A DNA stretch of 64,000 nucleotides from Theristus sp. LFF4_11 (lineage: Eukaryota > Nematoda > Chromadorea > Monhysterida > Xyalidae). Shown here piece by piece: positions 1-64,000 of the stretch. Made by a program: the position numbers and the translations under genes. The notes under the pieces are model-generated. The model saw only the letters and a list, made by a program, of their open reading frames with translations. It was not told the origin of the DNA and searched no databases. Position 1 is the stretch's first letter. Every line of letters begins with the position of its first letter. The stretch covers positions 1-64,000 of the forward strand of contig JASANC010005831.1 in the NCBI GenBank assembly GCA_030248135.1. The letters run 5' to 3'.

Positions 1-1801
1 TGATGAGCGAACGGTGACTGCCGCCTTCGACGTCTTCACCCAAGCACAGAAGTTGACGCAAGACCCGATCGGCTGTATCAGCAACGCGACGAATGTCGGA
101 CACTTTGTCAGTCGCGACCGGTATCGATCGTAGCTGAGAGTACAGCGCGTCTTTGACCACCTCAACATCACCGAATCGTCGATAAATGACGTCGACCGCC
201 TGCGCGTAGGTACCGTTTGACGGCGAGATACCTGAAATCGCTTCCGCAGCTTTGCCAGTCAACATGCCCTTCAAGTAAGCAAACTTTTCAACTTCGGAAA
301 TCGGCTGACGATCGACCGAAACGGAGAAAAGGTCCCAGAATTCCGCCCATCGAAGTGGGTCACCGTCATAGGTGATCGGTGGAAGTTTCGGGAGCTTCAG
401 GCACGCTGATTGCATCATCGGAGCAGGATTCGTCGCTTGCATCGGCGGGTAGACGTTGAACTGTGGTTGCTGAAAATAAGACACTCCGGGCAGGGGCCCG
501 GTTGGCAACGACACTGGCGGGTGGCCAGTTGCGATAGTGTGGGCACCAAGCATTGCGTTGCGAAACCCGTGGTTAGTAGTGGGAGCACCTTGGGACACAG
601 GGAGGTTGGTAGCTAAACTACTAGTGAGGGCACCGTAGGATACCGGAACGTTAGTAGCTAAACCACTAGTGAAGGCACCGTAGGATACCGGAACGTTAGT
701 AGCTAAACTACCAGTGAAGGCACCGGTGAGGGCACCGGGACCAGCACCGCAGGCAACGGGCATACCGACGAAAGCACCGGACGGTGAAGTCCGCAGACCA
801 GGCCGGGACGGTAAAGGGCCAGACGATACACCCCCTACACCACTACTGTACGGCTGACAGCTCACTACTGTCTGCATGCTCTGTGGAGCAACCACACTTG
901 GCTGCACAAAGGCACCACAAAACTGAGAAACTGGCACAGAAACACTCAAAGAATCAGACACTGGAATCACTGAACTGGCAATTGCCTGATAGTCACTGAC
1001 AGTCACCTGATTTGGCATTTCTGCCGTCAGTCCGGCGGCACCAATCATGTTTGACGATACAGTACCCGCAGCGGACGTCGTTGAGTCGCCAACACCAGAC
1101 GGCCATGAACGGTCAGCACCCGGCGCCTTCGAGTCGCCAACACCAGACGGCAATGAACGGCCAGCACCCGGCGCCATCGAGTCGCCAACACCAGACCGCA
1201 ACGAAGCGCCAACACCAGAAGCCGTTGAGTCGCCAACCACGCTGACAGAACCAGTGCCCGTAGCAGCGGTGATCGGCATCGCAGCAATCGTTGTTGAACC
1301 AACACCTTGATCGGAATCGGCCGCCGTCGGCGCTCCGCGTGATGGCTCATTGATCAACGATGGCGAATCAGCGACAGTGGTAGTCGGTGGCGCTGGAGGT
1401 GACGCAGCGGCAGAGACAGTCACCGGCGTCAGTTTGTTGTTGACTTCGAGAAGTTTCGTCTCCAGCGTGACGACGATATCCTCCCCCTGGAGGACGATTG
1501 GCAGGTAGCCGTTGGTGGCGTGCTGGTCGTAGAATGTCTCTTCGTCGGCGAAATGCTCGGGTGGCAGTTCAGAAAGCCATTTCTGCCAGTTTGTGTCGAT
1601 TTGCGTCAGATGGCTGATTGACGACTTGATGCGCTGAATGTTGTTGATCAACGAATAGCGCGCATTGTGAAGTGCGGCGTCAATCTGAGCGTCAGTGTCA
1701 TTTGGTCCGTGCAGTTTTGAGTAGTCTGGCAAGTTGTCCAGTTGGTTGACGAGTGCGGAACGGCGCAGCGCAGCGTTTCGTCGAAACATGCCGGACGCCA
1801 T
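1..1801 (-). CDS. BEL/Pao-type retrotransposon Gag, partial (runs off left edge)
   Basis: A single open frame of 600 codons starts at ATG 1801 and is still open at base 1. The N-terminal 120 residues or so look like a Gag-type helical region. A low-complexity Ser/Thr/Pro/Gly/Val middle follows, with direct internal repeats: GVGDS units (plus-strand 1100-1240) and an ATNVPVSYGA-type unit (600-730). The C-terminal part (plus-strand 1-400) contains LPKLPPITYDGDPLRWAEFW, which closely resembles the start of DUF1759, a domain at the Gag end of Pao retrotransposon polyproteins. Protease, reverse transcriptase and integrase would lie to the left, outside the window. There is no frameshift or stop in 1.8 kb, so the copy looks young. 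The LTR was not resolved. Family assignment rests on the motif; recent activity is inferred. Confidence 0.85.
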   Translation of the reverse strand, partial: MASGMFRRNAALRRSALVNQLDNLPDYSKLHGPNDTDAQIDAALHNARYSLINNIQRIKSSISHLTQIDTNWQKWLSELPPEHFADEETFYDQHATNGYLPIVLQGEDIVVTLETKLLEVNNKLTPVTVSAAASPPAPPTTTVADSPSLINEPSRGAPTAADSDQGVGSTTIAAMPITAATGTGSVSVVGDSTASGVGASLRSGVGDSMAPGAGRSLPSGVGDSKAPGADRSWPSGVGDSTTSAAGTVSSNMIGAAGLTAEMPNQVTVSDYQAIASSVIPVSDSLSVSVPVSQFCGAFVQPSVVAPQSMQTVVSCQPYSSGVGGVSSGPLPSRPGLRTSPSGAFVGMPVACGAGPGALTGAFTGSLATNVPVSYGAFTSGLATNVPVSYGALTSSLATNLPVSQGAPTTNHGFRNAMLGAHTIATGHPPVSLPTGPLPGVSYFQQPQFNVYPPMQATNPAPMMQSACLKLPKLPPITYDGDPLRWAEFWDLFSVSVDRQPISEVEKFAYLKGMLTGKAAEAISGISPSNGTYAQAVDVIYRRFGDVEVVKDALYSQLRSIPVATDKVSDIRRVADTADRVLRQLLCLGEDVEGGSHRSLI

Positions 1802-2100
1802 TCTGTTGGTCGCGCGTTGCTCGAGGGGATGCCACAATATGTGTTGATTGTTTTTCAACGGTTTAACGTTTTACTTGCCACTACAACTTGAGACACGGAC
1901 ACATACACACTCACACTGAAAAAGAACAGACAAGAGCACAAGCAAAAGCATGAGCAACGATGTTGCCGAAGACACAACATAGCATCGCATCACGCAACTA
2001 GCAACATAAATGTAACACACGTAACACATAAAATATAACACGCGTGCCACGGCACGCCAAATGCACGTGCAAAGTACGTGGGGTTCAGCACACATGTTCC

Positions 2101-2281
2101 ACTGAAATGACGTCATGTGCCGCCAAACATGCGCTTGCCGTTCACAGGAAACTAGACTATCCGTTTAGCCGATTTCTTCCGTAAACAAATGGTGAATGTC
2201 GAATCAGTCACACCAAACTGAAATTTTAGTGCCTGTACTTTGACAAACGGGCGTTTTTAAAGCAAATGACGTCATTTTAGT
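2101..2281. mobile_element. MITE with ATGACGTCAT-containing terminal inverted repeats, copy 1
   Basis: The element begins ACTGAAATGACGTCAT and ends with the reverse complement of ACTAAAATGACGTCAT, giving 16-bp inverted ends with one mismatch. A second copy lies at 37561-37759 and shares most of the interior. Similarity continues about 28 bp past the right end in both copies, so the true boundary may be further out. No coding capacity. Confidence 0.65.
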
Positions 2282-2727
2282 CCGGACACGTTTGAATAAA
2301 TCCACAATACTGTATGGCGGAATAAATAAGGCACTACTTGTATTCTCCATGAAGGTGTGATTAGGAGTTGTATTTTTCAAGAATGCCAAGATAATCACCA
2401 ATCCTGTGTGCAATGGACCAAAACGAACAGAACAGCATGAACAAATTAATCAATTAAAGACGATTAAAAAATTTGACAAACAATCACCTTTCTGAACGTG
2501 TATTTTTCTTTCATTCAAATTTCGCGCGCTGCTTGCACCCTGAGAAAAGCTGCCATGCCATCGGCCATTCCGTAACATGATGAGGCTAAGCTAAGGGTGA
2601 ATTTTGAAAACTGATCAAGATACTGGACCAATATTTGAATGCAGTCTGATCTTCAGATGATCATATCACATCGGTTTATGTTTGTTACCGCACAAAACTC
2701 ACGTTGAGAAAATTTTTGTTTTTTTAG

Positions 2728-3882
2728 TTATCGCAATCGCTGAAAAGTTGGATTGGCTGCATGCACAAGCGAATGAAACACAGCAGCAATGCATCTGCGA
2801 GACAAGCACCGCATCAGGCACTGCCAGTGCACCGGCGCACTGTTGGTATCGCTACGGTTTTGCGTTTCTCAAGGAGCTGCAGATGCCCATGTACAAGCTG
2901 CCGACGCGCAAAAAGTAAAACGTCTTCTAAAGAAACATTTTTATTGTTAAAAAATGTGAAATGTAAGTTTTCAGCAGCAGCATTCTGTGCAACGCGTCCA
3001 CGGTGTTCTACACAGAGCACCACGACCGCTCGTACAGGCAGTTCTTGTCTGAGGCGGATGTGCAAGCGTTCGGCCAGGTCTATGCACGGATTGTCAGAGA
3101 ACGATGGAACATTGGGGCATGTGGCGAAGACGTGCTTGTGCTGGTCGTAATGCAGCAGCCACAACAGGTACACACACAGTGGCTCACTTGGGAATACATG
3201 AAAACAGAGGAAAAAATAAGTCACCAGTTTGGTCGGAAATACTGACCTTTTTCGATTGACCTACTTTTATCAGTGGTTTATATTGAACGGACCTGTACAG
3301 TGTATTTTGTTTTGTGTGTTTGAAGTTTTTTAAATGAACAGATTTTTTTTAACTTTTCAGTTGCCGTTGCGCTGGCGTCCGTTCGATACCGAGCACAGTC
3401 ATCAAGATGCGGACACGCTGCCACCGCCCCCGGTACGAAGCAAAGAGCAGCTTTGTTCCAAACGCTCCCAAACTGCTGTGATCAATTGCCAGGTTGTGTT
3501 CGTGAGCTACGGCGAAGCGCTCCAGCAAAAGTTTCCATTCGGCAGTTCGGCGCGAATTCAGCTGGACAGAGCTGTGCGAGAGGTGAACAGAAAACTGCAA
3601 AGTCAAGTGCCACCCACTTTGGTGAGTACAGTTCAGAATAGAACTTGACAGTCTTTCAACTCTTGTTTGCAGTCAAAAAATATGCAGGCATTCAAACTGC
3701 TGTTAACGAGACACTGGAAAATTTTGAAAAAGTTCGGAGTGACGGACGAGCTCGACGAGCAGCCGCAGCACATCCCAGACTGGGCTTGGATCATGTTTGG
3801 CACCTGCTTTCTCTTGATCACCGTCATGCTAATGGGGTGCTGTGGATTTTTTGGGCCTAAACACTTTCAAGCTACACAGTAG
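2728..3882 (+). CDS. single-pass membrane protein, family not recognised; 5' end unresolved
   Basis: Four exons join in frame with canonical splice sites: 2728-2914, 2975-3167, 3361-3621 and 3673-3882 (stop TAG). Phases match at each junction (2, 0, 0). The product is acidic and Cys-containing. It ends with a juxtamembrane stretch, one hydrophobic helix (WAWIMFGTCFLLITVML) and a short Cys/Gly cytoplasmic tail, so it is probably a C-terminally anchored type I protein. An exon upstream is required, because the first exon starts mid-codon after a TTTTTTAG acceptor; I could not place the initiator or signal peptide. A stretch near YARIVRERWNIG faintly recalls TPM-domain proteins such as nematode MOLO-1, but too weakly to name it. 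Confidence 0.55.
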
Positions 3883-4860
3883 ACTGCAGATTATGAACTG
3901 AGCCATATTTCTCTTGTAGTGTCCTGCTGACCCAAAAAAGCCGACGAACATCGACTCGCAACAAACAGCAACCAATCGATAACCGAAAATGGAAGGCCGG
4001 CTTTATGGGAGGTCATTCACTGAAACTATTGACAAAAGAACTTTAAATAGGTTTACTCTATGTATAAAAACTAGAAAAAAAACCGTTTCTCAGGTTTATT
4101 TCAAACACGAAGCAAAGATGGCCAGCAGAAGGGTGGCGCAAGTGGCGACGGTGGAAATGGGCCACAGAAAAAGGATAAACGGTTGATTTCGATGAACAAT
4201 GCTGCTGCTGGCTTCGGTGGATTCCGATCATGATAACATGGTTTGCTTTCGTCTCATCTTTGTCATTACAATCCACATCCCGGTGACTTGAATAGCACAG
4301 TGTGTCAGCAGTAACATCAGCATCAGTTTTGTTTGATGCGAGTTCGTGAAATGCGAAAAACTTGTACCGTATTTGTGTGCCTTTTTATTACACCAACGTG
4401 AATTATGTCGCAGACGAAGAAACGTTTGCACTTCCTTTGAAAACTTTACGTTTTGTAAAGCCTTGTCAAAAGAACAATGATCATTGTTTTTCCAAAACAA
4501 AACACGTCGTGTAAAATAAATAGCAAGCATAAAACTGCAGAAACTAAATAAAATTTGGCAATAAAACTATATGCTGTGTAAATCACACTTCAGCAAAACA
4601 GAAACACAAAAATACCAAACGTTAGAACCATTAGATAAGGCTGAGGTCCCATTTTCAAAATAAGTGCATTGATTTTGTAAAGTTCAGTTCTAAAGACGTT
4701 GCAACAACGATATGACACACGTGACAATGACGCGCAATGGCACATTTTGTCCTAGACATATGTACACGCTTAATCAACGAAATACTAGTAAACAAGATAA
4801 AATATCAAGCAAAAATGAACTATCGAGAAACACTTTTAATTCTGCAGTTTCAAAAAATAA

Positions 4861-4880
4861 TCAAGCAATCAATCAATCAG

Positions 4881-4923
<43 letters not shown>

Positions 4924-4936
4924 GTCAATCAATCAA
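4861..4936. repeat. (AATC)n simple repeat
   Basis: About 18 tandem AATC tetramers with a few AGTC interruptions, lying in the intergenic stretch between the gene ending at 3882 and the one ending at 5458. Confidence 0.9.
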
Positions 4937-4984
4937 CTATGAACAATCAATCAACAGCAGTTTTCAGCTGTGCGCCGATTCCAC

Positions 4985-5125
4985 ACATGAGTCAACATTA
5001 TTCCGGCTCCTTCGCATGAAAAGATAATATCATAGTTTCAATCTTTATGTGTGGCAATTCAAAATAGCGTAAGTGACCCGGCCCTATTTAGGGGACGGAT
5101 CACTTTCCCGCGTCATGCATCAAAC
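4985..5125. repeat. dispersed repeat carrying a small palindrome, copy 1 of 3
   Basis: The segment contains a hairpin-like core around 5072-5104 and the word TCATGCAT near its right end. Related, diverged copies are at about 38845-39010 and 54432-54600, where they share a CTTTCAACGTCTGC block and a CGCAGATTCTAAAAA-type border. The ends are not sharply defined. Confidence 0.45.
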
Positions 5126-5139
5126 TATTTACCTATTTA

Positions 5140-5400
5140 CCGTAAAGTCTTGCATATAAAGTCTCCTTACATAAATTTGAAAATCAAAAATTTCTGAAAA
5201 AAGTGGAATTTCGTGTGACAACCTTATAAGTGGGAGGAGGTCTTATAAAGCGAACATTAGGAATTTCGGGCCTTATAAACGGGGTAGGATTTTGACCAAG
5301 TCAAAATTTTGAATTTTTTGGTTTCCCGCCGTGTGACACTCCGCCCACTTTTGGGTGGGGTCTTATAAGTGGGAGGAACCTTATATGCAAGACTTTACGG
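5140..5400. mobile_element. MITE, CCGTAAAG-terminus family, full copy
   Basis: 261 bp bounded by perfect 20-bp inverted repeats (CCGTAAAGTCTTGCATATAA at the left, its reverse complement at the right). The interior has repeated CTTATAA/TTATAAG motifs. No coding capacity. One end of the same family recurs at 50741-50783, within a partial copy upstream of the dynein gene's 3' end. Confidence 0.8.
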
Positions 5401-5457
5401 CATGCGCGCATTGAGTCTCAGAAGCACAATAAGAAATAATACAAACCATCAATACAA

Positions 5458-6135
5458 TCAAGCGTTCATCAGTTGACTTTCAATGCGTCGGTTGTGCAGT
5501 CGAACTGACTTTTTGCGTTGCGTTGCCAATTCTTCTGCTTCGATCAGTTTTATCATGCGGGCAGCGAGGTACATTTGATAGGTGAGAATGGGTGTGAGCA
5601 CGCCAATGAGGACACAAGTGCTGAGCACACGACGCAGAGTCGAGATGTCATCGGTGGTCTTGTCGCGGTGGCCGTCGTCGATGCTGCCTGCGATGGCGAT
5701 GTAGGCAAGCCCGATCAGCAGAATCAACACGATCGTGACGATGTTGCTGACGACGTGCAACAGCACGAACAGCTGCAATTGCGTGCACCAGTGCAACGTC
5801 ACCAACAAGGCATGATCGATTTTTTACTTGTTTTCTCAAAAGTGCGAGCAGTTTTCTCAAAAGAAATCAACAATCAACAACATGAAAAATTGTACCCGTG
5901 ACTTTTTGTGCACGCCAACAAACAATGACACCGTCGTGGGCAATTTCAGTAGCGCAACAATGAGTGCAGCAAAACAGATGGGCGTTGGGATGAGTTGGTT
6001 TGTCCAGACGAGGAAAATGGCATAGATCGCTGCGAGACCAAGGATCGCCTCAACCACGGCAAACACACGGAGACCCTGCGAAATGTGGCAGCAGCAACAT
6101 CGCTCGCGTGCCGCTGATGTACCGGAAATAACCAT
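5458..6135 (-). CDS. four-helix integral membrane protein, possibly LAPTM-like
   Basis: Two exons, 5896-6135 and 5458-5772, are joined by a 123-bp GT-AG phase-0 intron and give 184 residues. The start is ATG 6135; the upstream GTG in frame is not used. A Cys-rich segment RCCCCHISQG precedes four hydrophobic helices at roughly residues 25-45, 52-75, 81-108 and 125-150. A charged Arg/Lys/Glu tail follows. The Cys cluster before helix 1 and the four-span layout resemble lysosomal-associated transmembrane (LAPTM/DUF7027-type) proteins, which sit in late endosomes and lysosomes. I cannot confirm the family from sequence alone. The stop lies 58 bp from the MITE at 5140-5400. Confidence 0.6.
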
Positions 6136-6139
6136 CGCA

Positions 6140-7120
6140 TGCGCCCCGTCGTTTTTATGACGCGTCACGGATTGTTCACGAAGTGTGGCTGTTTAGTTGT
6201 TTTGGTGTGTGTACTGAACAGCAATGTACTTCTCGCGCTAAGTGCTGCCGATTCAACTGAAAGCCAACGCAACGATGGACCGATGCACGTGTTTTCACCA
6301 CACACGATTGCAACGAATTGTGATATCAAGATCTTCTTCGAAAGTCTAATAGCGATCGTTCTACGGTCTGAATGCTTTTAACGCCATCGTTGTTTGGTCA
6401 AACGATGAGCCAACCTGTCAAAATCAAATATGCCCATTGGAAACGAAACGCATTTGCAACCGGTGGTTAAAGCAAAACAACGTTGACAGCTTGTTTCCGG
6501 ACTTCTGCATAATTATTCGGCATAATAAAGCCGTCAAAAAATGATGTTAAAATGGGCAAGTTTTTAATAGATGCGACCAAGGGGCGTCAACCAATCAATT
6601 TCACCTTTAAAATTGACAGAGGCACAAGCGTTTTTGAACACACAACCAAAACTTGAAAAGGGACAAAAAACTTCAACAAGCAGCTGAGCAAGGATCAAAC
6701 TTTTACGTATTCAGCGCACCGGCAGGAGAATTTCTTGCAAAAAAAATAAAAGTGTGCAAGGATGAACTGAATGGAAATTTACGCGCACTGCTCAATGACG
6801 AATTGTTTGCGGAGTGAAGATGAATGGGCGAACACAGAGACAACAAAAGTGGCCATAAAGTTGCGCTCGAAATGATTGAATGGGGCACGTACGCGTGCCT
6901 GATACGCTCACTGGCACACACAAGGCCAGCCATAACTCAAACCGAAAAAAACACGCACGGAAAGCACAGCCGACTGACACAAAACCGATTTCTTGTAAAA
7001 TTACAGCTGCTGCACCACATTGCTGTGAAACAGTTGAGACAATAAATGTTTGCAAAAAAATGAGACACACAACGTGCCCATTTGAAATAATTCGGTTTAT
7101 TGAAATAACAAGTTTCAGAT
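6140..7120. other. intergenic, no supported feature
   Basis: AT-rich DNA upstream of the four-helix membrane protein gene. It probably holds that gene's promoter, but I see no recognisable element. Short open frames here show no domain and no splice context. Confidence 0.4.
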
Positions 7121-7123
7121 CTA

Positions 7124-7586
7124 CCGTATTACCCCCAATAACCCCCCATGGGGGATTAATACGTCAGCGACTTTTAGGGGTGGGGGTTTATTGGTGGGGG
7201 GGGGGGATTATTGGTGGGGGGGGGGGGGGTTTATTTACAAAAAAATTCTAGGGGTGGGGGTTTATTGAAAAATGGCAAAAATACATTGCATGGCAGGCAA
7301 GAAAGTCGCAGAAACTTCTACTCTACATAGAAATTTCCTTTTATAACAGCCTTTTGTAATGAAATTACTATTAACTCACCCATTTGGGGCCTTTGGTAGC
7401 ACAATTTCATCATTTTCACTGCAACCAGCCACTGAATTCGCTGGGTATGCGTTTCAAACAGGTCTCCAATAATCCCCCATGGGGGATTATTTGTGGGGGG
7501 GATTATTCGGAAACTGGTCGGGGGGGTGGGGGTTTATTGGTGGGGGGGGGGATTAATGGTGGGGGGGTTTAATGGGGGTAATACGG
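7124..7586. mobile_element. G-rich MITE, CCGTATTACC-terminus family, copy 1
   Basis: 463 bp with inverted ends (CCGTATTACCCCC and its complement) flanked by TA on both sides. Just inside the ends lie CCCCATGGGG palindromes and long runs of G separated by TTTATT, a pattern with quadruplex potential on the plus strand. The middle (about 7262-7410) is nearly the same as 60740-60880 of the second copy. Confidence 0.8.
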
Positions 7587-7589
7587 TAT

Positions 7590-9970
7590 CATGCAACATG
7601 ACCAAACCAAGTCACCGCCGTGGACTGCGTTTTCTAGAATGACGGTATAAAAAAATCAACGGTGCTGAAAAAGCACTTTACAAGGCTCATAATTTTTAAC
7701 AGCGTTTTTGCAGCAACTGGCGTGCTTGTGTCAATGTGCAAGAAATTGTGCCGCTTGCATTGGCGTCGTTCCTTTTTTCGGGGCGCCAAATTTTGCCAAG
7801 TGACGCATTTACACAAGAGCGGTTCGGCCGACACGCCCGGACCGAAAGCATAACGAAAGGCTCGCCTCGCGAACAACCAGAACACAAACAAAAAAGAAAC
7901 TCAAAAACTTAGAATACGCAATAGAAATTTGCTACTGGCAGACTTTTGAGTTATTCAACTAAACTGAATTTATTCAGTATCCAACCATACTAGATAGCAT
8001 TAGCGATTTCAACGCCAGATTGTGTAATTCAATTTACCTTCAGTTTCGTTTTTAGCCTGAACCAAGAAAACACTTGTTGGCAAATTGGAAGGTGTTGAGG
8101 TATATCATGTAACAAAACAGAGCCGACAAAAAACATTGTAGCATAAAAAGGGTCTCGCTTTTGTCTTCCGGTCGATGACAGCACTGAAATTCTCTGCTAC
8201 ATCACTGTCTGGGCACAACGCAAATGATGACCACAGTGCAACGAGCATTGAATAAAAAACTCAACGAAGCAATGTGCTTGCCGGAAACGGGTTCCGTTTG
8301 AGTCCTTGTCTGTCAATCAATCAGTTCAGAAGACAAGATGTTTCTAAAGTAGGAATAGCCACCGAACAAAACCAATAGGTAGCAACCCCATAATTCGGAC
8401 TACAGCTAGATTAGAAACAAGGGAAAATGTGGAAAGCAAAAAGACAGATGTAATGATTTACGTGCGGCATTGCAGTTTGCCCCGGAGTTCAACAATGTAA
8501 GCAAGCCTATTATTAAAAACCATTCTTGTTTTCCAAAAAAGAATCACCGCTTTTTATTACCGAACCACAAACGCCCCTCTATTACCTCAGTTTACCGAGG
8601 TATAATTGAAGAGAAAGGCTGTTTAGGCTCTCTCAATTAACGGCGACAAATTGTGACGCGACGGGAAGTAAAAACGATGACTTTTGGGCGGTGCTTTTCG
8701 CAGCATTCACAAAGTACAATTTCTTTTAAAACGGTTTCTGCCATTAAGACAGTGGCCTAGAACTTCCCAACACCCCTCAACTGACAATCTGAATTTCCGG
8801 ACTTTTATTACACAAAACATTCTCTGTACAAGTAAAAAAAATCCGTAAAGCTAGAAACGCCAGTAATCGCAGCAGGAAATCGGTCATAATTGCAACAATA
8901 TTCGATACAAATCAATCAAAGGTCATCGCATATCGATTCGGAACACAGGGAACCAACGGAAGTTTTAGTTTTCAACACACAGACATGCATTTGCACAATG
9001 TCACCTGCGTAAATTGCAACATTCAAAACCCAATGACAAAAAATCGAGCTGAACACAATTCAAGTTGAAAGTACACGGACGGACGAATGAAAATGCATGA
9101 AAATCACAGAATTTCATTGATAAAATTTCAAATTTCAACATTGTTTGCCTTCACACTTGAATACCACCAATTTTAACAATTAAGAACACGTGAACAGCTG
9201 TTGTACAAAAGACGGTTAGTTTCCAAAACGGTTCCTCAAGTTTTTTGGCTTGAAGCTTCAACCGTGATTAAACGGAAATTCCTTTAAAGCATTTTTGTAA
9301 TTGTGACACCAACCATTAAAGTGATGGAAAGAATGTGTATGAAAATGTGCGAGAATTGGTTTCCCGGACCAGTTTTGATAAAAAAAACTGTAAACAGAAA
9401 AAGCTCACCAAAATTATTCCAAAACAAATTATAAGCCATTCGGATGAAGTCTTGCTCAACAAGATCAAACTACTAATGAAAAGCCGAAAAACAAAAACAG
9501 CACCTCTGTCAAGCTAAACTAAGCACTTTTTGCAACTAATGAGAAGATACATCTTTTAAAGTTGCATTTTTGAAAACAAAACATTGCCAAGCCAACACCA
9601 AAAATTACAACTGTCAAAAACGGTCGTGTGACATTTTAACGTAGTACGTGAAATTCGCCTTTGCCCCCAAAAACAGTAACGAATAAAACTTCAATGATCT
9701 AAGAAAATGAAACGGTATTTCGCCAAAAATAGCAGAATATACCAGCTGTTGAAGCTAATTGATACGAACGAATTGATTTTGTGACCTAAATGTAGTTTCA
9801 TACAACAAATGACATAATGAATACAGCACGCCCATTCGCCAATGTGAATCGATCGTAGCAGCAACCGAAATCAAAATCAACTACAACCCTGCACATAAGA
9901 TGCTAACATAATTTCAATTCAATGAACAAAAAGACGCAACAATTTGAGCCAATATTCGACAACGCTGCAA
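7590..9970. other. intergenic, no supported feature
   Basis: 2.4 kb of AT-rich sequence with no long open frame, no obvious repeat and no splice-linked exons. It lies just downstream of the PHACTR stop at 9977, so its right edge should contain that gene's 3' UTR. No polyadenylation signal could be chosen with confidence. Confidence 0.4.
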
Positions 9971-9976
9971 AAACGC

Positions 9977-12900
9977 TCAAGGTCGGTGGAACCTGAAAGA
10001 AGGACGATTATAAAAGCCTTTACGCTTTTGCAATTGCTCGAAATTGTACGACTTCAATGAACAAAAAACAAAAACTGCAAGATCGCGCACAGGTAGTGTG
10101 TCACCTTATGACAGCTCATAACTCGCCAACTAAAAAACCGATTTAAATAAAAATTTTCGGAAGATGTTCCTCAAAGAATAACTTGGAGATGTACAAAATT
10201 TCAGCACAGACCGACCAAAGGGGCTGTGTAACAAGGCCGATGCCAAAAATTTAAAAAGCATAGTATTGGACCTGGGGTTGCACGTGAAGCATCACGCTGC
10301 ATACATCTTTTGTGTCTTGTGCACAGCAGCGATGAGCTGAAAGTTTTTTTTTTGTGTGGCGTGACAGAATTCAACATGAGTCGTCTACCAATTAAAAACC
10401 GTGTTTTTCTCCTAAAACACTTTTATGAAAGAAAAAATGCGACGGGTTCTGTTGCTGATTTGCCTCGAACCGGGTTTTATGTGGTGACAAGAATTGTTTC
10501 AAAAACAGAGCCAAGAACATTGCCGGAACAAAGCCCCAACAAGTCCACGCGGCGCGCATCGGTGGAGCTTAGAATCCAGCCAGCAAACGATTCAGTTGTT
10601 TTTTTCGCATTTTTCGTTTCATAGAAGTGTTTCAGAAGAAAAACATGGTTTTCAATTGGTAGACGACTTATGTTGAATTCTGTCACAAAACAACTTTCAG
10701 CTCATCGCTACTGTGCACAAGAAACAAAACATGTATGCAGCGTGACGTGTCACGTGCGGCTGCCAGACCCAACACTGGGATTGTTGATTTTTTGGCTTTG
10801 GCTTTGTCTTTGTTTCACAGCCCCACTTGGTGGATTATGCTGACATTTTGCACATCTCTATGTTGTTCTTTGAAAAACGTCTCCTGAAATTTTTATTCAA
10901 ATCAGTTATTGGACGGCGAGATATGAGCCATCAAAAGGTGATACACTACTTATGCGCCACCCTGTATGTTGCCAACATACCTTGTGAACTGCTTACTCTC
11001 GGAATGCACGTGCATTTCAGTGCTTTTGTATTCATTCAGCTCCTTGCGTATTGACGCCTTGTCTTGTGGTGTCAAACGTGTCCAAGGCTTGTCAGCCCTG
11101 CGATCGTACAACTCGGCCTGTGTCACTTCGACGTAGTCGTTGAACTTGATGATCTGGCGCTCCTTCAGCTCTTGAATTGTCGGTCGAAAGCTCAGCTGCA
11201 AACATAAAAACAATGCTTACAACAGAGTTACATGTTCCCGTTGTTGTTTATGAGTTTATAACAGAGGTGCCGTACCTGTTGTTGCTTATAACTTGTGTAT
11301 AAACAGACGCGCCCGCTCCCGTTGTTGTTTATGGGTATACAACAGAGGTGCCCATTCCCAATTGTTGCTTATGAGTTTACAACTGAGATGACCGTTCCAG
11401 TTGCTGCTCATGAGTATACAACAGAGGAGCCTGTTCCGTTGTTGCTTCTGAGTTTACAGCAAGGGTGCCCGTTCCCGTTGTTGCTTTTGAATTTACAACA
11501 GAGGTGCCCGTTCCCGTTGTGGCTTCTGAGTTCACAACAGAGGTGCCCGTTCCCGTTGTTGCTTATGAGTTTACAACAGAGGTGCCCGTTCCGTTGTTGC
11601 TTCTGAGTTTACAACAAGGGTGCCCGCTCCCGTTGATGCTTTTGAATTTACAACATAGGTGCCCGTTCCCGTTGTGCCTTCTGAGTTCACAACAGAGGTG
11701 GCCGTTCCCGTTGCTGCTTATGAGTTTACAACAGAGGTGCCCGTTCCCGTTGTGGCTTCTGAGTTCACAACAGAGGTGGCCGTTCCCGTTGTTGCTTACG
11801 AATTTACAACAGAGGTGCCCGTTCCCGTTGTTGCTTGCGAGTTCACACCTGATCAGTGGCATTGTCTGCAATTGCCATTTCTAACAAAACCAAACCTTTC
11901 TAAGCAGCATTCGTCTGCGCTCAGCCATTGTCTGCGGTCGCGTTGCTTGTTCGCCGTTTTGTTCTTTCAGAATAACCCGTTCATCATCAATGTCCACGTG
12001 TTCGTTGTCATCATCATTGTGCTCAAAATGCTGCTGTTGTTCATTGATAGTGCTTGCATTGTCCAGCGCGTGTCGTAATGCAAGTGTATCACGTCGTTGC
12101 ACTTTCGCGCCAAGACCTTCTACAAAACAACGGAAGGATCAGTTCAAACCTACAGAAAAACTGCTGTTTTGGGACAGTTGCAACATTTGCAACATTGATC
12201 TGCTCAGTGCTCACCAATCGGCACATCTTGCTCCTCTTCGTCATTATTTACTGCTGCTTGTTCTGATCTTCTGAGGGGATTCAGTCTACCGGACGCCCGT
12301 TGCTGCTGATCGAGACTTGAGACGGGCCCAGGCACGGGCACGTCGTCGCGATACTGAACGGGACCGTCATCTGAGTCGTCCGAGTCTTCTTGACCGCCTG
12401 CGTTGTCTCCGATTCGCGCAACACCGTTTGAACTGCAACATCATCATCAAATCAGCCAAATTCTACAACGGTTATCTACATTTCGGCCCGGCCAACATCA
12501 GATGCAGAAGAGCGATGGCCTCAGTGATGTGCCCTTTTCAAAAACAGTACACTGTTTACTACCATATCTCTTTAACGTTAACGACACCGTTTTTTACCCA
12601 ACATGATTGATCGAGTTTCGAGTATGACAATGACATTGTGCACAACCAAGAACAACAAAAAACAGTGTAACTCACAGCACTAGTACGTTTTCGTCGTAAT
12701 CGTCGACATAGTTGATAAACTCCGATTCAGATGAATCCTGAAACCAAAAAACAAATGTAGTAGACTGCGTTTGCAGACAGAGAGAAGTGGATGTTGCAAG
12801 GTTGTCCAACAAACAGCAATCGCGCTTACCGGCTGTCGCCAACGCGGGTTGTCACCGGCTCTTCTGATGGCGGGCCGCGCGGGACGGGCAAACAAATCTG

Positions 12901-15900
12901 GCTCCTTTGCGGGAACTCGCTCTACGCCCGGTGGTAACGAAGTCGGACCTGTAACAACACAAAAACAGTCAAATAAGCTAGTTGTTTGAGTATCAGAGTT
13001 TCTCAATGTGACCGCTCTTGACGTTCGCTCGAGCAGCGCTGCGAGAAAGACGGTTCTCGCGAAATGGCCAACGAATGCGAACGCACTGATGTCTGAGTCG
13101 GTGGGCGTGCTGCCAGAGCCACAGGAGCACGATTGCTCGGGCGCATGCTCAGCAGTGCACGTTGATGGCGGCACCTGTGACGGGCAGAACGCACTGTGCT
13201 GCTCAGCAGGCTGCTTGTGATGGTTGTACAGTGCACCGTTGTAGCCAAACACTGCTCGCGCACCGCCAGCTGAAGTGATAAAAACAAAATGCTGCATTCG
13301 TAATCGTCACGCAACACAGTACAGTCAACAGTTCAGTGGCACTCTGCACAACGGTGAGTTTCACTTTCTGTGACAAACGTTCAAAAATGTCATGTTCAAA
13401 TGAATAAGAAACAAGAGTGAATGAAACAGCGCACTGCACTGACGAGAAAGATCGGTGTTCGCGTGGTTGTGCCTCAGCGTGGACACAGCGACTGAGTCTA
13501 CTGCTGGCGCTTCCAGGCGATCCGCAATGACCAACCGGGGGCTCACACTACACTGTGTCACTGGCACTGCAATGAAAACACGTTTGCTGAGGCACTGCTG
13601 CTTTCCTGATACCGCAAGGAAAAATGCCTATTCACTTTGCTCATTTAACGACAGTAAAAATAATGTTGACACACTATCTTGCTCATTTAACGACAGTAAA
13701 AATAATGTTGACACACTATCTTGCTCATTTAACGACAGTAAAAATAATGTTGACACACTATCTTCACAGAAGACAACCAAAAACAACAAACAACCTTGCT
13801 AGCGCCATCACACACACACAAGTCTGACAGAAAAACATGAAACCAGTCAAAATACGTGTTCAGGTGCAGACAAGTCAGAAATTCTAGTTCGATATTTCAA
13901 TAACTCACAACAGTCGGCCAAAACTTCGGGTTCCGGCACGTAGGGCGCTAAGGCCCAGTCGGGTGGTGGGCGGCGTTTCGGCCGTTTCTGGCCGCCAAAA
14001 AGTAAATTAGCAGAGAGCTGCTGCTGGATCGCTGTCATTTCATTGAATAAATAACCAAATAAATTATATTGCAAAATTGCTTTCGCATGTCAGCAGGTTG
14101 CTTGTCTGTATCTTATGAGAGACTGAAAATAATCGTCTACTTTTGCTCTTCAAACTTACGTTGATTAGATATGTCATCAAAAAAAATGAATCCGATGATT
14201 ACAAACGAAGAGCAGCACCGATACCGAACAAACAAATGTAAACAACTGTGTTTTCTTGTACAAAAACAAACGACAAGCACAGAAGAGCACGGCGAATACT
14301 TGAATACAACCGAACACTGAATGCTAACTACTAACTAAAACTAATATTTTGCAGAGTTCGTGTGTTTATGTCACTGTTTTCGAAATCTGAATATATGCAA
14401 AGTGCTGCTGCGACCACATTCATCAATTCCTAGAGAACAACGAAACCAGATCAATCAAGTTTGCTTCGATTCACATTCACCATACTCAGGTACAATGCTA
14501 ATTGGGACACGACACGGGAAGTGTTGATGAAAAACAAAATTACAGGGGACCGAAAACACAAAAACACAAGACCGGATGAACGCGCAGAGCACAACAGTTG
14601 GAGCGTGAAAATAATTATCAACTAATTGTTGACCAACAACAGTTTATGAGCAGACCAGCAATCGGGAACGAGAAGCTGCTCAAGTGCAGTCGATCGTGTG
14701 ATTCAGCAAACCTGCAGCTACTGTTGCTGAAGACTCAAAACTTTTTTCATAAACATCTGTTCAGTTCTGAGAAATCACTGCAGTACTGACGCATTGCGTA
14801 ATAATTATGCTACTGAGTGTCAGAAAGCCTCACACGATGCGAAAACTATTCAGAGAATCAACAAACCTCTCGAACAGACTACAATAGCCGTGTAGGCAGT
14901 GCATCTTTGGAGCGACGAAAAAACAACCGGTTTTCTTGTGACTTTTGTTCAGACTTTCACAGCAAACTGTCTGCCATCGAAAACTTCACATGATTGCTGT
15001 ATTTCTTTTTGGTTCCGTAGAGTAAACAGAGCAGCGATTATTTACAGCAACGAGCAACAGTGTGGACAAGTGACACATAAAAACACACACGAAGAGTTGC
15101 TGTAGCATTCGAAAGGACACAATGGGAACTGGATCAGCAAGTTTCACCAGTCCATCCTTTATGAAAACACAAAAACAACATCGATTTTCCCACAAAGCGT
15201 GCCAAAAAACAATCCGAGGTTTACATACAAAAGCCAAAATGCTACTGCATTGCGACACGCAATTGAATCAAAATACAGATTCCAGATCAAACTGGTTTAT
15301 CGAACACACGTGACGTGACAGTTTGCAGAAAGTAGTCTCTCTCGGTTACAGTGCCCAGTCACAAAAAAACAGCCGACCACCTCTTTGCCAATAAACAGTC
15401 TCACTGCATTGTGAGAACATTCTCACTCCAACGCAATACGAACGACACAAAGCGAATGGCTCCGTTGAAAACAGAAATAATGAGCGCCCACGACGGAAGC
15501 TCGTGACTTCGCAGACAGCATCGCTTTCGATGTTTAACGTGCGGTTCATGTGGCACAAAAGAGTTGCGCACTCACGTTCACTGTCAGTGGCCGTGGACGT
15601 GCTTGGCTGCCAGACAGGCTGTATGATGACGTTGTGCACTGTTGCGATGTCGCGTGTGCTCGCGATCACCGAACGTGCCACTGCATGTGAGCCTGTGTCG
15701 CCCATGTGCACCCTGAAAACACGCGAATGAATGACGCTCATGTGCAACAAAAACACTCAACTCTGCCACACTTTACACTTATCACCCGTCATAACACAAA
15801 GCGCAATGTTGCAAGCAAGCTGACCTGAGCGGAGTTGGCGATGATGTTGATAGAGTGGTAGCTGTGGTGATGGTGCACGTCGGCAACACGGCAGTGCTGT

Positions 15901-16647
15901 TGCACGTGGACGTCTGAGCACTTGTTGATGATGACGTCGTCATGGTCGTCGCACAGCCCAATGCAGCCTCCGAGCTGATCGGTGAATCCGGTGGCGACGA
16001 CAGATCTGCAACAATGACACCAGACTCATGCACTGATTGATGTCACAGAATTGATTACTAACGAAGCAAGCGTCAGTGTCGATCGCATGGCCCCAGAGGT
16101 CACATCCAAACACCATGTGCGCAAACATAACAAACTACTTTGTCCGCTCGGATGTAACATAAATCTGCCGAATCTCAATCAAAGCTCGTTCGACCTAGCG
16201 CACGTCCATTTCGTTGGTGAGCGTTTTGCGCACGCCAACTCCACCAAACGGACGTAAAATGTGCGGCGCCACTGGACGTCAGTTGCCTGACTCTGCCGCT
16301 CAGCTGGCACAGTACCGCTGGTGGACGCTGAGCGTCGCTGGCGAGAGCGCTCGCTGCTGGCACAGCGCCCACCGGTGCCTTCGTCGGCAACACTCGCATC
16401 TCGCTCGTCTCGGTGTTGCTCCGTTGCTGCTGTTGTCCGTTTGCAAACGGCCTCTTGGTCACCACTGTGCTTGCAGCAGTGATCAACGCCGTTGAGTCAC
16501 TCTTCGTTGATGACCGTTCAGCTTTCCGCTCCGTTCCATTGACCGCCCCGCCCGTCGGTTTCGGTGACTTGCGATTCAAGTGCAACTCATTCTTGTTGTT
16601 ATTCTCAGCTGAATTGTAAATGGCATTAAATATTGGCAAGAGAACGC

Positions 16648-16702
<55 letters not shown>

Positions 16703-19700
16703 GCTGTTGTTGTTGCTGCTGTTGTTGCTGCTGCTGTTGCAGTTCGCGTTGGCCTCGTTACTTACGGCGCGATTCATCCAGCTTTTATCATTCCAGTGAT
16801 CAAGTCAAAATTTGTCGCCCACAATTACATAAATTCCAAACGAGACAAGCGAATGATGTGTTAAATCAAGCTATTTCGTAAGTTGCAACATTGCTTCCTG
16901 CTTGAACGTTGCAATAGAGCGCAGACTGTAAAATTATTATCACCGCTCATAACAATAAAATTTTCTCAGCGGCCCAGCTTTAAACGAACTGCACCGAATG
17001 TCTGCACAAAGCTCCATTTTCTGCAACTTTTGTACATTCAAAATATGCCTGACTGACAGCTGTGCCAGCGAGGTGAACTAAACACATAAACTGCTACTAT
17101 TATCCAGCAGACCAAAAAATTAAAAACACACCACAGATCTGCAATGACATCACCGAAAACAGAATATAGGTTTCAAACGTATTCAGAATATGACTGAAAC
17201 CACAGAATATGAGTGAGCGCTCGTCAAACGGAGGCTCAAATGAACAACAACATATTGCCTTGCGTAACAGCATTTCATACGCTCCTTGCTGTCTCTCTGT
17301 TGTGCATTTTCTTTTTTCTAAAACGAATAACTGAAAGAATGAGGGGAACCGCGTAGGTCTGCAACACAGCAATTCTGTTTTTTCAAGAATTCGGTTGCTT
17401 GTAAATGAAGAAAAGTTTCAAGGCGGAAAATGACACGGAAGTTCGATACCGGAAAAACAATGCCTACTTTTACGCCCACTCTACATGCGCGCAAAGCAAT
17501 GCTGAAACTTATGACATGCGTTTGCTGTGCCCGTGTCATTCACAAATAAACATCACGCTTGTTTGGTGAACGTGCAACTAAAAATAAAAAAGTAATCCAA
17601 TTTGCAAACTTCAACGACAATGTATGGATATGACTATCTCTAATAAGGTAGGCCGGTGCAAGAGCACTTGTTTAGAATGCATTGAACTGCCTTTTGATGC
17701 ATTGAACTGCCTTTTGAATTTTGCAATGAAGTCACAGCAACAATAATCATGCTGATTGCAAAATATTAACACGGAATAGATTCGGATTTCGCTTAATTTG
17801 ATTTATTCTTATTTTTCTTTCATAAATGGATGGTGGTATGTTACTGCTGTTTTTCCAATATTTTATCGGTCAGCTGGTCTGGTTACAGAAAGAGAAGAAA
17901 CGTTCATTAGTTTGTAACAGCTTGCAACGTATGTATGGCAATTTGATTTGTTCATTATATCACGGACCAAATCAAACAGCGCTAGCAGTAGCTGCTGCAC
18001 CGATGTTGGTTGGCTGAAAATGTGCAGTGAAAACACGAGAAGCTATTATCAGCCGGATACATGTTCGTCCAGGTTTGGTCTTGGATTACAGTCGAGCCCA
18101 CCGGGGTGTGCGCGCCCCAGGAGCAGCAGCGATCACATAATGACCAAACACCATACTGCCAGCCAAGACAGCGCACGAATAAAAAACACGCAATTTTCTG
18201 GTGCAGCAAACGCAACGCGCAGACACGTTCACGGAAATAGGCAAGCCATCATGCTCGAAACGGCACACCATTGAAACAGTCCGGTGCATGGTTTTTTGGT
18301 GGACATGTTGGAGAGCCTGTGCGTCTCGTGCGGCTGGTGTAGGTAGCTGCAGTGGCAAATCAATTTAGCTGCAGCCACCAGAACCATTTTGCGCCAGAAG
18401 GATGAGCGGTGTGCAGACACTCGTACAAGACTGGACTGATGCAAATCGCTTGCTAATTGCTCTCGCATACAATATGTAGGTAGACACGAGCACTGTTGGA
18501 GAATGGTATCGCATCAGCAGCTGTCAGCGTCTTCCACGATGTTGCTACGCCACATCACATTACCCGTTCATGACAGCTCTGTTGAAGGCCTGTTTAGCGA
18601 GCCGCATGCTGTCGTACTATGGATCGACTGACAAATGTTCATAAACAGTAATACAGTAACATGCGAAATGGGAAAACGCGTTCGAAAACAGTACACCGCG
18701 TAGACTTGCGAGAAGTGATCTGAAACAATAAACAGCAAAATAAAACAAGCGCAATCTGCCAGCAACGAACCTTTCGTCTCAGCGAGCGCAGGCGCAAATC
18801 GGCACTGTTTCTTGAATTTTCTGGTTGCCGCCGGCGGCATAGTCCGATGGCTGCTGAGCAGAGCAGACGAAGAAATGCCATTGACACCATTGCCAATTGG
18901 TCGTAGATCGTCATCGGAGTTCGCCTTGGTTGAGATCTGAGTGGCGACGCCGCCAATTGGCAGCAGCTCATTGGCGTCATTGGCGTCGTTGTCAGTGATC
19001 AGTCTGAGCACATCCGGTGCTGTCGTCTGTTGGCCAGGTGCCACCTGTCCACGGAGGCCAGCAGCGTTGTTGGCGTGTTTCTGTGTTTGTGCGTTGGCGG
19101 CATTTCGTTGCTGTTGCTGTTGTTTGCCAGTGGCGAGCACACAGGCCGCTGTGCGACGTTTCCACTTCCACGGTTGCAGCAGACGCAGCCAGAAGCGGCC
19201 GGTTCTCAAGCTGTGCGACAGCGCGCGTCGTCTTCGGTGGTGTTCGTGCGCTGGCGAGTCGTCGACACTCCGCTGCTGTTGGCCACCTGAGAAAACACGG
19301 CTATGTTTTTTGAATTGCTAGTTGCTCCAAACCGATTTCAAAAATCTGAAACTGCCAAACTCCCGGTGATTTGGTGTTGAGGGTGTATTGGCTGAGGGTG
19401 ACACGTCAACTCCGGCCCACGCATTTCCGGCCCACGCATTAGCGTCCCGACATCTCCGGCCCACCCATTACCGGCCCACTCATTACCGTCCCACCCGTTA
19501 CCGGCCCGACAATTCCGGCCCACTAATTTCCGGCCCACTCATTTCCGGCCCACCCATTACCGGCCCACCCCAATAATCAGTTCTTCCTTCGCTATTTTTC
19601 GCCACGTACAACGAAAATGAACTGAAACCGCACTCTAAACAGTACTGCCTGCTCTTACAACAAAAATACTTAAATTTTTTATTTCAGTTTTTGTTTTCGT

Positions 19701-22700
19701 TTCGCTCCGATTGTTCATGACATTGGAAAAGTTTCAGTTTGAATTTCGTCGATGAATCAGCTGATGTGTTTTTATTTATTGCTTTGTTCTGTATGCTTGT
19801 ATGCCAGTATCTGCTCGTCGATCTTTCGCCTGAAAATAAAAATTGTCAAAAAATCTGTCAATAACAAAGTTCACACAAAATTCTGGGCCAAAAACTATGC
19901 AAGTTACATTTTTGGGGAAGTGCCTTCTTCAACCCATTTTCAAAAGAAAGTAGTTTTGATGAATAAAATTTGCTTTTTTAATTGATTAAACAAGATTAAT
20001 TGAAAAAATCCGATTAAAAAAGAAATAAAAATCTGCGAACCCCAATTCAAAGTGTTACCGCCTGCAAAACTGAGCGAGTTTCTCAATGAAATATAGCGGT
20101 GGGTGGCGGTTAAAGTCACTGGAAGCGAATTATTGGGCTGGGCCGGTAATGGGTGGGCCGGAAATGAGTGGGCCGGAAATGGATGGGACGCAGATGAACG
20201 GGGCCGGTAATGGGTGGGCCGGAAATGGATGGGCCGGAAATGAGTGGGCCGGAAATGGTGGGCCGGAAACGCGTGGGCCGGAAATAACGGGACGCAAATG
20301 AACGCACGCCTGGCTGAGAGTGCCACATAGGGCTAATTTAGGGGGTGCAACGCAACACGTCTGAAAGCAAACTCCTACTCGGCGCAACGGAACGAACCTT
20401 TGTGCTGTTGTTGTACACTGTGACTGATGCCATCTGTGGAGTGTGACTGCTTCATGCGATTGACGACCATTTCACCGAGTGTCGCAGCCTGCTCCAAGTC
20501 CAACGGACTGCTCGGCAGCAGCAAAGTCTCGGTGTCGCCACGAGTGGCCTCCGGCGAACGTGCGCTCGCCACTGAAATCGGCGTCGGCTGGCGCTCGCTC
20601 TGAGCGCACGACGTTGACGGCTGGCAACATTCGTGGAGCAGAGCAGTGGCGGCGTCGTCAGCAATGGGCGATGCTCGATCGGCGCTTCGTTGCTCCGATG
20701 GACGGCGACAGCACTGCGCCGTGGAGGCAATGTTTGCTTTGCACGCACCTCTCTGTCTGTCCAACGATAACGTCTGCTGGTCGTTGTTGTTCTGGCTGCT
20801 GCTCGCACCGCTGCTGCAGAGTGTCTCTGAAAAAAAGTGAACAAAAATACAACGGCATCCTGTGATCAATCGCGTATCTGAAGCAGTCCTCGTACTAATG
20901 AAACACTGCGTATCGTAGAGTGTAATAAATCTTGCTGGGGTCGCAATGACTTTAGCGGTGCAAAGGCGGTGACTTTTTCAGTGAGATGGATGGTTACAAA
21001 TGAAGCAGACGCGGTCACGATATGCATGTGAAGATCGAACGAAGCACAACCCAGTCGTCGTACCCGCACGTTTTTCATCAAACTTGCTCAAGAGACAAGC
21101 ATATTATCTTTGTTTTTTGGTTGTGCGACTCGATGCGCGCATAGAATGGTATTGAACCAACCAACCAACCAACAGCAAATAATCCTAAATTATCACGTAT
21201 TTGATATTGATTTACAGCTTGAGTTGAAGCCACTAAATGTTCAATTCAAATCAAATGCATTTTTGTATCCCAGGCAGTAGGCCCGAGTCAATGGTTAGTC
21301 TCAATAAAATCAAAACCATGTTTAAGAATTTACTTGAAATTGGTAGTAACACGGTGAAAGTGTGCAACGTTCTGAAGGATTACAAACACCAACACCAACA
21401 AAAAACCATGAACCAAGTCATAAACACAGTTGAACCAAGTAAGATGGAAAGTGTGCATCAACGCAGACGTAGCCAATAAACAAGTGATGAGAGCGTTGTT
21501 GCGTGCAGAGCCAAAAACGATGGTGGCCGGTGTGTTTTACACAAAAGGGCAGAGCGATGTTGACGACAGCGAGCACAGAATCATAGTTGCTGGAGCATTG
21601 GGTATAAAACACATTCGGTGTGCACTGGGGCAAGCCACAAGCTACGCTGTCCTGGTGGTCTGCAACCGCAACGCAGCAAAACCGACAACAAACAAACAAA
21701 CGCTCCGTGGGCAAAGTGGAACAGTTTGGCTGCAGGGGGCACCGCCGGCTGCCTCAATCAGCAGTTGCCTCGCAGCACCCGCCCTGCACGGCTGCCAACA
21801 AAACTCTGGCAAAATGAACAAAAACTCCACACGCAAACACAAGACACACGAATTAGACATGATGTGAAATAAAACGTGTACAAGAGTGCGCGCGAATTAT
21901 AATGGACGGCACGGCACGGCCGACACACAGCGACATTACGACTCGAAACAAAACGCACACCGCAAACGTCATTCGTTTCACAGATATCCCGGGTGGTTTT
22001 CAATTTGAAAATGATGAAAATATGACTGGCTTGATGCTACAGCGCCCTAAACTCATTCGACACTGACAGGTCAAACAGCAAAACACAGAAACTGGCCATT
22101 CGCTGCCAGAATGTGGAAAAAGAACATCTGGGTGGCAAAGACTTTGAGGATTATTTCAAAAATATTACATGGCTAATGCATCGTTCCCTCTTGTTCGCCA
22201 GTTCATTGGCCGAAAATGAAAAAACGACCCCTTTCTACAAAGATAAATGAAAAATGAACATTTTTTCATCGAGTTTTCAATCTCTGCGTGTGATGTGGTT
22301 GAGGTGAAGTGTGCAGTATGGTTGAGCACATTGAGAAGACGGCCACACGACAGAAAATCATTCAATAATATGGGCTACTTAGGCACGTCGGTGGTGCTGG
22401 TGAAAGTTGCCCGACAATGTATGCAAAACATATTGCAATTCATCGCAATGTGCATCTGTTTTTTTTCACGAACTGCCAGAAAACACCGACAAGACGCAGC
22501 GCCTGCAGCTGCAAATAATGATTGAGATTCAAGGGGGCCGGGTTGGGCCGCAAAACAACAAAGTTGTAAGCACGCAAGCGTTTCACCGCAAGAGAAAGCG
22601 CTAACTGCAGTTTTGATGGTGATAAAAAAGCAAACAGTGAAAGTGAACGACACGAGACTGAACAGCAAACGCACCCACACAGACCGCCAAACCATTATAA

Positions 22701-25700
22701 AAAAATAAAAGTGTCGCAAATGTATGGCCGATAGCAAGAAAGCAGGCGCTCAAGATTGCAGCTGCACGCACTGAGAAATGCCACTCAGATGTGCACTCTG
22801 CACTTTCGCTACCGAAATGAGCAAGCAGCAGGAAAGAGCAGCGATTTGCGCCATTGGCCTTGTGTTGCTGCTGCCAGGCGAGATCAATCTGGCAGACACA
22901 ATGCAGTCGCTCATGCGTGCCAAACAGCAGCTCGCACGGAGAAGAAACGAGAAAATAATGATTCATGAATGCCGCTGGGCAGCGTAGCGAGCCGCCAACC
23001 CGTGCGTGCAACTGAACGTTGCATCCACTGTAAGAGCAAGTTGGCCACGTAAATTCTGTGCAATAAAACGTGAGCAACTGAACTGCCACTAATGACTCAT
23101 TCACATAGCTTCCAATAATGGACAGCGCAGCCACAAAGTTATTTGGGGGATTTCACTCCGCATCTACCTGGTCAGCTGAACAGCTGAGCATAGACAAAGA
23201 TTTATCACATTGTCATTGAACACAGAGGCTAAATGGAGAAGGAAAAAGGGCGAAAACTTTTTTGACGTTGTGGTTGAACGAAGTGCTACCTCCACTTACC
23301 ACCATTGAAGAAATGCCACCAGCTAATGGGCGCTATTGCTGTCGCATGATTCCACCGAACAGAATACGACAATTCACAACACAACGACAGCTATACCAAG
23401 CCTATCGCAAAAGAAATTGAATAATAGCACACGGACTAAAAAATGTTATTCAAAAGTAAAGCACGTGCCGAAGCGCGCTGTCGAGAAAAACGAGACTGTA
23501 ACCGCTACGGCAATAATAATTGCAAAATAAACAGCATAAAAACGATATAATATCAGCCTTCCGCTTCAAATCTCGTGTCTGGTAGAAGCTAGAAAAAGGT
23601 TACAAACAGAATATAAGAGAGTAACATTTTGGTTTTGAGTTTCAAGAAAAGGAAACCACCAAGAAACTGGGCGATACAGAAACTCGTTACAAAACCGTGT
23701 GTAAAGTTAGGCTCACAGAATCAATTCCGTTCGAATAAAAAGCTCATTCTGTTCTTTTGGCAAAAAGATGAATCAAGCAGTAACAACCAGGCAAGAACTG
23801 GGCTTTCCAACACAGCCTTTCCTGTTCGCCCGCCACAGTCTTCGTTTGTTGCGCATGTGCAAAATTTGAAAATTGCGTTAAAAAGGCAACAAATTACATT
23901 CGGGCATATAATTTCAGGGTATAATATATGAGGGCCGAAGGCGCCAATTAGCGACGCCTCGATGCTCGTTCCAGCTGGCCGAACTGCACCATGCAAGTGC
24001 AAACCGACCCCATAAAGAAAAACATGGTTCACTGGCCGCTCAGCTCACTAAAAAAATAGTTTTTAAAAACCGAGGATGCAACAAACTCTTCATTTATTGC
24101 ATCTCATCCGCCATGCTCATGCATATGGAAAGAACGCGCGAAGGCTGAACGAAGCACGAGCCGAAAAATGCGGTGCAGGAGCGAAACGACGACGAAGGAA
24201 ACGACTTTCTCCACAAATGCCTGCTGTTGGCACTGGTAGTGGCGTAAATGAGATTAACATGGGGAAAAGCAATATGTTCTGGTTCTGTAAAACACGGCGA
24301 GCGCCGAAATTGCGGTTTTCAATCAAAAGCACTCAGCATTTTATTAGACACAAGGAAAAGACGTACATCATGGCCGGAAATAGAAATTACAGGGTGAGCC
24401 AAAAAAAGGTTCCAATTCTAAAATGCTCTCACTGGCTTGTGCTGAGGTGTTTCGAGCTGAAAATTGAAACACTATTAGAAAACATTTGGAGGTTTTTCTG
24501 ACCTAATTTTTGTCACGATATGTTGCCCCTGTCACTCACTACAGCAAAATATCTGGAAAATATGAAAAATCGACAAATGTTGTAAAATGCAGAGGGTTGA
24601 TTTAGCTGTAACAAAGATCAAAAGAATGAACGTTGGTGACAGCCCGAGTGTTCACAACACAAAAAAAAGATGAAAAAAGCAATGTGAGTTTAAAGCAGCT
24701 TAGAAATGCCAAATGCTGAGTTGCATTTGAACAGTTTTTGATCACTCCAATGTTTCACTTCAAGTCTGAGTGTGCGTGAGCGGTTCTGCTCAAAACAGAT
24801 GCGAATTTATCTTGCTTTTCAAATCCAAATTGTTTTTTTCCTTTTTTAATTCACACAATTTGCCACTCTGATATTTTCACCATAGCAGACTGGTTGTTTT
24901 CTGCAGTGAGAGATGCACTTCCATTTTCAGTCTTTGCTGCCATCATGGTTAAGTGGACGGCAGAGCAGCGAGTCTGGTCTGTCAGTTGGAGGGGAACAAG
25001 CGAATAGCTGTTTTACAGTGCTTCGGCAATTTCGTACAAGATTCCATTTGACCCCGCGTGACGATACATCAGTTCGGAAGTCCGTTTATGAGCAATGATA
25101 AACCGTGAGATTATGGATGAACATTGCTTTTTCGTCAAAAATTGCTATTTTTGAAAATTACACTGTAAAAATGAACTTACGTGCAAGCCAAAAACATTTC
25201 TGATCACAAAAACCTCCCATAGTGTTCTAACACTGTTCCAAATTTTAAAACACGAGGTCCCTTTGTTACAGCTTTAATCAACCCTCTGAATCTCGCAACA
25301 TTTGTCGATTTTTCATGTTTTCCAGATATTCTGCTGTAGTGAGTGAATGGGGCAACATACCATGACAAAAATTTGGTCAGAAAATCCTCCAAATGTTTTC
25401 TAATAGTGTTCCAGTTTTCAGCTCGAAACACCTCAGCACAAGCCAGTGAGAGCATTTTAGAATTGGAACCTTTTTTTGGCTCACCCTGTACAATCAAGTT
25501 CGGAAGACAGACGGAGTAAAGTAACGAAAGTTGACAGAAGAAAACGACAACCATTTTGACAAAACAGAATGTTTGAGTCAGTGGTGCAGTGCGCCCCCGC
25601 ACAACACTGAGAATAAATGCCAAGCCAATATAACGAAAACAAACCTGCAGTCCGTTTGAGTCCGTGTGAAATGAATTGCAGCTTTGTAGCTCCTTATCAA

Positions 25701-28700
25701 TGGACATGAAGATCAACAGACAAGCGGCAACTGACAGCCAGGGAGGCCGTGGCCTAAACCAACCTTGAAACGTGAACGGAAGAAAGGTAAACGTTGTGCT
25801 TGATTGATAATAATCTCAGAGAATACGCAACATTATTGATTTGTGGTCACGAGCACAGATTAAAAAAACAATCCTGAAACACGCGCTCAACAAACGGCCG
25901 ACTGACTTAATGACAGACAGCGGGGCAATGTGCAAAAAGCGAAGAAGGATGTGAAACCGCGAAGGAGAGTACAAAAAAGACAAACCCCATTCACGAGCAA
26001 GAACAGCATGAAACAGACTAGATGCACGTACTGCTGTCGTGTTCTTGCAAAACGCAGTCACTTGGTTTGGTGACATGAGACGAACAGAAAAAACATAGCA
26101 CTAATGGCTGACGTCGTCGTCTTGTCACAGCTCAACTGAACACCGAAACACTGCCATTGCCACGAAAGTCTCACAAATATTTTTTGGCCTGTCTCTTTGC
26201 ATGTTGTTGAATAATATTCAGAGCACAATATATTACGCAGTAGTTTCATTCAGAGAAAAGATAGCTGAGAAATTTTCTTGACTTTAAAAAAATATTTCGC
26301 ATTGATTGAACTGAAACGCCTGATTGAACTGAAATGTATTTTATCAAAAAAACGTAATACCATTTTGTCACTGAACAATTTCACAAAATCTGTAAAATTT
26401 CGTGACAAATGATAACAAGGTTATCATGCAGTTCAGAAAGCGCAGTTGGTAGGGTCTGTTCTGTTAGTGTTGGCTTCTGTTCTGTTCCTCTACAGCAGCC
26501 ATCGTATTGGTGCCACGCCAACCACCACAACGGCAATAGTTGTAGTAGAGTTTCACAATTCCGGTGCAAATTTTATTCCCATTCAAACTCAATTCAAACT
26601 GCACGGTAATCATGAAATGTATGCGTTCATATGCGCGTTGTGGCCCTATCGAATTGTCAAATGCGTCCCCTTCCCCTTGGTCACTCTGTTCTCGACTTAA
26701 ACCGCTCAAGTCATAAGCTTTGAGCAAAGTCATGTAAACAATAAGAGCTTTTGCCTCCCCCTCCCCGAATTGGTATAAGCTGCGTGCGGTTTCCCGGATC
26801 ATGCCAGTTCAATTCATGTGTGGTCTCTCAGTTGTGGTAAGCAGAGCAAAATGCTAACATGAATGTATTCTCATTGTCAACATGCGCTGCTTGTAACTGG
26901 AATCACTCCCGAAAATATGCGTGTGCGTGCGTGCAGCTTTCGTATGATATAAATAGAGGCACAACAACTGAGAAGCAAAGATCGAAACGATTTTCGGCTT
27001 GTTGTATGTCAGGGTGAACCAAAAAAAAAGGTTCCAATTCTAAAATGCTCTCACTGGCGTGTGCTGAGGTGTTTAGAGCTGAAAATTGGAACACTATTAG
27101 AAAACAGTTGGAGGTTTTTCTGACTATTTTTTTTCACGGTATGTTGCCCCTATCACTCACTACAGCAGAATATCTGAAAAACATGAAAAATCGACAAATG
27201 TGGTGAACTAAAGAGGGTTGATTTAGCTGAAACAAGAACCTCATGGCTTAAAACTTGGAACACTGTTAGAACACTTTGAGAATTTTTTGTGATCAAATTT
27301 TGCTTGGTTTACTCGTTTCTGTTCATTTTTTACAGTGCAATTTTCAAAAAATAGCGATTTTTGACGAAAAACAACGTTCATTCATAATCTCACTGTTTAT
27401 CATTGCTCATAAACGGACTTCCGAACTAATGTATCGCCATGCGGGGCAAAATTGAATTTTGTACAAATTGCCGAACCACTATGGAAAAGTTATTCGCATG
27501 TTTCGACCAATTGGCACACCAGACTCGCTTCTCTGCCGTCCACTTAACCATGATGGCAGCAACGACTGAAAATGGAATTGCATCTTTCACTGCAGAAAAT
27601 AACCAGTCTGCTATGGTGAAAAATATTGTATCAGAGTGGCAAATTGTGTGAATTAAAAAAAGAAAAACAGTTTGCACCTGGAAAGATAAATTCGCATCTG
27701 TTCTGGGCAGAACCGCTCACGCACGCTCAGACTCGAAGTGAAACATCAGGTTGATCAATGACTGTTTAAATGCAATTCAGCATTCGGCATTTCCAAGCTA
27801 CTGTGATTGCATATTGTTTTTTCATCTTTTTTTGAGTTGTGAACACTCAGGTTGTCACCAACGTTCATCATTTAGTCTTTGTTACAGCTAAATTAACCCT
27901 CTGCATTTCACCACATTTGTCGATTTTTCATGTTTTTCAGATATTCTGCTGTAGTGAGTGATAGGGGCAACATACCGTGAAAAAAAATAGTCAGAAAAAC
28001 CTCCAACTGTTTTCTAATAGTGTTCCAATTTTCAGCTCTAAACACCTCAGCACACGCCAGTGAGAGCATTTTAGAATTGGAACCTTTTTTTGGTTCACCC
28101 TGCACAAGCAAAGACAGCAAGCGCCTCCAACGCAGCTGAACAGCACAATATTTCTTGTGCGAACAAGACAACACACGACCAGCAACGCCATGCATATTAG
28201 ATCGTACCACACGACGATGGAATGTTTTGGAACACACATGGCTGAGTGCGCTTGTTCAAAGGCACAGTACCGTTCAATGCTGCGCTCGGAGCTGCTTTTG
28301 GCTTTGCGCAAAACAAAACACTTATTTACTCAAGAACACCAAGCGAGCTTTTTTCGTCGATGCTGGGCGGCTCATAAACGGCAGAGCAAAGATGGAGCAG
28401 ATAGCTGCCAGAGAACGCTGTTCCATTAAGCCCATGAGAGCACACAGACATTGAACACAAAGCAAACCAACAACAAACAGTTTGCATGTTACGGTGCGAC
28501 AAGATGCTGTGCTGATACAGAGATCGCATGGCGCTTTTTTCGCTTGCAATTTCCAATTTCACATTTCGAATTTTGAAATTTTCCGTGTTTTTCCGAGGGA
28601 AAAATCAGAATTCCGTTTAGTTCGGCATGTTTTTAGTGTGATAATCAGTTTTGTCGTGCGGTTAGACAATTCTTTTTGAATAAACTATGTTGGACGGTTT

Positions 28701-29997
28701 CCAACCATCTCAGTTTGTGATGCTGTCGCTCACGCGCATGCCAGTCTAACACGGTATGGTCCGGCCCGTCCCCGTTGCTCTTGTAACAACCGATCCTTTG
28801 GCAAACAATGTCATACTTAGAAGAGCTGCCGATATCAAAACGACCACATTGAAACGTGCAACGAGCGAGCACTTTGCATTGCGATGGCACCATCAGAAAA
28901 TGCAATGCATGGCTGGCCTGTCTGGCCTACTTGTATCTTGTGCTATACTATCTTGACCAATATCGTCACAGTGTTACGAGATACTGCCATTGCTGACCAC
29001 GAAAATAAACACATTTTTAATCTTCCCAGATCATTAAAAAAACGCAAACTTGATTTCCTGTCCATTGAGAAAGCATCACATTGATGTCGTAAATGAATTT
29101 CTAATTTCTATTCTGCAAGAACAGAAATTGAATTATGATTGAGAAGAACAAGTCAGAACTTGACGACAGTCTGTGTGTGATGATCACAATAGTGGATCGT
29201 GTATTGAAGAAAGTGAAAGTTACAAAAAATGGACAAAAACCCAATTACCCAAACCCGGTTGGGCAGATCAATCGGTTATATTGACCAGTCAAACAAAATT
29301 GATTACCAAGAAAAGAAAACGATAAAACTGAAGCAATGCAGGGTTGAACAACTAACAGAATACGCCAGAAAGTTGATGAACCACATATACCCTCCACACT
29401 TCAAGTGTAACCAATTTGATTAGGCAGCTACGCTTAAAACAGAATAATCGTTACTGAAACTATCCATTGAAATGACTGACCTTTAACAAGTTGCTGTTTT
29501 ATTTCGTCCACTAAGGATGAGGTCACTTCAAATGGGTCACTGCTGCTTCGACGGCGAAATTCACCCGTTTTTACTGGAGACTTCTCATCTGAAGCGAGAA
29601 ACGTTGGAAGTTTTTTGTAGCAAATATGACAACACAAGATTTGCCAGGCTGGCGGCATAATGACATAGCACCCAGACCAAACAATCACTAACCAACCAAC
29701 TAGTCAACCAAACAACACTTGCCGTTACGTTTGGAGTGCAACAGCGTTACCTGGCAGAAATTGAATGAAATCGACGCTTTTCGACAACTCAGTTTTGTGG
29801 GCGTCACCAGTTGTTGCTGGCTTCACAGCAGCACCGAGCGACATAGAAGAAACTTCCATCAAGTTTGACGATTTATACCGGAGAGACGCTTGGGCAGCGT
29901 TGCTGCACGACTCGTAGACAACGGTGGTGCTGGTGCTGCACTGTGCTGCGTCTGCCACTGGGCACAACTCCACGATGCCACAGCTGCTCAGCATCAT
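9977..29997 (-). CDS. PHACTR: phosphatase and actin regulator (PHACTR family)
   Basis: Fifteen exons join in phase: 29751-29997, 29481-29588, 20398-20826, 18771-19286, 16195-16608 (3' end uncertain), 15825-16005, 15576-15712, 13909-14031, 13087-13269, 12830-12948, 12676-12737, 12215-12432, 11896-12119, 10981-11195 and 9977-9992, giving 1,063 residues. PHACTR proteins bind G-actin through RPEL motifs and PP1 through their C-terminus. Seen here: the basic N-terminal block [11 protein letters not shown]; an acidic [14 protein letters not shown] block; [12 protein letters not shown] (a degenerate RPEL); an intact [19 protein letters not shown]; then the PP1-docking segment [10 protein letters not shown]...[12 protein letters not shown] and the terminal TRFHRP. 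The last five codons sit on a 16-nt exon beyond a foldback element. The join of the two 5' exons (29.5-30.0 kb) to the rest spans an 8.7-kb intron and rests on phase alone. Confidence 0.85.
10089..10964. mobile_element. mariner-like foldback element in the last PHACTR intron
   Basis: An imperfect palindrome of about 876 bp: 10089-10445 pairs with 10600-10964. The right terminus is CAGGGTGGCGC (reverse strand) next to TA; the left terminus has lost its first bases. Both arms carry the same transposase N-terminal sequence in opposite orientation. The element lies inside the PHACTR intron 9993-10980, and its end is only 16 bp from the 5' splice site. Confidence 0.8.
10361..10624 (+). pseudogene. 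mariner-like transposase fragment (N-terminal, degenerate)
   Basis: The plus frame encodes [20 protein letters not shown], then after a deletion [11 protein letters not shown] and [11 protein letters not shown]. These are hallmarks of the helix-turn-helix part of mariner-like/DUF4817-type transposases. The inverted arm (minus, about 10600-10686) encodes a second copy of the first block, with [17 protein letters not shown]. No catalytic DDE/D domain remains, so the element is non-autonomous. Confidence 0.7.
11225..11860. repeat. 39-bp minisatellite in a PHACTR intron
   Basis: About 16 tandem units of 39 bp (core ACAACAGAGGTGCCCGTTCC) fill the intron between exons 11896-12119 and 10981-11195. 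The unit length is a multiple of three, which creates long spurious open frames on both strands, such as a plus-strand VPVVA.EFTTE repeat. Units differ by single substitutions and occasional lost bases. Confidence 0.85.
13639..13764. repeat. 42-bp triplication in a PHACTR intron
   Basis: Three near-identical 42-bp units starting GCTCATTTAACGACAG lie in the intron between exons 13909-14031 and 13087-13269. Confidence 0.9.
16648..16742. repeat. (TTG)n/(CAA)n trinucleotide tract in a PHACTR intron
   Basis: About 30 TTG/CTG triplets, read as CAA/CAG on the gene strand. It lies just upstream of the TTCAG acceptor chosen for exon 16195-16608. I treat it as intronic because that acceptor gives the phase required by the preceding exon. 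If a more distal acceptor were used, it would encode poly-Asn. Confidence 0.7.
19401..20293. mobile_element. inverted-repeat element with minisatellite arms (GGCCCAC type)
   Basis: Left arm 19401-19574 is a tandem series of a roughly 16-bp unit (core CCGGCCCACNCATT). Right arm 20139-20293 carries the same unit reverse-complemented. Inner borders also pair (CCCAATAAT against ATTATTGGG). The 560-bp spacer is AT-rich and non-coding. The layout resembles FB/Galileo-type foldback transposons, whose long inverted ends carry tandem repeats. It sits in the PHACTR intron between exons 20398-20826 and 18771-19286. Confidence 0.6.
24390..25488. mobile_element. mariner-like foldback element, family B copy 1
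   Basis: 1,099 bp with CAGGGTGAGCC termini at both ends and a TA duplication on each side. The inverted arms are about 280-300 bp each. The unique core carries a transposase N-terminal relic on the plus strand (24945-25100, starting [11 protein letters not shown]) with in-frame stops. No catalytic domain. Confidence 0.8.
24945..25100 (+). pseudogene. transposase N-terminal relic in family B copy 1
   Basis: ATG 24945 begins [13 protein letters not shown], matching the opening of mariner-like transposase helix-turn-helix domains. The frame is broken by stops after about 20 codons. The same relic is in the opposite orientation in copy 2 (27426-27551). Confidence 0.6.
27009..28102. mobile_element. 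mariner-like foldback element, family B copy 2
   Basis: 1,094 bp with CAGGGTGAACC termini in inverted orientation. The arms match copy 1 at 24390-25488 closely, but the central transposase relic is inverted relative to copy 1. Clean TA duplications are not visible at these ends. Confidence 0.8.
27426..27551 (-). pseudogene. transposase N-terminal relic in family B copy 2
   Basis: The minus-strand frame begins [15 protein letters not shown] and runs 41 codons to a stop. It is less broken than the copy-1 relic but still lacks the catalytic domain. Confidence 0.6.
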
Positions 29998-30519
29998 TCA
30001 AACGTCACCACTGACTGACTGCTGGTTTTCAATTGTTACAGTTGCAGATGAGACGTGACATCATGATGATCATGGAACGTTGATTCTTGATGCACAACCA
30101 AACAAAACGCCGCGAACGGTGAATATGGCGTCGCTCATAATTGCGTTTAAGCAGGGTTATTGTAGATTTGGCAAAATTTCAAATCTGATTAGGTAGCTGT
30201 GGTCAGTTGTATAAAAGTGAGTAAGTGTCTGAAAAGAGAGGAGTTTTATCCAACAGTTATACTTTGACAATTTCTGAACAGATTCAAAGAGGTGAACCGG
30301 CAGAAATCAGAATGAAATAATTCGGTGCTGATTTTTGTAAAAATATCAGACCAATATGAAGCCTTGGTAAAAAAAAACTTTGGCCTCAATTTCAATTCTT
30401 TAACTGGAGTTCGTTATGGCCTAACTTTTGGTCAGGGGTCAAGCCCGATTTTTGGCAAATCCGAAGAGGGGGTCCGCCCAACCAGAACTTGGCATCTTGA
30501 ACTCAAACAGTAGCGAAAG

Positions 30520-30670
30520 CGGGACCTCGGGTGAGGGGGGGGTGTTTGCCTAATTTTAGAGGGGGGGTCAGGTGCCTTCTCGGTGAGGGGGGGGGGTGCA
30601 CGGGCAGCAAATTTTCCTGAGGGGGGGGGGTGCACTGGCAGAAAAATTTCGTGAGGGGGGGGTGCACGTA
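30520..30670. repeat. G-run cluster (GAGGGGGGGGTGCACGG motif)
   Basis: Four or more copies of a motif with 7-10 consecutive G followed by TGCACGGG. Related pieces occur at 31630-31660 and, as C-runs and G-runs, at 34600-34740. The G-rich DNA appears to be host sequence into which AT-rich elements with TAGAGATGT or TAGGGTTGT ends have inserted. Confidence 0.6.
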
Positions 30671-31431
30671 GAGATGTCAAGAAAAAAAAAATTTCTATTT
30701 TTTTTCTTTTTTTAAAAAAAAAAAATTTTTTTAAAAATTTTTTTTTTTTTAAATGAAAGTTGTTCAGAATTTTTCAGGGAGTCCAAATATCACCATCTGA
30801 GGAGCCACCGACTTACCATATGACCCCCACTCATATGGGAGGAGGGTGAAAATTTCAGACTTGGTTTCGGCGACCCCATTTTCCCACCGACGACATCACG
30901 TCTCGTGTTTTGCCTCTCAATTCACCTCAAATAACATGGAAACAAGTTCCACAACAAACCGGTGTGATCACGCTGACGACACGAGGCGAAACAGCAACGA
31001 GCAACCAACGAAGTTACGCTTGCAGTGGCAGACAGTGCAATTTCCACCTTTCGAGATCCTGAAAAACGATGCGTAAATGTGAGTTCTCTGCTTCTATCTC
31101 ACCTTAGCGACATCGGAATTTGTTGAACTAGCCTTTGCGACGCTCAAGTACTTCAATGCGCGAGTCGATCATCACTCACCAAGGCTGAAAACAGTCGATA
31201 AATCAATCCAGAATACCACCTGCAGCGTTGAAGACTAAGTGACAAGGTAAAGTCAAAGAAAATTTTTGTTGAACTTTCGAAAAATTATGCCAAAAACGGC
31301 ATTTTCAGGGCACATTAAAGAAAAAATTTCAAAAATTTTTAATAAAAAAAATAAAAAAAAATGCTCATTTTTTTTTTACTTTTTTTTTTAAAAAAAATTA
31401 AAAAAAAAATTTTTTTGACCCTTACATCTCT
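30669..31431. mobile_element. AT-rich inverted-repeat element, TAGAGATGT termini
   Basis: The left end begins TAGAGATGT and the right end is its complement ACATCTCTA. Long A/T runs lie directly inside both ends. Parts of the right half (31245-31430) recur inverted at 31653-31835 behind a TAGGGTTGTTAAA end. A similar end opens at 34752. The interior has no recognised coding sequence. Confidence 0.5.
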
Positions 31432-32326
31432 AGGTGCACGGGATCGCACGGGTAATACCAAATTTTTGCCTCAGAAAAACACAGAAATTCTTGTAAAATA
31501 CAGAATATTTTGTGCAAACAAGCTGCTTGTTTGGTCAGAAACAACAAAATCTATGCAGGGACAGACACAAACGTCAAGAAAAATGCAAAAATTACGGTAT
31601 TTTTGGAAAAAATTGAGATGAGATTGACCACCGTGAGGGGGGGGGTGCGATCTAGGGTTGTTAAACAAAAATGAAAATTTTTTTTTAAAAAAAAAGTGAT
31701 TAAAAAAAACAAAAATGCCGATTTTTTTTTTAAATTCGAAAAATTTTCCTCTAATATGCTCTGAAAACCTCAATTTTGGCACAATTTTTCGAAAGTTCAA
31801 CAAAAATTTTCTTTGATTATACCTCGTAAAACCTTTAGCAGTCGATTTTGGGCCGTTTTACCGACTGATTTTAGGCTTCGACAACATCTGCGATGAAGTT
31901 TTTGAGCGTCCCAAAGCTTAGCCTACCATTTCCGATGCAGATAAGGTGACGATTAGCCTCGCAGAGCGTCCGATTGTGCTCGCTGCACCGTTTGCAAGCG
32001 CTACGTTGTCTGGTTGCTGCTTCGTGTCGAGTCGTCGCGACACCATCAGAAGAATTGATCGAATTTCAAGGCGGTATGTTTGTCTTCACTTTAGCATTAG
32101 CTTAGCTGGGGACAATTAGTGACGTTTTGGAGGTCAAAACACAAGAAGAGGCATGGTGACGGTTTGGAAAAGGGGTAATTGAGGTCACCAAAACAAAATC
32201 TGCAAAGTTCCGCCATACGGGTGTCATTCGGGAGGCGCTTGCATATCATATGTGGTTCTTCGGACTCCCTGATTGATTTAGCACAACTTTGATTTTTGAA
32301 ATTTTTTTTTAAATGGTTTTTAAACG

Positions 32327-33641
32327 TATAGCCCGGGATGGTTGATTTTGTGAGAATTTACTGCTTTTGTTCGCTGATGTTTTACCCAGACTATAAGATC
32401 TGTCTGTGGTAAAACACCTTCGGCAGTTCTGCCTGGTGTCCGTCGCACTGACGAGCCAGGGGACACCGCGGTATGCGTCTACCTGGCGAAACCGCAAACA
32501 GCGAACTTCATGTATTGTATACGCTCGCAAAACACCGGGTCCCTTGTGGCTTTATAGCCCGGGATGGTTGATTTTGTGAGAATTTACTGCTTTTGTTCGC
32601 TGATGTTTTACCCAGACTATAAGATCTGTCTGTGGTAAAACACCTTCGGCAGTTCTGCCTGGTGTCCGTCGCACTGACGAGCCAGGGGACACCGCGGTAT
32701 GCGTCTACCTGGCGAAACCGCAAACAGCGAACTTCATGTATTGTATACGCTCGCAAAACACCGGGTCCCTTGTGGCTTTATAGCCCGGGATGGTTGATTT
32801 TGTGAGAATTTACTGCTTTTGTTCGCTGATGTTTTACCCAGACTATAAGATCTGTCTGTGGTAAAACACCTTCGGCAGTTCTGCCTGGTGTCCGTCGCAC
32901 TGACGAGCCAGGGGACACCGCGGTATGCGTCTACCTGGCGAAACCGCAAACAGCGAACTTCATGTATTGTATACGCTCGCAAAACACCGGGTCCCTTGTG
33001 GCTTTATAGCCCGGGATGGTTGATTTTGTGAGAATTTACTGCTTTTGTTCGCTGATGTTTTACCCAGACTATAAGATCTGTCTGTGGTAAAACACCTTCG
33101 GCAGTTCTGCCTGGTGTCCGTCGCACTGACGAGCCAGGGGACACCGCGGTATGCGTCTACCTGGCGAAACCGCAAACAGCGAACTTCATGTATTGTATAC
33201 GCTCGCAAAACACCGGGTCCCTTGTGGCTTTATAGCCCGGGATGGTTGATTTTGTGAGAATTTACTGCTTTTGTTCGCTGATGTTTTACCCAGACTATAA
33301 GATCTGTCTGTGGTAAAACACCTTCGGCAGTTCTGCCTGGTGTCCGTCGCACTGACGAGCCAGGGGACACCGCGGTATGCGTCTACCTGGCGAAACCGCA
33401 AACAGCGAACTTCATGTATTGTATACGCTCGCAAAACACCGGGTCCCTTGTGGCTTTATAGCCCGGGATGGTTGATTTTGTGAGAATTTACTGCTTTTGT
33501 TCGCTGATGTTTTACCCAGACTATAAGATCTGTCTGTGGTAAAACACCTTCGGCAGTTCTGCCTGGTGTCCGTCGCACTGACGAGCCAGGGGACACCGCG
33601 GTATGCGTCTACCTGGCGAAACCGCAAACAGCGAACTTCAT
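32327..33641 (+). repeat. 226-bp tandem array, six units
   Basis: Five complete units and a sixth of about 187 bp begin at 32327, 32553, 32779, 33005, 33231 and 33457, with almost no divergence between them. Each unit predicts several hairpins on the plus strand: TTTTACC with GGTAAAA, ACACC/GGCAG with CTGCC/GGTGT, and GGTGTCC with GGACACC. Each also contains the hammerhead-like core described separately. The array is bounded by AT-rich element sequence on the left and ends abruptly at 33641. The 82-codon minus-strand ORF repeated in every unit has no recognisable domain. Confidence 0.95.
32444..32495 (+). ncRNA. candidate hammerhead-type ribozyme core, rearranged order (one per 226-bp unit)
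   Basis: Pieces seen in unit 1: stem I' CGCA 32444-32447; core CTGACGA 32448-32454; stem II GCCAGG 32455-32460; stem III' GCGGT 32468-32472; cleavage nucleotide A 32473; stem I TGCG 32474-32477; stem II' CCTGGC 32482-32487; GAAA 32488-32491; stem III through C 32495. All pairings are Watson-Crick: I 4 bp, II 6 bp, III 5 bp. In known hammerheads the substrate segment (III'-UH-I) never lies inside the stem II loop. Here it could act across neighbouring units in a multimeric transcript, giving ordinary type III topology, or fold as a pseudoknot. The core identity follows the hammerhead consensus; activity is inference. The same core recurs at 226-bp steps to about 33625. Confidence 0.55.
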
Positions 33642-33775
33642 TTATTGAACGTGCTGCCCTGGAAACCAATAAAAGCGAAATTTATTTGATTTGAAACAAA
33701 AAAATTGGATAGCATTGGGTGGCAAAAATGGCAAATTGGGTTGGTTGTATGCCCGAAAACAGCATTTTAGGCTGT

Positions 33776-34531
33776 AGGTCGATCCGGTACCGGTCGATCC
33801 GGTACGGTCGATCCGGTACCGGTCGATCCGGTACCGGTCGATCCGGTACCTGGCAATTTTCTAGGGCGGTCGATCCGGTACCAGGTCGATCCGGTACTCG
33901 GTCGATCCGGTACCAATTGAAATTTTCAGCTGTTTTACGGGTTTTTAGCGTTCTCGTTATGTTTTCGATTTTTCTTTGTTGATTGTTGATACGATTGTTG
34001 ATGATACGATATGAGACGACGACGACTTGCGACACTTGGTTGGTTTTGGTAATCGTAATCTGATTCTGAAAAAAGCAAAACAAGTGTACCATATGTTTTT
34101 TTTATTTTCTGAACTATTTTCCAGAAGAATAAAGCTCCAAGACGGTGAAAATTTGCAAAATTATCAGCTCAGCAAGAAAAGGAGAACAAAATAAAAATAT
34201 GAAGACTGATTCGGTTCTCTTTTGGAGTTGAAGAAAAATGTCTGTTGTTTTTATTTTCATATTCCCGCAAAAAAACCTGCGGTAAAATGTTTCAGACATC
34301 AGATAAAATGATAGAAAGAAGAAACGAAGAAAAATGGAAAACAAATCAGAAACAAATTGAATTGAATGCTAAAACAGTTGAAAATTGCCAGGTACCGGAT
34401 CGACCGGTACCGGATCGACCGGTACCGGATCGACCGCCCTAGAAAATTGCCAGGTACCGGATCGACCGGTACCGGATCGACCGGTACCGGATTGACCGTA
34501 CCGGATCGACCGGTACCGGATCGACCGCATG
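33776..34531. mobile_element. inverted-repeat element with GGTCGATCCGGTACC minisatellite arms
   Basis: Left arm 33776-33914 is a tandem of the 15-bp unit GGTCGATCCGGTACC, interrupted once by a TGGCAATTTTCTAGGGC segment. Right arm 34390-34531 is the same series reverse-complemented, including the interrupting segment. The spacer is about 475 bp, AT-rich and non-coding. Same architecture as 19401-20293 but an unrelated unit. Confidence 0.65.
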
Positions 34532-34990
34532 CCGCATTTTACGCTGCTTAAAATCACTAATTTTGATGTATTTCCTATTTTGAGTTCAGTAGCGAAAGTG
34601 CGGGGGGGGGGGTGGGGGGTCCCCCCCCCTCAGCCGAAAATCCTGCCCGTGCACGGGCAGATACCCGTGTACCCGCCCTCCCCCCCTTTACCTCGACACG
34701 GGTACTAGACTCCCCCCCACCCCCCTCCGCGAGAAAACACGGGATCGCACTAGGGTTGTTAAAAAAAACAAAAATCGTCATTTTTGTTTTTTTTTAAAAA
34801 AAAATTTTTTTTTTTTAAAAAAAATTTCAAAAATCAAAGTTGTGCTAAATCAATCAGGGAGTCCGAAGAACCACATATGATATGCAAGCGCCTCCCGAAT
34901 GACACCCGTATGGGCAAGTGTCATTGTGCGTTGTGTGAAACGGAGCATCAGATCGGCTGCCGGACAGTCTCGTGCTCGTCAGCTCGTGTA

Positions 34991-35811
34991 CAGTCGAACT
35001 CACTAAAATGTGGAATCAGCTGATTGGTCGACCGAGCGTAGGCTGCTCACACTCCGCATCGTTCTTTATTCGTGGATTTGGATTTTATTGAAACGTGTTT
35101 TTATGAATTTCCAACACCCTTTTTATGCTAAAAATAAACTCAAAGGTTAGAGCCCGCGAAATTCAGAAAATTTTTATTCCACATTTACTTGCCTGAAAAA
35201 ACATTGCGACAGAAGTCAGAATTCAGCAAGAATTCTTGTAGCTTTTTTGGTCTTTGATTTTGGAAGCACAAAAGTCAGAACATGCTGGGGGGCAGACCCG
35301 TCGAGCCAGCCTTTCTCCCTACTCCATCCCGTAAAACAACTGCACCCAGCTGAAGTGGGTTTTATTCCCAGTTGACCGACCGCAATTTTTAAAATGAGTT
35401 CCAAGTTTCAAATACACGATGACGACTTTGCTTTCATCCTTCATTTTGACCGTTTTTAAGTTATTTTTTGTAAACTGCTGTGTCCATTCATTTGGTGCAC
35501 GCAGCAAACCAAGCACAGCGCACTCTTTTCAGGTTTTTATCTTTCAGTTCACGTGCAAAAATTAAGCGACGACGTCGTCGTCGTTGTCAAACAACAAAAA
35601 ATGCATTTTGAGTTGAGCTGTGGAATAAAAATTTTCTAAATTTCGCGGGCTCTAACCTTTGAGTTTATTTTTTCGCATAAAAGGGTGCTGGAAATTCATA
35701 AAAACACGTTTCAATAAAATCCAAATCCACGAAAAAAGAAGGGTGTGGAGTGTGAGCAGCCTCCGCTCGGTCGACCAATCAGCTGATTCCACATTTTAGT
35801 GAGTTCGACTG
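34991..35811. mobile_element. MITE, CAGTCGAACTC-terminus family, long copy
   Basis: 821 bp with inverted arms of about 175 bp (34991-35165 and 35638-35811) and TA on each side. The core includes a CGACGACGTCGTCG palindrome. A truncated duplicate of its right half follows at about 35815-36109. Confidence 0.75.
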
Positions 35812-35814
35812 TAC

Positions 35815-36109
35815 ATAGCGCAATCCTTTCAAGCTTTTATCTTTCAGTTCACACGCAAAAATCAAGCGACGGCAGATTTCGTCAAACGTCGTCAAACAAA
35901 AAAAAGCTTTGCTGTTGAACAAAAAACTCATTTTCGCAGTCTCAAACTTTTTCAGTTTTATTTTAGCACGAAAATAGTGCTAGAAACTCACACTCGTTCA
36001 AAAGAAACAAGTTTCAATAGAATCCAGATCTACGAAAAAAGGGTGTGGAGTGAGCAGCCTCCGCTCGGTCGACCAATCAGCTGATTCCCCATACTATACA
36101 GTTCGACTG
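35815..36109. mobile_element. truncated duplicate of the CAGTCGAACTC element
   Basis: Repeats the right half of 34991-35811 with about 15-20 percent divergence, ending CAGTTCGACTG. The left terminus is absent. Confidence 0.6.
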
Positions 36110-37050
36110 TGGATGTTTTGAAAAAGTGTGCCAGCCAAAAACCGTTTTCGTTTAGTTTTCAATCCAAAGAAAAGAAAATATGCAATTCCATGTTGCATCT
36201 TCCTAAGTAGAAAAACGTGGTTAAGAAGCTGAAAAATAAGTGCCGTTTGTGCGCTTTCGGCCCCTGTCCGATCCTAATCCCGAAAGGCAGCGAATCCATA
36301 CTGCCCTTGAATCGAAGTGGGTTTCACAAACGTTTATGTTTTGATTTTTTTGTGTCTGCTTTGATTTTTCACTCAGATGGAAAATCAAAATCCAGGCAAT
36401 TTTCAAAAATGAAAGCACATTTTTATTACTGTTGGCCGACGAAACTCAATGATCATATCATAATTTATTTAAACCAGACAGAATCAGACTTGAAAGTTAA
36501 TTCTTTGCATTGATTTGAAAAAAATCAAAATGCATTGATCCCCCACTGGGCGCAACTTTGTGCTTTATGCTTTTATTTTTAGGTCAATCGAGCAAATTCA
36601 AGATACCAGAATACAAGTTTCCCACTGAAGTTAGTTTGAAAATCCTACTTCAGCCTTGTGCCCATTCGCAACAAAAAATGCCGGGAGTGTGTGTGGCAAA
36701 GGCACCCCCTAGAACCGATCAGCATAAGTTGGCCACCTCGAAAGATGCCAAAGTTTGGGATTGAACTTTGACGCCAAAAAGATTTTTATTTATTATTGAT
36801 TGATCAATTCCCATGCAGGATCGCAAACAAGCCAACCGCAGCTTCTTTTGTAATTTTTTCTGCTATTTACGCGCTGCACACACATTTTGAATGTTGGCCT
36901 TAGAAATTTTAGTAAACGAGAAAGAAGACAGATGTTTTATATTCGTGCATGGTCAACAGAATATGTTGTCTGATGACAAATTCAACCATTTCTCGATGTG
37001 ATTCAAGAAAGTGCGTTTGTGTGCAGGGTATAAAAATCATCGCTCAGGAA
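36110..37050. other. no supported feature
   Basis: Short plus-strand open frames at 36217-36513 and 36558-36764 lack domains and convincing splice linkage. Nothing here can be assigned. Confidence 0.35.
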
Positions 37051-37053
37051 CTA

Positions 37054-37216
37054 CAGTCGAACTCTAAATTATAGGGCATCAGAACTGGTTGGGATTACGG
37101 TATGCATGCTTTCTGTGCAAACCAAACTCCGTCCTCACAGGAATGCCTGCACAGGAAATATGCATACCGTAACCTTCAACCAATCATCATATTCCTTATG
37201 ATTTAGAGCTCGACTA
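37054..37216. mobile_element. short palindromic MITE, CAGTCGAACTC family
   Basis: 163 bp with inverted ends CAGTCGAACTCTAAAT and ATTTAGAGCTCGACTA. The interior pairs across most of its length (GTATGCAT with ATGCATAC). A close relative is at 50240-50393. Confidence 0.7.
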
Positions 37217-37560
37217 TATTGACTTTTTCCAAAGCAAAAAACACGATAACGATTCGCATTTCTTTTCAGTTTTAATCGCGCTAAGCTGCTGGTGCTGTTA
37301 CTGCTGTCCCTTATACAAGCAACTCTACGAATATTAAAAAACCGTCGAAATCACAAGAGAAACCTTCCAAATCTTCTGGTTTGACTTTGTTCTTAATTGT
37401 CACCGTAGGGTAGGGTGAAGCTTTTTGTTCTGTATAGATTATTATTACTTTGCACCCCAAATGTTGCTGTTAAACTGCCAAACAGTGGAATGTACGTGTA
37501 CAGTATACTTCAACATAACCCAAATAAAATGAATTATGACCTATTTTTTAAACGTGTCCT

Positions 37561-37759
37561 ACTGAAATGACGTCATGTGCCGCCAAACATGCGTTTGCCG
37601 TTCACAACAAACCAGACTTTCCGTTTAGCCGATTTCTTCCCGTAAACAAATGGTAATAAATGTCGAATCAGTCGCCCCAAACTGATATTTTAGTGCGTTT
37701 TTTGACTGACTGACACTTTGACAAACGGGCGTTTTTAAAGCAAATGACGTCATTTTAGT
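37561..37759. mobile_element. MITE with ATGACGTCAT-containing ends, copy 2
   Basis: Second copy of the element at 2101-2281, with an extra run of about 18 bp in the middle. Both terminal TGACGTCA palindromes are intact. Confidence 0.65.
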
Positions 37760-38844
37760 CTAGACACGTTTGAATAAATTCGCAATACCTAAATATTTGT
37801 TTTAGAAACAGTTTAAAAATAAATGAAAATCCATGATATGAATTCTGTTCTTCTGGTCTCAACCAAACGTCAATTGGACGTGCATGTTTAGCATGCCCAT
37901 GCGACAGAGTGGTTGAACGTCGTGCGCTTGCCGCCTTGCGGTGTGACGCAGAAAAATGCACCATGCACTGCGTCTTGCCTGCATTGCATATTAAAAATCA
38001 CTGAAATTGACCACACGGCGCCTTAAATTTTTATATTTATTTGAAGGCGCAGGACAGTGCAGGCTGCTTTGCATGCAATCTCTCTGCATGGCGCATGCCG
38101 CAATTGGCCGTCAGGCGTGCGCAACTGCACCGCGCTCCACCACACAGTTGCACAGGTATGATATTCTGGTTTCATCTTGTCTCGAGCGTTTCAAAAACAC
38201 AAAATTATTAACCTTCGTTTAATGTTCATGTTTTTCAGTGTGCATTTATTGGCACTAAGTTTCCTGTGTAGTTGTGCGTCAGCAACTCTGATTTTATTTC
38301 TGGTATATAAACTGTTGATTTGATGGATTCACAAATAACTCGCATTTATTCATCAAACACCAGCTCGTTCTTTGGTCAACTTGACAAAAACAAAGCTAAT
38401 AGCAGAACCGAACTACGTACGCTTTCCACTTTGCCAAAATTATCCGAAGTCATGGCACCCTCACTGACCCGCGTGTCCACTTGTTCCTGCAGCAGCAGCA
38501 CAATCAGCAGCAGCAACAACTCCCCGAACACCGTGATCGATCGTTCCCGAGCATCGTTGTTTCGATCAAGCAGGAATTGCATCGATCAATACAGTGAAGC
38601 TTCGATCGGGCTGAAGTCGAATCGACGCTGTCGAGTGTTTACTGGACTCTCGGCAAACAAACAAAACAAAACAAAGCAACTGAAAATAGCACTAACTAAA
38701 AATTTTAACTGAAAAAAAGCTTTTAGCCGTGAAAGTCCAACACCCGTCACCAATCTCACTCCTCCACAACTTCAACGACGACACGACACGACGAAATTCG
38801 CGTCCAATCCATGTTCGGTAAACAGGTAGAAGGTAAACAGCTAG

Positions 38845-39010
38845 CTAGGTAAACAGTTTCATGCATAACGAGGGACTTCAAAAATGGTAAAGTGTATGCT
38901 CCGAGTCCTCTAAACAGGCCCAGGTCACTTAAGCTATTTTGAATTGCCACATAAAAGTTGAGTTTCCTTTCAACGTCTGCAAACGCATTCAATCGCAGAA
39001 TCTAAAAAAT
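38845..39010. repeat. dispersed repeat, copy 2 of 3
   Basis: Shares TCATGCATAACG, a palindromic CCTCTAAACAGGCCCAGG-like core and a CTTTCAACGTCTGC block with the segments at 4985-5125 and 54432-54600. Confidence 0.45.
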
Positions 39011-39350
39011 TTATAATATTGTTTTTTTATTTTTCCAAAAACATCTGTCTCATATCGAAAGCAGCACCGCGAATGGCTCGAAAGAGACCAGTTTCGTGGT
39101 GGTCTCTGTAACAAAATATCATATGAAGCACAGTGAGGCTGATCACAAAAAGTGTGATGAACAAAAATGTACAAAAATCAATAACAAATACAGTTTGTGA
39201 CTGTGATTTGGGTATTCTTGGCAATAATATTTTGACTATGGCTTTTATCAGTTTACAGGCTTTAAAGCCAAAGCTAATTGTCGCCCAAAACGCTCGTTTT
39301 GTCAAAAACCCTGTCCAACAAACAGGTCACATGATGTCAGTTGGAATATA

Positions 39351-40065
39351 CAGGGTAGACCAAAAAACTACCGAAATTCAAATTGCTCTATTTCGCATCT
39401 GAATTGAGGTATGAGGCTAAAATTTGGAAACTGCAGAACTAAGGTTCGCATTTTTTCCCAATATTTTAAATAATTTTTCTCTGCTTTTCTTGACGTTTTT
39501 TACCGCTTTGTTTTCAAACAAGTGAAAAATCATTATTTTAAAAGTTTTGACGTATCATCATTCTGAATGATGTTAAAACATAATTATCCAAATTTTCTTC
39601 GAAAAGTGGCTGCACTTCTTCCACGTGTTTAGTGAATCACCGATGTTATTTTGCACGGTATTGGTTCAGTTGCTAAATGTGAGAACCACAAATTTCGATG
39701 GCGGCCAATGTCAAAAGCTCGTCACCGCTTTCTAGTTTTCAAGTGTGTGCGTTAATTTTGCGCAAACATTCTCACATTTTTTTCCTTGAAAACCTCAATA
39801 TCGGTTTGTTTTCAATGCATCCCAGTTGTTTCAAATGTCTTCAACGCCAATTGGAAGTTACCTTATGTTGCACTCGTTTCATTTCTCCTTTCACTCAAAA
39901 AGTTCTTCACCTTTTTCAATAAATAGTCAAAAAAACAAAAAAAATATTATAAAATTAGAAAAGCGAACCTAAGTTACGTCAAATTTCCAATTTTTAAACT
40001 CATACCTCGAACCAGACGCGAGATAGAGCAGTTTGAAATCCGGTTGTTTTTTTTGGCCCACCCTG
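39351..40065. mobile_element. mariner-type MITE, CAGGGTAGACC/CAGGGTGGGCC termini
   Basis: 715 bp with CAGGGT termini in inverted orientation and TA duplications on both sides. Arms of about 100 bp pair imperfectly. No transposase remnant was recognised inside. Confidence 0.75.
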
Positions 40066-40214
40066 TAAACATTGCGATGCACAGGTCAAATAAAACAGAA
40101 TTAAATTATGCATGATGTGAGTGAAGTATCGGCGGGCCCCTGGCCGCAATGTTTTGCTCCAATTATGACTGAAATGAGAAGATCAAAATAATGATTGGTT
40201 GGCAACGCAGCAAG

Positions 40215-43200
40215 TCAGACTGTGCTGCCAGGTGAGCTTGCATTGAGCACCACGTGGCCGGCAGCGTGCTGCTCCATGTCCTCATCAAACTCGTCAAGCG
40301 CGTGCGTCCGCTGGTGCACGTCTGCTTGCTTGGTGGCCGTTTGCTGCGCTCTCACAGGCAGCACTGACGTTCGCTCAGCACTCGACTGCTTGCCCATGGG
40401 ACGCATGCCGTTGAATTGATGCTGTGTGGATGCCTCTGGGTACTCGGTGTGCCACTGGGACGTGGCTGGCAGCTGCCAAGTTCGTTGTTGGGTCAGTTGA
40501 GTTGTGTACGCTTGAGCAGCGACCTTGCTCACTGGGGCGGCTGTGTACGCATACGGGGCTGCAGCGACGGATGAAGAGACAGAGCTGGATGGTGCACTCA
40601 GCGGTGACAGAGACGGTGGCCCAGAGATGTATGAGGACATCAGCGGTGCCATGGGACGCTGAAAAAAATAGTGCACTCTTGCATTTGCTCATTTCGTGAT
40701 GTAACATTGTTGCACAAATGTACACGTACGGTATGGCCGATTAAACATGGCAGCTTTTTTCAGGGTTCAAGGAGCGCGCGAATTTTGAATGAAAGAAAAA
40801 AAGATGTTCAGAAACCAAACTGCGTGCCTAATTTTACACGTTTTTGAAAACCAATGGATTATCCGCGCTTTTCTGTGCATTCTTTCTCCCTTGCACACAT
40901 GATTGGGAATTATGTTGGCATTTCTGAAAAAGACAACTCCTAGCCTGCGACTGATCGCGCCTTGATGGACTGACTGCCTCATTTATTCGGCCGTACTGTA
41001 CACTGATGCAGCTAACGTGTGAACCCAGATTTGCACTCACAGTGTTCAAGCGCAACGGTGCCAAATGCTTTGGCTTGTCAGGGGGTGCTTTTGTGGTTGG
41101 CCTGGTGGCCCTCCAGTATGACTCAAGGAATTCAGCCAAGTGGTCGCAAGCGTCCTCCAGTTGGTTTTCGTCGAGTATCACATCAAAAAGTTCCTGAAAA
41201 CGTTTTTCTGTAGAACACGAATTTGGCATAAAAAACACCTTGCATCGAAAGAAAAACACAGTTCAATATAATGTCAAGTTGGACACTCAATCAGCGTCGT
41301 TGCACTATATCAACTAATTGACGAGTCCACACTCCACATGTGGATCAAATACAATAGGTTTGAAACTTTAAAATGCGACTCACGAAAGGACACTGCGCGA
41401 GTTTCTCTGCAGCCACCATTTGAACGTTCATGTTGCGCGACTGCGACTTGCCGCGTGTCTTTATCAACCGTTGCAGCACTTTGGGGGAACTGATTTTAAT
41501 GTAGACAATAATGGGTGCCAAAGAGGTTTTGGCCAGCTGCGAAGGGTGGTTGATGGTGTCGCAGTCAAGCACCAGCAGCTGCATCGACCGCGCCAACTCA
41601 AAGATGCGCTCGATTTCGGCTTGCACGTCCGCTGCAACAACAAATCAGGGCATTGCTTTCTGAACGGCCCACTGACACAGACAGACACTCTCATTGCCCA
41701 CAGCACGCAAAGCACAAACTGAAATATCCACAAGCCAACTTCATCAAAGTGCTCCTGCTAAAAGCACTGAAGATTTCAGAATTAACTAGGTAATCATTAA
41801 GCCAAATTCTCAGGTTGTAATTTCAGTAGGCTTATCAGGGTCGTTGGTTTCTACATTGTATGATGTTACTGTGAGACCAGTCAGTGTTGCTGATGTTGCT
41901 GCTCCTCACATACTATTGTTGCTGATGTTGCTAATACTCACATACCAAATGTTGCTGATGTTGCTACCACTCGCATACCAGTGTTGCTGATGTTGCTAAT
42001 ACTCACATACCAAATGTTGCTGATGTTGCTAACACTCGCATACCAATGTTGCTGATGTTGCTAATACTCACATACCAATGTTGCTGATGTTGCTAATACT
42101 CACATACCAAATGTTGGTGATGTTGCTAATACTCACATACCAATGTTGCTGATGTTGCTAATACTCACATACCAATGTTGCTGATGTTGCTAATACTCAC
42201 ATACCAAATGTTGCTGATGTTGCTAATACAGGGTGTCCCAAAAAAACATAACAAAAGTAAAGGGCTCGTGCGGCCGACTGGTTGCACGTGAAGCCGTGAA
42301 ATTTGAAACACTTTCAGAAAAAAGGAACACATTTTGTGTGTCCAAATTTTATCCCGAAATTCCATTTTTTCAATAATATTTTAGCAGAAATGCGTAAAAA
42401 CTCAAAAATTACCTAACTTCAGCATTTTGACTCAGGATAATCATCGTTGTCGTCATCGAGATTCACATATGACAGTGGCGCAAGTTCATCTTTAGCTTCG
42501 TCTTCACTGATCTCATCAGATTTTCCCTCTCGACCCTTTAGTTTCACTTTTTTCAGCAGTCCAATGTCTTTTTCATTGTTCTCAATGATTGCCGACATTT
42601 GATGTTCGAAATTGATGAGCAATTCTGGTGCAGCGCCCGATCATCGTTGATTTTTTGCACACCACTGCGAATTTTGGTTTTCAAATTGTCGAAAATGTTA
42701 GGCGCCGAACGGTACACAATTTCCTTCAGGTGCCCCAAACCCATAAGTCAAGAAGAAAATTGAAACAAGTGCGCGAGTGGCTGTCGGCGTCGTTCGGTGA
42801 CCGCTGGATCGGCCGCATGGGCAGAATTGAATGGCCCGAGAGGAGTCCGGACATGAAGCCTTTGACTTCTGCGTTTGGGGGCATCTGACGGATAATGCGG
42901 GACATTTTCGGCGCCCACCACTGCAGCAGTGTGAGAAAAAATCATCGATGATCGGGCGCTGCACCAGAAAGTGATCATCAGTTTCAAACATCGAATGTCG
43001 TCGTTCATTGAGAACAATGGAAAAGACATTGAGCAGCCGAGAAACATGAAACTGAACGACCGTGAGCATGAACATGATGACATCAGTAAAGTTGAAGCTG
43101 ACGATGAGCTTGTGCCACTGCCAGATGAGATTCTCGGTGACGACAATGATGTTTATCTTGAGTCAAAAAAACTGAATTTAGGTGATTTTTGAGTTTTTAC

Positions 43201-44894
43201 GTTTTTCTGCTGAAATATTATTGAAACAGTAGAATTTCGAGATAAAATTTGGACACACAAAATGTGTTCCTTTTTTCTAAGAGTGTTTCAAATTTCACGG
43301 CTTCACGTGCAACCAGTCGGCCGCACGAGCCATTTACTTTTGTTATGTTTTTTTGGGACACCCTGTATTCACATACCAATGTTGCTGGAAGAGCGTGCTG
43401 CCCGTTCAATGACCGCGCGCCGGCTGGTGTTGTTCAGGAGAGATCGTTTCGCCAGCGAAATGTCGGCCGTTACTCGAGTGATTATGATTCGATCACGGAA
43501 ATGATGCTTAAGAAAATCAAAAACAGCTTTCTGCATCATGTCGGTCACTTCGTAGCCCTTCAAGCTTGGTCCCACCAGCACCACTGGTCGCATTGTTGGC
43601 ACGACATCGTACGGCGCACCTTCTCCCTGAATAATAACTTTGACTTCTTTTCAAATGAAGCATCCGTAACACCAAAGTAATTGGCCGGTCTGAAATTCCA
43701 GTACAGTTGACCTGAGCAATAGAGCACACCTTTTTGAAAAGTGCTTTTTTCTTTGCGCCCGTTGGTGGCGTAACAATGCCGGTTCGTTTGCTACTGTCGC
43801 TGTCATCAAATGGATCGCCGTTATGGTCCAGTTTGTCCATGCCTTGAACAAACTCACAAACATTAAATATTCAAATGCAGAGCAGAAAACCAATAAGAAG
43901 CTCATGCAACGAAACCAAAAAAAGATTACCGGGAGTTGAAGGCGCTGAATCAGCAGGCAGCATGTGATCGACAATATTGGTAACCGAACCGCTTTTTCCA
44001 CTGAAAACAAAGTGCTCACAAAAAGTAAGCAAAAATGTATGTCACAGGAATGATCTCTGCAAATCAATAACTTACAATCTACCGGACCGTTGATTGGCGT
44101 TGCGTAATGCTTCGAGTTTAGAAGGTGACGGCACAAAGCCAAGTTCAGCATCTTCTTTCGCTAATCGTCCAATCCACCAGTCATTGTTGTATTTCTAAAA
44201 AGTGCGAAACGGATAATCCATTGAAGTCACCAAAACATCCTCGAAATATGTTCCAAATGGGAAGAATCTGTTCTGAAATCGGAAAGATTTTTTTTAGTTT
44301 TTTGGATTTTTTAAACGAAACAAAAAAATTGAAAATTTCAAAATCCAAAAAAGAAAATGGCATTTTGAATCTTTTTTGTTGAACCTAATTCAGCCTATCT
44401 AACAGCTAAAATTGAAAAAAGACCAGTTCGGCTAAAAGCCATTGAAAAAATTTGAGGCTTTCTGTAAAAACAACGGATAGTTTCAAAGCGAGTCACTTCT
44501 TTAATGTGTAGGAATTCACGCGGCTCAAATGAAATGGCCATGCCGTGCACGGGCGCCTCATCACCATCGCCGTTGTAGTCAACGTTCGTTCTCACAGCAA
44601 ATGCAACCGATTTGTACTGCAAAGTTGCGGCAGAAAGTCATCTACAGGTCACTGTGGTTGCGTGAGTGTTTTCATGACAACATTGCTGATTGGGCAGACC
44701 TCAGCGAGCTCGAGCTGATGCCTGGCCGCCTGTTCACTGTCGGCCGGTGTGTTGTGCAGCCGCCTCCGTGCAGCGACCGCCTCGAACACACGTGCCTGCT
44801 GCAGTGCGTCGCTGCTGTGTGCATTCTCGTTGTCCAGGTCAACGCTGAAGTTCGAGTCGTTCGACGGCTGCAGTTTTGTGAAAAGACTGGACAT
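40215..44894 (-). CDS. CACNB: voltage-gated calcium channel beta subunit
   Basis: Nine exons join in phase to 570 residues: 44700-44894, 44497-44616, 44076-44194, 43930-44000, 43730-43842, 43377-43626, 41384-41631, 41041-41193 and 40215-40658. The protein is cytoplasmic; it binds the alpha-1 interaction domain of high-voltage-activated calcium channels and controls their trafficking and gating. The SH3 part shows [22 protein letters not shown] and [13 protein letters not shown]. The HOOK region is short. The guanylate-kinase-like part begins [20 protein letters not shown] and contains [50 protein letters not shown] and [21 protein letters not shown] Ser/Pro/Gln-rich tail follows. The ATG at 44894 is the first plausible start, but alternative upstream first exons are usual for this family. 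The intron 41632-43376 holds a splice-site minisatellite and a mariner-like element. Confidence 0.93.
41895..42228. repeat. 32-bp tandem repeat made of a copied 5' splice site
   Basis: About 11 units of roughly 32 bp, each containing on the gene strand CAACATTGGTATGTGAG or a one-base variant. This is the same sequence as the functional exon-intron junction at 43377/43376. The array continues as one more unit at 43366-43385, on the other side of the inserted element 42229-43365. Confidence 0.85.
42419..42747 (-). pseudogene. transposase C-terminal fragment, left half
   Basis: The minus-strand frame reads [20 protein letters not shown] and, after a shift, [16 protein letters not shown] followed by an acidic tail. 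This matches the end of mariner-like transposases, past the last catalytic Asp. Confidence 0.65.
42757..43192 (+). pseudogene. transposase C-terminal fragment, right half, frameshifted
   Basis: The plus strand encodes [31 protein letters not shown] and, one base out of frame, [12 protein letters not shown], then [19 protein letters not shown]. The SPDM...FDF block is the third catalytic region of mariner/Tc-type DDE/D transposases. The single-base frameshift and a stop make it non-functional. Confidence 0.7.
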
Positions 44895-44899
44895 TGAAA

Positions 44900-46170
44900 A
44901 CGTTGAAATAAAAGTAAATTCGTCTAGTCAAATCAGTGTGCTTGAGGGATGCAGTTTTGCGGTTTACCCGGTAACCAATGACCTTGGTGAGCTAAAATGC
45001 ACTGTTCACTTCCAAGGTGTGTCCACAGCTCACAAGCAATAATCTGGTATTTGACCTGTCAGTGTACATACGAGTGTATGTGTTCGACGACGAATTATTT
45101 GAGGAAAACCAAAATCAATGCTCTTACCTGACGTTGTATTTTTTGGTTAGCTTTTTTCGAAGTCATTTCAGAAGATTCAAAATGTGCACATCGTGAACAG
45201 TTGCGCTCAGGTTTTCAGTCTGTAGGTTTAAAATGAAGTTGCGGTCTAATGAGCAGTGCAGCGGTTATTCAGAGATTGTTATGAAGGCATGATTCATAAG
45301 TTCTGTTATAAATCTGCTGACTAATAAATTCAATATGTTGTTCTGCAATGAATTTTGCATTAAAAACAGTATGTTCGTATAAAACCAAAAGACAAAAAGC
45401 TTCGTCACAAAAAAGCGCCGGTCAATAATGCTAATCAAATAATGCTCACGTGTTAAAGAGAGAGAGAAAAGCCTGACAGGACAGCTTCTAAGCAAAAGCA
45501 GCTTGGCCACTGCAAAGAGCCAAGTGATCGCCCGGCAAAGTGTTCGTCTGTGTGCTCACACCGCCAGTGCAACAGTGCATCACCAAAAATGCAGGCTGGC
45601 ACGCCAGAAGCTGTGTGTTGTGTTGTTGAACGCGTTGCACACTACTGGCATGGGCATTGCTGCCGCTGCAGCATCGAACAAATGATGACAGACAACAGCA
45701 GCACCACGCGCACATCGCTGAAATGTCGTATACGTGTAATAAATATGCTAATATCTGCAAGACATCACGGACGAAAAACGCTGCTAGCTGCGTTGGACGG
45801 TGTTGCCGGCTTGTGTGCATTTGAACGCGCCACATTCAGTGCCGTGGCGACACAAAACAGAAACAGTGTAGCACAGCTGCAGCGCACATCTTCGCAGTGT
45901 GACACACACACACACACTGCACACCAGGTTGTCCGTTGCGTTTTGTGCTTTTCGAGCGTCCAAATGTCACTTTCCGTATTATCCGCCAGTGAAGCACAGC
46001 GTGCGTTTTGCGTAATCTACATGAGTAATTGTATTATTTTAGCCCATTATTGCTTTGATGGTACTGATTGCAGATTTGCATGTTGATGCCATGGAGACTC
46101 TTTGAAAACGGAGATAAATCTCGCATGATGATATTATGCTAATGAGAAACCGTGGTGAACGAAGGCGCAG
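44900..46170. other. region upstream of CACNB, no supported exon
   Basis: Probably contains the CACNB promoter and possibly alternative first exons. Overlapping frames on both strands at 45488-46086 are rich in Cys and His and have no domain. I do not call them genes. Confidence 0.4.
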
Positions 46171-46171
46171 A

Positions 46172-47212
46172 AATATTATCTAAAAATGCGTGAGACGCAT
46201 ATAAAAGGAGGAATATGGCCTTGTGTAAGCAGTGAAAGACTTGGCTCGACAACGCTTTTCAAGTATCTGATGTGGTACACACGGATAAAAGTACATAAGA
46301 GTCATATTTTTGCGCCGTTTATTTATGATTTCGGTTGCACATGGCAACCCTCGTACTTTGTATTGTAGACAAATGACCTTTCACATTTGCGGATTTCGGG
46401 CATTTAGCGACCACTAAAACTACTAAAATAACAATCAGACTTTAGCTCGCTGACACTGGTTTGTTCAGGACAAATTGTATCGCAGAAGCATTGCGCAACG
46501 CAAGGTCTCCTGTGGCAAAGGCAATGACTCACGGGACAGACGGTTTATCCTGCCACACTAGTTGAAGGTGACACCGGTAAAAAAGGTGAAAATCAACGGA
46601 AGACAACTCCTTTTTGTCACTGGTGCTGGTGTGTACACAGCGGTGCGTACGTTAACAACAACGAAAAAGCTACATGCAACAATGTTTTGCAATCTCTAAT
46701 TTTTCTGTTTTTGCACAGAATTTACAGAATTTCCCACATGGCGTGATTTTAGATTAAATCGAAGAGAACAATTAAAAAATAACTTCAAAGTTTTACGCTT
46801 TTCAGCAAAACGAAAACGAAAACGAAAACTTTCGGATTCGCTGCCCTCCGGGGATATAGCGACCGCAGGCCACCGAAACCGAAATCGGGCTAAGATCACT
46901 GGTGCCCCCAGGACAGAGCGGGGCTTAGAGGCTGCCCCCTCACATGCCGAGGGTATTGGTTCCACGGGATGGTGAGCCGTCCATTCCCCAATCCCACCGG
47001 AGTTTGGTACCTTCGGGTTTCCGGAATCGGTGGGGGGCGTGCTTCAAAAAACAAACAAACAAACGCGGCGCAAAAATATGACCCTTATGTACTTGTATCC
47101 GTGTGTACCACATCAGATACTTGAAAAGCGTTGTCGAGCCAAGTCTTTCACTGCTTACACAAGGCCATATTCCTCCTTTTATATGCGTCTCACGCATTTT
47201 TAGATAATATTC
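46172..47212. mobile_element. long-TIR element of about 1 kb
   Basis: Arms 46172-46325 and 47065-47212 are inverted repeats of about 145 bp beginning AATATTATCTAAAAATGCGT. The interior at 46805-47045 contains a GC-rich block ending, on the minus strand, in a (GTTTTC)n tail, which looks like a SINE insertion. No transposase frame. Confidence 0.65.
46805..47045 (-). mobile_element. SINE-like insertion with (GTTTTC)n tail
   Basis: Read on the minus strand, about 220 bp of GC-rich sequence ends in four GTTTTC-type hexamers. I could not identify clear tRNA A and B boxes or target duplications, so class membership rests on the tail and composition. Confidence 0.3.
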
Positions 47213-47289
47213 TGACTTTTACATAAGCCCCGAAGGTCGGACCAAAATCACAATTCGTTGGTCACACATTCTTCTAAACCCCGGACAAC

Positions 47290-49380
47290 TCAGGTTTTTC
47301 ATTTTTCGTTTTTAGGCCGATTTCTCCTATGCCATTTCTACGGCCGATTCCCCAAAATCGTCACGATTCAGTACCTAGAATCGCTCACAAAAGAAAAACT
47401 GACCCAAAAGCCGTGATCGGCGTAATGAATTACCATGGAAAACACCGTTTTCTTGTTTTTCATTTCTGGACCGGTTTCGCTAAATTCCACGGCCGATTCA
47501 CCATAAATCGTCACGATTCAGTATCTAGAGTTGCTCATACAAGAAAACTAACCCAAAATCCGTGATCAGCACATTGAATTACCCTGGAAAAACCGTTTTC
47601 TCGTTTTTCATTTCTGGACCGATTTCGCCAATTTCCACGGCCGATTCGCCCGAAATCGTCACGATTCAGCATCTAGAGTTGCTCGCGTAAGAAAACTAAC
47701 CCAAAATTCGTGATCAGCGCATTGAATTACCCTGGAAAACACCCTTTTCTTGTTTTTCGTTTCTGGACCGATTTCGCCAACTTCCACGGCCGATTCGCCC
47801 GAAATCGTCACGATTCAGCATCTAGAGTTGCTCACGTAAGAAAACTAACCCAAAATTCGTGATCAGCGCATTGAATTACCCTGGAAAACACCCTTTTCTT
47901 GTTTTTCGTTTCTGGACCGATTTCGCCAATTTCCACGGCCGATTCGCCCGAAATCGTCACGATTCAGCATCTAGAGTTGCTCGCGTAAGAAAACTAACCC
48001 AAAATTCGTGATCAGCGCATTGAATTACCCTGGAAAACACCCTTTTCATGTTTTTCGTTTCTGGACCGATTTCGCCAACTTCCACGGCCGATTCGCCCGA
48101 AATCGTCACGATTCAGCATCTAGAGTTGCTCACGTAAGAAAACTAACCCAAAATTCGTGATCAGCGCATTGAATTACCCTGGAAAACACCCTTTTCTTGT
48201 TTTTCGTTTCTGGACCGATTTCGCCAACTTCCACGGCCGATTCGCCCGAAATCGTCACGATTCAGCATCTAGAGTTGCTCACGTAAGAAAACTAACCCAA
48301 AATCCGTGATCAGCGCATTGAATTACCCTGGAAAACACGCTTTTCTTGTTTTTCGTTTCTGGACCGATTTCGCCAACTTCCACGCCCGATTCGCCCGAAA
48401 TCGTCACGATTCAGCGTCTAGAGTTGCTCACGTAAGAAAACTAACCCAAAATCCGTGATCAGCACATTGAATTACCCTGGAAAAACCGTTTTCTCGTTTT
48501 TCGTTCCTGGACCAATTTCGCCAACTTCCACGGCCGATTCGCCCGAAATCGTCACGATTCAGCATCTAGAGTTGCTCACGTAAGAAAACTAACCCAAAAT
48601 TCGTGATCAGCGCATTGAATTACCCTGGAAAACACCCTTTTCTTGTTTTTCGTTTCTGGACCGATTTCGCCAACTTCCACGGCCGATTCGCCCGAAATCG
48701 TCACGATTCAGCATCTAGAGTTGCTCACGTAAGAAAACTAACCCAAAATCCGTGATCAGCGCATTGAATTACCCTGGAAAACACGCTTTTCTTGTTTTTC
48801 GTTTCTGGACCGATTTCGCCAACTTCCACGCCCGATTCGCCCGAAATCGTCACGATTCAGCGTCTAGAGTTGCTCACGTAAGAAAACTAACCCAAAATTC
48901 GTGATCAGCGCATTGAATTACCCTGGAAAACACCCTTTTCTTGTTTTTCGTTTCTGGACCGATTTCGCCAACTTCCACGGCCGATTCGCCCGAAATCGTC
49001 ACGATTCAGCATCTAGAGTTGCTCACGTAAGAAAACTAACCCAAAATTCGTGATCAGCGCATTGAATTACCCTGGAAAACACCCTTTTCTTGTTTTTCGT
49101 TTCTGGACCGATTTCGCCAATTTCCACGGCCGATTCGCCCGAAATCGTCACGATTCAGCATCTAGAGTTGCTCGCGTAAGAAAACTAACCCAAAATTCGT
49201 GATCAGCGCATTGAATTACCCTGGAAAACACCCTTTTCATGTTTTTCGTTTCTGGACCGATTTCGCCAACTTCCACGGCCGATTCGCCCGAAATCGTCAC
49301 GATTCAGCATCTAGAGTTGCTCACGTAAGAAAACTATCCCAAAATCCGTGATCAGCGTATTGAATTCCTACGGACTAAAC
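47290..49380. repeat. 149-bp satellite array, about 14 units
   Basis: Tandem copies with a constant 149-bp period (for example ATCTAGAGTT at 47671, 47820, 47969 and 48118). Most units are over 95 percent identical. Sequence variants recur in blocks, which implies segmental duplication inside the array. The first units at the left are more diverged. No open frame is conserved. Confidence 0.95.
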
Positions 49381-49399
49381 ATTTCTGCTATTTTTCGTA

Positions 49400-49960
49400 G
49401 CTCAGACAAAATTTGTAAGACTGAAAAATGATACCCAGTCAAAATGCTACGAATTTTCAAAAAATGCACAATTTTGACCCAAAAAATGCCCGGGCAAAAA
49501 AATAAACAAAATTTTCAAAATCTACGGATGAATTTACCCGAGGAAAAATTCTTGTTCAACTGTGAAAGTGTCCCAGCTAAAAATTGAAAGGGCGAACACT
49601 TAAAACCAGGTGACAACCCTGCCAACTTTCAAAAAAGCCCAATATTTACCCCAAAAAAAGGTCGGGGCAAAAAATTAACTCATTTTTCCAAATCTACGGA
49701 TGAAATTACCCTAGGAAACATTTTTCTTCAACTGTGAAAGTGTCCCAGCTAAAAATTGAAAGGGCGAACACTTGAAACCCGGTGAAAACGCTGCGAACTT
49801 TCAAAAATGCCCAAATTTTTACCCAAAAAAGTGGTCGGGGCAAAAAATTAACCCATTTTTCCAAATCTACGGATGAAATTACCCCAGGAAACATTCTTGC
49901 TAGACTGTGAACGTGTCGCAGGTAAAAACTGAAAGCGCGAACACATGTTGATTACATACC
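49400..49960. repeat. second tandem repeat, about 175-bp unit, three copies
   Basis: Units share ACTGTGAAAGTGTCCCAGCT, a GGGCGAACACTT block and a GGTCGGGGCAAAAAA block. The repeat directly follows the 149-bp satellite. Confidence 0.7.
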
Positions 49961-50239
49961 AGAAAAAAAAAGAGATAGAAAAATAAGTAACACTGTTTTC
50001 AGAATAGGTTTTTCGTGTCTACAGCGTATGAAAAGTAGTCGGAAAAAAATTTTTTCGCGGCTCCAAGCACAACTTTGGGTGTTCGTTTCGTGTGCACAGA
50101 ACCAAGTTTGTGGCTTATACTATGCTCGCTGGAGGAAGCGAGCAAATTTGAAAAACGCGCGCGAGAGGATAACGGCTCATATAATGCGTGATGCGCTGTC
50201 CGCTCGCTGACGCTCGCTCGCGCATCCGCATGATAGTCA

Positions 50240-50393
50240 CAGTCTAACTCGGAATTACAGAAAATCAGCGTAGTCGTTGGTGATCACGTGATGCATGCTT
50301 TCTGTGCAAACCATACTCCGCCCCCACAGCAATTTCTGCTGATTCGTGATCGCCAACCAATCAGCTGATTCCCTATAATTTAGAGTTCGGCTG
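50240..50393. mobile_element. short palindromic MITE, CAGTC(G/T)AACTC family
   Basis: 154 bp related to 37054-37216. The shared centre includes ATGCATGCTTTCTGTGCAAA, and the right end includes the ACCAATCAGCTGATTCC block also found in 34991-35811. Confidence 0.7.
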
Positions 50394-50669
50394 TACAATG
50401 TCACAGAAAAATTGGAATAAATTGGGAAAATTATTTGAACAGCAAATCACAACTTTTGAGCACTAAAAACAGAAACACAACGACGACGGCGACAGCAACG
50501 ACAACGACCTCGTCGTCGACAAACGGAAGGAGGGCACGGGGGTCAGTAAAAATTTTGATGGTGGGTTGACAGCTGAAAGGTGATGCTGAAACTCAAGATT
50601 CCACCCTATCAAGATCTGAACAAAAAACATGAACTTCACAGGAAAAACGACGAACGTTCCTAATCTCCG

Positions 50670-50783
50670 TTTTATAAGTCCTTTTCTTACTTATAAGGGC
50701 GTCACACAAAATTCCACTTTTTTCAACACTTTTTGATTTTTTTCAAATTTATATAATGGGGCCTTATATGCAAGACTTTACGG
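50670..50783. mobile_element. partial CCGTAAAG-terminus MITE
   Basis: Contains the right inverted end (CTTATATGCAAGACTTTACGG) and part of the interior of the element at 5140-5400. The left terminus is missing. Confidence 0.6.
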
Positions 50784-51274
50784 TATTCATAGTCCATAAC
50801 ATTCGCTATACCAACTGAAGTATATTTTCAGAACAGAAGGTTTATCACCATGTTGTTTATATTCCGCTAATCGGGATGGGCTTCAAACAGACGACATCTG
50901 CAAAACACTGTCTGCATTTGCTGTCTGCTTCAAAGATCAATAAACAGACTTCTGGCTTTTAAACATTTAAAAAAATTGATGCGGACGGAATGAATGACTA
51001 GAACACAACACCTGCATAATATCATAAGAAGATTTGTTTGTTGATAAAATCAGTTTTTTTTCGACGTTTAGAGCAGAGCCATATGGCGTACCAGAAAATG
51101 CTTGCGCTTGAATGCTATAACCATTTCATTTATTTAGTTTAAAAATTTTAGTGAGAAGGTATTGAAAACAACGCCAACAACGTATCATGACGTCACCTAC
51201 TGGCACACACATGTGCTCTGGGTATCGTCATTGTTTATGCTTTCACATCGCCTTTTTTCGCTTCCATGCTAGTC

Positions 51275-54200
51275 TCACTGCACTGCGTCGCGCAGAAAAA
51301 ACGCTGTTCCGGCGATCAACCACTTTGCCGATTCTTTATCACACGGCACTTGAACGTTGAAGACAAGCTGCTCACGGCTTTGGTTGTAATAGACGGGCAA
51401 CGTCACTGAGTTCGTGAACGCATCAGGTGTGCTCTGTAAAGTTTTGTTTCTGTTCAGAACGTTCACTGGTTCAGGAAAGCTGCATGCGCTCACCTCGTGC
51501 AGCCAGGCGATGGTGAGCATGGGCGCTGCGTGCACTGGCGGCGAATTGTGCGTCGCTTCACGCAGGGTGTTGCCATCGAACAGAGCTCCTTCTATTTGCA
51601 GGCCCACCAAGCGCACGCTCACCGATGCACCCGCAATTCGTGCGTTGTTCCAGTACGAGGCGACACGCAGACTGTCGATGCTCGTCTTCATTTGCCTGCA
51701 CATTCGCATCAGCATTTTGCATCTATTTCACATTGTTCGCGCAAAACACGCCATCAGAGTCGCACCTCGCCGTGTGCTGACGGAATGCATTCAAAAACGT
51801 AGCAGGGCGAAACAGTTCGGACAAGTCCAGCGGTTCTCCGGACGAGAGCAGCGTGTCAGTGAGTGCCTTCTCTGCCCACCGTTGCACCGCAAGCGCACGA
51901 TGCATCAGCAACGTTATGTAACTCAACGGCTCAGACGGGCCCTCCCACAAACGTAGCCATTCCTCAGGAGTCTGCACAGTCAAACTCAAACTATAGACAG
52001 TCAGCTGATTCGCTGCAAGCCCCGCCCCGCGCATTGAGTCTTGGGACCAAAATAAAAGATTAGTTAACGAAACAACCAAGTTGTGAGATTGAAAAACAGC
52101 AATTCGCAAAAGCCCACTTTGTGACGCATGAGTGACTGAGCCAGTTTACGGGTAGCGAGCGTCAGCACCGCAGTTCCACGGATTGCACGACTGAGTGCTG
52201 CTAAATGCTGGTGCACTGTCTGCAAAACGGGATATAAAAAGCTCAAAATTGATTGGTTAAACAGTTGCTATCACAAGCACACAAAAAATGTTGACAAATT
52301 TGTTTGAGTGACTGGTGGAACAGATTGACGTTGCTGACCTGAACCAAAGCAACGGCATTGCATCTTTCGAGCAGTGCAAACACGTTCACTGGATTTATAC
52401 TTTCGTCAGTGGATTCATTTGGCATTGCAATTGATTCTGTGTGTAGTTGACGGCCCTGCAACAACATCATAAACACAACATCAGAACACCATTGACGTTT
52501 TGTGCCACAAACTTGGTTCAATCTCTTCCACGTGTCCAACAACGGTTTCAACGCCTTGGTCCACAGTTCACGATCAAACTCGCTCACTGAAACTTCCGCC
52601 GTCCGTAACTGAAGCAAGGACATGTAAATGCTAACAAAGAATTTTGTTGAGTAAGTGCTAAGTAAGCAATTTAGTGGTAAGCCAAGAAATAAGCAATAAG
52701 CAATAATGTTTTTTAATGTTTCTTTTGTAACCAGTGCGACCATGCGCGCACCTGTCTGAGTTGTGCGAGCACCCGTTTTGCCGCAATCATTTCCCAGCTG
52801 CGAGTAATGTTTGCCGGTAATCCGAATGCTTTCGGCGGGTCTTCGTCAGACATTGACTCAATGACGTTCAAAAATGCCTGAAGTAATACAGTAGCCCCAT
52901 GCGAACTGTCTGAAATGTACGAAAAGCGCCATACCTCGTAGCTGGCCACCGGTGGCAACTGGACGTTGTCGGCAATTTGCAACTTTGACCTGCCACCGGG
53001 CGTCAGCAGATCGTCATTGAATAGATGCGTCAGGTAAGCGAGCAAAACGCGCATGTCAAACTCGTTGTCTATACGGCCTCCATAGATTGCGTTTCCCATC
53101 AAACCACGCACATAATCCCACTGAACTGTTGTACCTTTCAATCAGAAATAACAATGGTGAAATTCACAGTAATTTCTTGTTACAAGAAATGCTTCAAGCG
53201 ACAAACGAATGTTGACGTGAGACCGTGTGTTTTTGATGTTTCGCCAAACAATCCATCAATGACGTGATAGCCCGCTCGAATGTCCGAGTAGTTGAACTCG
53301 TAAAATTTCGACCATCCCTGTGGAATGAAGGCACGTCGTTCCTGGCAAACTGCGTGGAACCAAGCCAACGTGAACAGCGACTGGCACCGCTGCACGCTGC
53401 GCCCACGCTCGACGGTGCTGCTGCCCCACCCGGCGTACGTGCGCAGAAGGTTGCGTTTTATGCCAGGCGGCGATTCGTACGCAACCTGAAACAGTTCACC
53501 GATTTCTTAAGAACACTGCTGCGAATGTGAGATTACAACAATTGATGTTTAACAAACACAGTAGAGCTTTTTTACTTTCAGACAATTCTGCAAGAGCAGC
53601 ACCGGAAATTTTACGTGATGCTCTGTTGTAAGCCACAGACGAAAGTTGTCATGCGGTTGCAGTGTTTCCAGTTCCTGGAAAGTTCCACAAAAGCGTTTTA
53701 CAGAAAGAATCAATGTGAAACTAAAGACAGAAAACAACTTTTTGCAATTCGGACAGCCACGCGACGACGAGATGCAAGTTTTTCAAACAGAGCCACTCGC
53801 CGGACGCAGCACAGCGACGCAGCAGCTGCACGGCCAAAGGCTGCTGGCCCTGGCCCATCGGCACCTGGTGGTACTGTCTGGCGCCTACTGTCGCGTTCGC
53901 AGCTTCCTCCAGCTCTTCCGACGGGTCATAGCCAGCAGTCGTTATCAGCAACACAGGGTTCACACACCGCGTTTCTTTGGCAAGCGCAGCAAAATCAAGT
54001 GATGACGGGGAGAGGCTAGGTACTCCTAGAAATCCAGATTGTGCTCGTTTCAACTCAGTAACTCTATTTTTCTAAATAAAACAGCGTTCATCACAAAAAT
54101 TTGGAATGACACACACAATGACACTATGACACAAAGAAAAATGACACAATGACACACCCAAAGCCCTTTCAGTAAACAGCTCCATGGCTGAGTGCAGTCG

Positions 54201-57200
54201 ATCGGGTCGAATCGCTTGGATGACCAGTAATTTTTGAAACGAGCTCACTTTTTGATCCAAAACTGACGGAAATTGTTGCTCACATTGGGTTTTGGAACGG
54301 AACTCTGACCAAACACTTGTTTCATCAAGCCGCAATGTGTTGTAGAGAGACGGAAAATTAGTCTGAATTCACAGAAAGATTTTTTGTATGATCTTTTGTG
54401 TTGGTCCCGATACTCAATGCGCGCATAGACAGGCAAACAGTTTCATGCATGACGCGGTAATTCAAAATTGGCAAAGTGATCCGAGTCCCCTTAATAGGGC
54501 AGAGTCACTTGCGCGATTTTGAAATGCCGCATAAACACTGAAACTAGTTTCCTTTCAACGTCTGCGTATGCAATGAGTCGCAGATTCTAAAAATTGATAA
54601 TATTTTCGGATGAATCACATAATGTTTCATATCAACTAGCACTCACTCGAAGGGCAGCTGTTGCTGGCTTTTGCTCATCGTCAATCCAAGTTGGCAAGCC
54701 GGATGTGTTGATGTTTTCGCTGCCGATTTCACGTGCAATCAAACCAACAAACGTTTCCCATTCCTAAATCAACAAAGGATCACATGGCAGACAACTGAAC
54801 AATGTTTTAAAATCTATTAAGCTGTTGAACGTGCAAAAACGTTTGTAGTTCAGCTTTACTTGAGATTATGTACCACTAACATGTTCTTTGAACAATGCCG
54901 GAAACATGCCGTGCACCATGTGCATGCCAAACATCAATCGATCAACTTTGTACAGAGATCGGCTGACATAATCGAAAATCAGCCGCTGCAAACCAATACC
55001 GAGTGACTTTATTGCAAAGTCACTTGTTGCAGCATTTCCTTCCTGAAATCAGTTGTGATTGAAAAATTTGCTGTTTACATGAGTAAAAAACAATTTTTTT
55101 CGACCCTTGTCAACCTTGGTTTGTTTCAATGTGCGCTCAAACAACATCGTTATTGCAGACAAACTGAACCGGTACATGTGATTGATTTGATTCAGTTCTT
55201 TTAAAATGAAGTACAATCTGCTGCCCGTATCGGCCAACGGCAAGTAGATGTTTCGTTCCTGAAAAGTAGATGACATTGTAAGTTTTAAAGTTTAAAAACG
55301 CCAGGTCTGTGCTGGTTTGTATTCATTTTAAACGACTGGTAAGAGCGATATTCTCCTGATTAACGTCATTTAATGTACGTTCGTCAACACTGTTTTCTCA
55401 GCTCAGAACACATTTGTACCACTCAACAGACGTCTGTAAAAACCTGCGTCTCATAAGTGCACCAATCATCATTATTCTAAAAACACTACCACCAGCCTGT
55501 TCAAGAGATTTTTGCAAGGTTTCAGATTCTGCGAGTGACTTGACGACCATTTCTGCGTTTTCTTTTGCTTTGTTCAGTGAATCTAGTAATTCTTTGTTTT
55601 CAAGTAAATTGCCGCTTGAATCAGCCAGTTGATCAAGTAGATTCTGCTCCAGATGATCCAGTTCAATTTTCATTGTTTCCTCGTTTCGTAACAGTTCTTT
55701 GTTTCGTGCTTCAAGTTCTGGTTTTTCATGCTGTATCGCAAACGCAAGCAGCTGCAAAACAACATGAGCTAGCTGAAATGATTCATTTGTCTGCTTGTTT
55801 TTCATTTTACTTTGTCGCGAACCTGAGAAGTCAGTCCGGACCGAGTGATGGTAAAATTCACTTGGTTCACAATCGCAGCACCGTCGGGGGGCAAACGCAA
55901 GCTTGCATCTTGTGTGCAAAGGTATAGCTGGAAATCTTCGTTGTAATCGACTGCTTTTTCCCCAATTTGAACAACGTATCGAGGACCTAAAAAGCTATGC
56001 CATACGCGACCAAGAATTTGCTTCGTTGGTTCTCACACTGGACTGGAACATCAACAGCCAACTCCAATGCATTTGCGTTGAGCCAAAAATTTTTCGGACA
56101 TTTTACGCATGTATCAAAACAACTGTGTAATTCTCTTTTGGTACATGCTGAATTACTCTTGCATTTTTTCTGAAGCGAAACGTTTTTTCCCAAACGAAAT
56201 GCGAAATGCGTTTTACCGTGACTGAAGCGGTCTCCTCTTAACAACGCATACATCGATGGCTCCAGTTTCGTTACTCCTGACACAATCAATGTTTTACCAA
56301 ATCGAACGGCGAGTTCAAGTTGCGTTGTGAAATTCGCATCCTGAACCGATGATTTTTTCTCAACATTTTTATTATCACACCTGTTTATAAAAGATATCAA
56401 CACACAAACCATTTGGTTAACAATTTCTACTTTTTGAGATTTGGTATGGTTTTTCAGCCACTGTATAGCACGCGATGATGGATCGACAATTAGCGGTATC
56501 TGTTGCGACTGGAAAAAGACAACTGCTGGCAATCATTAAAATGTGAATCAAAAAGTCAGCTTCTATAAACGGAAACTTCATCAAAACACAAACTTTTAAC
56601 AGCGCGCTTACGTTCAGAATGATGACTGCGTTGTCCATTGAAAGTGCGTCATCGGGAAGCTGCTCTGTTTTCCATTGAAGTTGCTCCGTTTCCGAGCTCA
56701 GCATTCTGCATTTAATGGATGAATTTCGCCATTTTAAAAAACTTGTGAACTGCGTGACGTTTCGCAGAAAACCAACTTCCTCAAGCTGAATTCACTGTGG
56801 CCGACGATCGTAGTCCAATCGTTCAGACAACTCTGGCGATCTTCTTCCGTAGCGGAGCCAAGAAGCGTGATGTAGGCAGCAGCTAACAATGCAAGTGTCG
56901 GCAAATTATCCAACGACTGCTTCAGCTCAGTCATCTGCAAATTTTAAATTTAAACGAACCACCGCACCAACTTTTCTATTACGGATCACCGTTTCAGTAA
57001 TTCTGCGTTGTTTACCTGATCATTCCATCGTTTGTATTCGCCCTCGAGTCGATTGACCAACGTCGATGCAACACTGATTGTTTCCTGCTCTTTGTCAAGG
57101 TCGATTTTAATTTGTGTCGCCTCTTTTGTGAACTGCTCGAAACGCGCGCGCAAGTCAGCAACCTGTGTATATTGAATGGAAACATATACAAAAACTAAAA

Positions 57201-60200
57201 AACTGTAAAAACTGTGTTCCCGACGCTCACTTTTTCGTCGACTGATTTTAGTCCTTTGCTCAATTTGTCCATTTGCTTCTCGGCTTTTTGTAAATTTCTG
57301 AAAAGCGTGTCAGAAACATAAGAAAAGGTCGGCTAAAACTCCCAAAAGCACTGCTTGTTTTGCTTACTTTTGCAACGCTGCTTTTTCGTTTTCTAAGGGT
57401 GCGATTTTTTCAATGATTTCTGAATACTGAAGATTAGCTTTGATCCACGATACGAGTGGTGCTGCTACCACAGAAGCACGTTTTACGTTCTGAAATTCAA
57501 GCACATTTTCGTCGACGCGATTGCAAGAACAGAACGAACTGTGGATTAACTCAGTGTGTTCAGTTCTGCGAACTCGCCTTTGGTTCGAAAGATTCTGATT
57601 TCTTTTTCATCAGCTGTGCAACCTTTTTCCGCGTTTCAGGAGTAATTCGTCGTGCATCAAAGTTTATGATTTCTTCTTTCACGCCACTTTTAGAAAGAAA
57701 ACTGAAAGATTTACAGTTTTTAACAACTGGTGGCGACTTCCAAAATTTCCCTGTAATCCCAGAAACTGCGAAGCATAACGCACGTGCGCATGCTCTGCCA
57801 AGAGCTGTCATAGATGCCCATGAACAGCAGCACTGCCTCCAGAATGTCCCTTATTATGTCCGGCGGCATTCGCAGAGAACGAATTTCGCTCAGCGTGCTC
57901 GGCTGGATTTGGCTGACGGCTGCCTTTGCTTCCTCGATTAGTGGTTCAACCTGAACAAGTTCGTCCACAGCAGATTTTTCAAGTTGCCGTTTAACTAGAC
58001 GTCTGCAATGCGCATACGGCACGGCACGTCACGTCACGTCACGTCACGTCACGTCACGTGTTTTAGTATACTACCGTTCATACATGACGTCTGCAATGCG
58101 CATACGTCACGCACGTCACGTCACGTCACGTGTTTAGCATACTACCGTTCATACATGACGTCTGCAATGCGCATACGTCACGTCACGTCACGTCACGTCA
58201 CGTCACGTCACGTCACGTGTTTTAGTATACTACCGTTCATACATGACGTCTGCAATGCGCATACGTCACGCACGTCACGTCACGTCACGTCACGTCACGT
58301 CACGTCACGTCACGTCACGTCACGTCACGTCACGTGTTTAGCATACTACCGTTCATACATGACGTCTGCAAGGCGCATACGGCACGTCACGTCACGTCAC
58401 GTCACGTGTTTTAGTATACTACCGTTCATACATGACGTCTGCAATGCGCATACGTCACGCACGTCACGTCACGTCACGTCACGTCACGTCACGTCACGTC
58501 ACGTGTTTAGCATACTACCGTTCATACATGACGTCTGCAAGGCGCATACGGCACGTCACGTCACGTCACGTCACGTCACGTGTTTTAGCATACTACCGCT
58601 CTGCAGACCAATGCATTGCATACCACCGTTATACCTGACGTTGACGTACGTTCACATATACGGCTGAATACGTCAGATATAAACAGGCGTTAAGGGTTGT
58701 TCATTGACGTACCTCAGCCAGCTGCTTTTCAATCACTTTCTTTTGTTGTTCTATTCGACGATTTTCTTTTTCAACATCTTCTTTCAAAACCATCATTTCG
58801 TCTTTTTGGTCACCAGCAGCCTGCGCATACACATGGTATACAGTGGCGGTTTCAACCAGCAGTGTACAGGTTTGGTGGCTATAGTCAACATGAAACTTTC
58901 CAAAATTTGAAACTCACTGTCATGCTAGACGTAATGGCACCAAGCGCTTTATCAGCCTCCGCTTGTTTTTCGGCCAGAAGTTTGCTCTTGCGTGCCGCGG
59001 CCTCTTTTAATTTTGCAACCATTTCCCGTGCTTCGTTCAATTTTGAGACACCGGCCTAAAAAATAGTTAATTTTTGTAATTTGGTTGCTGTGTGATAAAA
59101 CTTGCATTTTTAAGCACGCAAAGAAAATCCACCCTGTACTGCATCCTGCGCTGCAAACTGCACTACATTTTGCACTGCATCCAGCACTGAACCTTTCAAA
59201 GACGACGGAAACTGGCTGACTGTATTTTTTAAAGATGCAGTGCAGGATGCATTACTGGAGGTTTTGCAGAGCAGGATGCAGTACAGGTTGCATTTTTCTG
59301 CACATACAGTTTCAGCATTTCAGTAACATGAAAGACGTTTTCGAATCACCTGAAGCCGCTTGTAGCGTGCATTTGTTTTGCTTTTCTTTTCCAAATAAAT
59401 TTTCTGATATGTTCGAAGTAGCGTGAAGAACTTGAGCGGAGACACATCTTGACCACGGGCTTTGTCGTAAACTGCAGCAAATGCTTTCAGCAACGCATCA
59501 CCACCGGTGACCGGCCGTTTTTCCATTTTTCCCATGTTTGACAGCACAGCTCGTGGTATCTAAACGTTTTTGTGGGTGTTTTTCAATTACTCAAATCAAT
59601 TTTATTTTGCAATTTGCATGTGATATATACCTGTATTAATGTTTCCCTTGTAAACGCTGTGTTCCATATGACGGCACATTCTTTGAACAGCGACGGATTT
59701 GCGTTGCAGCGCATCGCAAAATCTGGATGCTCTTTGTCCATTATTAGCACGATATGCAAGTTGGCTTTAATCCCTGTGATACGGAAGGAAAAGTTACAGT
59801 ACGACACAAAATACAAAAAAATATAAAAATATAAAAAACTGTAATTATAGCAAAAAGTTTTGCAAATTGATGATAGAAAACCAAAGATGCTAACTAACGT
59901 TTAGCAAAATAAGAGTAAATCGTTCCAGTGTGTGAATCCTGGGAGGCCTGTTCGCGTAGCGGGTTCAACAATGGCTCCAATTCTTCTACTTTGTATAGTC
60001 CCGGTGCCTCTCCGGCGGCTAGTAGACTGTTGATCAGCTCAAGATATTGTTCATCAACCAGCTGAAAATCTTCGATGATCAAAACGACTTGTTCACCATC
60101 TATTCCAGCCAGCTGCGAGACCTGAAAAGAATAATTTGACCATCAAAATTTCAAATAACAACTATGGGTGTACGTATATGTGATCCCCCGATGAGCACAG

Positions 60201-61522
60201 CAACGAACGTGTTTCAGGTGCTGCCTGAACTGCTTGACGGTGTGTTCGCGAGCGACTGCCGGCGTCACCATGTGCATCTGGTGCATGCTCGCAATCACAC
60301 TCACCGCCGACCGTCGGCCAACCCCTGACCTGCAGTGCGCACATGCGATTGCGGCAATGTTTGGCGGGTGGGTTCATATCGTGATTACAGTTGTAACACT
60401 GCTGCTGTGCGCCAACCTGCCAACTAATAGCAGGGAGCCTGCCGGCAGTGACAGTTGTCGATCAACAGACGCCATCATGTTGAGCACTTCGCGAAAGATC
60501 AGCAGATTCAGCTCTCGTGTTTCATGACCTGCATTGTGATTTACGAAAACAATTGTTTCTAATTTCAAGATAAAGTTAATACCTAATAGTTATTTATTAG
60601 TGATAATTTGGATAATTACTGTGTTATGTACATGCCGTATTACCTCTAATAAACCCCCATGGGGGTTTATTTCTTCAGCGACTTCTGGGGGTAGGGGTTT
60701 ATTTTGGGGGGGGGGTTATTTGGAAACCATTTTTAGGGGTGGGCAAAATGGCAAAAATACCTTCCATGGCAGGAAGGAAGTCGCAGAAACTTCTACTCTA
60801 CATAGAAATTTCCTTTTACAACAGCCTTTTGTAATGAAATTACCATTAACTCATCCATTTGGGGCCTTTGGTAGCACAATATTTTGGGGGATTATTCGGA
60901 AACTTGTCGAGGGGGTGGGGGTTTAATTTTTTTTGGGGGGGTTAATAGAGGTAATACGGTAATTGGTGTTTTGTATCTATATCCAGTAGCCACATTAATC
61001 CATATTCTGGGCCTCTCATATAAAACGAGGGACCACAATATCGTTTTAGCTGAAGAGCGAACGCACTGTATCGTTTAGCGGTTTTTTCTACCACTGCTCC
61101 GTAGTCGTCACTGGACAGTGCTCCAAGTTGTTTGCCGAACGTTGGCAGAGGGGCACCTGGCATACTGCCTGCGCTGCTCCCCGTCGTCACAAAGTAAGTT
61201 TCTGCAAAAAAGCTTTTCCATGATTAAAACTAAATTTTAAAAATGTCATTCTGAACATTCCAAATTAACCGTGATCAAATGTGTTGACGTTGATGGCTGC
61301 TTCGCTGTGGAAAGCGGACGACAGAATTGAGTCAAAGGTGTTTTGGTCGCGTTGGTCCACCAGTCGGTCTCTGAACAGCCGGTGTGCCTCATAAACGATT
61401 GCTTGCGTAAATTGCTCTTTTGAGGATACTTCGTAGCGTCCAAGCGACAGCACCCAGCGTGTCAAATCGCGCGGCGTAAACAAATAGTGTCCGTGATCGT
61501 CGCTGCGAAACTTTTCGCGCAC
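51275..61522 (-). CDS. DYNC2H1: cytoplasmic dynein 2 heavy chain 1, C-terminal part (5' end beyond right edge)
   Basis: Motor of retrograde intraflagellar transport. Thirty-five exons join in phase to 1,822 codons, covering the end of AAA3 to the C-terminus: 61270-61522, 61067-61201, 60417-60528, 60209-60329, 59899-60121, 59631-59773, 59350-59559, 58918-59055, 58713-58820, 57784-57950, 57578-57701, 57368-57489, 57231-57297, 57016-57162, 56759-56934, 56612-56705, 56410-56508, 56217-56340, 55823-55986, 55497-55751, 55115-55258, 54881-55042, 54647-54763, 54158-54362, 53739-54025, 53576-53674, 53224-53485, 52935-53134, 52752-52877, 52513-52608, 52339-52455, 52118-52219, 51766-51971, 51494-51695, 51275-51433. 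Landmarks: AAA4 P-loop GRSGVGRRS; stalk coiled coils around [22 protein letters not shown]5 [36 protein letters not shown] block [31 protein letters not shown]. These follow DYNC2H1 rather than axonemal or dynein-1 chains. Two introns appear to use GC donors. Confidence 0.95.
54432..54600. repeat. dispersed repeat, copy 3 of 3, in a DYNC2H1 intron
   Basis: Related to 4985-5125 and 38845-39010. It contains TTTCATGCATGACGCGG, a palindrome around the CCTTAATAGGG core, and the CTTTCAACGTCTGC border. It lies in the intron 54363-54646. Confidence 0.45.
57990..58620. repeat. (CGTCA)n tracts in a higher-order repeat, DYNC2H1 intron
   Basis: Seven or eight units of about 60-110 bp alternate a variable run of CGTCA pentamers with a constant block (TTTAGTATACTACCGTTCAT, then GACGTCTGCAATGCGCATAC). 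Each pentamer run ends in a CACGTG palindrome. The repeat fills the intron between exons 58713-58820 and 57784-57950. Confidence 0.9.
59105..59295. repeat. inverted repeat rich in TGCAGTGCAGGATGCA
   Basis: 59125-59190 and 59230-59295 are imperfect reverse complements built from GCAT/TGCA words (TGTACTGCATCCTGC paired with GCAGGATGCAGTACA). Intronic, in 59056-59349 of DYNC2H1; probably a small MITE. Confidence 0.6.
60635..60959. mobile_element. G-rich MITE, CCGTATTACC-terminus family, copy 2
   Basis: 325 bp in the DYNC2H1 intron 60529-61066. Inverted ends are CCGTATTACCTCTA and its complement. It shares the CCCCATGGGG palindrome and the CATGGCAGG...TGGGGCCTTTGGTAGC interior with 7124-7586. 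Confidence 0.8.
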
Positions 61523-61879
61523 CTGTTTTATAAAACAATCTGTAATACTAAGCTAGTGCTTCCATGTACGTTCGTACGTTCGTGTCTGTCTGTCCACAAT
61601 TTTTTGTCCCTCAACATTCACATTTTGCTATTTAAGTTGATCAGATTTAGTCATCATTTAATCAACTATTTTTATGGTTTCAATTCTTCTCATTTTCATT
61701 TTCAATTTCATTTGAAAACATTGAAAAAATCAACATCTTCACGTCTGATCTACAGCTTGCTCTACATAGTCAATTAGTGCTGACGGTAGATGATGTATAT
61801 GACCGACAGTAGAATGGGCTTTTGTATTAAAAAAAACGTCAGTTGGCGACAGTGAAAAAACTGATAAAAGAAAATTGAT

Positions 61880-62240
61880 TTTTATATTCAGAACGGAAAT
61901 GGCAGTTCATTGTTGCTGATCAAAGAAGATTTTTTGTATTCTGAAAGGGAATGTAATTGATTATGCTAATCAAACAAGATTGCGTTTTGTTATTCTGAAC
62001 GAGAATGACAGTGGAATGCTGTTGATCAAAAAAGAATGATTTTGATAATTTGAACGGGAATGGCAGTTAATTATTACTGATAATTTTTTTAATATTTTGA
62101 ACAGAATGCTGCTGATTATTGCTGATCAAACAAGGTTGCGTTTTGTCTTTTTTTGAACGGGGATGACCGCAGAATGCTCCTAATTAAAAAATGTCTGCTT
62201 TTTGATAATTTGAACGGGATTGCAGTTGATTGCAACAAAA
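61880..62240. repeat. diverged tandem repeat of about 70 bp
   Basis: Roughly five units share a TTCTGAACGGGAATGGCAGT-like block followed by TTGCTGATCAAA. It lies upstream of the first dynein exon in the window, so it is inferred to be intronic. Confidence 0.6.
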
Positions 62241-62311
62241 CCGGACAGAAAGAAAGTTGGCACACAATGTTTCTAAAGCAAATAAAAAACGATTATTGTT
62301 ATTGAAAACTA

Positions 62312-62494
62312 CAACAGCGGTTTGAAGCAGCTCAACATCAAAATCAAATAGACATTTTTTAATCCGGGCCGTAGGCACGGGTCAACTGCTACATTAGTTG
62401 TTATTAAAACCTACTTAACAGCGGTTTGAAACAGCTCAAAATCAAAATCAAATAGACATTTTTAGTCCGGGCCGTAGGCACGGGTCAACTGCTA
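62312..62494. repeat. direct duplication of about 85 bp
   Basis: 62312-62392 and 62408-62494 are near-identical, both running from ACAGCGGTTTGAA to GGCACGGGTCAACTGCTA. Confidence 0.85.
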
Positions 62495-62719
62495 GTCGTG
62501 GGACGCGCGGCAGCGCAGTCTCCACAATATTATTTCAGAAAGCTCATTGCGAATATTTTGAAATTTCAATCGACCATAACATTCATGATAAATGACTAAA
62601 CCAAGAAATGCTATTTGCTGTGCTAAGGTGGCCCGATACCCTATCCATCCAAACCAAAAAATTAAACATCGGTTGCTTCTGTGATTTTACAGAACAAAAA
62701 AATCGAAAAAAAATTCAGG

Positions 62720-62757
62720 TTGTTGTTGTTGTTGTTGTTGTTGTCGTTGTTGTTGTC
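62720..62757. repeat. (TTG)n simple repeat
   Basis: Twelve or so TTG triplets with two TCG interruptions. Confidence 0.9.
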
Positions 62758-62814
62758 GACCGTTTCGGTGTCCACAAAAAATCTAAAGTTGTGTTCAAAT
62801 TCGAATTCCAAATT

Positions 62815-64000
62815 GTACGGTATCCTATGTAATCGACCATGCTGCGTCTGATAGGCTAGGTGCCGAATTGTGAAAAAACTGTTTTTACCCGTGCCGGGTA
62901 TAAAAAGTGTGCCCGTTAAGGGGTTTCCTGGTAAAAATCGTTGTTCTAATTTCATATTCCACGGTATTCATGTAATCGACCATGCTGCGTCTGATAGGCT
63001 AAGTGCTGAATTGTGAAACATTGTTTTTTACCTGTGCCGGGGTTGAAAAGGGTACTGTTTTTACCCGTGCCTGGTATAAAAAGGGTCCCCGGAAGGGTTT
63101 CCTCCTAAAAAACGTTGTTCTGATTTCAAATTCCACGGTATCCATGTAATCGACTATGCTGCGTCTGATAGGCTATAGTTTAGGTGCCAAATAGCAAAAA
63201 GCTGATATTTACCCGTGCCTGGGTTGAAAAGGGTCCCCGTAAAGGGTTTCCTCCTAAAAAACGTTGTTCTGATATCAAATTCCACAGTATCCATGTAATC
63301 GACTATGCTGCGTCGGATAGGCTATAGTTTAGGTGCCAAATAGCGAATAGCTGATATTAACCCGTGCCTGGGTATAAAAAGGGTCCCCGGAAGGGTTTCC
63401 TCCTAAAAAACGTTGTTCTAATTTCAAATTTCACGGTATCCATGTAATCGACTATGCTGCGTCTGATAGGCTATAGTTTAGGTGCCAAATAGCAAAAAGC
63501 TGATATTTACCCGTGCCTGGGTTGAAAAGGGTCCCCGTAAAGGGTTTTCTCCTAAAAAACGTTGTTCTGATTTCAAATTCCACGGTATCCATGTAATCGA
63601 CTATGCTGCGTCTGATAGGCTATAGTTTAGGTGCCAAATAGCGAAAAGCTGATATTAACCCGTGCCTGGGTTGAAAAGGGCCCCGTAAAGGGTTTTCTCC
63701 TAAAAAACGTTGTTCTGATTTCAAATTCCACGGTATCCATGTAATCGACTATGCTGCGTCTGATAGGCTATAGTTTAGGTGCCAAATACCAGAAAGCTGA
63801 TATTAACCCGTGCCTGGGTTGAAAAGGGTCCCCGTAAAGGGTTTCCTCCTAAAAAACGTTATTCTGATTTCAAATTCCACAGTATCCATGTAATCGACTA
63901 TGCTGCGTCTGATAGGCTATAGTTTAGGTGCCAAATAGCAAAAAGCTGATATTAACCCGTGCCTGGGTTGAAAAGGGTCCCCGTAAAGGGTTTCCTCTTA
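62815..64000. repeat. second 149-bp satellite array, runs off right edge
   Basis: At least eight tandem units. The word ATGTAATCG recurs at 63144, 63293, 63442, 63591, 63739 and 63888, a 148-149-bp period. The sequence is unrelated to the 149-bp satellite at 47290. Leftmost units are more diverged and contain indels. If the dynein gene continues to the right, this array is intronic. Confidence 0.95.

Follow-up and report, generated by a model that had tools for sequence, protein, structure and literature searches.

The window and its repeat array

The window analysed in this study, meaning the whole stretch of 64,000 nucleotides, harbors dynein heavy chain exons (AAA_9, AAA lid and C-terminal domain) on the reverse strand at 51275-56532, with cytoplasmic dynein 2 indicated by the names of 4 of 40 matches, as well as a weak, sub-threshold match to the terminal part of a guanylate kinase domain on the same strand at 40834-41259. 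Two long tandem arrays with 149-bp periods were observed at 47336-49366 and 63063-63997, comprising 13.6 and 6.3 copies with 94-95% matches. On the forward strand, Tandem Repeats Finder disclosed a further array at 32327-33647, consisting of a 226-bp unit in 5.8 copies with 99% matches, which is the subject of this analysis. By alignment to the unit, the array begins with a 5'-truncated first unit, continues with full units and terminates at the 3' end of the element (...TTCATTTATT) at position 33646. A preceding sequence-only reading had placed it at 32327-33641; this start is retained, while the element runs 5 bases beyond the end then given. Just downstream of the array, at 33777-33914 and 34391-34527, short arrays of GGTCGATCCGGTACC and its reverse complement lie about 480 bases apart.

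Every unit displays the parts of a hammerhead ribozyme in the order CGCA-CTGACGA-GCCAGG, GGACACC, GCGGT-A-TGCG, TCTA and CCTGGC-GAAA-CCGC. In the first unit, the 5' strand of stem I (CGCA, 32444-32447) is followed directly by the core block CTGACGA, or block C (32448-32454), and the 5' strand of stem II (GCCAGG, 32455-32460). The 5' strand of stem III (GCGGT, 32468-32472) precedes the predicted cleavage site, between A32473 and T32474, which is the UH position adjoining stem III in the hammerhead core. The 3' strand of stem I (TGCG, 32474-32477), a four-nucleotide linker TCTA from stem I to stem II (32478-32481), the 3' strand of stem II (CCTGGC, 32482-32487) and block G, composed of GAAA and the 3' strand of stem III (GAAACCGC, 32488-32495, with the stem III strand at 32491-32495), complete the arrangement. 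The core block starts at 32674, 32900, 33126, 33352 and 33578 in the other units, where cleavage is predicted after 32699, 32925, 33151, 33377 and 33603. The coordinates of the first unit and the predicted cut after A32473 agree with those of the sequence-only reading.

The window was scanned for the hammerhead core in this strand order, with stems I, II and III required to pair over 4, 5 and 4 bp, respectively. Exactly six matches were returned, one per unit, and none on the other strand; stem II has a sixth pair and stem III an A-U pair that were read from the sequence, outside the constraints of the scan. The core elements CUGANGA, GAAA and UH are present, and the three stems flank the core directly and are paired, in 6/6 units, as had been claimed. 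The same core and stem pattern was absent from both strands of 20 Mb of random sequence, generated by an order-1 Markov model with the composition of the window, in line with the earlier view that chance co-occurrence is very unlikely. Searches with Rfam at gathering and relaxed thresholds detected no hammerhead or other ribozyme in the array, and Hammerhead_1 gave no match in the genome, the controls being equally silent.

Read from 5' to 3', the blocks stand in the order C-S-G, and the non-circular strand order that had been reported for this array is thus upheld by the coordinates of the first unit. The accompanying claim that such an order is not seen in the known types does not hold. Blocks C, G and S and their six possible orders were defined by Eckert et al. 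2023 (PMC10085705), who describe two type-CSG sequences, CSG-1 and CSG-2, known from metagenome DNA only and with modest covariation; both cleaved in vitro where a hammerhead would be expected to, with rates of 0.004 and 0.026 per min.

Folding within and between units

The unconstrained RNA fold of 32365-32520 has a minimum free energy of -63 kcal/mol (z = -5.7), a stability reached by none of 200 shuffled sequences. It consists of P1 (GTTCGCTG/CAGCGAAC, strands at 32369-32376 and 32499-32506), which closes the ribozyme domain, a long accessory hairpin P2 (32378-32416), a small GGCAGTTCTGCC hairpin (32422-32433), P3 (GGTGTCC/GGACACC, strands at 32435-32441 and 32461-32467) and P4 (GCGGT/ACCGC), the last being the hammerhead stem III. 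The loop of P3 reads GT-CGCA-CTGACGA-GCCAGG and that of P4 reads A-TGCG-TCTA-CCTGGC-GAA, and two blocks of the one match two of the other, CGCA being complementary to TGCG (stem I) and GCCAGG to CCTGGC (stem II); kissing of the two loops would therefore build the full hammerhead core within one unit. P3 would tie stems I and II to each other at their outer ends, and together with the UCUA linker it would hold these two stems side by side.

The sequence-only reading had offered two ways of folding, namely a single-unit pseudoknot presented by the hairpin GGTGTCC/GGACACC and an ordinary hammerhead formed only between tandem units. Our modelling favors the first, with a P3 probability of 0.98 and complementary loops, and disfavors the second. 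In RNA of two units, local P4 had a probability of 0.97 in both families of the repeat described below, and P3 had one of 0.98 in family A and 0.84 in family B, while forcing a nested hammerhead between units cost 13.9 kcal/mol in family A and 18.3 kcal/mol in family B relative to the best fold, with the same values for both topologies. The folding model has no pseudoknot term and leaves the kissing fold itself unscored, and so these values support the single-unit reading without proving it.

A geometrical difficulty attaches to the single-unit fold. The outer end of P3 joins the outer end of stem III with zero linker in 26 of 27 aligned rows, the remaining row having four additional bases. 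For a few type-SGC RNAs, Eckert et al. (PMC10085705) remarked that such a direct link is difficult to square with the crystal structure of the hammerhead. Three ways out can be envisaged: opening of the outer pairs, bending back of the helices, or a ribozyme formed between neighbouring units, in type III or type I topology, in which each core serves the site of the other unit and the monomer is inactive. The same strands permit this last arrangement, in which the strain between P3 and stem III would vanish, and axolotl retrozyme hammerheads are described in PMC7229834 as cleaving better in dimeric constructs; nevertheless, we consider it rather unlikely in view of the energetic cost of the nested inter-unit folds and the strong local P4 in both families, both being estimates from a model that does not score pseudoknots.

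Genomic copies, their ends and their conservation

The repeat is extensively dispersed in the genome. BLAST with one unit returned at least 190 matches, and a short pattern of the site plus GAAA was found at 931 places compared with 21 for the reversed pattern. A composite pattern, in which the CTGANGA block, the site and GGCGAAACC were combined, gave 656 matches (327+329) against 0+0 for its reversed control, being a test of sequence and not of all pairings. Site halves with a different first base exist among the genome matches, and the spacer is usually 14-15 bases long in this repeat. A search for relatives in phage and plasmid collections gave no match. Pattern matches in viral contigs (0 and 12 loci in two scans) and in prokaryote genomes (2 loci) were taken as chance, since stems I and II are never fully paired in them: among the 13 motifs scored, the best reached 3/4 pairs in stem I and 4/6 in stem II, and one locus (L111) held no scorable motif.

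Through a unit of locus L040, 73% identical over most of the core, we recognized a second subfamily, family B, which follows the same design. Its stem I changes from CGCA/TGCG to CGTA, facing either TGCG, which gives U-G and prevails in the fetched loci, or TACG, which gives U-A, so that C-G, U-G and U-A all occur at one pair among the copies, and its stem II changes from GCCAGG/CCTGGC to GCCTGG/CCAGGC, one A-U pair becoming U-A. P3 measures 7 bp in family A as against 6 bp in family B, and when the families are placed in register by hand, all six pairs are kept through three double changes, with one double change each in stems I and II. In family B the linker is CTTA, P1 consists of other letters (GCACTGTTTC/GAAACAGTGC), and the stretch matching P2 still forms a hairpin. 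At the sequence level, the fold is thus kept in both subfamilies, changes in one strand of stem I, of stem II and of the joining helix being compensated in the other.

For a quantitative comparison, 26 distinct P3-P4 sequences (27 rows, including one duplicate) were selected from the fetched loci by an expression requiring CTGANGA and CGAAA but not the stems, and are therefore uninformative on the conservation of the core. Paired cells made up 94.8% of the total and 96-98% of each stem, with 90% for P3 in the automatic alignment, which misregisters family B. Cells changed on both sides numbered 22, compared with 5.2 in shuffles, none of 500 of which reached that value, and fell to 0-1 when partners were slid. 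Distinct pairs with double changes numbered three, and as many were reached by 105 of 500 shuffles; the rows represent chiefly two subfamilies, hence few independent covariation events. Stem III is unchanged in family B and shows no covariation among these 26 sequences. The compensatory changes that had been anticipated in diverged units are consequently present in stems I and II (one pair each) and in P3, and are missing from stem III.

The ends of the copies were studied in the window and in loci L031-L098, where 62 distinct insertions could be bounded and two more, cut by the locus ends, were left out. These loci were picked from the best-scoring matches, and some copies look later-duplicated (two in L038; L073 and L074; L040 and L071), so the sample is not random. 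At the 3' side, 57 of the 62 insertions end at one place of the unit, represented in the window by 33637-33646, with 47 of them exactly at the unit end and seven more within three bases; three insertions are a 222-bp form in which the alignment stops eight bases early and the sequence goes on with GTATT. The other five end elsewhere. By comparison, the 5' starts are scattered over all quarters of the unit (10, 11, 10 and 8 in family A; 5, 9, 6 and 3 in family B), although position 1, the start assigned to several family A arrays, is in part artefactual, as the preceding bases still resemble the unit end. Two or more units were present in 27 of 39 family A insertions, and fewer than two in 21 of 23 family B insertions. 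Unit length ranged from 222 to 233 bp, and no LTR was noticed in passing. The flanks mostly differ among copies, and the longest runs shared by the flanks of 52 insertions averaged 5.21 bases as against 4.69 in shuffled pairings of flanks (maximum of 300 shuffled means, 5.06), a weak signal with no constant offset. By eye, the 3' flank of one array (L037) begins much like the 149-bp satellite at 47336.

Within arrays, units are highly homogeneous, with an identity of 0.995 across the 25 arrays having at least two full units, 13 of which consist of identical units only, whereas units of different family A arrays have an identity of 0.962 (253 pairs, nine of them identical). Units were cut for this comparison at an intact CTGACGA, and damaged units are thus excluded. 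One array (L045) is unlike the homogeneous ones, its units differing from each other (mean identity 0.94) and several having damaged cores or stems.

The shared 3' end and the scattered 5' ends point to a retroelement rather than a mere satellite, and the earlier description as a satellite is apt for the array form only. A ribozyme as proposed might still have been propagated as a satellite of the usual kind, through unequal crossing-over or rolling circles of DNA; tandem arrays of near-identical units, the identical unit pairs from different arrays and the carriage of at least one array (C1465, locus L038) by local duplication would all be expected of such a history. A single 3' end in so large a share of the insertions, together with scattered starts and mostly different flanks, would not, and we regard this explanation as unlikely.

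When the two subfamilies are compared, 47 of the 54 columns of the ribozyme part (GTCGCA to GAAACCGC) are identical, as against 113 of 191 in the rest of the unit (Fisher p 9e-5). Within family A, 48 distinct units were collected by BLAST with no motif requirement, one family B row being left out, and eight of them carry a change at one or two of the 12 core positions. Changed cells amounted to 9/576 in the core, 9/384 in stem I, 14/576 in stem II, 7/384 in stem III, 23/672 in P3 and 66/2928 in the whole P3-P4 domain, as well as 48/2352 in the inner P1/P2 region, which excludes the first and last 20 positions, padded with flank. Conservation of the core thus did not measurably exceed that of the inner P1/P2 region in family A (p 0.61), which makes the copies look like recent, drifting insertions. 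An apparently stronger conservation of the ribozyme in this family (6.0% vs 1.6%) stemmed from the padded unit ends and disappeared without them. That the repeat holds a structured hairpin domain of a retroelement, for example a reverse transcriptase binding site, whose likeness to a hammerhead arose by chance or is left over from a ribozyme now inactive, would suit the very stable local fold, the so far only predicted cleavage, the core changes in 8/48 units and a core conserved no better than nearby sequence within the family, but it is very unlikely, given that core, stems and site together are absent from the 20 Mb of random sequence, that the loop-loop stems I and II covary, which a plain hairpin domain does not need, and that none of the 13 similar motifs elsewhere is fully paired in either stem.

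Relation to known ribozymes and a model of mobilisation

With reference to the literature, the present repeat shares with CSG-1 and CSG-2, as described in PMC10085705, the order CUGANGA, site and GAAA, stems I-III with two pseudoknots, an additional helix that connects stem I with stem II, and the cut at the site expected of a hammerhead, which was shown for theirs and is predicted here. It differs in that CSG-1 and CSG-2 are two similar metagenome sequences of no known host, whereas the present ribozyme is part of a larger P1-P4 domain in a tandem mobile repeat, with hundreds of copies in the genome of an animal; the likeness described here concerns the architecture. Type-SGC RNAs (HRIMA-1), first found in metatranscriptomes according to the same paper, likewise exhibit a non-circular permutation, a short linker between stems I and II, an extra helix and pseudoknots, but their order is site, GAAA and CUGANGA. 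In pseudoknotted hammerheads of types I-III (PMC3088659), base pairing also keeps stems I and II parallel, although the core is one of the three circular permutations and the pseudoknot lies outside it. We found no further paper on a type-CSG hammerhead ribozyme, nor any report of the CSG form in an animal, in the literature searched, whose coverage leaves out most subscription papers and preprints. The topology is known; new, within the scope of these searches, are the animal host, the family of genomic copies and the setting in a retroelement.

Metazoan non-LTR retrozymes, as PMC7229834 describes them, are also short tandem repeats (about 150-450 bp) with one hammerhead per unit, no LTR and dispersed copies, for which a circular RNA intermediate and a reverse transcriptase acting in trans were proposed. 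Their hammerhead is of type I and their GC content is below 50%, as compared with the CSG order and GC contents of 50.4 and 54.1% here; accordingly, we call the present repeat retrozyme-like and do not file it among the metazoan retrozymes. The shared 3' end with ragged 5' ends is demonstrated here.

Wnt family genes gave 30 matches in the genome, all above the cut-off, and none in 14 control genomes. Wnt genes are an animal marker, and we conclude on this ground that the genome is that of an animal; the control genomes, as named in the GIY-YIG search, are all prokaryotes, so the conclusion rests on the known restriction of Wnt genes to animals.

Taking together the parts, the pairing, the covariation of the subfamilies, the copy number, the ends and the array homogeneity, all observed at the sequence level, we propose, with a probability of about 0.72, that the repeat is an animal mobile element, non-autonomous and retrozyme-like, with an RNA that would be self-cut once per unit by a type-CSG hammerhead. 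In the mechanism we envisage, hairpin P3 would present CGCA-CUGACGA-GCCAGG and hairpin P4 (stem III) would present A-UGCG-UCUA-CCUGGC-GAA, the two loops kissing through stems I and II to form an ordinary hammerhead core. Cutting of multimeric transcripts after A32473 and at the equivalent sites would release monomers, which a host RNA ligase would close into circles; a reverse transcriptase supplied in trans would then copy these circles. Copying of such circles into tandem cDNA was proposed for animal retrozymes in PMC7229834. If copying were primed at one fixed spot of the circle, corresponding to the 3' terminus, proceeded for one or more rounds and stopped anywhere, this would explain the single 3' end, the ragged 5' ends and units that are alike within arrays but different between them. 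The shared 3' end lies 43 bases from the predicted cleavage site, and because the predicted cleavage and priming points are both exact to the base, the circle-copying model is directly testable in this repeat.

Natural non-circular ribozyme permutations were reported in 2023 (PMC10085705). The hundreds of dispersed, diverging animal copies place such a permutation in a biological context, offer plenty of material on which covariation and cleavage can be tested, and suggest that a permuted pseudoknot fold can serve a mobile element, with an RNA that would likely cut itself, circularise and be copied back into the genome. On balance, we are also inclined to the broader view that, in an animal lineage, a whole class of circular-RNA retroelements may be built on this pseudoknotted, non-circularly permuted hammerhead, which would provide type CSG with its first host, genomic family and biological role, and in which reverse transcription would be primed at one fixed point of the circle.

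As to the source of the enzyme, at least 150 reverse transcriptase matches were detected in the genome. Matches to the GIY-YIG domain occur at 56 places. Many of these lie in open frames about 870-1060 aa long, certain of which recur in several copies with the same length, and we take these multi-copy frames to be compatible with Penelope-like elements. They are a possible donor of the enzyme, as putative Penelope-like elements. The C1465 array was considered as part of a reverse transcriptase element and rejected as such, as it sits inside a LINE-like coding region and is locally duplicated. At this locus (L038), 941-1496 and 5589-6146, units cut to about 137 bp, with block C missing, lie upstream of one longer unit, and the array, located inside the LINE-like endonuclease/reverse transcriptase region, has been duplicated along with that region.
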